From NCBI GenBank assembly GCA_009781235.1, contig WQYM01000002.1, forward strand, positions 1 through 44,181: 44,181 nt of DNA, in the 5' to 3' direction. The stretch comes from Bacillota bacterium (GTDB taxonomy: Bacteria > Bacillota > Clostridia > Christensenellales > Pumilibacteraceae). Positions 1 through 44,181 of the stretch are shown piece after piece; positions within the stretch are counted from its first letter, which is position 1, and each line of letters begins with the position of its first letter. Under the pieces are notes generated by a model. It ran no database searches. It had not been told where the DNA came from and saw nothing but the letters and a program-made list of their open reading frames with translations. The position numbers and the translations under genes are program-made.

Positions 1-3000
1 TGCGAAACCAGCAGTGATAACGCATAGCCGATGCGCATCGCGGCGGCCGGGGTTTTGGCAGAGCCGAACAGCCGCGCCGTTTCGCGCGTTAAATCCTCGG
101 CGCCGATGCTGCCGACGCATTTTAAAACATACAGAGCGGCCACGGCGTATTCCTCTTTACAGATGTCCTCGGGCTTGCGGCCGGCCTCGTTGGTGCGGAA
201 ATTTTTCATGTCGATGTCGGGCTTTGCGCGCCAGAAAAACTTGCGGCTTTGCGTCGTGTTCGAAACGGGGTTAAGGCGCTCTACCAGTTGGCCGACCAGA
301 TCGTTGAATTTTTGACCCATCCGCGAGACGCTCCACGCGGCGGCGATTTTGCGGTATAGGGCTTGATCGCTGATCGGCCCCTCGGTATCAATAATCTTTT
401 TTACTTGCGCAGCGGCGAGCGCGGCGTTTGCATATGCGTACAGCTCATCGGGCTCGCGCGGGTTCCCTAGATCCGCGGCTTTATACGGGATTTGCGGCAG
501 CGGAATATCGGGGTTAAAGGATATCTCCACGGTGTTTTTTTCGATTTCGGCGGCGATCACCTCTTTGGACTCCGCACCCACGCGCGCGACGCTGTCCCGG
601 CCGCCCCGCGCGAAATGGATAAGCCGCCGCGCCTCAGCCGCGCGGTTTTGCCACCATTCCACGGCATAAACGCGCGTCAGATTCCAGCCCATGCGCCGAT
701 AGAAGCTCTCGCGCCCGTACTCGCGGTCGCGCGCGGCCCGGTTGTGGGGCATCCCGCCGTCATCGCAAATAATGCCCGCGATATAGCGGCCGCTTGCATC
801 GCTCACCGCGACGTCGATTTTATTGGCGCTGCGGCCCGTATTTGCCGATACCTTAAAGCCGGCCGATTTCAGCGCGTCGGCGACGGAGGCGACAAAGGGC
901 GAGCAAGGCGCGGAGGGGTGCCGCGTAAAATACGCGTCGGGATTTAACGCAAAGCTCATAAAGTCTTTAAGGCCCTTGACCCCTAAGGCGGACGTGCGCG
1001 AGGTGTCGATTTGCTCCGGGCGGACGGTGGAGAAAATCAGCACCCTTTTGCAGGCGCGGGTGATGGCGACGTTGAGCCTCCGCCACCCGCCGTCTTGGTT
1101 GATGGGCCCGAAGTTGACGGTCATGCGTCCGTCCTTATCCGTACCGTACGTGACCGAAAAAATAATTACGTCGCGCTCATCCCCCTGCACGCTTTCGATG
1201 TTTTTAATAAATACGGGGCTTTCGCCGCCCGTAAAGAACCGCTCCAACTGCGGCTCGGCGGAAAGCCTCTTATCGATTAAATCCTCGATTAAATTTTGCT
1301 GCGTGATGTTAAACGTGACGATGCCATAGCTTAAATTCCGCGTATCAGGGTCGCGTAAAAGCTTAAATAATTCTTCAACTACCGCCTCGGCCTCTTTTGG
1401 GTTGGTGCGCGTCTTGCCGCGGTCGTATACGCCCTCCACCTTTCTAAATTCCACGCGGCAATGCGTGTCGTCCGGCGAGAGGAACGTGATTAAGGAGTTT
1501 TCGTTATAGTTGACGTTAGAAAAAGCAATCAGGCTTTCATGCTCGCTGCGGTAGTGCCACAAGAGGCGGTGCTGCGGAATATTGAGCGCCAGCATTTCGT
1601 CTAAAACGCTGTCTTGGTCCATGAGCTCGAAATCGGTTTCGCCCTCGCCCTGGCCCGCATTAAAGAACGTCGTGGGCGGCAGCTGCTTAGGATCCCCCAC
1701 CACCACCGTTGCGGCGCCGCGGGCGACGGCACCCACCGCCTCGCACGTTTTTAATTGCGACGCCTCGTCGAACACCACCATGTCAAAGCCAGGAAAATCG
1801 GACGGCAAATACTGCGCCGCCGAGAGCGGGCTCATCAGCATACAGGGCTTTACTTTCCGGATAAGCTCCGGGATACGCTCGAACAGGCTGCGGATCGAAA
1901 TACCGCGTCCGCGGTTTTTCACGGCGCGCATCAAAATTCCGGGCTCGGAGCTGGCGGCGGAGGCGAATTGAAAGTTAGGGAGCCCCTCGGCCATTTTGAG
2001 GTAAATCTCTTTTTTGGTGATGTCGGTCACCAGCTCCGTAAAGGCGCGGAAGCGTTCGCGCTTGGTGGCGTAGGCCCCAGGCGAAAACGTTTTTAATACG
2101 GGGTCGGCCGAGACCGTGGCGACAAGCCAGCTTTGCCAAAAGCTCCGCCTAAACAGCGCCACGGCCTCGGAGCTTTGAACCTCGCCCGCGTGATACGCCT
2201 TAACCACCTCGGCGAGTTGCGGGAATTGTTCGCACTTTTTACGGTTTTCGTTGTAAATGCACGCGTCGCGCAAGCTAGGGAGCGACGAAGCAAAGCCCTC
2301 GGCCGCGCAAAAAATCTCGAACGCATGATTTTCGGAGCTTTGGAACGCCGTCCCGTAGCCCAATTTTGCCGAGAGCGCGCGCTCGGATTCGATAAACCTT
2401 TCCATGCCCGCAAAAATCTCCGCCGCATCCCCGGGCTTTTGTTTTATGAGGGCTTTTAGCTTGCCATACAGACGGTTTTTACGCATCGCGCGGTGGCGCT
2501 TTGCAAAAACCGTCGCCATAAAACGCAAAAAGCCGTTCTTTTTGGCGTAATAGAGCGCGGACTGCAGCGTGTCGTAAACGCCGTTTATGGTCTCGAACTT
2601 TGCAAAATCGGGGGCGCTTTTTTGCGGTTTTACAAGCTCCGCCAAACGATTGTAGCTTTGCATAAAGCCCTCGTAATTCCCGGTAATCTCATGGGAGCGC
2701 TTATCTACCGCCGCTTGCAGCTCAAAGCTGTAATCGGTCACGGACGTGTGCCAAAACGCCGAATTGACGGGCTCCCCCAGCACCGCGCCGATGTCGGCCA
2801 AGCTTTTTAGGGCGTCGGTGCCGGCCTCGAGCGCCGCGCCGCTCACATCGGTATGCGCAACGTCGATTGCATCCTCCGCCCCGCCCGCCTCAATCAGGGT
2901 ATTGACCGCCTCGAACACGGAGCTCCCGACCGGCCGCTTTTCGTTCATCGCCGCCGCGAAGCTTTGAAGCTCTCCCTCGGCTGCGGCCAATTTGCCCGCC

Positions 3001-5324
3001 GTTTCCGCATAGTTTACGTCTTTGGCGTTTTGCGCAAGCTCTAATACCTTGTCGAACTGCTCGTAAAAATCCTTTTTCTTACCCTTGTTGCTGTGCAGCT
3101 CCAAGCAAAAATCCCACAGCCCGAGTTTTTCGAGCCGCCTTTTGACCACGCCTAAGGCCGCCGCTTTTTCGGCGACGAACAGTACCTTTTTGCCGTGCGC
3201 AAGGGCGTTGCCGATGATGTTGGTGATGGTTTGGCTCTTGCCGGTGCCGGGCGGGCCGAAAAGAACGAAGGTTTTGCCGCTTGACGCCTCGCGGGTGGCC
3301 TTAGTCTGCGACGAATCGGAATCCACCGGCAAATAAAGATGGGGGTTCCCGCTGGGCGCAAATGCGGGCTCGAACAATTTTTTATCCAACTTCCCCGCAA
3401 TCAAAGAGCCCGTCAACGGGTGGGAACGCACCGCTTTTTCCCGGGAGTTTAAGTCATGCCAAAGCATAAAGCCCGAATAATTAAACGACCCGAAATTAGC
3501 GGCCTCGATAACCTCCCAGCCCTTTTGACTTAAAACCAGTTTGGCGAGGTGCGTCAATATCGCCGGAATATCGGGGCCGTTTTCACCGCTTGCCAGCGCC
3601 CTTAACCCGGAGGCGTCAATCCGGAAAGTTGAGCGCAGCATTTCGATTAAGCTTAGGTTGATTTGGGCGGGCTCTTCGGCTTGCTGCAACTGAAACTGCG
3701 CGCGCGCGGATTTTCGGCTCAGCTCGACCGGCACCAAAACAATCGGAGAGAACCGGTCAATGCCCGGCTTATCCTTATCCTGCCATTTTAAATACCCGAG
3801 CGCCAAAAACAAGGTGCGCGCGCCGGTTTCCTCTAAAGCTAGGCGCGCCGCGCGGAACATTTTAGTCAGGCGCTTGTTCATCTCTCCGCTTTCAAACACG
3901 CATCGGAGACGCCCGTCGGCAAGCTCCTCTTGGATAAACCTCTCAAAAATCGCGCCCTCATTTTTGAGTTTGGTGATATCGGAGATTTTTTTGAGTTCGC
4001 GCGGGTGCTCGGCCAACGAGAGCTGCCCCCCGCCTGCTAACGCGTTAAAGGTTTCGGCCAGTTCGTAGTTTAGGAGCGGGATTCCGGCGCGGTTTACCTT
4101 ATAGTTGATTAAAGGATTGCGTAGCGTTATGTTAAGGAGGTCGCGCTTCCATTTTTCAAAGCGGTCCCCAAGCCCTTGCGCCTCCGGCTCGATTTCCTCC
4201 CCCCAGCGCAAGCTCTTAATCTCCTCTCTTTGCGCCTCGTAAATCTCGCGGTCCACGCGATAGCTCCCGTCCGAGCCATAGCGCACCGGCAGCGGCAAAA
4301 TCCCGCCGCGCCGCGCCCGCTTAATATCTATGTACATCATAAAGCCGCGGCCGTCCTCGAGCCTTGCGGTTGCTGCGGCAACCGCGCCCGCGTATCCGGT
4401 TTTGCCGTCGGTGCTTAACGTGGATTCGAGCGCCGTCATTTTGGAGATGCCGTCCGCCATGAATTTTTTGACGGCGGAAAGGTCGTCGCCCACGCACTCG
4501 GGGAAGCAGCTATCTTCCAGCCAAAACCCGGGAAAGGCGTGGCCCGTGATTAAAAATATGACGGGGTTGATGCCCACGGCCTCGGCGCACGAGCAAAACA
4601 GCATGGCGGTATCGAGGCAAGTGCCTAACCCTAAATCGAGGATTATTTTGGGGAACCGCACCTTTTGGCCTTGGCGCTCAAAGCTCGCGGGCGGATTGGC
4701 GTAGACGAGATTTTTGGCTTTGATTACTGCGTATATCGCGGCCAATTGCTTGAACACGCGGTTGGGGTCACCCGACTGGTAGCCGTCAAAGCTTAGCCCC
4801 TCGGCCTTTAAAAGCTGACCCGCCTCGGAAATAATCACATTCACGGCGGGGTCTTTGGGGGTGGAAAACGCCGCCAAATATTCGGGCAGAATCTCAAAGC
4901 CCGGCCACTCGTCGTACGCCAAAACGTCGATGATAAAAATTTCTTTTTTGACAAACGCGCCCTCAACTTCGGCCTCGATGATAATTTCCGTTTTAACGCG
5001 CTCCTCTAGCGATGCCAAATAATCGTAATCGAGCACGATTTTGATATCTTGGAATTGGTGTTGCGCCCCGGCGCCCAAAGCGGCAATAGAAAAATACGTT
5101 TCCTTAAAAAAATGCGGGTTCGACCAGATTTTGAGCCGCACATCAAGCATCTCCGTATCGGAGTTGTTCTTAACCGTCATGCCCTTAACAACGTCAAACC
5201 GGTTTTGCTGCAGCACAAAGCACGCCCGTTTTGCGTGGTCGAGCTCAATCGTAATATCCGTTTTTACAAAAACTTTCTTTGCGGGAACCTCGGGAATTTC
5301 CGCGGGCATCGCTTCGCTTTCCAT
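1..5324 (-). CDS. Giant DUF4011-type SF1 helicase with N-terminal transglutaminase-like domain and C-terminal Vsr-like/DUF3320 region (Hhe-like); 3' end runs off the window
   Basis: Manual minus-strand translation from ATG at 5324 (MESEAMPAEIPEVPAKKVFVKTDITIELD...) stays open to position 1. Motifs: transglutaminase-like LGTCLDTAMLFCSCAEAVGINPVIFLITGHAF; DUF4011-like KWKRDLLNITLRNPLINYK; Walker A FGPPGTGKSQTITNI; DEASQ; VGDPKQLPPT; SVQGDERDVIIFSVTYG; NVAITRA; Vsr-like GRYIAGIICDDG...RDREYGRESFYRRMGWNLTRVYAVEWW; DUF3320-like tail. Absent from the ORF track because it has no stop in the window. Confidence 0.88.
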   Translation of the reverse strand, partial: MESEAMPAEIPEVPAKKVFVKTDITIELDHAKRACFVLQQNRFDVVKGMTVKNNSDTEMLDVRLKIWSNPHFFKETYFSIAALGAGAQHQFQDIKIVLDYDYLASLEERVKTEIIIEAEVEGAFVKKEIFIIDVLAYDEWPGFEILPEYLAAFSTPKDPAVNVIISEAGQLLKAEGLSFDGYQSGDPNRVFKQLAAIYAVIKAKNLVYANPPASFERQGQKVRFPKIILDLGLGTCLDTAMLFCSCAEAVGINPVIFLITGHAFPGFWLEDSCFPECVGDDLSAVKKFMADGISKMTALESTLSTDGKTGYAGAVAAATARLEDGRGFMMYIDIKRARRGGILPLPVRYGSDGSYRVDREIYEAQREEIKSLRWGEEIEPEAQGLGDRFEKWKRDLLNITLRNPLINYKVNRAGIPLLNYELAETFNALAGGGQLSLAEHPRELKKISDITKLKNEGAIFERFIQEELADGRLRCVFESGEMNKRLTKMFRAARLALEETGARTLFLALGYLKWQDKDKPGIDRFSPIVLVPVELSRKSARAQFQLQQAEEPAQINLSLIEMLRSTFRIDASGLRALASGENGPDIPAILTHLAKLVLSQKGWEVIEAANFGSFNYSGFMLWHDLNSREKAVRSHPLTGSLIAGKLDKKLFEPAFAPSGNPHLYLPVDSDSSQTKATREASSGKTFVLFGPPGTGKSQTITNIIGNALAHGKKVLFVAEKAAALGVVKRRLEKLGLWDFCLELHSNKGKKKDFYEQFDKVLELAQNAKDVNYAETAGKLAAAEGELQSFAAAMNEKRPVGSSVFEAVNTLIEAGGAEDAIDVAHTDVSGAALEAGTDALKSLADIGAVLGEPVNSAFWHTSVTDYSFELQAAVDKRSHEITGNYEGFMQSYNRLAELVKPQKSAPDFAKFETINGVYDTLQSALYYAKKNGFLRFMATVFAKRHRAMRKNRLYGKLKALIKQKPGDAAEIFAGMERFIESERALSAKLGYGTAFQSSENHAFEIFCAAEGFASSLPSLRDACIYNENRKKCEQFPQLAEVVKAYHAGEVQSSEAVALFRRSFWQSWLVATVSADPVLKTFSPGAYATKRERFRAFTELVTDITKKEIYLKMAEGLPNFQFASAASSEPGILMRAVKNRGRGISIRSLFERIPELIRKVKPCMLMSPLSAAQYLPSDFPGFDMVVFDEASQLKTCEAVGAVARGAATVVVGDPKQLPPTTFFNAGQGEGETDFELMDQDSVLDEMLALNIPQHRLLWHYRSEHESLIAFSNVNYNENSLITFLSPDDTHCRVEFRKVEGVYDRGKTRTNPKEAEAVVEELFKLLRDPDTRNLSYGIVTFNITQQNLIEDLIDKRLSAEPQLERFFTGGESPVFIKNIESVQGDERDVIIFSVTYGTDKDGRMTVNFGPINQDGGWRRLNVAITRACKRVLIFSTVRPEQIDTSRTSALGVKGLKDFMSFALNPDAYFTRHPSAPCSPFVASVADALKSAGFKVSANTGRSANKIDVAVSDASGRYIAGIICDDGGMPHNRAARDREYGRESFYRRMGWNLTRVYAVEWWQNRAAEARRLIHFARGGRDSVARVGAESKEVIAAEIEKNTVEISFNPDIPLPQIPYKAADLGNPREPDELYAYANAALAAAQVKKIIDTEGPISDQALYRKIAAAWSVSRMGQKFNDLVGQLVERLNPVSNTTQSRKFFWRAKPDIDMKNFRTNEAGRKPEDICKEEYAVAALYVLKCVGSIGAEDLTRETARLFGSAKTPAAAMRIGYALSLLVS

Positions 5325-5380
5325 ATCTGTCTCCTTCCTAACTTCTATTGTACCACACCCCCGCAAATCCCGCAAGAATT

Positions 5381-6295
5381 TTATGCCAGTTTTATCTCGT
5401 CTATGCAGCCGAGCGCGCCGCATTCCGCGCAAAGATAACCGATGTACAGCCAGCTTTTTGTTTTGTCCTCATGCAGGGCATGCCCTAATGTGAGGTACAT
5501 GGCGTCATGCGCGCTTTCGTTAGCGCAACGACAAAAGGTAATTTCCGCATCGGTTTCATCCCAAAAATCGGCGCTGTCCTCGATGTACTCCATTTCTCCG
5601 CATGCTTTACAAATCATTCGGTATAGCTGTTCCTCGCGTTTTCCCTCAACCGTAAAAACGGCGCCGCCGCACTTTTTGCACTTTTGCTCCTGAAATACCT
5701 CCGCCCGATACCCCGGCAATTCGACGTCCTTTGAAAAATGGCCGCTTGAGCCGTTGCCCCCCATGCCGTAGCCCTTTCCCTGAAAGCACATCGCGACAAA
5801 GGCGACCAACGGGATGATTAAGCCGGATTGAAGGACAAAAAACGTTTTTAATTTATTAGACAGCCCGATATCAAAAAAAATCGCGATTGCGGCAAAAATG
5901 ACCTCGAACAACACGACGAGAAACAACGTGATTTTGAGGGGAGACTTAAGCCAAGCCGCCTTGCCCGCCTTTTCTTCCCACGATACTTCCTCAGTTTTAA
6001 CGGAATATTGCTCTAAATACGCCTTAATATCTCCGGGAGATCTGCCGTTCCAGCGCCAGCCGTCAAAGCTGAGCGTCCCGGAAGACGCGGTTTTGGTTTT
6101 AATCTTTTTAGGGACAAGAAAAAAAACGAGCGTCACAAGGCTGCCCGCCAAAATAAAAAAGCACAGAATGACGGCGGGAAGCAATTCGGCAATCGGTTTA
6201 TCGGCCGGGTTCACCGCAAGTAAAACGACAATAATGGCAATCATGCCGGCCGCCAACAGAATTAACATTATAATCGCCGACCACGGTCTTTTCAT
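5381..6295 (-). CDS. Membrane protein with C-terminal CxxC zinc-ribbon-like motifs, unknown function
   Basis: 304-aa ORF with about four hydrophobic segments and CKKCGG / CKACGE / CAECGALGC motifs; 1 nt from the downstream stop of the ABC-F gene. Confidence 0.75.
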   Translation of the reverse strand: MKRPWSAIIMLILLAAGMIAIIVVLLAVNPADKPIAELLPAVILCFFILAGSLVTLVFFLVPKKIKTKTASSGTLSFDGWRWNGRSPGDIKAYLEQYSVKTEEVSWEEKAGKAAWLKSPLKITLFLVVLFEVIFAAIAIFFDIGLSNKLKTFFVLQSGLIIPLVAFVAMCFQGKGYGMGGNGSSGHFSKDVELPGYRAEVFQEQKCKKCGGAVFTVEGKREEQLYRMICKACGEMEYIEDSADFWDETDAEITFCRCANESAHDAMYLTLGHALHEDKTKSWLYIGYLCAECGALGCIDEIKLA

Positions 6296-7867
6296 TTATA
6301 ATTCCAAATACGCGTCGTAGTTTGTATCCTTATCGAACACCTTGGTGTCCTCAATCTCGATGATGCGGTTTGCGACGGTAGACATGATTTCCTCGTCGTG
6401 CGTGATGAACAGCATGCCGCCCTTAAAATTGGTCATGCCCTTGTTGAGCGCGGTAATCGCCTCTAAATCGAGGTGGTTTGTAGGCTCGTCGAATACGAGG
6501 AAGTTGGCGTTTGAGAGCATCATGCGCGAAAACATGCAGCGCACCTTTTCGCCGCCCGACAGTACTTTTGCCTTTTTAAGCGCCTCTTGGCCGGAAAACA
6601 ACATTCTTCCCAGCCACCCGCGCAGGTATTCCTCGTACTTTTCCTTGGAGTACTGGGCAATCCATTCCACCAAATTGAGATCCACGCCGTCAAAAAAATT
6701 GTCATAATTCTGCGGCAAGTACGCCGGGGTGATGGTTTGGCCCCACTTGACGTGCCCGGCGTCCGGCTTTTCGATGCCCATAATAATATCGAACAGCATC
6801 GAAACACGCGGGCTTTGCGAGGTTACAAAACAAATTTTGTCGTCTTTTTTTAACTTGAACGAAACGTTTTCAAAAAAGCCTTTTTTGGTCAATCCTTCGA
6901 CCTCTAAAATCTCGTTGCCGATGTCGCGGTCATACTTAAAATCGATAAACGGGTAGCGGCGGTTGGAGGGCTTGATGTCCTCAAGCTTTAACTTTTCAAG
7001 CTCTTTTTTGCGGCTGGTGGCTTGCTTGGATTTAGAGGCGTTGGCGGAAAAGCGTTGGATAAACTCCTGCAACTCCTTGGCGCGCTGCTCGTTTTTCTTA
7101 TTGAGCTCTTTTGCCTGACGCGCCAGTAGCTGGCTCGTCTCGTACCAAAAGTCGTAGTTGCCCACATAGATGTTGATTTTCTTAAAGTCCACGTCGCAGA
7201 TGTGCGTGCAGACGCGGTTTAAAAAGTGCCGGTTGTGGCTAACGATGATGATAATCGTCTCCTCTAGGGAGAACAAATAATCCTCGAACCACTTGACGGA
7301 TTTTGGGTCTAAGTTGTTGGTCGGCTCGTCTAAAACAAGGACGTCCGGGCTGCCGAAAAGGCACTGCGCCAGCAGCACCTTAACCTTAACCTTAACGTCT
7401 AAGTCCCCCATCTTCTCGTTAAAAAGAGCGGGATCTATTTTTAAAGAGTTTAACAGCGTTTCGGCGTTCGACTCCGCCTCGTAGCCGCCGGCTTCGGCAA
7501 ATTCCGCCTCGAGCTCCCCCGCGCGCACGCCGTCCGCGTCGGTGAATTCTTCCTTTTGATATAATGCGTCCCGCTCGGCGGAAAGCTCCACCAGCCGCGC
7601 ATGCCCAAGCATCACCGTCTGCAACACGGTGCTCTCGTCAAATAAATTTTGATTTTGCGCCAGCACCGAAACGCGGTCCTTTTTGTCAATATATACGTCG
7701 CCCTTGTTGGGCTCTAACTCGCCCGTCAAAATCTTGAGGAACGTGGACTTGCCCGCCCCGTTAGCGCCGATGACGCCGTAGCAGTTGCCTTTGGTAAACT
7801 TTAAACTCACGTTCTCAAAAAGAACGCGAGAGCCGAATTGCAGTGAAATGTTGTTGACGGATACCAT
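6296..7867 (-). CDS. ABC-F family ATPase (YkpA/YbiT-like)
   Basis: Two ABC domains: GANGAGKSTFLKILTGE, LDEPTNNLDP, LSGGEKVRCMFSRMML, FDEPTNHLDLEAI; no transmembrane domain. Confidence 0.93.
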   Translation of the reverse strand: MVSVNNISLQFGSRVLFENVSLKFTKGNCYGVIGANGAGKSTFLKILTGELEPNKGDVYIDKKDRVSVLAQNQNLFDESTVLQTVMLGHARLVELSAERDALYQKEEFTDADGVRAGELEAEFAEAGGYEAESNAETLLNSLKIDPALFNEKMGDLDVKVKVKVLLAQCLFGSPDVLVLDEPTNNLDPKSVKWFEDYLFSLEETIIIIVSHNRHFLNRVCTHICDVDFKKINIYVGNYDFWYETSQLLARQAKELNKKNEQRAKELQEFIQRFSANASKSKQATSRKKELEKLKLEDIKPSNRRYPFIDFKYDRDIGNEILEVEGLTKKGFFENVSFKLKKDDKICFVTSQSPRVSMLFDIIMGIEKPDAGHVKWGQTITPAYLPQNYDNFFDGVDLNLVEWIAQYSKEKYEEYLRGWLGRMLFSGQEALKKAKVLSGGEKVRCMFSRMMLSNANFLVFDEPTNHLDLEAITALNKGMTNFKGGMLFITHDEEIMSTVANRIIEIEDTKVFDKDTNYDAYLEL

Positions 7868-7877
7868 ATTACGTCTT

Positions 7878-8408
7878 TTATGATTTCCTTTTCTCCTTAT
7901 TCACGAGGGACAGCGCCGTACATACGACCACCGCCACGCCGCATATCAACAATATCGGCAATAACGGCCCGGGAGCAACGCCCGCGTTTTTCCAAATCTT
8001 TCCGCCGCTGAATATCATTAGAAGTATCGGGAGAAAAACCATTCCGATTCCGTCGCCAAGGTTGTTCTTGCCAAGCTTTTTTCTTACAAGAAGTAAGATT
8101 ATGGATACGAGCCCAGTCAGGGGAACCGCGACCGCCGCCACGTATGCAATGATAACAACCGCATAGATGCTCCAATCGACCCTCGCGCCGTCCGTTACCG
8201 TCGAAATAACGGTGATCGTTTTACCGACCTTATCAAACGGGGTCTTCGCGCCTAACATGCCGGCTCCGACCGGATCGCATAAAAACCATCCGCTTTTTAT
8301 GCCCCTCACGCTCCACAGCGGAAACGCGGCCTCAAAAAAACTCAGCACACACGCCACCATCACAAACGCGATGGCCGCCATAGTGACAAGCAAAAGGATT
8401 TTTTTCAT
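7878..8408 (-). CDS. Small membrane protein, unknown function
   Basis: ORF with likely start MKKILLLVTMAAIAFVMVAC at 8408; several hydrophobic helices. Confidence 0.6.
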   Translation of the reverse strand: MKKILLLVTMAAIAFVMVACVLSFFEAAFPLWSVRGIKSGWFLCDPVGAGMLGAKTPFDKVGKTITVISTVTDGARVDWSIYAVVIIAYVAAVAVPLTGLVSIILLLVRKKLGKNNLGDGIGMVFLPILLMIFSGGKIWKNAGVAPGPLLPILLICGVAVVVCTALSLVNKEKRKS

Positions 8409-8430
8409 GGTCGGCCTCCTTTTGTAAACC

Positions 8431-8733
8431 CTACTCCGCCTTAAACGGCAAAAGCGCCATAAGGCGGGCGTTTTTGATGGCAACCGCCAGCTCGCGCTGG
8501 TGCGAGGCGCACGTGCCGGATTGGCGGCGCGGGACGATTTTGCCCTTTTCGGTAATATAGCGCTTCAGTTTCCCGAAGTCTTTATAGTCGATTACCGCGA
8601 TTTTTTCCACGCAAAACGCGCAGACCTTACGCTTAGGGGGGCGCTTTTGAGGAGGGCGTTTTCCCTTATCCTCTCCGGCCTCTCCCGTCGCCGGGGCGGC
8701 GGGCCTTTCTTTTTTTTCTTTATCTTTTTCCAT
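8431..8733 (-). CDS. rpsR: 30S ribosomal protein S18
   Basis: [62 protein letters not shown] is typical S18. Start MEKDKEKK at 8733 has an upstream AAGGAG, so the ORF-track start is probably too long. Confidence 0.96.
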
Positions 8734-8752
8734 GATGTTTTTGAAAATCTCC

Positions 8753-8983
8753 TTAATTTTTCTTGTTTTTGTCAAGCAAGAGAGAAAATAGCCAAAGCAA
8801 TAATCCGATCACGAACGCAAAAATTACCTCGCCGATCATTGCAATAAAAAACGCCTTATTGGCAGTCGGCCTAAGGTAAAAGCCGTCGGTCAAAATCCCT
8901 GTCGCGGCGATATTAAAGCAAATCATGATAAACGGCAGAGCTATTGCGAGTATTCTCAACCAGTGCTTTTTTATAATCTTCAT
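8753..8983 (-). CDS. Small two-TM membrane protein
   Basis: 76-aa [32 protein letters not shown]... between ssb and rpsR. Confidence 0.6.
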
Positions 8984-8984
8984 G

Positions 8985-9422
8985 CTAGAAAGGCAGCCCG
9001 TCGTCGTCGATCGGCTTCAGCGCAGCTGCGGGCGCGGAAGCGGGCCGCCTTACCGGCGGCTCGCCGGCCCCCGGGAATTGCCCGGTGTTTTCGGTACGTT
9101 CACCCATGCCGGTACGCGTTAAAAATTCCACGTCGTCGGCCTCGATTTCGGTCACGTAATGCTTTTGGCCTTCCTTCTCGTAGGTGCGCGTGCGAATCGA
9201 GCCGCTGATTGCCACTTTCGAGCCCTTGGTAAGATACTTGCCGCAGTTGTCGCCCAAGCCACGCCATGCCACTATGTTAAAAAAGTCGGCCTCGCGCTCT
9301 CCGGCGGCGTTCACGAAATTGCGGTTGACCGCAATCCCGAATTTGCAAACCGTAATTCCCGTCCCGGTGGTCGTAACCTCCGGGTCGCGGGTCAGGTTGC
9401 CCACTAAAAAACTTTTGTTCAT
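8985..9422 (-). CDS. ssb: Single-stranded DNA-binding protein
   Basis: MNKSFLVGNLTRDPEVTTTGTGITVCKFGIAVNR OB-fold and acidic C-terminal tail DDDGLPF. Confidence 0.96.
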   Translation of the reverse strand: MNKSFLVGNLTRDPEVTTTGTGITVCKFGIAVNRNFVNAAGEREADFFNIVAWRGLGDNCGKYLTKGSKVAISGSIRTRTYEKEGQKHYVTEIEADDVEFLTRTGMGERTENTGQFPGAGEPPVRRPASAPAAALKPIDDDGLPF

Positions 9423-9467
9423 AATAATGTTCTCCTATTATTTTGTTTTACAAAATGACAGGGGTTC

Positions 9468-9577
9468 CAAATACAAAATATAAAATATAAATTTCGGCTT
9501 TTTTCTTTTCGCAAACTGGGATAACCCACAATCACATAAAACAACAATTTATATTTTATATTTTATATTTTATCCCT
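9468..9577. repeat. Inverted AT-rich heptamer arrays (aaatata / tatattt) in the ssb-rpsF intergenic region
   Basis: aaatacaaaatataaaatataaatt near 9468-9490 and aatttatattttatattttatattttatcc near 9546-9575; 7-bp period, arms reverse complementary. Confidence 0.8.
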
Positions 9578-9580
9578 TTC

Positions 9581-9871
9581 CTACTTTCTCATTACTTTGT
9601 ACCTGACAACATGATCTGCGATTTTCATGCGGCGCTCGAGCTCGGCCGGGAATTCCGGCTTGCCCGTAAACGTCATAAGCACATAAAAGCCCTCGGTTTT
9701 ATAGTCGATGGGATAGGCGAATCTCCGGCTTCCCCACGGCGCGGTTTTTACCACGCTTTCGACCTCGCCGCCGTTTTCCGTGACGAGATTTGAAAATTTT
9801 TCAATCTCGGCCTCGCGAACGGCGTCTTCGAGCTTTGTTTCTAAGATGTACAGCACTTCGTATCGGTTCAT
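9581..9871 (-). CDS. rpsF: 30S ribosomal protein S6
   Basis: MNRYEVLYILETKL...WGSRRFAYPIDYKTEGFYVLMTFTGKPEFPAELERRMKIADHVVRYKVMRK. Confidence 0.95.
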   Translation of the reverse strand: MNRYEVLYILETKLEDAVREAEIEKFSNLVTENGGEVESVVKTAPWGSRRFAYPIDYKTEGFYVLMTFTGKPEFPAELERRMKIADHVVRYKVMRK

Positions 9872-9937
9872 TTAGTTTACCTCCTTTTGGACTTTTGGCC
9901 GCGTCTTTAACTAACCGGCCCGGCGACCCCACATGAT

Positions 9938-9976
9938 AGTGCAATAGTACAGTAGTGCAGTAGTGCAGTAGTTAGC
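9938..9976. repeat. Imperfect 8-bp tandem repeat (agtgcagt)n
   Basis: agtgcaat agtacagt agtgcagt agtgcagt agttagcg upstream of rpsF. Confidence 0.75.
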
Positions 9977-10060
9977 GGAGTAAGGATTTGCCCCGGATTT
10001 TTAAGGGCTAGAATAGTATAGCATTAAAAAACGGGGAAAGCAAGCGATTTAAGTAATTTT

Positions 10061-11524
10061 CTAACTTCTGTAATCGCCATTGATTTTTACGTAGTCATAG
10101 CTTAGGTCGCAACCCCACGCGGAAGCGGCAAACCCGCCTTGGTTAAGATGGACTTCGACAGTAATCTCATTGCATTTTAAAATCTCCAATGCCTTCTCTT
10201 CACTGAATTCAAAGCCGGCGCCGTTTTTACATACTAAAATTTTGCCCGCCGCGCTGACAAAGGCGATGGAAATTTTGGAGATGTCTAATGCCGCGCCCGC
10301 GTACCCGACCGCGCACAAAATGCGGCCCCAGTTGGCGTCGCAGCCGAACAGGGCGGTTTTGACCAGCGGCGAATTTATCACCGCGTCGGCGGCTTTTCTC
10401 GCAGCTTCAATATCCGGCGCACCACAAACGTTGCACTCGACAAGTTTGGTCGCTCCCTCGCCGTCTTTTGCCAGCATCTTGGCAAGGTGCATGCAGAGGG
10501 CGTTGAGAGCGAACTGGAATTTTTCGTACGAATTGGAAGATGCGGGCACCAAATTAGGAATGAGGAATGAGGAATTAGGAATGGCGGATGGATTGGGTTT
10601 GTTGTTCCCCGTAGGGGGCGACCTATTGGGCGCCCCGCCATCACAGGTATTTGCGGTTTGGTGCGGGGCATCCAATGGGCCGCCCCCTACGGGTTCTTTC
10701 GCATGGCCATCCGTATTTGTAATTTGTAATTTGTAATTTGTAGTTTCATCTGCTTCACTGTCCACTGTCCACTGTCCACTGTCCACTATTCTCACGCCGC
10801 TCATCCCGTTCGCCATAATGCTCAGCATATCGTTGGTGGAGGTGTCGCCGTCCACGCTGACGCGGTTAAAGCTGGCGTCCGCCGCCTCTTTTAACATTTT
10901 TGCCAACAACTCGGGCGCGATATCGGCGTCGGTCGTTAAAAACGCAAGCATCGTCGCCATGTTGGGGTTAATCATGCCGCTGCCCTTACAAATGCCGCCG
11001 ATGGTTACGGGACGCCCGCCGACATCGAAGGTAACGGCCGCCTCTTTTTTAACGGTGTCGGTCGTCATGATGGCCTCCGCCGCTAAGCTGCCGCCCTCGG
11101 GGGAGAGCTCGGCGACCAATTGCGTGATTCCCTGTTCAATCGGCTCCAAATTTAGCGATTGGCCGATGACGCCGGTCGAAGCGACAATCACGTCGCAAGG
11201 CTCAATGCCCAGCGCGGCGGCCGTAATAGCGCACATACCCCGCGCTTTTTCCACCCCGTCTGAGACGGCGGTGTTGGCGATGCCGCTGTTGCAGATAAGG
11301 GCGCGTGCGCATCCGTCAGAGAGGTTTTCGCGCGTGACAAAAATGGGCGCCGCCTGCACCAAATTCGTGGTGTATATCGCAGCCGCGCTTGAAGGAGCTT
11401 GCGATACAATCAGCGCCAAGTCTTTTTTGGTTTTGCCCCTACGGATACCGCAGCGGATGCCCGAGGCCTTAAAGCCAAGCGGGGCGCACACGCCGCCGGG
11501 GACGAATTGAATGTGGAGTTCCAT
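10061..11524 (-). CDS. argJ: Bifunctional glutamate N-acetyltransferase/amino-acid acetyltransferase with in-frame repeat-derived insertion
   Basis: KGSGMINPNMATMLAFLTTDADI self-cleavage motif, SVDGDTSTNDM, AKDGEGATKLVE, GCDANWGRILCAVGYAG. Start MELHIQFVPGGVCAPLGF at 11524; the ORF-track extension is repeat DNA. Confidence 0.95.
   Translation of the reverse strand: MELHIQFVPGGVCAPLGFKASGIRCGIRRGKTKKDLALIVSQAPSSAAAIYTTNLVQAAPIFVTRENLSDGCARALICNSGIANTAVSDGVEKARGMCAITAAALGIEPCDVIVASTGVIGQSLNLEPIEQGITQLVAELSPEGGSLAAEAIMTTDTVKKEAAVTFDVGGRPVTIGGICKGSGMINPNMATMLAFLTTDADIAPELLAKMLKEAADASFNRVSVDGDTSTNDMLSIMANGMSGVRIVDSGQWTVDSEADETTNYKLQITNTDGHAKEPVGGGPLDAPHQTANTCDGGAPNRSPPTGNNKPNPSAIPNSSFLIPNLVPASSNSYEKFQFALNALCMHLAKMLAKDGEGATKLVECNVCGAPDIEAARKAADAVINSPLVKTALFGCDANWGRILCAVGYAGAALDISKISIAFVSAAGKILVCKNGAGFEFSEEKALEILKCNEITVEVHLNQGGFAASAWGCDLSYDYVKINGDYRS
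10548..10792. repeat. Composite repeat block inside argJ (three heptamer arrays and a 13-bp GTAGGGG inverted repeat)
   Basis: taggaat/gaggaat array near 10553-10583, cccgtagggggcg (10608-10620) with cgccccctacggg (10681-10693), (aatttgt)n near 10715-10740, (tccactg)n near 10758-10788. Encodes VDSGQWTVDS...NYKLQITN...PTGNNKPNPSAIPNSSFLIPN. Confidence 0.9.
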
Positions 11525-11559
11525 AGAAAATTCCTTTATAACGAGGGATAAATGCTTAT

Positions 11560-11720
11560 CAACGAATAACGAATAACGAATAGTGAATAGCGAATAGCGA
11601 GGGATAAATGTTTTATGGTTCAAAAAATTCGTTCTCTTGTTCCACGCGCTCTCCTTTGCATGATTACAAACAAATCCTTCCGATGCTATTCGCTATTCGC
11701 TATTCGCTATTCGCTATTCG
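11560..11720. repeat. Inverted pair of heptamer arrays (aacgaat/agcgaat)n and (gctattc)n between argJ and thrC
   Basis: aacgaataacgaataacgaatagtgaatagcgaatagcg near 11571-11610 and gctattc x5 at 11685-11720; reverse-complementary arms. Confidence 0.92.
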
Positions 11721-13441
11721 TTTTTAACATATTCCAGCACCGCCGCCCGCACCTCGCGCTTCTCTAAAACGCCGATGTGGCGTTTTTTGAGGCTGAAGAG
11801 CTCGCTAAGGGCGTCCGGAATCGGCAGCGCGGTGATTTCCTCCAAAAGCTTTAGGTTTTTTTGCTCCGAGGGGAGAGGATCCTCGCCGAGCGCGACAAGC
11901 ACGTCTTTGACAAACTTATAGGGGCTGGCGGTGGAAAGGATGACGGTTTTAGTCCCGGAATCCTCAGGGTTTTCGGCCAAATATTCCGCGTACACCGCGA
12001 GTGCCACGGAGGTGTGGGGGTCGGCGATGTAGCCGTATTCGTCAAAGGCGTCGGATAGCGCGGTTCGGCAGGTTTCCTCGTCGGCGTACCCACCCCAAAA
12101 TATCTTCCCGAGCTCAGAAAGCTCGTCCGGCGTAATGTCGTAACGGCCGCTCTTTTTGAGCGCGGCCATGCGCTCCGCCGTTAAAACATCGTCGCGGCCG
12201 GACAGCTCAAACACCAGCCGCTCTAAGTTGGAGCTGATGAGAATATCCATCGACGGGCTTGCCGTGCGGTAAAATTCGCGGTTGGCACAGTACTGCCCGC
12301 CGCGGATAAAGTCGGTTAAAACGTTATTGCGGTTAGAGGCGCAAATCAGCTTATTGACGGGCAAGCCCATTCTAAGCGCGTAATACCCCGCCAAAATGTT
12401 GCCAAAGTTACCCGTCGGCACGCAGAAATTGATTTTATCGCCCATCGCGATTTGTCCGCCGTTGAATAAATCCGCGTACGCCGAAAAATAATAGACGATT
12501 TGCGGTAGCAGACGGCCGAAATTAATCGAGTTTGCGGAGGAAAGCGCGACGCCGTAGGAAGCAAGCTCCGCCGCCACGTCCGCGTCGGCAAAAATCGCTT
12601 TAACGGCATTTTGCGCGTCGTCAAAGTTGCCCTTGATGCCAAATACCTTCACGTTCCCGCCCCGGGCAGTTTGCATTTGCAGCTTTTGGAGATCCGAAAC
12701 GCCGTCCTCGGGGTACAGCACAATTACCCTGACCCCCGGCACGTCCTTAAAGCCCTCGAGCGCCGCCTTGCCCGTATCGCCGGATGTGGCCACGAGGATA
12801 AGGGTGTCTAGGGAGTAGTCGGGACTCGGGACTCGGGGCTCGGGACTCGTGTCCGAGGTATCAGGGCACAGGGCACAAGGCACAGATAACGGATGAAGCA
12901 TATCGTCTTCACCTGTGCCTTGTGCCCTGATACCTGTGCCCTCGTTTCCTGACCCCTGACCCCTGACCCCTGACCCCTCGGTTTCGTCCCCATTCCCTGA
13001 TCTCTGACCCTGCAGCACGGCTTTCGAGCCCGTCAACAAATACGGCATCAACGTGAGCGCGATGTCCTTAAACGCGTGCGTCGGCCCGTGCCATAATTCG
13101 AGCAGATACATGTTCCCGTCTACCTTAACCAGCGGCGCGGGGTCGCTGTCCTCGAAGAGAGCGTAGGCTTTTTCACAAAATATTGTCAGGGGGACGGTGG
13201 TGTTGACAACATTGTCAACACCACCGTCCCCCTGACAATATATTAATTCGGGCAAAAACTTTGCGCAAATAAACGCGGCGCGTCCGGCGTAATCCAGCGC
13301 GCAAAAATGCAAAAACTCCGCCTCGGCGATTTGCGGAAATTCGCCCGGCACAAATAATCCGCCCTCGGGCGAAATACCTTGCACAATCGCCTCGGAACCC
13401 GAGACGGCTTTATTTTTATTACGTGTGGAAATGTATTTCAT
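11714..13441 (-). CDS. thrC: Threonine synthase with two in-frame repeat-derived insertions
   Basis: MKYISTRN, LELWHGPTHAFKDIALTLMPYLLTGS, LVATSGDTGKAALEGF, NSINFGRLLPQIVYYFSAYADL, CVPTGNFGNILAGYYA. Start at 13441. Confidence 0.95.
   Translation of the reverse strand: MKYISTRNKNKAVSGSEAIVQGISPEGGLFVPGEFPQIAEAEFLHFCALDYAGRAAFICAKFLPELIYCQGDGGVDNVVNTTVPLTIFCEKAYALFEDSDPAPLVKVDGNMYLLELWHGPTHAFKDIALTLMPYLLTGSKAVLQGQRSGNGDETEGSGVRGQGSGNEGTGIRAQGTGEDDMLHPLSVPCALCPDTSDTSPEPRVPSPDYSLDTLILVATSGDTGKAALEGFKDVPGVRVIVLYPEDGVSDLQKLQMQTARGGNVKVFGIKGNFDDAQNAVKAIFADADVAAELASYGVALSSANSINFGRLLPQIVYYFSAYADLFNGGQIAMGDKINFCVPTGNFGNILAGYYALRMGLPVNKLICASNRNNVLTDFIRGGQYCANREFYRTASPSMDILISSNLERLVFELSGRDDVLTAERMAALKKSGRYDITPDELSELGKIFWGGYADEETCRTALSDAFDEYGYIADPHTSVALAVYAEYLAENPEDSGTKTVILSTASPYKFVKDVLVALGEDPLPSEQKNLKLLEEITALPIPDALSELFSLKKRHIGVLEKREVRAAVLEYVKNE
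12818..13010. repeat. Four different heptamer arrays inside thrC
   Basis: gggactc n (12820-12850), cagggca n (12862-12885), ctgtgcc n (12912-12940), ctgaccc n (12949-12978). Encodes QRSGNGDETEGSGVRGQGSGNEGTGIRAQGTG...EPRVPSPDYS. Confidence 0.92.
13180..13241. repeat. Perfect 62-bp palindrome (30-bp arms, 2-nt spacer) inside thrC
   Basis: atattgtcagggggacggtggtgttgacaa-ca-ttgtcaacaccaccgtccccctgacaatat, arms 13180-13209 and 13212-13241. Confidence 0.97.
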
Positions 13442-13442
13442 G

Positions 13443-14204
13443 CTAATCCTTATCTTCGTGTCGCAGAAGGGCTTGTGGGCGCATTTTTTCGTCATTCCAT
13501 CTTTTTTCTGCAGGCGGTGTCGGTATCCCGAATTTTTTAAACTCGTGCTCCGCTTTAATTATTTCGAAGCACAGATCTAAGAACTTATCCTTTTTTAACG
13601 AGGCGCCTGCCCAAAGAAACAAAGGCGCGACGAGGGTGAGGCAAAGAATTATGCCGATGGTATACATCCAAATTTGCGCGCCTCTATACGCCCTATACGC
13701 AACATTGGCTTCCGCTACCTTTGCCGCATACCCGCCGACCTTGCTTTGCGCGTTTTTGAGCTGTGCCCGCCTGTAAGATTCCAGCGCAGAAGTAATGAGC
13801 CGTTTTTCTTCCTCGCTTGCCACGGCCAATGCCTTAGCTGCGCATTCCTCGTGCTTTTTGGCGTAGAGATCGGAAAAGTTTTGGGTATGTACCTTGACAA
13901 GCCCGAACCAGCCCTTGTAATTGCGCGGCTCTAACGTCGCGGCTTTTTCAAACGCGGCTGCCGCTTTTACCCAATCCCCGAGCTGTATAAAGGTATCGCC
14001 GTCGCGGCAAAACTCGTCGGCGGATTTATTTTCGACGCCGAACACGTTTTTTGTAACATGCTCGGTAACAAAAGTATTATGGTGGGTGATAACCCGTTGC
14101 GTGACAAAGGCTGTGCCGCAATGACGGCAGATACCCGCTTCTTTTACGTCATCGACCTCAAGAGCCGCTCCGCACTCGGTGCATTTTGCCGCTACAAAAG
14201 CCAT
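13443..14204 (-). CDS. Zinc-ribbon/TPR-like membrane protein, unknown function
   Basis: MAFVAAKCTECGAALEVDDVKEAGICRHCGTAF, TPR-like WVKAAAAFEKAATLEPRNYKGWFGL, one hydrophobic segment. Confidence 0.75.
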   Translation of the reverse strand: MAFVAAKCTECGAALEVDDVKEAGICRHCGTAFVTQRVITHHNTFVTEHVTKNVFGVENKSADEFCRDGDTFIQLGDWVKAAAAFEKAATLEPRNYKGWFGLVKVHTQNFSDLYAKKHEECAAKALAVASEEEKRLITSALESYRRAQLKNAQSKVGGYAAKVAEANVAYRAYRGAQIWMYTIGIILCLTLVAPLFLWAGASLKKDKFLDLCFEIIKAEHEFKKFGIPTPPAEKRWNDEKMRPQALLRHEDKD

Positions 14205-14234
14205 GAATGTTAGCTCCTTGCTTTCTTGTTTCTA

Positions 14235-15437
14235 TTAGACAAGTCTCTTCGCAAACTCCACAATCCGCCCGATCCCCTTCTCTATCTGACTATCCGCAAT
14301 CGCATAGCTTAGGCGGATGTACATCGGGGCGCCGAAGGATTCGCATGGGATGGTGACGACGTGGGCGTGGTCTACTAAAAGCTCGGAAAAATCGGCGGCG
14401 CTTTTTATGGTTTTGCCCGCATAAGACTTGCCGACCAAGTTCTCCATACCGACCATCACGTAAAACGCGCCTTGGGGGCGGACGAACGAGAGCGGCGCGG
14501 CGTCCGACAATAATTTCACGGCCAAATCGCGGCGGCGCGTAAACGTCGCCTTCAGTTCTTTAATAAACGCAACGCCCGCCGGATCGGAAAGGGCGGCGAC
14601 CGAGGCGTACTGCGCAATCGAGTTGGCGTTCGACGTCGTGTGGCTTTGCATGTTGTCCATGGCTTCGGCCAAATCCTTACATGACGCGGTGTAGCCGACG
14701 CGCCAGCCGGTCATCGCGTAGGCCTTGGACAAGCCGTTGACCAAAATCGTATTTTTCTTTAAGCTTTCGGAATACGCGGCTATCGAATACATTTTAAGTC
14801 CGTCGTAGACAAGCTCCTCGTAAATTTCGTCGGCAATCACATAGATGCCGGCCTTTTCAATCACCGCCGCCAACGCCTTAAGCTCGGCCTCCGTATACAC
14901 AGTGCCCGTCGGGTTTGACGGGTTGTTTAAGATAACCGCCTTGGTTTTGGCCGTTATCGCCTTTTTTAACTCGTCCGGCGTGATTTTAAAATCGTGCGCC
15001 GCCGAGGTTTCCATATACATAGGCACACCCCCGCAAAGCAAAACCAGCTCGGGGTATGTAAGCCAATAGGGCGCGGGGATCAGCACCTCGTCGCCGGGGT
15101 TGACAAGTGCCAAACAGGCGTTATACAGCGAATGCTTTGCGCCGTTCGACACAACAATCTGGTTCGGCTCGTATGAGAGCCCGTTATCCTTAAGCAATTT
15201 GGCGGCAATCGCCTTGCGCAAATCCAATGTGCCCGCCGACGGCGTGTACTTGGTAACGCCCTTATCGAGCGCCTCTTTCGCTTTTTCGATTACGTAAGCG
15301 GGCGTGTTAAAATCCGGCTCCCCCGCTGCAAAGCTCACCACATCTAAGCCCTCGGCCTTCATCTTGTTGCCTTTGGCGGTTATCGCAAGCGTTAAGCTCG
15401 GCGCCACGGCAGTCGCTCTGTTTGTAATTCTTTCCAT
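14235..15437 (-). CDS. Pyridoxal phosphate-dependent class I aminotransferase (AspC/AspB-like)
   Basis: FAAGEPDFNTPAYV, NNPSNPTGTVYTEAEL, VNGLSKAYAMTGWRVGY (PLP lysine), YIRLSYA. Confidence 0.92.
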   Translation of the reverse strand: MERITNRATAVAPSLTLAITAKGNKMKAEGLDVVSFAAGEPDFNTPAYVIEKAKEALDKGVTKYTPSAGTLDLRKAIAAKLLKDNGLSYEPNQIVVSNGAKHSLYNACLALVNPGDEVLIPAPYWLTYPELVLLCGGVPMYMETSAAHDFKITPDELKKAITAKTKAVILNNPSNPTGTVYTEAELKALAAVIEKAGIYVIADEIYEELVYDGLKMYSIAAYSESLKKNTILVNGLSKAYAMTGWRVGYTASCKDLAEAMDNMQSHTTSNANSIAQYASVAALSDPAGVAFIKELKATFTRRRDLAVKLLSDAAPLSFVRPQGAFYVMVGMENLVGKSYAGKTIKSAADFSELLVDHAHVVTIPCESFGAPMYIRLSYAIADSQIEKGIGRIVEFAKRLV

Positions 15438-15504
15438 CTAAAAACTTTCTTCCTCTCTTTGGGATAAGCGCATCCCATCCCAATATGAATGATAGCACAA
15501 AGCC

Positions 15505-15530
15505 TATAAAAAAGCAAATGCTTTTTTATG
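15505..15530 (-). terminator. Possible intrinsic terminator after the ABC transporter gene
   Basis: ataaaaaagcaaatgcttttttat hairpin with U-rich flank in minus-strand sense; weak stem. Confidence 0.4.
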
Positions 15531-15597
15531 CCCTAGGAATTTTCGCCAAAAAAAGCTTGCCGGTTTTTGCAAAAATTCCGACGGAAACAAATTCGTA

Positions 15598-18500
15598 CTA
15601 TTCGGTTCGCAGCGCCACCACCGGGTCCTTCTTTGCGGCCGAGCGCGAGGGGAAGAAGCCGGAAAACAGCGATAATCCCACGCTGACCCCCACCATAATC
15701 GCCGCCATCCATATCGGGAACACGGCGATGGCGCCGATGGATGCGTTGAACGCGTGTACAAAGAGGTTGATAATAAACGACCCTAAATACGTGACGGCGA
15801 TACCCAACACGCCGGAAACCAACCCTATCATAAAGGTTTCGGCGTTAAAAAGGTACGAAACGTCGCGTTTGCGGCCGCCCAAGGAGCGGATGACCCCGAT
15901 TTCTTTGATGCGCTCCACCACCGAAACGTAGGTAATAATCGCAATCATTACGGTAGATACCACCAGCGCCAGCGACGTAAAGCACACGAGCGCGGTAGTA
16001 ATGATGTCTATAAACGTTTTAATCATCGCGATAATCAGCGAGAGGAAATCCTGGTATGTGACCTCGGCGCGCGTGCCCGCCTCAAGCTTTACGGGAGTTC
16101 CGTCCGGCCGGGTAAATTCAACGGCCTCGTCCTTATTATTCCACGCTTTTAAATGCTCTAAAACGCGTTCTTTTGTCTTAAAATCCACGGGATAAATTTC
16201 GATATAATTGGCGATAGTTTCGTTAAAAACAAGCTGGTCGTCCTCCCACACGACCCGCCGGCCCGTAAGGTCGCGCAATGACAGGGTTTTTGCGCTGAGC
16301 GCGGCGATAATACCCTCCAGCATTTCCGACCCGCTGCCGCCCCCCATATTGCTCACCATGCCGCCGAATAAGCCCGCGATGCCCGCCAACGCATTCCCCG
16401 AGCCCACCGTAGCGTAGGCCTTGGCCGGTTTCGGTTCGCCGTCTACGTAAGGATAGACAAAATCGTAGTCAAAAACGACGCCCGTCATAATCGTGGTGCT
16501 GCTTGCCGCCGAGAACTTTCCGATATTGGACGAAATGCTCCCGGATTTTGTGAGCTCCTCCACGATGGCGGAGGGGTGCGCTTTTTCGAGTTTGAAAATC
16601 TCGTCCCGCAACGCCTCGGTGTAGAAGAAGCCCGTTTCTAAGCTTCCGTATTGAAAGTCGTCATTAGGCTCTAAGATGCCGACGATGCGCAGCGGAATCC
16701 CGAGCGCTTTTTTAGCTTCTGGGATATACTTAGAGAAAGCGACGTGGCGAAAGGAGGAGATGTCGATGGTGTCGGCGTCTATCATTGTGCCCGCGCCGAC
16801 GCCCGGTATCTCCAGCATGTGCTTTGAGGGTTCGAACGCGGCGGTGTTGGGGTAGTAGGTGAACGTCTTGCCCAGCACCCCGGTAAACTCATCGAATTCA
16901 AATTGAAATTTATCCATTTGGGGTACATACAAGTCCTTTGCGCCGTTTGGCATATCGACGGTTGCCTTAAACACCATATTCATGAATTCGTTCTGCGTAA
17001 AGTACCCCAGCTGCGCCAGCAAAAGATCCGAAAGCCCCAGCATCCCTGTCCTGTTTTTTTGCACCACCAGCATGATGTCGCCCGGCTCCGTGGCGTACTT
17101 GCCGCCCGGCAGCAGGTCGTATTGCTTTAAAATGTAGTCGTCGTTGGCGGAGATTTGGCGGAACACGTCGTCCAACGTCCCGATATAGGGGGCGTAGTCG
17201 CTGTAGTCGCTGGACGCAAGCACGGAGGCGTACGTTTCCTTAATGGCGGCAAGTGACATATTGGACGGTTCGTCGGCGTCGCCCCGATCCAACACTTCCC
17301 CGTTGATCGACGGCTTGTGCACGGCGGGGGTAAAATCGGTGTAAATATTGTTGGATAGGTTTAACCCGTAATCCAAAAACACTGCGGCGCAATCTTCCTT
17401 GGGCATTGACAAAACGTAGTCGATGTAGTCCTGCGTAATTTCGTTGGACTGCATGAGGTTACTCATGTTTTCGCTGCGCTTAACCAGACTTGCCATGGTT
17501 GAGCTGACGTTAACTTTGCCGTTTTCCCATTTGACCCGGTCTATCCCGTCGCCGCCCTGTTGCATCATCGCCGAAATATTCAGCGCTGTTTCGCTGACCG
17601 TAATCGGGTTGCCCGACAGCATGTCGTTTTGCATGTTGTCGATGTAGCTTTGCACGCCGTAGGAAACGGACAAGACGAGCGAGACGCCGATGATGCCGAT
17701 GCTCCCGGCAAAGCTGGTCATAAAGGTGCGCCGTTTTTTGGTGAGCAGGTTATGGAGCGACAATTTGAATGCCGTCCAAAACGACATTTTGGCTTTTTCT
17801 TTGCCCTTATTACGCTTCGCTTTAGAGTGAGGAATTAGGAGTGGGGAGTGAGGAACGTCGGTTTTTTCGCCGCTTTCCTTTCCCATCCCTCGTTCCCCAC
17901 TCCTCACTCCTAATTCCTCACTTCCGTCAAACGGGTTCGTGTCGTCCGTCAGCTCCCCGTCCAGAAGCCGTATAATCCTTGTGGAGTACTTTTCGGCAAG
18001 CTCCGGGTTGTGCGTGACCATGATGACCAGCCGGTCGCGGGAGATCTCCTGGATTAAATCCATAATCTGCACGCTGGTCGTCGTGTCTAAGGCGCCGGTA
18101 GGCTCGTCGGCTAACAGGATTTCGGGATCGTTGACCAAAGCCCGCGCAATGGCGACGCGCTGGCTCTGTCCGCCCGAAAGCTGGTTGGGGCGCTTATAAT
18201 ACTGGTCGGACAGCCCCACCTTGTCTAAAGCCGCCTTGGCCTTTGCGACGCGCTCGGCTTTGGGCAACCCCGCAATGGTCAGCGCGAGCTCGACGTTGCT
18301 TAGCACCGTTTGGTGCGGAATCAAATTGTAGGTTTGAAAAATAAACCCGATGCGGTGGTTGCGGTAGACGTCCCAGTCGCGGTCCCGGAAAGACTTGGTC
18401 GAGCGGCCGTTGATGACCAAATCCCCAGACGTATAGCTGTCCAGCCCGCCAATCAAGTTTAATAGCGTCGTTTTTCCGCAGCCCGACGGGCCTAATACGG

Positions 18501-18603
18501 AAACGAATTCGCTTTCGCGAAACGAAATGGAAATGCCCTTGAGCGCGTGGACGGTCATATCGCCCATACGGTAATCTTTTTTGATATTTTTAAGTTCTAA
18601 CAT
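15598..18603 (-). CDS. ABC transporter ATP-binding/permease fusion (MacB/FtsX-like) with in-frame repeat insertion in the linker
   Basis: [50 protein letters not shown], then FtsX-type permease ending [19 protein letters not shown]...[17 protein letters not shown]. Start [13 protein letters not shown] at 18603. Confidence 0.93.
17826..17922. repeat. Inverted repeat of heptamer arrays inside the ABC transporter gene
   Basis: agtgaggaattaggagtggggagtgaggaacg (17826-17857) and cgttccccactcctcactcctaattcctcact (17891-17922); 30/32 complementary, 7-bp periodic, encodes [34 protein letters not shown]. Confidence 0.95.
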
Positions 18604-18752
18604 GTGATTGGCTCCCTTAGTTGCGTGTCCACCGTATATATTATCACACAATTGTTAAAAAAGCATTAAAACGACAACCGTTTTAACTATATTTTTATGT
18701 AAAAGGTAAAAAAATTTACTTAAAAAAATTACAAAAATGTATATAAAAGCAC

Positions 18753-18781
18753 TTGCAATATGTAAAAGGAAATGCTATACT
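18753..18781 (+). promoter_or_regulatory. Sigma-70-type promoter upstream of the secreted protein gene
   Basis: TTGCAA (18753-18758), 17-bp spacer, TATACT (18776-18781); implies a leader of about 350 nt. Confidence 0.6.
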
Positions 18782-19138
18782 GGCCTCATAGAAAATGCGC
18801 GTTACCATTTTTACGTGCGGTTTCGGAGGTCTAAAAGTTAATGGGGGTTCGGGGCAAGTGCATACTTTAGCGGGTATGCGGTTTGTTGTTTCCGGGCGGT
18901 TATAACCAAATTGTTTTTTCGACGCGCGCCGCCGAAGAGGTTTTTTTGTTGACTTTTTTCGATCTCCTTACATAAGGCTATTTTTCCGCGCAATAAAACG
19001 CCCCGAAAGGCATTTCTTTGGAAGCCCGGCTCTGCTTGTCGGCGGCTGTGGCCGGGCGCTCCCAAAAAAGAATGACGGAAGGAAGCGTTTTTACCCGCGG
19101 AAGGTAGAATAAAAAACAAAAAAGGAGAACAAAAACAC

Positions 19139-19783
19139 ATGAAAAAGAAGGCTTTATTAGCGCTTCTGTCGATGCTGCTCGTCGCGCTTGCCGTCCCCAC
19201 GGCGATGTTCGCGTTTGCGGAAGAAGGGCGGAATCTAAAAATCGGTATCACCGGAAACGGCGTTACCGACGAGATTACTGTTTTCGTCGGAAGCACGGTC
19301 GATTTTGAGGTTATCGCTTCAACTTCGGCATACGGAAACACCGCTGCGGTGTTAACCCTTGACGGCACGGCTCAAGACATTACCTTCAACAACAATGTCA
19401 AGAGTGTCGCGAGAGATTTCTCGATTCTCTACGACGAGATAGGCGAATATATAGTAGCCGTTTCGGTGACCGTAGGAAAAGAAGGCACGGGAAACTATGA
19501 TGCTGCCGACAGTATCATAATTGTTAACGTGATAGAAATTCCCGAAGTTCCCGACGTGTTGGTCAGCGCCGAGCCGTTCGCGGCCGTTACCAAAGAGAAG
19601 GGCAACAAAAACACGCTGACGGTTACCGTCCTTGAGACGTACGAAAGCGGCAAAACGGAGAACCTTGTCGGGGTCTTCACGATTGACAACAACGCAATCG
19701 GCATCTACAATGTGGGCAGATATAATGTGTACGTAGACACCAAGGGCAACGTGCAAATCCGCGCCTGCTACATCGTAGAGTAA
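19139..19783 (+). CDS. Secreted beta-rich protein, unknown function
   Basis: Signal peptide MKKKALLALLSMLLVALAVPTAMFAFAEEG, RBS aaaggaga, Ig-like/cadherin-like composition. Confidence 0.75.
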   Translation: MKKKALLALLSMLLVALAVPTAMFAFAEEGRNLKIGITGNGVTDEITVFVGSTVDFEVIASTSAYGNTAAVLTLDGTAQDITFNNNVKSVARDFSILYDEIGEYIVAVSVTVGKEGTGNYDAADSIIIVNVIEIPEVPDVLVSAEPFAAVTKEKGNKNTLTVTVLETYESGKTENLVGVFTIDNNAIGIYNVGRYNVYVDTKGNVQIRACYIVE

Positions 19784-20003
19784 CAAATCTCAAATCTATT
19801 GTGCTTTTCGGAGCCCTCGCCTACGGATCCATTGCGTTTTTCGCCGGCACGCAAAGGAGCCATAAGCGTGTGCGCCCGGAAAGTACAAAGGCACTTCTTG
19901 ACGCTCCGCGCTTGCGGAGCATGCGGGACGGCGCACAAATGTCGATTCCGTTAATGGGCTGAGTCAGCAGCCTCGTTTGGGTTGTATTACTGCAACGCTT
20001 CTT

Positions 20004-20035
20004 AGCAGCCTCCGAAGATTTCGGGGGCTGCTTTT
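20004..20035 (+). terminator. Intrinsic terminator
   Basis: agcagcctccgaagatttcgggggctgctttt; about 12-bp stem and 3' T run. Confidence 0.75.
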
Positions 20036-20053
20036 GCTAAAATGCAAAAACAC

Positions 20054-20082
20054 TTGCCTTTTTTTTGCCGATGGCGTATACT
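20054..20082 (+). promoter_or_regulatory. Promoter directly abutting the acyltransferase start codon
   Basis: TTGCCT (20054-20059), 17-bp spacer, TATACT (20077-20082); ATG at 20089. Confidence 0.6.
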
Positions 20083-20088
20083 GGCGCT

Positions 20089-21954
20089 ATGTTAAACGAA
20101 AGAACCGGAATCAGCCGCAGCCGTTTGTTGGGGGCGCCGAAGAAAAAGCGCGCGTGGGAAATCGACTTTTTGCGCGGGCTCTGCATTTTCCTCGTCGTGA
20201 TGGACCACTCGTTTCTCGATTTTTGGAGCATCGTGCCCGAAGCGCTTAATTGGGACAGCCACGGCCACTGGTTTTTTGAAAGCATGGAAGACATTACGTA
20301 CGGGTATTGGTTTTCGTCCATCCGAATGGATTTGGTGCGCCCGCTCGTCGTTTTTACGTTTTTGTTTTTAAGCGGAATCTCCGGCGCGTTCAGCCGCTCC
20401 AACCGCGACCGCTTTTTTAAGCTGGCGGCCGCCGCTTCCGTTGTTACGCTGGTCACGTATTTTGTGAGCATGTTTATGGGGGCTACCGACGGCCGGAGCC
20501 TTATCATCGCGTTCGGCATCCTGCACATCATGGCGCTGAACGTGCTGGTCTACATGCTGGTAAAAAAGATTTTCCCGCATCATGCGTTTTATTTGGTATT
20601 GGGCGCGGCGCTGTTGTTTTGTGGCTTGGCAATCCCCGGGGGCAGCCAAATGGAGCTGGTTCCGCTCACCTTATCGCAGCTTTGGCCGTGGGTGCTTATT
20701 TGCGTACTGTTTATACTTTACCCGGTGCGCAAAATGGTGCAAAAAAACTTAGCAAAAAATAAACCGGAGCCCGGCACCGCACTGGCGATAAAATCGGTAA
20801 CGGCGGCGGGATTGAGCGCGATTGTGCTTATTTTTGTGCTCGGGTTTGCGTTTTTGTTCCCCGAAGCCGCGCTCGCAAAACCCGTCGGCGCGAATGAGCT
20901 GGGGCAGTTTTTAAAAATCATCATCGGCACCGGGCGCTACGGCTCGGACTACTACGGGCTGCTCCCCTACACCGGCGTGTTTTTAATCGGCGCATCGGTC
21001 GGCGAGGTGTTTTACAAAGATAAAAAATCAAAAATCCCCGTGTTGTCCGAAAAGCGGATGGGCGCCGTTGGCCTTGCCGTTGCCGGCGCTCTGCTCGGCT
21101 TTACGGCCGGCGCAATCATCAGTATTTTTGAAGGCGCCCCCGCGTTCCCGTGGCTGAGCCTGAGCTTTGGCGGCGCGGCTGGGCTTGCGCTGTACGGGGC
21201 GGGCGTACTAAAGGAAAAAAACAAGGACGTTTTAGGCCTTTTAGTCGCCGCATTCGTGTCGGCCGCGCTGTGCGGCGCCGCGCACGGGATTGCTTTTAAG
21301 CCCTCGGGGTGGGCGCTGATGTTTGCCGCCGATGTATTCTTTGCGTTTTTCGGCATCGGCTTGATTTCGATGCGCGGAAAAAAGAGGTTCGGCGCGGCGG
21401 CGCTCGCCGTGCCCCTCATCCACTTTTGCTTGGCGATTTTCAGCCTGCCGATCCGGGGCTTTATCATCGGAGCCGGGGTCGGCGTGCTGCTGCTTGGGAT
21501 TTGTTTGCTCCCCTCGCGCCGGGCCCGGGTGTACGGGATTGCGGCTTTGGTTGCATCTGTGGCTTCGCTATTCCTTATGATACTCGGGCTTTGGATTGTG
21601 GATATGCGCGCCAGGATTCTTGTGAGTTTGATATGGGGCGCAGGCCTCGGCCTATTGAGCTTGGCGACAGGGTTTGTAGTGCGGGAACTAAAAAAGAAGC
21701 GCGAATTTAGGGATTCGGGAGTCAGATCCGTAGGGGCGGATGGTAATCCGCCCGCATCCGTAGGGGCGGATGGTAATCCGCCCGCATCCGTAGGGGCGGA
21801 TGGCAATCCATCCGGCAAAAACCGCCCGTTCTTTTGGCACAGCGCAATCTCCTTCGTCGGCCGCAATGCCATTTGGGTATACCTGATTCATCAGGTGGTG
21901 GTACTGGTGGTTGTGTTGCTGTCGGCGATGGCCGCGGGATATCGGTTTTTCTAA
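20089..21954 (+). CDS. Multi-TM acyltransferase (DUF1624 / heparan-alpha-glucosaminide N-acetyltransferase-like)
   Basis: RAWEIDFLRGLCIFLVVMDHSFLDFW N-terminal motif and many TM segments; contains three tandem SVGADGNPPA units. Confidence 0.75.
   Translation: MLNERTGISRSRLLGAPKKKRAWEIDFLRGLCIFLVVMDHSFLDFWSIVPEALNWDSHGHWFFESMEDITYGYWFSSIRMDLVRPLVVFTFLFLSGISGAFSRSNRDRFFKLAAAASVVTLVTYFVSMFMGATDGRSLIIAFGILHIMALNVLVYMLVKKIFPHHAFYLVLGAALLFCGLAIPGGSQMELVPLTLSQLWPWVLICVLFILYPVRKMVQKNLAKNKPEPGTALAIKSVTAAGLSAIVLIFVLGFAFLFPEAALAKPVGANELGQFLKIIIGTGRYGSDYYGLLPYTGVFLIGASVGEVFYKDKKSKIPVLSEKRMGAVGLAVAGALLGFTAGAIISIFEGAPAFPWLSLSFGGAAGLALYGAGVLKEKNKDVLGLLVAAFVSAALCGAAHGIAFKPSGWALMFAADVFFAFFGIGLISMRGKKRFGAAALAVPLIHFCLAIFSLPIRGFIIGAGVGVLLLGICLLPSRRARVYGIAALVASVASLFLMILGLWIVDMRARILVSLIWGAGLGLLSLATGFVVRELKKKREFRDSGVRSVGADGNPPASVGADGNPPASVGADGNPSGKNRPFFWHSAISFVGRNAIWVYLIHQVVVLVVVLLSAMAAGYRFF
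21726..21815. repeat. Three tandem 30-bp palindromic units in the acyltransferase gene
   Basis: atccgtaggggcggatggtaatccgcccgc x3 (third copy diverged); each contains GGGCGGAT-ggta-ATCCGCCC; 30 bp = 10 aa. Confidence 0.97.
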
Positions 21955-21982
21955 TACGCCACTCACCAACGAGGTACACTCT

Positions 21983-24880
21983 ATGCCGCTCTCTTGGGAT
22001 GAAATTCAAGCAAACGCCGTCGCGTTCTCCAAACGCTGGAAGGACGCGCGCCGCGAACACGCCGAAAAACAACCCTTTTTGCTGGGATTTTTTAGCGTAT
22101 TCGGCATTATCGACCCCCTCGCGCAGGGCGGCTCGTTTGAATACGAGGTGCGCAAAAGCGGCGCGTCCGTCAATTGGATTGACTATTTTTGGCCAAAGCA
22201 AATCGCAATTGAGATGAAAACGCGCGGCAAAAGCTTGGGCGACGCGTACACGCAGCTAAAGGGCTATATGGACAGGCTGCCGCCCGAAGACATTCCCGAC
22301 TTATGGATGGTCAGCGACTTTGATTCCTTTCAGGTGTGGCGGCATTCCACCAAAGAAAAACTCGCCTTTAAACTCAAAGATTTGCGCAAGTTCATCAAGC
22401 GCTTTGCCTCTATCGCGGGCTACGACACCGAGCGCGTTCGCGAAGACCAAATCGAAGTCAACGTCAAAGCCGCCGAGAAAATGGCAAAATTGCACGACGC
22501 GCTAAAGGGCAGCGGCTACGACGGCCACGATTTGGAAGTGTACTTGGTGCGTTTGCTCTTTTGCCTGTTTGCGGGCGACACCGGCATTTTCCCCAAGGGC
22601 AATTTTTATTATTACATCCATGATTCGCGCGAGGACGGCTCCGACCTTTCGCACCGCATTTCCGACCTGTTTGAAGTCTTAAATATGCCGCCCGAAACCC
22701 GCGCCAAAAAAACGCTGCTCTCGGATGAGCTGAAAGCCTTTCGCTACATTAACGGCGGGCTGTTCGAGAAAATCCTGCCCAAAGCCGACTTCGACGCAAA
22801 AATGCGCAAAACTCTCTTAGAGTGCCGCGAATTTGACTGGAGCCGCATCAGCCCCGCCATTTTCGGCGCGATGTTCCAAGGCGTGATGGACGCGACCAAA
22901 CGCCGCGAGATGGGCGCGCACTACACCAGCGAGGAAAATATTCTAAAGCTGATTAACCCGCTTTTTTTAGATGAGCTGTGGCGCGAGTTCGAGCGCGTAA
23001 AAACCGACCCCGCTGCCCTCTCACGCTTTCACGACAAGATTGCGCGCCTAAAATTCCTCGACCCTGCGTGCGGCTGCGGAAACTTTTTGATTATCACCTA
23101 CCGCGAGCTGCGCCTGTTGGAGCTTGAAATTCTGCGTTTTAAGACCGACAACCGCCAGCTTATTTTCGACATTTCGTCCCTGCTAAAAGTCAGTGTGGAG
23201 CAATTTTACGGCATCGAGTACGAGGACTTCCCCTGCCAAATCGCGCAAGTGGGCATGTGGCTTGTCGACCACCAGCTCAACCTGCGCGCCTCGGAGCAAT
23301 TCGGCACATATTATGCACGGTTGCCCCTCACCCAGAGCGCCACCATCGTGCACGGCAACGCCCTGCGGATTGATTGGGAGAGCGTGGTGCCGAAAGAAGA
23401 ATTAAGTTACATACTGGGCAACCCGCCGTTTGTGGGGTACTCCAACCAAAACGACGAGCAAAAGGCGGATATGCTGTCGGTGTATGTGGATGCGAGCAGC
23501 AAACCGTTCAAGAACGCGGGCAAGATTGATTACGTCGCGGCGTGGTATTACAAGGCGGCTAAGTATTTGCAGGGCACGCCCATCCGCGCGGCGTTTGTAT
23601 CCACCAATTCCATCACGCAGGGCGAGCAGGTTGCCGCCGTGTGGAAGCCGCTTTTTGACCTCTTTGGCATTCGCATCGATTTTGGTTACCGCACCTTTAA
23701 GTGGAGCAACGAAGCCAAAGGCAAGGCGGCGGTGCATTGCGTGATTGTCGGGTTTTCGTGGGATGCCGCTTCCGGACATTCCACACCGCAAATTGCCGTG
23801 GACATTTCCTCCGGGTATCAAACACCAAAATTCGTAGGGGACGCCGCCCCCGGGCGTCCCGCACCTTATGAAAATCCGCACCCCGAAAGCGGCGCGGGAC
23901 GCCCGAGGGCGGCGTCCCCTACGAATCATTATGCAGCCGGCGCGGGTTTCCACAACGAAAAAATCATCTACGACGGGGCGGAAAAAATAAGGGCGAAAAA
24001 TATCAATCCCTACCTTGTGGACGCGCCAAATATTTTTATCGAGAGCCGAACCCAGCCTGTTTCTAATGTGCCAAAAATGATTTCCGGAAACAGACCGACA
24101 GACGATGGACATTTAATTATTGAAAATGAGGATTTGGAAGCGTTTATTAATGCGGATCCGTTAGCTGAAAAGCATATAAAGCGCTTCATGATGGGGTATG
24201 AATTTATTAACAACGTAAAACGGTATTGTTTATGGCTTATCGGCGTTTCGCCTGCTGAATTAAGAAAAATGCCGGAAGTGATGAAACGTGTTGCTGCCTG
24301 CAAAGAAGCGCGCCTAAACTCGCCGGATGAAGGTAGACATCGGCTAGCCGATACTCCCATGCTATTTAGAGAACAAATTGCACCCGAATATTATCTTGCT
24401 ATTCCCAAGGTATCGTCTGAAAGAAGGCGTTATATCCCGATAGGCTACATGGACAAGAATACGATAGCGGGGGATAAACTTTTTATAGTTGCAGATGCCA
24501 CCCTTTTTCACTTTGGGATTTTAACATCTAATATGCATATGGCGTGGATGAGAGCCGTTTGCGGGCGTTTAAAAAGTGATTACAGTTATTCAATAAATAT
24601 TGTCTACAACAACTTCCCGTGGCCGGACGTAACAGACGAGCAAAAATCCCTAATCTCGACCCTCGCACAAGCCGTCCTCGACGCCCGCGCTCAATTCCCC
24701 GACTCCAGCCTCGCCGACCTCTACGACCCCCTCGCCATGCCCCCGGTTCTCCTTAAAGCCCACCAATCCCTCGACCGCGCCGTGATGAAACTCTACAACT
24801 TCCCCACCAAAGACTTCACCGAACCCCAATGTGTCGCCGCTTTGATGGAAAAGTATCAAAAACTTATAGGAGAAAAATAA
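21983..24880 (+). CDS. MmeI-like type IIL/IIG restriction-modification fusion enzyme
   Basis: N-terminal PD-(D/E)XK-like PKQIAIEMKTRGKSLGDAYTQLKGYM, methyltransferase motifs LDPACGCGNFLIITYREL and NPPFVGYSNQ, C-terminal TRD and helical region. Start MPLSWDEIQAN at 21983. Confidence 0.9.
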   Translation: MPLSWDEIQANAVAFSKRWKDARREHAEKQPFLLGFFSVFGIIDPLAQGGSFEYEVRKSGASVNWIDYFWPKQIAIEMKTRGKSLGDAYTQLKGYMDRLPPEDIPDLWMVSDFDSFQVWRHSTKEKLAFKLKDLRKFIKRFASIAGYDTERVREDQIEVNVKAAEKMAKLHDALKGSGYDGHDLEVYLVRLLFCLFAGDTGIFPKGNFYYYIHDSREDGSDLSHRISDLFEVLNMPPETRAKKTLLSDELKAFRYINGGLFEKILPKADFDAKMRKTLLECREFDWSRISPAIFGAMFQGVMDATKRREMGAHYTSEENILKLINPLFLDELWREFERVKTDPAALSRFHDKIARLKFLDPACGCGNFLIITYRELRLLELEILRFKTDNRQLIFDISSLLKVSVEQFYGIEYEDFPCQIAQVGMWLVDHQLNLRASEQFGTYYARLPLTQSATIVHGNALRIDWESVVPKEELSYILGNPPFVGYSNQNDEQKADMLSVYVDASSKPFKNAGKIDYVAAWYYKAAKYLQGTPIRAAFVSTNSITQGEQVAAVWKPLFDLFGIRIDFGYRTFKWSNEAKGKAAVHCVIVGFSWDAASGHSTPQIAVDISSGYQTPKFVGDAAPGRPAPYENPHPESGAGRPRAASPTNHYAAGAGFHNEKIIYDGAEKIRAKNINPYLVDAPNIFIESRTQPVSNVPKMISGNRPTDDGHLIIENEDLEAFINADPLAEKHIKRFMMGYEFINNVKRYCLWLIGVSPAELRKMPEVMKRVAACKEARLNSPDEGRHRLADTPMLFREQIAPEYYLAIPKVSSERRRYIPIGYMDKNTIAGDKLFIVADATLFHFGILTSNMHMAWMRAVCGRLKSDYSYSINIVYNNFPWPDVTDEQKSLISTLAQAVLDARAQFPDSSLADLYDPLAMPPVLLKAHQSLDRAVMKLYNFPTKDFTEPQCVAALMEKYQKLIGEK
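23830..23926. repeat. Long inverted repeat inside the MmeI-like gene
   Basis: attcgtaggggacgccgcccccgggcgtcccgc (23830-23862) and gcgggacgcccgagggcggcgtcccctacgaat (23894-23926); 32/33 complementary. Confidence 0.97.
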
Positions 24881-24882
24881 AT

Positions 24883-25905
24883 ATGGCCATTACAGGTTTT
24901 ATAGTTGGCTTAATTTCACTTTTAGTAACAACGATTGCGTTGGTTGTCAGTATAAATATTTACAACGCAACGGGCGATTATCGTGGAATAAAGCGACATA
25001 GATTAAAAAGCGCACTTAGAGTTTACTTGCGCAGAACAGACCATTCAAGCAAAAAAAAGAGATTTGCAAATGAAAGAGGCTTCCTTCGTGCTTGGCACAT
25101 CTTTCGTGCTTGGTCTTTGAGTTATTACCTTTTACTTTTTCCGTTTAGGATAAACTCGTTTATTGACAAGCAGCAGAAAAAAGAGTTAAAAAGACGTGAA
25201 AAAAACAAGTGGCATTCTTCACGCTTGGCTGATTATGGATTCGCCGGAGTTATTTCTTTTGCGAGAAATGACGAAAATGATGATTATGAGAATTTTTTGT
25301 ATAAGGCCGTTAGTAAATATTTAGAAAAAGATAATTATGCGGCTTTGACTCTCTTTATTAAATTCAATATTTCTGCCGAGAGTAGTAAGGTTGGAAAAGA
25401 AATCATAAAGCTCATTATAGAAAGATTTTGGGGTATTCAAGAAAATCAAAACCAATTAGCGGGGATTTTGCTTTACTTACATTGGTATCGAATAGTTGTT
25501 CTCAAAGAAGAGTTTCCCCATCCTCATGAATCGAACATTTTTTCCGTATATGAAAATTACAATAAAAAAGAATTCTATGAATATTTCAAAAAAGAATACG
25601 GTGAGAATATGATAAAAGCCTATTATGTAAAAAATAACTTTGGTGGTTCTGCATATTTGGGTGACACTAGAGACGATAAGGTAATCAACTTTTTAATGCT
25701 TGTAAAGTACATGTATTTTTATTCTAACATTGGTGTTGGAAGTGAAATGAGGGACTATATTAACGCAATGATGCAAGGGGAAGATGATATGCAATCAATT
25801 ATTGAGTATACGGAAAAAGTCTATAAAGAGCAACTAGAGTTAGTTGGCGGAAACAACGAAATGACACCGTTCATAATAAACTATATTAAACCTTATAAAA
25901 ATTAG
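24883..25905 (+). CDS. AT-rich membrane-anchored protein of unknown function, directly downstream of the MmeI-like gene
   Basis: MAITGFIVGLISLLVTTIALVVSINIYN TM anchor, 341 aa; start 3 nt after the upstream stop, so probably co-transcribed. Confidence 0.75.
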   Translation: MAITGFIVGLISLLVTTIALVVSINIYNATGDYRGIKRHRLKSALRVYLRRTDHSSKKKRFANERGFLRAWHIFRAWSLSYYLLLFPFRINSFIDKQQKKELKRREKNKWHSSRLADYGFAGVISFARNDENDDYENFLYKAVSKYLEKDNYAALTLFIKFNISAESSKVGKEIIKLIIERFWGIQENQNQLAGILLYLHWYRIVVLKEEFPHPHESNIFSVYENYNKKEFYEYFKKEYGENMIKAYYVKNNFGGSAYLGDTRDDKVINFLMLVKYMYFYSNIGVGSEMRDYINAMMQGEDDMQSIIEYTEKVYKEQLELVGGNNEMTPFIINYIKPYKN

Positions 25906-25923
25906 ATTGTGAATAAAACCCAT

Positions 25924-25980
25924 CCACGCCGGAAGGCGTGTAACGTGGACAACCCCGGGTGAGCGAAGCGTAACCCGGGG
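25924..25980. repeat. REP-like small hairpins
   Basis: cacgccggaaggcgtg and ccccgggtgagcgaagcgtaacccgggg. Confidence 0.7.
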
Positions 25981-26091
25981 AACAGAATGACACCCCACCT
26001 CCCCCCTCCGCCCTCTGTCCCCCTTCAACCCCCATCCCCGCGCCCCGCTCTCCCCGCCAGGCCGGGTCAGAGCACCAACCACGGACACACG

Positions 26092-26216
26092 CCACCCGTA
26101 GGGGCGACGGCGTGCCTCGCCCAAAAATGCCTGTCATCCGCACGTGTTAGGTATGCCGTGTGCGGCAGCATTCCCGTGTGTCATTGGGCGAGGCACGCCG
26201 TCGCCCCTACGGGTGG
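26092..26216. repeat. Intergenic long inverted repeat (32-bp perfect arms, 61-bp loop)
   Basis: ccacccgtaggggcgacggcgtgcctcgccca (26092-26123) and its exact reverse complement (26185-26216). Confidence 0.97.
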
Positions 26217-26294
26217 TTGGCGGCAAACAAAATGCGTATACCCGGTAAAACAGATGCCGACAACTCATTCAATATCACGGAGGATTCCCTCAAA

Positions 26295-27425
26295 ATGGTA
26301 AAAAAGAAAAACAATCTAACCGCAACAACATCCAAAACAGCCGATGCGCTCCAAAAGAAAGACAATCTAATCGCCAAAACAGCCGACGCACCCCAATCGA
26401 CAGGCGCGGAGCGCGAGCTGTTTGACGGTATTCGCACGGTTTTAGACGGCGCAAGGGCAAAAGCGTACGCCGCCGTCAATTTTGCTATGGTCGAGGCGTA
26501 TTGGAACATCGGCCGGCTCATCGTCGAAAAACAGGGCGGAGCGGAGCGTTCCGCATACGGCGACGGATTGATTGTCGGATTGGCAAAACTTCTGACGATA
26601 GAATTCGGCAAAGGCTTTACGCCGACAAACCTAAAGTATATGCGGCAGTTTTTTATCGCGTTCCAAAACGGTCACGCACTGCGTGACCAATTAAGTTGGA
26701 CGCATTACCGCTTAATCATGCGCGTTGAAAAGCCGTACGCCCGCGAATACTACCTAGAGGAATGCGCGGCGGGGAATTGGAGCACGCGGCAGCTAGAGCG
26801 GCAGATCAACAGCTTTTGCTACGAGCGCATGTTGGCTAGCAAAGACAAGGAATCGGTTAAAAACGAAATCATCAAAAAAGAAGTCGGCATAAAGCTGTCG
26901 GACGTGATAAAAGACCCGTATGTGTTGGAGTTTTTGGGGCTGCCGCATAATACGGATTTATTGGAAACCAAACTCGAACAAACCTTAATTGACCACCTGC
27001 AAAAGTTCCTTTTGGAGCTTGGGCGCGGTTTTACGTTCGAGGCACGGCAAAAGCGCATCAGCTTTGATGGGCGGCATTTTTATATCGACCTTGTTTTATA
27101 CAATTACAAAACGCGGTGCTTTGTTTTAATCGACTTAAAGACGGGCGACTTGACGCATCAAGACATCGGCCAAATGCAAATGTACGTAAACTACTACACG
27201 CGGGAACTGATGAACGAGGGCGACAACCCGCCCATAGGCATCATACTTTGCGCCGATAAAAGCGAGGGCATCGTCAAGTATACGTTTCCGGACGGCGGCA
27301 ACCCGCAGATTTTTGCCTCCAAATACATGCTGTACCTGCCGACGGAGGAGGAACTAAGGCGCGAGATACAAGCGGAAACGGAATTGCTGATGCGAGAAAA
27401 GATGTTGGCGGACAACAAAGGGTAG
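26295..27425 (+). CDS. DUF1016/YhcG-family PD-(D/E)XK nuclease
   Basis: NFAMVEAYWNIGRLIVEKQGG, GFTPTNLKYMRQFF, LSWTHYRLIMRVEKPYAREYYLEECA, YIDLVLYNYKTRCFVLIDLKTGDLTHQDIGQMQMYVNYY. Likely start MVKKKN at 26295. Confidence 0.9.
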   Translation: MVKKKNNLTATTSKTADALQKKDNLIAKTADAPQSTGAERELFDGIRTVLDGARAKAYAAVNFAMVEAYWNIGRLIVEKQGGAERSAYGDGLIVGLAKLLTIEFGKGFTPTNLKYMRQFFIAFQNGHALRDQLSWTHYRLIMRVEKPYAREYYLEECAAGNWSTRQLERQINSFCYERMLASKDKESVKNEIIKKEVGIKLSDVIKDPYVLEFLGLPHNTDLLETKLEQTLIDHLQKFLLELGRGFTFEARQKRISFDGRHFYIDLVLYNYKTRCFVLIDLKTGDLTHQDIGQMQMYVNYYTRELMNEGDNPPIGIILCADKSEGIVKYTFPDGGNPQIFASKYMLYLPTEEELRREIQAETELLMREKMLADNKG

Positions 27426-27437
27426 GGAAAGAATCAT

Positions 27438-27467
27438 TTGACAGCTACACCTTTTTTCGGCTAAAAT
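27438..27467 (+). promoter_or_regulatory. Possible promoter for the AMP-dependent ligase
   Basis: TTGACA (27438-27443), 18-bp spacer, TAAAAT (27462-27467). Confidence 0.45.
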
Positions 27468-27527
27468 GCGAAAGCAAGGCAAATTAGCCGCAAATAATGG
27501 CAATCATTAACTTTAGCGAAAAACGAC

Positions 27528-29486
27528 ATGAAAAACGAGAGCGAACCGAAATTTTTGCACCAAGCGGCCGGGTTTGACCGGATGACGCTGTACGAGGCGC
27601 TTTGTTATGGGGCGGCAATTAACCGCCGGGCCCCGGCGTTTTTGTATAAGGGCAAAAGGCTCAATTTTGCCGATTTTATGCAGATGGTCGAGCGGACGGC
27701 GGACGCGTTGCTTCGCGCGGGAGTTAAGGCGGGCGACGTGATTTCCACCGCGCTCCCAAACCTCCCAAAGCACGCGGCCGTTTTGTATGCGGCCAACAAA
27801 ATCGGCGCGGTTGCGTACCTTAACCACGCGCTGGAGCCGGCGGAACCGCTGGAAAAATACTTGCGGGCGGCGGAGTCGAAAATTTTATTTGCGCTGGATT
27901 CCAGCGTCGTGATGTATGCGCCCTTTTGTAAGGCGAACGGAATCCGCCTCATTTCCTGCTGCCCCGCTGACGAGCTTGGATTTTTTATCCGCGCGCTTTA
28001 CAGGAGGCGCGAAGGGCTTACGCGCGAAAAACGGGGATTGGCTGAGGATTTTAACGCGTTTATTAAGTCGATGACTGCATCGATCCCTACGGGAAACATC
28101 GCAACCGGCCCATCCGCCATTCCTAACTCCTCCTTCCTAATTCCTAATTCTTTCTCCCCTCCCCCGTCCCCTTTCAGTACGGCGGTTTTACTCAACAGCG
28201 GCGGCACGATGGGGAAAGCAAAGACCATCGAGCTCTCGAGCTTTGCTATCAACGCGCTCTCGAGCGACGGGCCGCGGCTTATTGAAACCGACCGGCTCTC
28301 GTCCCGCTACATGATGTCTCCCCTGCCGATTTTTCACAGCTTCGGGCTCACAATGGGGCTGCACGCGATGGCGATGCACGGCGGCTGCAACGTTTTCATG
28401 CCCAAGTTTTCGCGCCGCGACACGCTACGTTACCTTAAAAAGGGGCAAATCAACTATATGGTGGGCGTGCCCGCCGTGTACGAGGCGCTGAACACGTGCG
28501 CGGATTTTTCCGGCGCGCGATTGCGGGGGGTCGATATTGCGTTTGTCGGGGGCGACGTTTTTCGGCCGGCGACCAAAGCGGAATTTGACCGGCGCATGAG
28601 CAAGGCGGGGAGCCGCGGACGGCTGATGCAGGGGTACGGGCTCAGTGAGACCATGTCGGTCGCCTGCGTCAACATACACGAAGAGAATCGTGACGGCTCG
28701 GTCGGCAGGCCCATTCGCGGCGTCAGGATTTGCGTAGGGGCGGATGGTAATCCGTCCGTATCCGTAGGGTGCGGCTGTCCTTCTATCGCGTCGCAAGCCG
28801 TCTTGCAGAAATACGATAGCGGTTCGTTATCGCCCAGCAAACACGATAGGCTGGCGCTATCAACAGATGATAAAGATATACAATTGCTATCGAACCAACC
28901 TTCTTCAATAAAAAATCTTCCCCCTTCTGCGCGCTGCGGCGAATTGCTTATCACCGGCACCACCTTAATGAACGGGTATTTCCGCGACGCTGCGGCCACG
29001 GAGGCGGTTTTTATCACCGATGCGGACGGCATACGTTGGCTAAAAACGGGCGACTACGGCGCGGTGGATGCGGATGGCTACGTCTACTTTTTGGAACGGC
29101 TTAAGCGCATCGTTAAGGTATCGGGGGAAAGCGTGTTTCCCGAAGAAATCGAATCGGCGGTTGCCGCCGTCCGGGGCGTAGCGGCCGTGGCGGCGTTCGG
29201 CATACCGGACGAACGGATGGGCAGCTGCATGGCATTGGCCGTCGAGGTGACGGCCGGCATAGACCGCGAGCGCTTGCGCGCCCAAGTTTCCGACGCGCTC
29301 ATGCGATCGGTGCAGGAAAAAGCGCGCCCGAAGGCCATAGAGTTTTTTGACGAGCTGCCGCGCACGAAGATGATGAAAATAGACATCGCGGCGCTGACCG
29401 AAAAGTTGTCAAAACACAACCGTAACGCTTGCCCCGGCCGCGCTGCCCCGCGATCGATCGATAAGAAGAATCGCAGGAAACGCTAG
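27528..29486 (+). CDS. AMP-dependent acyl-CoA synthetase/ligase with two in-frame repeat-derived insertions
   Basis: LLNSGGTMGKAKTIELS, PIFHSFGLTMGLHAMAMHGG, MQGYGLSETMSVACVN, WLKTGDYGAVDADGYVYFLERLKRIVKVSGESVFPEEIE. Confidence 0.9.
   Translation: MKNESEPKFLHQAAGFDRMTLYEALCYGAAINRRAPAFLYKGKRLNFADFMQMVERTADALLRAGVKAGDVISTALPNLPKHAAVLYAANKIGAVAYLNHALEPAEPLEKYLRAAESKILFALDSSVVMYAPFCKANGIRLISCCPADELGFFIRALYRRREGLTREKRGLAEDFNAFIKSMTASIPTGNIATGPSAIPNSSFLIPNSFSPPPSPFSTAVLLNSGGTMGKAKTIELSSFAINALSSDGPRLIETDRLSSRYMMSPLPIFHSFGLTMGLHAMAMHGGCNVFMPKFSRRDTLRYLKKGQINYMVGVPAVYEALNTCADFSGARLRGVDIAFVGGDVFRPATKAEFDRRMSKAGSRGRLMQGYGLSETMSVACVNIHEENRDGSVGRPIRGVRICVGADGNPSVSVGCGCPSIASQAVLQKYDSGSLSPSKHDRLALSTDDKDIQLLSNQPSSIKNLPPSARCGELLITGTTLMNGYFRDAAATEAVFITDADGIRWLKTGDYGAVDADGYVYFLERLKRIVKVSGESVFPEEIESAVAAVRGVAAVAAFGIPDERMGSCMALAVEVTAGIDRERLRAQVSDALMRSVQEKARPKAIEFFDELPRTKMMKIDIAALTEKLSKHNRNACPGRAAPRSIDKKNRRKR
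28083..28175. repeat. Repeat-derived insert 1 in the AMP-ligase gene
   Basis: ccctacggg fragment plus ttcctaa-type heptamer array; encodes IPTGNIATGPSAIPNSSFLIPNS, matching the argJ insert peptide. Confidence 0.85.
28733..28925. repeat. Repeat-derived insert 2 in the AMP-ligase gene
   Basis: cgtaggggcggatggtaatccgtccgtatccgtaggg (same family as 21726-21815) followed by hairpin-rich cgatagcggttcgttatcg... DNA; encodes VGADGNPSVSVGCGCPSI... Confidence 0.8.
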
Positions 29487-29519
29487 ATGTTTCACAAAAT
29501 GCAAAGTGTTTCACGCAGT

Positions 29520-29587
29520 TCCACATGAAACATAGTTGTCCACAGCCATCCACATTCTTTCCACACCGTTTTTCGACCTTTTCCACA
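29520..29587. promoter_or_regulatory. Cluster of DnaA-box-like TCCACA motifs
   Basis: TCCACA at 29520, 29539 (TTGTCCACA), 29549, 29560 and 29582. Confidence 0.45.
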
Positions 29588-29619
29588 ACAAACCCCGGGT
29601 TTTCGACAGATTTTTCACT

Positions 29620-29635
29620 TGTTTCACGTGAAACG
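29620..29635. promoter_or_regulatory. parS-like centromere site
   Basis: TGTTTCACGTGAAACG, 15/16 to TGTTTCACGTGAAACA; half-sites TGTTTCAC at 29488 and 29507; next to parB. Confidence 0.9.
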
Positions 29636-29693
29636 GCTTCGGGAATCAGCCAATTTCTGAACGCGCGTCGGGAATTCTGATTTCATTGCAACA

Positions 29694-29724
29694 AAAAAGG
29701 CTTCGGTTTTCCACCGAAGCCTTT
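29694..29724 (-). terminator. Intrinsic terminator of parB
   Basis: aaaggcttcggt-ttttc-accgaagccttt, 12-bp perfect stem, T run in minus sense. Confidence 0.85.
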
Positions 29725-29745
29725 GCAATATTCCCCTTGTCGCAA

Positions 29746-30663
29746 TTACGGCGTGCGCTTTTCCAGCGCTTCAACCAATTCAACAATGCGGTCCAGGTCG
29801 TCGCCGGTATAATAGTCCACGTAAATCCTGCCGCGCGTATCGTTGCCCAGGCACGACACCTTGGTCGCAAAAACCCGCTGCATACGCGCGATTAAGTCTT
29901 TTAATTCAAGGCTTTGCGCGGGCTTTGGCTTTTGCGCGGCTTTTGGCGCCAAAAACTCCTTAACCTTTTTTTCCAAGTCGCGCACGGACATTTTGTTGTC
30001 CGCGCCCTGCATGGCAAGCGATAGTTGCGACTCCGCGTCCGGAATCACAACCAAGCAGCGCGCATGTCCGGCAGACAACCTGCCTCCGGCGACCAAATCG
30101 ATGACCGGCGCCGAGAGGGATAAAAGGCGCAAAGTGTTGGCAACGGCCGGCCTGCTCTTTCCGATGCGGTCGGCGACTTCCTCCTGCGTATAGCGGTACT
30201 CATACATCAATTGCTTGATTGCATTCGCTGTTTCAATCGGATTTAAATCCTCGCGCTGCAGGTTTTCAATCAGAGAAATCTCGCGTACCTGTTGCGGAGA
30301 ATAAGCGCGTATAATCGTCGGGATAGTTTTTAACCCCGCGCGCTTTGCCGCTCTCCAGCGGCGCTCGCCCGCAATAATCATGTAGCGCGACCCGTTTCTA
30401 ACCACAATAATAGGGGAGATGACTCCGTGCACACGCACGCTGTTGACCAGTTCGTTCATCGCGGTCTCGTCAAAAACCTTGCGCGGCTGATTGATGTTCG
30501 GGTCGATGGCTTCTATCGGTAATTCCGATTCAATCCCGACCGGTTCGCCGGGCTTTGCGACGGCAGCGGCAAACTGAGCCTCGCGGGAGGTGGCGTTTTC
30601 ATATTCCTCTTCGGCACTGCTCAGTAGTGAGCTAAGTCCGCGTCCTAATCCTCGTTTAACCAT
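29746..30663 (-). CDS. parB: Chromosome partitioning protein ParB/Spo0J
   Basis: MVKRGLGRGLSSLL, NINQPRKVFDETAMNELVNSVRVHGVISPIIV, AGERRWRAAKRAGLKTIPTIIR, LIENLQREDLNPIETANAI, HTH motif QEEVADRIGKSRPAVANTLRLL. Confidence 0.96.
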   Translation of the reverse strand: MVKRGLGRGLSSLLSSAEEEYENATSREAQFAAAVAKPGEPVGIESELPIEAIDPNINQPRKVFDETAMNELVNSVRVHGVISPIIVVRNGSRYMIIAGERRWRAAKRAGLKTIPTIIRAYSPQQVREISLIENLQREDLNPIETANAIKQLMYEYRYTQEEVADRIGKSRPAVANTLRLLSLSAPVIDLVAGGRLSAGHARCLVVIPDAESQLSLAMQGADNKMSVRDLEKKVKEFLAPKAAQKPKPAQSLELKDLIARMQRVFATKVSCLGNDTRGRIYVDYYTGDDLDRIVELVEALEKRTP

Positions 30664-30930
30664 AATAAAGTCAATCTCCTTAGTCTGTTAGTGCTTAGTA
30701 TACAAAGTATTTTGGAATCCGTCAAGGAATTTACAGGCAAAAACGCCGAAAAACCAGCAAAGTTTTTTGTCATAGTGACGACGGCGGGCCGTCCAAAAAC
30801 GAAACTAAACGAGAATAAATCGCATATTCTCTATCGCAATAAAAGTTGTCCAAAAAACCCGGAAAACCTTCGCCCGGGATACAAATGGTTGTATTTTAAC
30901 AACTGTTGTATCTTCCCGTGTTTCTGCGCA

Positions 30931-30960
30931 AAAAAAACGGGGGTATCCCCCCGTTTTTTT
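30931..30960. terminator. Bidirectional terminator-like hairpin
   Basis: aaaaaaacgggggtatccccccgttttttt. Confidence 0.75.
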
Positions 30961-31031
30961 AGTCCGGCTCGAAAAAAGCCGCTCCACAATTCCCAAATAG
31001 AATTTTTGGCAAACATAGCCGGACATTTTCC

Positions 31032-31060
31032 TTGACAAACGCATTAAACTCTATTATACT
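31032..31060 (+). promoter_or_regulatory. tRNA promoter
   Basis: TTGACA (31032-31037), 17 bp, TATACT (31055-31060), just upstream of the tRNA. Confidence 0.85.
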
Positions 31061-31068
31061 GCTACCAT

Positions 31069-31145
31069 CGAGGTGTAGCGCAGCCCGGTAGCGCACTTGG
31101 TTAGGGACCAAGGGGCCGCGTGTTCAAATCACGTCACCTCGACCA
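31069..31145 (+). tRNA. tRNA-Pro (anticodon AGG), CCA encoded
   Basis: cgaggtg...cacctcg acceptor stem, anticodon stem cttgg/ccaag with loop ttAGGga, T-loop ttcaaat, 3' acca. Confidence 0.93.
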
Positions 31146-31173
31146 AAAAAGGATGTCATACGGCATCCTTTTT
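31146..31173. terminator. Bidirectional terminator-like hairpin between tRNA and integrase
   Basis: aaaaaggatg-tcatacgg-catccttttt; overlaps the integrase stop codon. Confidence 0.7.
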
Positions 31174-32088
31174 GTTTTGGTAAGCGTTCAGCCGTTCGGC
31201 TTCGGCGTGATTGAGTTCGGCGGTAACATGGCTGTAAATGTTGGCGGTGGTATCGATTTCGGCGTGTCCGAGCCATATTTGGACTACTTTTAGCGGCATT
31301 CCCGCTTCTAGGCACGTTGTAGCGAACGTGTGCCGTAGGTCATGGAGCTTGTGAGCGGGGCAGAATTTTTTGAATGTTCGGGTTGCCCATCGGGGGCAAC
31401 ATCGGAAGTAATAACCATCGGAATCGGGCTTAATTTTAGCCAAGAGGCTTGCTAGATTTGCGAATAATGGGATAATACGGTCACTGCGTTCCGTTTTAGT
31501 GCCGCGTAAGTGTAAGCGGGCGTTTTTGAAGTCAATATCACGGGCATTTAGGGTTAGGGCTTCGCCGCGTCTTGCTCCCGAGTGGAGCAGAAAGAGGAAT
31601 AGCGGTTCGAGTTTATGGCCGCGTATGGCGGCGAGGAATGCGGCGAGCTCGGAGCGGTTGAGATTAGAGCCTTTCTCCCGCACATGGGCGGGGATTTTAA
31701 CGGCGGTCATGGGATTGTCGGGTATAAGCTTTAAGCCGTGGGCATCGCGGAAAGAGCCTTTAAGGACGTTATAGACCGCTTCGCGGGTGCGGCTTTGAGC
31801 GATGACCGTTAGGAATTTTTGGAGCTGTAAGCCCGTGATAAGGTTTAGAGCCACATCGGGCAGATTTGGTTTGATATGGACGCGGATGGCGACATCCAGC
31901 GTATAGAGAGTAGCAGGTTTGACGGAGGGGGCTTTGTAAGCCTTTAGCCATTCGTCCAGCCAAGCATGCAGCGTGTAGGGGCAAGCAACAGGGGCGGGAG
32001 CGCAGCCCGTCCGTATGTAATCGAGTACCTCGCCCATGATGGCGCGAAGTTCCGCTATTTCGTTTTGTAACTTTACAAGTTCGGTCAT
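31156..32088 (-). CDS. Tyrosine recombinase/integrase
   Basis: LHSGARRGEALTLNARDIDF, HKLHDLRHTFATTCLEAGMPLKVVQIWLGHAEIDTTANIYSHV. Start MTELVKLQNEI at 32088. Confidence 0.93.
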   Translation of the reverse strand: MTELVKLQNEIAELRAIMGEVLDYIRTGCAPAPVACPYTLHAWLDEWLKAYKAPSVKPATLYTLDVAIRVHIKPNLPDVALNLITGLQLQKFLTVIAQSRTREAVYNVLKGSFRDAHGLKLIPDNPMTAVKIPAHVREKGSNLNRSELAAFLAAIRGHKLEPLFLFLLHSGARRGEALTLNARDIDFKNARLHLRGTKTERSDRIIPLFANLASLLAKIKPDSDGYYFRCCPRWATRTFKKFCPAHKLHDLRHTFATTCLEAGMPLKVVQIWLGHAEIDTTANIYSHVTAELNHAEAERLNAYQNKKDAV

Positions 32089-32168
32089 TTTTGAAATGAA
32101 ACAGTGGGCGCGATATTCATTGAACCATAACGGCGTAGCCCGCTGAAGCAAGGGCATTCAGTTCATTT

Positions 32169-32828
32169 TTAAAAGATGTCGGAATCATCGTAGAGTTTTA
32201 CCGCCTGTATGTCGGCGGTGGTCATTTGCCGCACTTGCGGCTTTGACGGTGTAGGTTTCGGGGCTTCGGGCTTAGGGAGTTCCTTAGCTTCGATTTTTTT
32301 TGGGGGAGCGTTAGGAGTGCCGTAAGTTTCGGCAATCATGAGGCTGTAGGCCTCTTTAGCGTTGCGGACGGAATAGACGCGCTTCGGCGCGATTTTGAAA
32401 AATTCCGTCCATGTCATTCGACCGTGTACGAGTTCCTCGATGTCGTGTAGGAGTTTTGCGGCCTCGTCCAGTTCTTCATTGTCAGCTTCAAGACTTTCAA
32501 TAGTACTCGTGCGTTCGGAATCGTCATAGCGATATTTGCCGTCCTTTCGGGCGGTGGGGGTGTTATGGACGAGGTAATCATACGCGCCCTGCGGCGAGTA
32601 TACGGGCTTAGGAAATACTATGCCTTTATCGTCGGAGTTGAATTGTTTGAACCATGAGCCGCGATGGTTTGTGACCAGCTGGACAAGGAAGTGATAATGC
32701 GGCTTTTTGGGTTCGCCATCAGGCAGCACGTCTTTGTCGTGCAATATCCAAGCGAACGCAGCCGTAACCGTGGCCGCCCGCGATTTCGATGGGGATAGGG
32801 AGCCAGATGCCGCCCGTAAAGTGAACAT
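32169..32828 (-). CDS. Rep_2-like plasmid replication protein, apparently 5'-truncated
   Basis: AWILHDKDVLPDGEPKKPHYHFLVQL, SPQGAYDYLVHNT. The first ~25 aa look unrelated to Rep and lie in the overlapping ORF's DNA. Confidence 0.7.
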   Translation of the reverse strand: MFTLRAASGSLSPSKSRAATVTAAFAWILHDKDVLPDGEPKKPHYHFLVQLVTNHRGSWFKQFNSDDKGIVFPKPVYSPQGAYDYLVHNTPTARKDGKYRYDDSERTSTIESLEADNEELDEAAKLLHDIEELVHGRMTWTEFFKIAPKRVYSVRNAKEAYSLMIAETYGTPNAPPKKIEAKELPKPEAPKPTPSKPQVRQMTTADIQAVKLYDDSDIF

Positions 32829-33414
32829 GAATTCGCGCCGGGCTCCGATAAATTATGCGGTTCCGATGGTTCGCCACAATGGCGCGGCTGTATAGGTAGC
32901 CGTCCCGCGCAAAGTAGCGGGTAACCAGCGTGTAAAAGCCGGGGGAGGGGATTGCGGCGGAATGTTCGCTTTCGGCGCAGGCGAGGTTAAGTCCGGGGCT
33001 TGAGCCGTTGTTGTTGGCGCATACGCGGATTTCGCCGTTCAATTTTCGGACGTGCGTAAAACTTTCGGAAAGGTAAGCCCCCGCCGTATTATCAATCGAG
33101 CTCGACCAGGTGAAGAATTCGCCCTCTGAAAAGTCGTCCGGGTCCAAAAAAACTTTGACGCCGGTATAAAAGCCGCCGCGCGGCCAAACGGCTTTTCGCC
33201 CGTTAAACCACGTGTGCGCGGTGCCGGACACGGTGATCGTGCCGTCGGCGTTGTCTGCGATGTGCGTTCCGCCGAGAAAAAATCCGTCGTTACCGTCGGT
33301 AAAGCGGTGCCGCCAGGTAGGAGCGGGGAACGGCGGGCATGGCCGACAGCGGAAGCGGTGGCAAGGGCAGCAAAAAAGACTTAAAAAGGGGCGGCAAAAA
33401 GTACAACAGAACAT
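32719..33414 (-). other. Possible remnant of a secreted/phage-structural-like gene joined to the rep remnant
   Basis: ADNADGTITVSGTAHTWFNGRKAVWPRGGFYTGVKVFLDPDDF...GFYTLVTRYFARDGYLYSRAIV looks like real protein; N- and C-termini look out of frame. Confidence 0.4.
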
Positions 33415-33475
33415 CGTAGTTACGTTCTCCTTTTATATGTACCCCTCGTTAATCATATTATGCATAAAATGTCCG

Positions 33476-35908
33476 TTACTCCACTGATTTCAGCGATTCC
33501 ACCATGTCGATTCCCTTGATTTTTCCGCTGATTAAAAGTGCGACGAGAACGGAAAACACCGCCGTCAGCCCGAACGAAAAGACGTAGGAGAGGGGTTTTA
33601 TGATATGAGCGATTAAAACCACCTTGAGTTCGATGGTCGTCACCACAAAGCCGAACAGCCCCAGCCCCAAAAAAATCCCGGCAATTATGCCCAGCAGGGT
33701 AAGGATAAGGGTCTCGCGAAAAACATACATGTTGGTTTCGCGCGCATAAAACCCCAGCACCTTTAAGGTGGCGATTTCGCGTTTCCGCTCGACGATATTG
33801 ATGTTCGTCAGATTATACAGCACGACGACGGCTAAAAGCGCCGCCGAGACAATCAGCACGTACACGATACTGTCCAACGATTTAAAGGAATTAGAGAACC
33901 GCTTTACGGTGTCCGCGTTGAATGCGACGGATGGAACGGCTCCGGAGGCAAACAGCTTTTCGGATAACGCCCGCCGTTGTTCCTCGCTTGCGCCGTTCAT
34001 TTTTAACAATACCTGATTATATTCCGGCGCGGCTCCGAAAGCCGCCACATAGGCGGAGCTTCCGACGTATACGTATTCCAGCACGTAGTTTTCGGTGACG
34101 CCCGTAACGGTCAGCGGGTACGCGGCCGCGGCGTCCTCTAAAAAATTCACCCGGATTTCGCTTCCGACGCGCAACGAGAGTTCCCGCGCCAGCTTTTCGG
34201 TCACCACCACGCTATTTGAGCCGAACGCGATGGGCTTTTTGCTTTTCCGCTCCTGCAGCACGATAAAATCGCGTAATGCGCCGTCCGTTTTTGGAGCCAC
34301 TAAAAACGCGTCGTAGGGCTCGCCCTTTTCGTTTTCGACGTTCAGCGCTTTTTTTAAGACGAAGGCGTAATCCGTAATGCGCGAAGCATCGTCCAGCGTT
34401 GCTTGCAGTCCGCCCGTCACCGTTCCGCCGACGGCCGCCGTCGCATCGTACCGGAACACCTGTTCGAATTGGTTCATCAGCACCGCGTTAATCGAATCCT
34501 TTAAGCCAAACCCGATCAGCAGCAGCGCCATGCAGCCCGCAACGCCTATCACCGTCATAAAAAACCGCTTCTTGTTCAAAAAGGTGTTGCGCGCGGTGAT
34601 CTTGTACGAAAAAGGGAGCCGCCTCCAAAAGGGCTTAATGCGCTCCAAAAATACGCGCCTTCCCACCTGCGGGCTTTTTGGCTGTAAGAGCAGCGCCGGG
34701 CGTTCCCGCAGCGTCCGCGCGCAGGCGTAAACGGTGGCGGACAGGGTGAAAAACAGCATGAGCGCGGCCGTCAGCGTCAGGATGCCGGGATAAAAACCGA
34801 CCGACAGCGCCGGGAAATTAAAAACGATGCCGTACGCGCCCCAAATCACGCGGGTAAACAGCTCAAAGCCGATGCCGATACCGATTAAAGCTCCCGCAAT
34901 TGTGGCTAAAAAAGCGTACAGGATATATTTAAGCGCGATTTTAACGCTGCCGTAACCGAGCGAGCGGTACGCGCCGATCGAGAGGCGCTCCTCGTCAATC
35001 ATGCGGGTCATCGTGGTCAGCGAGACCAGCGCGGCCACCAGAAAAAAGATAAGCGGGAAGACCGTGGCGACCGATTTCATATTATTGGCGGCGTCAGTGA
35101 ATTCGACGTGGCTCTCGAGAGCGTCCCTGTCTAAAACGACATATGCGGGGAATGCCGTCCGGATTTCTTCAAGCGCCGCAGCCACCGTATTTTTGTACGC
35201 CTTAGAAAATTGATTTGCCGAGCCGGCGCCCTTTACACGGACAAAAAGCTCGGTATACAGGGGAGCGGGGAACACGGAAGCGCGCACAAACACGACGCAG
35301 TCGACCTGCCCGCTCCCGATGCCCGCCGCCCCCAGCATATACGACATGTACTGCGGCGTCTTGACAAAGCCAACCACGGTAAAGGCGGTTTCGGCAAACA
35401 ACGCTTTATTCAAGCGCGGTTCTTTTACGAGGACGGAATCGCCGGGGTGTATTTTATTCGGGATCAGCGAGCCGGTGATGACGACGCATTCGTTGCTCCC
35501 TTGCGGCATCCGCCCCTCGACTAATTCCAGCCGGTTGAGATAATTTTTATCGCCGGCATCCGCCTCGTCCGGAAAGGTTTGCACCCGGGCGACATAGTCT
35601 TTATCGGCCGCCGCGCAAATCGCCTCGGTGCTCACCGACGCCATCACGCTTTCCACGCAGTCAAGCGCTGCCACAGCGTCGGCGTCGGCGCGCGTAAACG
35701 GGCCGGCGGGCGAGAGGATGCGCAAATCCATAAAGTTTTGTTGCCCGTAATACGCCGAAACCGAATTTTTCATGTTGGGCGAAACCGCCCCGAGCCCGGC
35801 ATACACCCCGGCGCCCAGCATCGCCATAAAAAAAACGGAAATAAACCGGCTGAAAGACTTTATAAACGTGCGCCGGATATCCTTTATGTAGGCGCGACCC
35901 CTCACCAT
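33476..35908 (-). CDS. ABC transporter permease (FtsX-like, two-domain)
   Basis: 810 aa with duplicated FtsX-like TM modules; TRMIDEERLSIGAYRSLGYGSVKIALKYILYAF and NIVERKREIATLKVLGFYARETNMYVFRETLIL. Confidence 0.92.
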   Translation of the reverse strand: MVRGRAYIKDIRRTFIKSFSRFISVFFMAMLGAGVYAGLGAVSPNMKNSVSAYYGQQNFMDLRILSPAGPFTRADADAVAALDCVESVMASVSTEAICAAADKDYVARVQTFPDEADAGDKNYLNRLELVEGRMPQGSNECVVITGSLIPNKIHPGDSVLVKEPRLNKALFAETAFTVVGFVKTPQYMSYMLGAAGIGSGQVDCVVFVRASVFPAPLYTELFVRVKGAGSANQFSKAYKNTVAAALEEIRTAFPAYVVLDRDALESHVEFTDAANNMKSVATVFPLIFFLVAALVSLTTMTRMIDEERLSIGAYRSLGYGSVKIALKYILYAFLATIAGALIGIGIGFELFTRVIWGAYGIVFNFPALSVGFYPGILTLTAALMLFFTLSATVYACARTLRERPALLLQPKSPQVGRRVFLERIKPFWRRLPFSYKITARNTFLNKKRFFMTVIGVAGCMALLLIGFGLKDSINAVLMNQFEQVFRYDATAAVGGTVTGGLQATLDDASRITDYAFVLKKALNVENEKGEPYDAFLVAPKTDGALRDFIVLQERKSKKPIAFGSNSVVVTEKLARELSLRVGSEIRVNFLEDAAAAYPLTVTGVTENYVLEYVYVGSSAYVAAFGAAPEYNQVLLKMNGASEEQRRALSEKLFASGAVPSVAFNADTVKRFSNSFKSLDSIVYVLIVSAALLAVVVLYNLTNINIVERKREIATLKVLGFYARETNMYVFRETLILTLLGIIAGIFLGLGLFGFVVTTIELKVVLIAHIIKPLSYVFSFGLTAVFSVLVALLISGKIKGIDMVESLKSVE

Positions 35909-36603
35909 TCGACCTCACCCGCGTCCAAAGGGCGGGCGTTTATGGTGACGCCCACGATACGGCCGCTGTCTATTTTGATGACGCGGCCCGCCACCTTAGA
36001 GATTTCCTGGTTGTGCGTGATGATAACGACCGTACGCCCGTTTTGCTTGCTTTCGGCTTGCAGGAGCGCCAAGACGGTTTTGCCGGTCTTGTAATCGAGC
36101 GCGCCCGTGGGCTCGTCGCAAAGCAGGAGCTTGGGGTTCTTGGCGACGGCGCGGGCGATGGCGACGCGCTGCTGCTCCCCGCCGGAAAGCTGCGCGGGGA
36201 AATTATGCATACGGTCCGCAAGGCCCACCTCTTGTAGCACCGTTTTTGCGTCTAAGGGGGTTTTACAAATTTGCGCGGCAAGCTCGACGTTTTCCAACGC
36301 CGTTAAATTTTGAATCAGGTTGTAAAACTGAAAAACAAAACCGATGTCCAGGCGGCGGTAACGGGTCAAGTCGCGCCTTGAGTATCCGGAAATTTCCGCG
36401 CCGTCCAAAAAAATGCGGCCGCCGCTGGCTTTGTCCATCCCGCCCAAAAGATTTAACAGGGTGGTTTTGCCCGCGCCGCTTTGACCCATAATGACGGCAA
36501 GCTCGCCTTTTTCAATTTCAAAGCTCGCCCCATTTACCGCCCGGCATTCCACGCTGCCGGTTTTATATATTTTGGATACGTCTTTAAATTCTACAAAAGC
36601 CAT
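35902..36603 (-). CDS. ABC transporter ATP-binding protein (LolD/MacB-type)
   Basis: [51 protein letters not shown]; overlaps the downstream permease start by a few nt. Confidence 0.95.
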
Positions 36604-36618
36604 GTATACTCGTCCCTT

Positions 36619-36694
36619 TTCTGTTATCTGTTATCTTTTATCTTTTATCTGTTATCTTTTTTTCTGTTATCTTTTATCTTTTATCTGTTATCTT
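36619..36694. repeat. Heptamer array (ctgttat/cttttat)n upstream of the LolD-like gene
   Basis: ctgttatctgttatcttttatcttttatctgttatctttttttctgttatcttttatcttttatctgttatcttc. Confidence 0.92.
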
Positions 36695-37711
36695 CTACGC
36701 CGCCCGGTATTTTTTGACGGCAAAAATGTTTAAAACAAACAGCGCCGCCGCAAAGCCGCAAAGAATCAGGATTTGCGGCCACACCTGCAGCATACTGTAC
36801 CCGTACACCAGCACGTTTTTCAGCCCCGTGCAGCCGTAATAAAGCGGCATAAGATAGGAAATAAAATTAAGGTGATAGGGGAGCGTTTCCACCGGAATCA
36901 GGCCGGAAAAAAATATTTGGGGGATAATCACGAGGGGCACAAACTGCATCACCTGAAATTCGCTTTTGGACACCGCCGACACCAATACGCCGAACATCAC
37001 CGCGACGACGGCCAACAGCAGCATAATCAGCATTGCCGTCCACCACTCCCCGATAAACGGCATTTGCAACACAAACTTTGCAAACAATATCATCAGCACG
37101 CTTTGAATCACCGCAAACACGCCGAACCCCAGCGCGTACCCGCCGACCACGGACGGGGTTTTGACGGGCGTCAGCATCAGCCGCTCCACCGTATCGGAAG
37201 TGCGTTCCCGCACAAACGACATGCCGGACAATAAAAAAATCATAAAGAACGACAATATGCCGAGCAGCAAAAAGCCCAAGCTGTCAAACAGGCTCTCGCC
37301 TTGTTTGCCGTAAACGAACTCGACATTCATTTGCCCTTGCGGGTTGATGCTTGCGGCCGCCGATTTTACCGCGTCGGTGACGGCCGACATTTTAACGCTG
37401 TCCATCTCTTTAAACAGGATATGCATACCGTCGGCATCGATGCTGAGCACGGCGTCGGCTTTTCCGCTCTTTAGATACGCTTCGGCGGTTTCCGACCCCT
37501 CCTTTTGAATCACGCGAATCGCTTTTTGATTTTGTAAGGCCTCGACAAAAGGCGCGGGCAGGCTTTCGGTGGCTACGACGGGGACATACGCGCTTTTTCC
37601 CAGCAGCAGGAACAAAAGAGACAGCAGTAGGAGCGGGACGATTAAAATCATCGCAAGCGAGCGTTTGTCCCGCAGGATTTGCTTTATGATTCTTTTTGCC
37701 ATGTTTAACAT
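36695..37711 (-). CDS. ABC-2 type transporter permease
   Basis: MLNMAKRIIKQILRDKRSLAMILIVPLLLLSLLFLLLG and C-terminal ABC-2 core helices. The ORF-track start at 37915 overlaps the ATPase gene; real start near 37711. Confidence 0.9.
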   Translation of the reverse strand: MLNMAKRIIKQILRDKRSLAMILIVPLLLLSLLFLLLGKSAYVPVVATESLPAPFVEALQNQKAIRVIQKEGSETAEAYLKSGKADAVLSIDADGMHILFKEMDSVKMSAVTDAVKSAAASINPQGQMNVEFVYGKQGESLFDSLGFLLLGILSFFMIFLLSGMSFVRERTSDTVERLMLTPVKTPSVVGGYALGFGVFAVIQSVLMILFAKFVLQMPFIGEWWTAMLIMLLLAVVAVMFGVLVSAVSKSEFQVMQFVPLVIIPQIFFSGLIPVETLPYHLNFISYLMPLYYGCTGLKNVLVYGYSMLQVWPQILILCGFAAALFVLNIFAVKKYRAA

Positions 37712-38421
37712 GCTTTCCCCTCCTTCGCCATAAAAAACAGCTCCTCGATGTTGCCGCCCGGCGTATTTTTCAGCAGGTTTTCGGTGGTATCGTTTGCGAC
37801 CAACGACCCGCCGTAAATAAGGGCGGTCCGGTCGCATTTGGCGGCTTCGTCCATCACGTGGGTGGAAACGATAATGCAAGCGCCGCCGGCCGCCAAGCTT
37901 TTGAATTGCCGCCAAATGGTTTGCCGCAAAATGGGGTCGATGCCGACGGTGGGCTCGTCGAGCAGCAAAAAGTCCGGCCGGTGCATGAGCGCCGCCGCCA
38001 AGGAAAGCCGCTTTTTCATGCCTCCCGAATACTTGGAAACCAAAACGTCCTTATCCGAGAGCAGGCCGAGCATTTCAAGCGTCTCAAAAGCCCGCGCTTT
38101 TAGCTCTTTACCTTTCATCCTATACAGGCCGCCGAAAAACAACAGGTTGTCTAAGCCCGTTAAATCCGCGTACAAGGCGTCGCCTTGCGGCATAAAGCCC
38201 ATCCGCTCAAAAAGTTTTAGGGACGGAACCTTAATCCCGTCTACGGTAATCTCGCCCGCGTCGGCTCTCAGCGCGCCGGTAATGAGGCGGATCAGCGTGG
38301 TTTTTCCGGCACCCGACGGACCCAGCAGGCACGCGATCTCGCCGGAATGAACGCCTAATGTGACGTTATCGATGACTTTTTTCTTGCCGAAGCTCTTTGA
38401 AACGGCGTTGAGGAGAATCAT
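37705..38421 (-). CDS. ABC-2 transporter ATP-binding protein
   Basis: [74 protein letters not shown]. Confidence 0.95.
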   Translation of the reverse strand: MILLNAVSKSFGKKKVIDNVTLGVHSGEIACLLGPSGAGKTTLIRLITGALRADAGEITVDGIKVPSLKLFERMGFMPQGDALYADLTGLDNLLFFGGLYRMKGKELKARAFETLEMLGLLSDKDVLVSKYSGGMKKRLSLAAALMHRPDFLLLDEPTVGIDPILRQTIWRQFKSLAAGGACIIVSTHVMDEAAKCDRTALIYGGSLVANDTTENLLKNTPGGNIEELFFMAKEGKAC

Positions 38422-38504
38422 AATTTTAGTATAATCCGTTCGCGAAAAAAACGCAAGCAAATATTTCCCAAAAAGTGTAAAAATCAAAAATTTGTGAAAA
38501 ACGT

Positions 38505-38533
38505 TTGACAAAACGTATAATCGGTGGTAAAAT
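38505..38533 (+). promoter_or_regulatory. Promoter of the zinc-ribbon gene
   Basis: TTGACA (38505-38510), 17 bp, TAAAAT (38528-38533). Confidence 0.55.
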
Positions 38534-38626
38534 GTGCGGTAATGGAGCTAAAGGCGTGTCTTTTCATTCTATGGTTGAACTTTCCCCCCTTCCGGTCCAA
38601 ATATTTAAAGGAGGTTTCGACCTAGA

Positions 38627-38791
38627 ATGGCAGACAAAACATTGGTATGTAAGGACTGCGGTAAGGAATTCACCTATACCGAAGGCGAGCAAGCTTTTTA
38701 TTTAGAAAAAGGCTTCACAAACGAGCCCGCCCGTTGCCCGGATTGCCGCAAAGCCAAAAAAGCCCAGCGCCGCGAAAGCAAAGGTTATTAA
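38627..38791 (+). CDS. 54-aa zinc-ribbon protein (zf-trcl-like)
   Basis: MADKTLVCKDCGKEFTYTEGEQAFYLEKGFTNEPARCPDCRKAKKAQRRESKGY*, AAAGGAGG RBS upstream; below the ORF-track length cutoff. Confidence 0.92.
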   Translation: MADKTLVCKDCGKEFTYTEGEQAFYLEKGFTNEPARCPDCRKAKKAQRRESKGY

Positions 38792-38796
38792 AAGAC

Positions 38797-38828
38797 AAAA
38801 AAGCCTGTCGCCACGACGGGCTTTTTAT
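38797..38828 (+). terminator. Intrinsic terminator
   Basis: aaaaaagcctgtcgccacgacgggctttttat. Confidence 0.8.
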
Positions 38829-38838
38829 CATTATTTTG

Positions 38839-38867
38839 TTGACATTTATCAAATACGGTAGTACAAT
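38839..38867 (+). promoter_or_regulatory. Promoter of the first lipoprotein gene
   Basis: TTGACA (38839-38844), 17 bp, TACAAT (38862-38867). Confidence 0.65.
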
Positions 38868-38888
38868 ACTATCATTCATCTTACATAT

Positions 38889-38933
38889 CAAAAGCACTCT
38901 TCCAAAACATACCAAAAGCATTCTTCCAAAACA
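38889..38933. repeat. 21-bp direct repeat in the leader of the first lipoprotein gene
   Basis: caaaagcactcttccaaaaca (38889-38909) and caaaagcattcttccaaaaca (38913-38933); 24-bp period. Confidence 0.85.
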
Positions 38934-38958
38934 ACAAATCTAAGGAGTGAAATTAATC

Positions 38959-40590
38959 ATGGGAAAGAATCGTAACCGCTTTGCCGTCGCCTTTTTGGCA
39001 ATGGCGCTGACCCTTGCCCTCCTATTTTCCGCCGCCTGCGACGCAGGCGCCGGCAAAAAGACGGACTTCTCCAAGTACGCGGGCACGTATTATGCCTACA
39101 ACGCCGGAGGCGTTAAACAGGAGCATACGTTCTACCAGCTAAAAAACGACGGCAAGTGGACCCGCGTTGAAGCCGGAAACCCGGTAAAATCGGGCTCTTA
39201 TTCCGTATCGGGCGGAAAAATCACGCTGACGCCCTCGTCCGGCGCGGCAGAAACGGGCTCGGTGACCTCCGGCGGCATCCTTTCGCTTACCGTAAACGGC
39301 GCTTCGGTGGTGTACTACGCGGACAAATCGACCTCTAAGCCGACGCCCGATAATCCCGTAATACCGGATCCGAATAATCCGGATCCAAACAATCCCGACA
39401 AGCCGGGCGACCCGGTTAAGCCGCCGTCCGACCCCGCGCTAAAGGAGGAACCGGGCGACTTTAACTGGACGCTTTCCGCCGTGGAAGCCTCGGGCGCGAG
39501 CCCGATCACCCAGCAGCTCAAAATTGTGCTCGAATCGGCGGCAGAGCTTGACCCGGACGGCATTACCGTAGGCGGCGCGGCGGACGCAAGGTTTACGATT
39601 GATATGCTGACCGGCGAAATCGCCGCAAGCTCGGGGATGGTCACCGAAAGCCCCGCCACCTATTTAATCCCGATTACCGCAAATTACACCGGCGACGCGT
39701 TTGTAAGAGTTAATAAAGGCGACGAAAAAGGCGGGGTCAAAAAGGTCGCGGTGACCGGCAAATTCACGTTGCCGGAAAAAACGCAGCCGCTTAACCACAA
39801 GGGCAAGCCTGAAGCGTACACGGGAAAAGTGTTTATCGACGATAAATATCCCGAGCAATTGCCCGACGCAAACCGTTCGGCAAGCCGAGGGGGCTTGCTT
39901 GCCCCGATCGGAATCCCCGCGCCGGATCAGGTAAACGGGCAAAAAATTCCCGGCAAGGTCGTTTGCGGCTATTATGATGTCGGGGGCGTGGGCGTCACGT
40001 TCCAAGACGGCGGACGCAACGAGGGAACGGACGTGCTCCAGGCGAGTCAGGGCTACCGGGGCACGTATTTCGGGGATTTCCGGGGCGGCAACCCGTCGGT
40101 CGATACCAGCTTTTTAAAAAGCCAATGGCGCAACGGGCAGATGAACCGCGCGAGCGCCGACATCGTGGACTTCCACCGTTATAACAGCTATTTTATTCCG
40201 GACGAATGGGAAAACACCCCCTATGTCGGCTGGACGGGCTCGGGCGAGTGGTTTAAGATGACCGTGGATATCGAACAAACAGCGATTTACGAAATACGCC
40301 TCTTGCACTCCTGCCAGCCGGCGTCGGCAAACTTTACGCTGGATTTTGACGTCGAACGCACCTCCGTTACGGTAGCAAATCCCGTCGATCCGGACACCCG
40401 GCTCGCCGTTACGCTCTCTAGCACCAGCAAGGGCAGCCAAGACGCAACCGGCTGGCGGCAAGGCTACCACCACTGGAATTATTGCGTGGTCGGCTATATG
40501 TACCTAACCGAGGGGCAGTCCGTGATGACAATGCGCCTCGGCACCGGCGGCCCGAATTACAGCTTTTTTGACTTTAAGGCGGTAGGGTAA
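38959..40590 (+). CDS. Lipoprotein with lipocalin-like N-terminal domain, Pro/Asp linker and CBM6-like C-terminal domain
   Basis: Lipobox LLFSAAC; linker PNNPDPNNPDKPGDP; GQKIPGKVVCGYYDVGGVGVTFQDGGRN...YVGWTGSGEWFKMTVDIEQTAIYEIRLLHS. Confidence 0.8.
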   Translation: MGKNRNRFAVAFLAMALTLALLFSAACDAGAGKKTDFSKYAGTYYAYNAGGVKQEHTFYQLKNDGKWTRVEAGNPVKSGSYSVSGGKITLTPSSGAAETGSVTSGGILSLTVNGASVVYYADKSTSKPTPDNPVIPDPNNPDPNNPDKPGDPVKPPSDPALKEEPGDFNWTLSAVEASGASPITQQLKIVLESAAELDPDGITVGGAADARFTIDMLTGEIAASSGMVTESPATYLIPITANYTGDAFVRVNKGDEKGGVKKVAVTGKFTLPEKTQPLNHKGKPEAYTGKVFIDDKYPEQLPDANRSASRGGLLAPIGIPAPDQVNGQKIPGKVVCGYYDVGGVGVTFQDGGRNEGTDVLQASQGYRGTYFGDFRGGNPSVDTSFLKSQWRNGQMNRASADIVDFHRYNSYFIPDEWENTPYVGWTGSGEWFKMTVDIEQTAIYEIRLLHSCQPASANFTLDFDVERTSVTVANPVDPDTRLAVTLSSTSKGSQDATGWRQGYHHWNYCVVGYMYLTEGQSVMTMRLGTGGPNYSFFDFKAVG

Positions 40591-40607
40591 GGAGAGTATT
40601 GTACTCA

Positions 40608-40770
40608 ATCAGTTTAGAAATAGAAACTATTTCTAAATGTGCCGCTCACGCGGCACACGCGGTTTTTACAAAAACCGCGCTGATTACCGTTTATTCGGCA
40701 TCCGAAAGGCCTTAAGGCCTTTTGCCGCACTATGTGCGGCTCTTGAATTAGTTTCTAATTCAAGACTGAT
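40608..40770. repeat. Run of contiguous hairpins closed by an outer stem (multibranch element)
   Basis: Outer ATCAGT (40608-40613)/ACTGAT (40765-40770); inside, perfect hairpins 40613-40637, 40638-40657, 40658-40679, 40694-40706, 40705-40722, 40724-40740 and 40741-40765. Confidence 0.92.
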
Positions 40771-40792
40771 GCGCTATATAGCAACCCCATAA

Positions 40793-41440
40793 ATGAAAAA
40801 GAGAGAAGGAAAATTAAGTAAGAAGGCTAAAAGAAGGATAGGCTGTTTGGTGCCGCTGGGAACGGTAGTTTTGGCGGGCGTTTTGGTAATGGCTTTTATG
40901 CTGGCGTGGAACGCCGGCATGGGTTTACCGAGCGGGTATAAGAAAGATTATTTGTGGCCGTTAACTTCCGATAATAAGGAGCGCGCCTATTTTATCGGGA
41001 ATCAATTTAAAGATGAAAACCTAAATCAGTCTAACAATCACGTTATTTTTATGTACAACGGCGAAAGATATTATTTAGAAGACAGTAGTGGATACTTCGC
41101 TTATATTAACTCAACGATGTCCGTATATAAAACGGCCAACGAAGAATTGTTAGGTACTTTTGTGAGAAAAGAACCGCCCAAAGATTATGAATACTATCAA
41201 AGCTATAACTACATTTTTTTTGACGGGCACTACCTTTATTATTCATCCGAAGAACGTATTTACAGGGATACTTTTCATTTCCCCTGGCAAACGGGCGGTC
41301 CGTTTACTATTGGCGCTTATTATAAGCATGAATTCTACCGTTTTGATTTGGATACGGGAATAAACGAAAAAATTAAGACAAGCGTATTTTTAGAAAAAAT
41401 ACGCATTTACGACGGTTCTATTAAACTCAATAAAAAATAG
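40793..41440 (+). CDS. Membrane-anchored protein, unknown function
   Basis: MKKREGKLSKKAKRRIGCLVPLGTVVLAGVLVMAFMLAW TM anchor, then a soluble domain. Confidence 0.7.
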   Translation: MKKREGKLSKKAKRRIGCLVPLGTVVLAGVLVMAFMLAWNAGMGLPSGYKKDYLWPLTSDNKERAYFIGNQFKDENLNQSNNHVIFMYNGERYYLEDSSGYFAYINSTMSVYKTANEELLGTFVRKEPPKDYEYYQSYNYIFFDGHYLYYSSEERIYRDTFHFPWQTGGPFTIGAYYKHEFYRFDLDTGINEKIKTSVFLEKIRIYDGSIKLNKK

Positions 41441-41490
41441 TAGCACATAGGAGATAAAAAAATGTTAAAAGCAAACAGAGTAAGTAAGCC

Positions 41491-41519
41491 TTGACAGCGC
41501 ATCAGACCTATGCTATAAT
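41491..41519 (+). promoter_or_regulatory. Consensus sigma-A promoter of the second lipoprotein gene
   Basis: TTGACA (41491-41496), 17 bp, TATAAT (41514-41519). Confidence 0.85.
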
Positions 41520-41671
41520 CTTTACAGCGACGCCGTGCAGTTCGTCCAAGCCCGGGCAGTTTAAGATTGATAGGGATTGCGCCCCGTGCGCACCTTGTGT
41601 TCCGTGTAGCCCCTGCTGCTAAAATTACGCGGCGGTTAAAAATAATATCAATCGGTTAAGGAGATTTCATC

Positions 41672-43309
41672 ATGAAAAAACACAAACTTGTCTTGTCCCT
41701 GCTGTTGGCGGCGGCACTGATATGCGCACCGATTCTGTTTGCGTCGTGCGACGGCGCAAAGACGGATTACGCAAAGTATGCGGGCAAATATTATGCCTAC
41801 GCCGACACGACGAAATCCGGCGACACCTACTACGAGTTAAAAGCAAACGGCAAGTGGACCGCTTTCGCCGCGGGCGAAAGCGCGGGGTCGGGCACGTTTA
41901 CCGTAAAGAGCGGAACCATTACGCTTACCCCTGCGTCGGGTACGGCGATTACCGGCACCGTCAACACCAAAGGCGTGTTGAATCTTAACGCAGGCGGCGC
42001 CCAAGTGGCATATTATACGGATGCCTCGCCCTCTAAGCCGACGCCGGGCGAAACGACAAATCCGGGTGGGACAACGAATCCGGGCGTACCGGGCGTAACC
42101 GAGGAGCCCGGCGACTTTAACTGGACGCTTTCCGCCGTCGTAGGCCAAGAAAGCGCCGCGGTTACAACGCAGTTAAAAATCGTGCTCGAATCGGCGACGG
42201 AGCTCGGCCCCGACGGAATCACCGTATACGGCGCGGCGGACGCGGGCTTTAAAATTGACCTCTTAACCGGAAAAATTGCCGCGGACTCGGGTATGGTAAC
42301 AGAGAGCGCAACCGCGTATTTAGTTCCGATTACCGCCAATTACACAGGCAACGCGATGGTTAAGCTTGTAGCGGGCGGGGTGAACGGCGGCATAAAAAAA
42401 GTCGCGGTAACCGGCAAATTCACGTTGCCAGACAAGCAATCAAAGCCGCTCAACTATAAGGCTAAGCCCGCAGGCTATACGGGCACGCCGTTCGTTGACG
42501 ACACCTATCCCGACACCGCGCATCTGGTGCCCTACGCAATCGACGAGGCAACGGGAGAAAAATCGGCAGACCCGGACGTAAATCTCGCCGCGGCACGAAA
42601 TTTTGCCAATAACTATATGCCGGGGCCGCGCCCCGTAAATCCGCTCGGGCAATCGATTCCCGGCGCCGTAAAGCCCGCCTTTTACGACGAGGGAGGAATG
42701 AATGTCGGATTTAGCCAGGCGGGCAGGGGAACCAATCCCGCCGGAAACGCGAATCACGGCGATATGTCGCTGTACCGGGCTAAATTCCGCAGCGGCAGCC
42801 AACGACCGGTGACCAGCTTTATCAAAGGGTTTTATTATACAAGCAAGCAAAACGACGGCGAAAAATACGGGCTTTTGGCGAGGGACAACAACGATATCGT
42901 CGATATGCACGCGTACGGCATGGTGTTTATTCCCGAAGCATGGATGAACACGCTGTATTGCGGGTGGACGGCGGCAAATCAATGGTGGCGCATGACCGTC
43001 AACGTCGAAACCACCGGAATTTACGAGGTAAGGTTTTTCTATTCGATGCAGGACGGCAAGCCGCTTCAATTCTCCTTGGACTTTGACCCCGAGCAAAACG
43101 TCGCCGAGGACGTCGCCGCCGACGCCAAAGTGGATTGCGAGGTTCCCTCCACCAACAAACCCGACCCGACGGGCTGGCGTCAGGCGCATCACTGGAATTA
43201 TACCGTCGTCGCATACATGTACCTAGAAAAAGGGCAAAGCGTTTTAACGACGCGCATTGTAAACGGCGGCCCCAACGTCTGCCGCTTTGATTTTAATTTA
43301 ATCGGTTAA
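41672..43309 (+). CDS. Paralogous lipoprotein with CBM6-like C-terminal domain
   Basis: Lipobox ILFASC; shares domain plan with 38959-40590 (FNWTLSAV, VAVTGKFTLP, CGWTAANQWWRMTVNVETTGIYEVRF, TGWRQAHHWNYTVVAYMYLEKGQSV). Confidence 0.85.
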   Translation: MKKHKLVLSLLLAAALICAPILFASCDGAKTDYAKYAGKYYAYADTTKSGDTYYELKANGKWTAFAAGESAGSGTFTVKSGTITLTPASGTAITGTVNTKGVLNLNAGGAQVAYYTDASPSKPTPGETTNPGGTTNPGVPGVTEEPGDFNWTLSAVVGQESAAVTTQLKIVLESATELGPDGITVYGAADAGFKIDLLTGKIAADSGMVTESATAYLVPITANYTGNAMVKLVAGGVNGGIKKVAVTGKFTLPDKQSKPLNYKAKPAGYTGTPFVDDTYPDTAHLVPYAIDEATGEKSADPDVNLAAARNFANNYMPGPRPVNPLGQSIPGAVKPAFYDEGGMNVGFSQAGRGTNPAGNANHGDMSLYRAKFRSGSQRPVTSFIKGFYYTSKQNDGEKYGLLARDNNDIVDMHAYGMVFIPEAWMNTLYCGWTAANQWWRMTVNVETTGIYEVRFFYSMQDGKPLQFSLDFDPEQNVAEDVAADAKVDCEVPSTNKPDPTGWRQAHHWNYTVVAYMYLEKGQSVLTTRIVNGGPNVCRFDFNLIG

Positions 43310-43321
43310 GGAGATTTCATC

Positions 43322-44181
43322 ATGAAAAAACACAAACTTGTCTTGTCCCTACTGTTGGCGGCCTTACTGGTGTGTATGCCGCTGATGCTCGCCTCGTGCG
43401 GGGCTCCCAAAAATACGGAGATCACGTGGAGCGTCATCCAAGAGGGCGGCACGGCGGATACCGTTACCACCACGGCCGTTAAAATCACGTTCTCGGGCGC
43501 GGTGGAAAATTTAGCCGCGGCGGACGTTACGGTAAGCGGCGCGGCGGTAAAATCGGGCGCGGCCTTTACCAAAAGCGCCGATTCCAAAGTCTGGACGGTT
43601 CCCGTTACCGTAACGGCTGCGGGCGGCGCGACGGTGACGGTAAACAAAGCGGGCGTAAAGAGCGCGTCAAAAACCGTCGCCGTGCACTTTAAAGAGGAAG
43701 TCGCCGCGCCGGGCGCGATTACCTGGGAAGCCGCGCAGTCCGGCGGAATCGAGGGCACGCGCTCCACCGGGGCGATTCAGCTAACGTTTTCAAGCCCCGT
43801 AGAAGATTTGACCGCCCAAGAAGTCTCCGTCGGCGGCGTTGCAACGCTGAAAGCAAACGCCGCGCCGGGCGCCGACTCGGCGGACAAAACGGTTTGGCTG
43901 ATTCCCGTCACCGTTTCGGCTGCGGGCAACGCGACGGTGGCAATCAATAAAACCGGTGTCCACGCAACGACAAAAACCGTGGCGGTGATTTATAAGGCGC
44001 CGGCGGTTGTCGGAGACGGCGAATACGCAAACGCAAACGGTTTCCCCGAGGGCTATACGGGCACGCCGTTTACCGACCCGAATTTTCCCACAACGGTAAA
44101 GTGGCCGCTGCCCGACCAAGCGGACGGGCAAAAAATCCCGGGCAAAGTGATGCTGACGTATTTTGACAACGGCGGCCAAAA
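43322..44181 (+). CDS. Third lipoprotein paralogue, truncated by window end
   Basis: Manual translation MKKHKLVLSLLLAALLVCMPLMLASCGAPKNTEITWSV...YTGTPFTDPNFPTTVKWPLPDQADGQKIPGKVMLTYFDNGGQ; not in the ORF track as it has no stop. Confidence 0.88.
   Translation, partial: MKKHKLVLSLLLAALLVCMPLMLASCGAPKNTEITWSVIQEGGTADTVTTTAVKITFSGAVENLAAADVTVSGAAVKSGAAFTKSADSKVWTVPVTVTAAGGATVTVNKAGVKSASKTVAVHFKEEVAAPGAITWEAAQSGGIEGTRSTGAIQLTFSSPVEDLTAQEVSVGGVATLKANAAPGADSADKTVWLIPVTVSAAGNATVAINKTGVHATTKTVAVIYKAPAVVGDGEYANANGFPEGYTGTPFTDPNFPTTVKWPLPDQADGQKIPGKVMLTYFDNGGQ

Follow-up and report, generated by a model that had tools for sequence, protein, structure and literature searches.

Most described bacterial MITEs fold as a single long hairpin. 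Bacterial MITEs are shorter than 200 bp, encode no protein, and carry terminal inverted repeats (TIRs), TA at their ends and stable stem loops (PMC2229807). RUP of Streptococcus pneumoniae, Correia/NEMIS and ERIC likewise share a length below 200 bp, lack of protein, TIRs, TA at or near the ends, an intergenic position and strong folding, and each forms one long end-to-end stem loop (PMC2229807). A different layout is found in the CIR elements of Caulobacter and Brucella, in which two structured arms, each a single long stem loop with a GANTC motif, are joined by a linker (PMC2229807). Hairpins left by mobile elements can also lie behind genes, as reported for Borrelia, where stem loops derived from IS200/IS605 mark the 3' ends of lipoprotein genes (PMC2775950).

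Here, we describe an element within a 44,181-nucleotide stretch of DNA (the window) that corresponds to contig C2 of a fragmented, 87% complete MAG (2.53 Mb in 247 contigs) of a Bacillota gut bacterium from the family Pumilibacteraceae. The element is most probably a MITE-like, non-autonomous mobile DNA repeat of ~178 bp rather than a free-standing RNA gene. It is shorter than ~200 bp, encodes no protein, has terminal inverted repeats, and occurs at scattered sites in copies that share their boundaries but not their flanks; the published MITE features given above are found in it, and a target-site duplication was not proved. It shares the features listed above with RUP, Correia/NEMIS and ERIC, but differs from them in comprising two cloverleaves of three hairpins each, in its low copy number, and in that no partner IS was found. 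The two arms and linker recall the layout of CIR, whereas here the arms are closed three-hairpin units that are inverted relatives of each other. As in Borrelia, the window copy follows a lipoprotein-like gene; the Borrelia stem loops are single, small and derived from a known IS, whereas no TnpA or IS ends were identified here in searches made with the terminal sequences.

Layout and folding of the element

The preliminary description placed seven hairpins at 40608-40770, closed by ATCAGT/ACTGAT and independent of coding. These coordinates and the closing sequences are exact, and none of the listed ORFs of at least 60 aa covers the hairpin region; six of the hairpins are strong, while the remaining one, in the middle (~40680-40704), is weak and better read as the junction CTGAT-linker-ATCCG. 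The element itself runs slightly further, its limits of 40602-40779 (178 bp, non-coding) being set by sequence common to other copies. It starts 12 nt past the stop of a 547-aa ORF, ends ~13 nt upstream of the ATG of a 215-aa ORF, and has the same sense as these two co-oriented genes. Its parts follow one another in the order TACTCA-ATCAG-(H1 H2 H3)-CTGAT-15-nt linker-ATCCG-(H5 H6 H7)-CTGAT-GCGCTATAT (Table 1). Tandem paralogous lipoprotein-like genes occupy positions 38947-40590, 41672-43309 and from 43322 of the window, the first of them without a Pfam match.

Table 1. Parts of the window copy, with positions in the window
Feature	Position	Strand	Remarks
Left outer end TACTCA	40602-40607	+	part of terminal motif TATAnnnnATCAG; reads TGTACTCA in the window
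Basis of the left-end boundary			recurs at C4, C103, C114, C142, C143 and C181 (TACTTA on C181), with unrelated flanks
Cloverleaf arm A	40608-40684	+	ATCAG + H1 + H2 + H3 + CTGAT
Hairpin H1	40613-40637	+	11 bp, loop AAA
Hairpin H2	40638-40657	+	8 bp, loop TCAC
Hairpin H3	40658-40679	+	9 bp
Linker joining the two arms	40685-40699	+	15 nt; CTGAT-linker-ATCAG in the C4 copy
Cloverleaf arm B, inverted relative of arm A	40700-40770	-	ATCAG + H7 + H6 + H5 + CGGAT
Hairpin H5	40705-40722	+	7-9 bp
Hairpin H6	40724-40740	+	7 bp
Hairpin H7	40741-40765	+	11 bp, loop TTT; inverted relative of H1
Right outer end GCGCTATAT	40771-40779	+	also present in the copies on C4 and C103; the half copy on C4 has one change

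Folding, which had been proposed as a check, bore out the structure: the segment 40600-40780 reached -81.2 kcal/mol, compared with -39.4 +/- 3.5 kcal/mol for 200 dinucleotide shuffles (z = -11.9), none of which was as stable (0/200). Arm A folded alone forms one closed three-hairpin unit of -38.1 kcal/mol, with stems of 5, 11, 8 and 9 bp and no spacers. On the minus strand, arm B repeats this arrangement, with a hairpin of 11 bp (loop AAA), one formed by GCCGC/GCGGC and a third one; its closing stem contains one A.G mismatch in the window and is intact in the full copy on contig C4. The outer parts of the two arms (40608-40633 and 40745-40770) form an inverted repeat of 26 nt with 85% complementarity. 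We favour a parse of the element into two closed three-hairpin units over one of seven hairpins in a single ring; the two parses have similar energies in the full sequence, and either may form. A covariance model built from four arms matched arm A with 91.1 bits and arm B, on the minus strand, with 75.5 bits, both arms being themselves part of the model. A chain-of-hairpins score discriminated poorly, with 1 of 30 Markov controls coming near arm A, and the argument therefore rests on the folding z-score and on the copies.

Copies in the genome and their insertion sites

A count of copies, also among the checks proposed earlier, revealed a second full copy as well as shorter and half copies elsewhere in the genome. 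The second full copy (C4:22054-22232) is 89% identical to that in the window, lies between unrelated flanks and has both outer ends; no other full copy is present. The remainder comprises a decayed right half (C4:25983-26059), a minimal copy on C103 (TACTCAATCAGTTTAGAAACTGATGCGCTATAT), a unit common to minimal copies on C143 and C181, whose left boundary reads TACTTAATCA on C181, and solo left ends on C142 and C114. Derived copies have the left boundary TACTCAATCA in common, at which most short or half copies begin; they vary in the number of hairpins held, and outside the common stretches their flanks differ. The unit at C143:4398-4487 and C181:751-840 is a 90-bp repeat of 96% identity that extends from TACTCAATCA past the usual right end to GATTTGACAARTGTTTTTT. 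Further TACTCAATCA sites in the same genome (C15, C54, C60, C91, C136, C189 and C190) were judged to be chance occurrences or another repeat, and that on C171 is doubtful as a copy. C60:4115 and C91:1256 have ~40 bp in common upstream of TACTCAATCACAACTATCCC, followed by heptamer-like runs, and belong to a different repeat. On C142, a phage-type tyrosine recombinase gene (278-1530; Phage_integrase, E 1.5e-14) has its 3' end ~130 bp from the solo left end TACTCAATCAGTTTAGAAATA; in this single instance, an integrative element may have inserted into or next to a repeat copy.

Three options had been offered for the nature of the element, namely a structured RNA, a recombination or ssDNA recognition site, and a compound repeat. 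The last comes nearest, in the sense of a non-coding element dispersed in the genome. Read more narrowly, as a tandem or compound repeat that arose on the spot when local hairpins were duplicated and that does not move as a unit, it would fit the inverted relationship of arms A and B and the differing hairpin numbers among copies, but it is contradicted by the presence of the whole 178-bp unit, with both outer ends, at an unrelated locus, which makes it extremely unlikely.

At the insertion sites, where gene names (corA, HPr and dnaE) are taken from a reading of the translations, the full copy on C4 separates corA from a 178-aa gene and runs antisense to the two, and the minimal copy on C103 occupies the space between HPr and dnaE, also in antisense. 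Copies in opposite orientations and next to unrelated genes favour a dispersed DNA unit over a strand-specific RNA. In a paralogous corA-like pair on C228, the stop codon is separated from the next ATG by 4 nt, with no element in between; this empty site belongs to a paralogue that has diverged (61% protein identity) and does not represent an allele. Synteny around HPr-dnaE was rejected as a source of an empty site: HPr is not beside dnaE in one other genome (G001), the gap is short and holds no element in a second (G003), and both are too diverged. TA/TATA occurs near both ends of the element, where element and target bases are not separable, and no clean target-site duplication was proved, the only empty site being the diverged paralogue on C228.

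Preserved pairing and the RNA reading

The alignment of the window and C4 copies contains 15 substitutions and 5 gap columns. Of the base pairs, 59 are unchanged, three carry changes at both positions, none at a single position, and one is broken. When the same substitutions were placed at random, the fold weakened to -57.9 +/- 5.9 kcal/mol (a cost of ~23 kcal/mol), and in 0 of 300 trials was the observed -82.8 kcal/mol reached. These figures are strong evidence that pairing is preserved as sequence changes between the two full copies. The compensatory changes that had been suggested as a test are thus present; DNA-level correction of inverted repeats would also yield them, as template-switch correction brings inverted repeats that are imperfect closer to perfection (PMC7202029). 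The evidence for selection of the pairing as RNA is weak, since only two full copies exist and template-switch correction gives the same pattern.

A structured RNA, whether a small RNA or an mRNA element that acts in cis on stability, attenuation or processing between the lipoprotein and membrane-protein genes, would be in keeping with the very stable fold, the double-sided pair changes, the intergenic site within a co-oriented gene pair and one weak terminator-like match inside the element. Against it stand the opposite orientations of the two full copies relative to transcription, the unrelated neighbours of the copies, the lack of a promoter-like match near the element, and the fact that double-changed pairs without one-sided changes suit DNA-level correction at least as well. 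Database searches weakened this option further. When the covariance model was run against 74 family genomes, it recovered the four input arms and the C4 half copy (E 0.005) from the genome itself, and nothing convincing from the 73 others, where a palindrome in G014 was the best match, and a marginal one (E 0.064); none of the other genomes searched contained the full structure. Rfam at gathering score gave no match for the element (only tRNA elsewhere), in agreement with the earlier failure to recognise a known family, and permissive thresholds added only a sub-threshold IMES-4 match (22.4 bits vs 48). A structured RNA is accordingly an improbable reading.

Terminal repeats and possible modes of movement

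Both ends of the window element carry the terminal repeat TATAnnnnATCAGTYTWGAAATAG as inverted copies of one unit; the left and right outer ends differ (CTCA vs GYGC), so that the repeat is imperfect in four variable outer bases. These ends (TATAGCGCATCAGTCTTGAATTAG and TGTACTCAATCAGTTTAGAAATAG) have the same motif as the ends of short MITEs in G017, a related termite-gut genome, whose terminal repeat reads TATAnnnnATCAGTYTWGAAAT. The latter include a ~104-bp element (G017:C33:10228-10331) with terminal repeats TATAGTTAATCAGTYKTGAAATAGAAA and two ~165-bp elements with TACTCAAACAGTTTAGAAATTGAAC ends. They look like ordinary MITEs, being plain long inverted repeats with nearly symmetric ends and no cloverleaves, and the cloverleaf arms of the window element may represent an elaboration of the terminal repeat common to both.

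The TACTCAANCAGT sites of G002 and those on two contigs of G017 (C1 and C37) look like chance matches, and candidate ends in G168, G139 and G174 have no close inverted partner or visible transposase nearby. A degenerate 19-mer gave 22 matches in GTDB contigs, with ~16 estimated by chance; three of the 22 are in the termite-gut genome named above (WRAY01, of the same family). Exact-pattern scans of viral contigs gave one match to this 19-mer and none to the other patterns, and blastn against plasmids and phages returned no match to the element. An autonomous element with these ends was not found in end searches of up to 397 genomes of the order and of GTDB contigs, the MAG itself being fragmented and 87% complete.

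We infer that the element transposes. The most likely mover would be a transposase acting in trans and recognising the terminal repeats; since the ends are rich in TA, it may be an enzyme that targets TA, of the kind proposed for RUP (PMC2229807) and IS630-Spn1. Near-perfect arm pairing could be kept by template-switch correction of inverted repeats, by selection of the folded form, or by both. Where it has inserted between co-oriented genes, the element may act on read-through mRNA as a putative side effect. That the three-hairpin cloverleaf itself, as ssDNA or a cruciform, is the recognition target of the transposase, with pairing rather than sequence selected at each end, is a tentative proposal that we consider unlikely.

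IS200/IS605-type ends are asymmetric, bear hairpins at both ends and produce no target duplication. The element resembles them in its hairpins at both ends, asymmetric outer ends and lack of a proven target duplication, and the left end on C142 adjoins a region that contains a gene for a phage-type integrase; the folded cloverleaf could accordingly be read as a structure on which an HUH (IS200/IS605-type) transposase or a tyrosine recombinase acts, that is, as the ssDNA or recombination site named among the earlier options. However, each end here consists of three hairpins and a closing stem instead of one hairpin, inspection by eye, without a reference element, revealed no convincing pairing of guide and cleavage tetranucleotides at a hairpin foot, the simpler elements of G017 are just long inverted repeats whose ends are almost symmetric, and C142 offers a single instance, in which an integrative element may have inserted into a copy. 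This option, which is conceivable at the level of mechanism and lacks direct support, is very unlikely.

For the MITE-like repeat, two inverted cloverleaves with double-change pairing could be used to test selection for a branched DNA shape in bacterial transposition substrates, the alternative being that template-switch correction alone keeps the palindromes perfect. If neither holds, the element would be one more local repeat family.

The window also contains other repeats. G+C-rich palindromic repeats with the core CGTAGGGG are located at 10608-10693, 21726-21809, 23830-23926 and 26092-26216, one of them being a 30-bp tandem array, and apparently form a separate dispersed family. An inverted repeat of 33 bp at 13177-13244 is near-perfect and has a centre of 2 nt (AAAATATTGTCAGGGGGACGGTGGTGTTGACAA). 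Short tandem arrays are numerous at 9548-12978 and 36620-36693; they have a period of 7 bp but differ in their units (TTTATAT, AATGAGG, ATTTGTA, CACTGTC, GCTATTC, TCGGGAC, CCTGACC and TCTGTTA).
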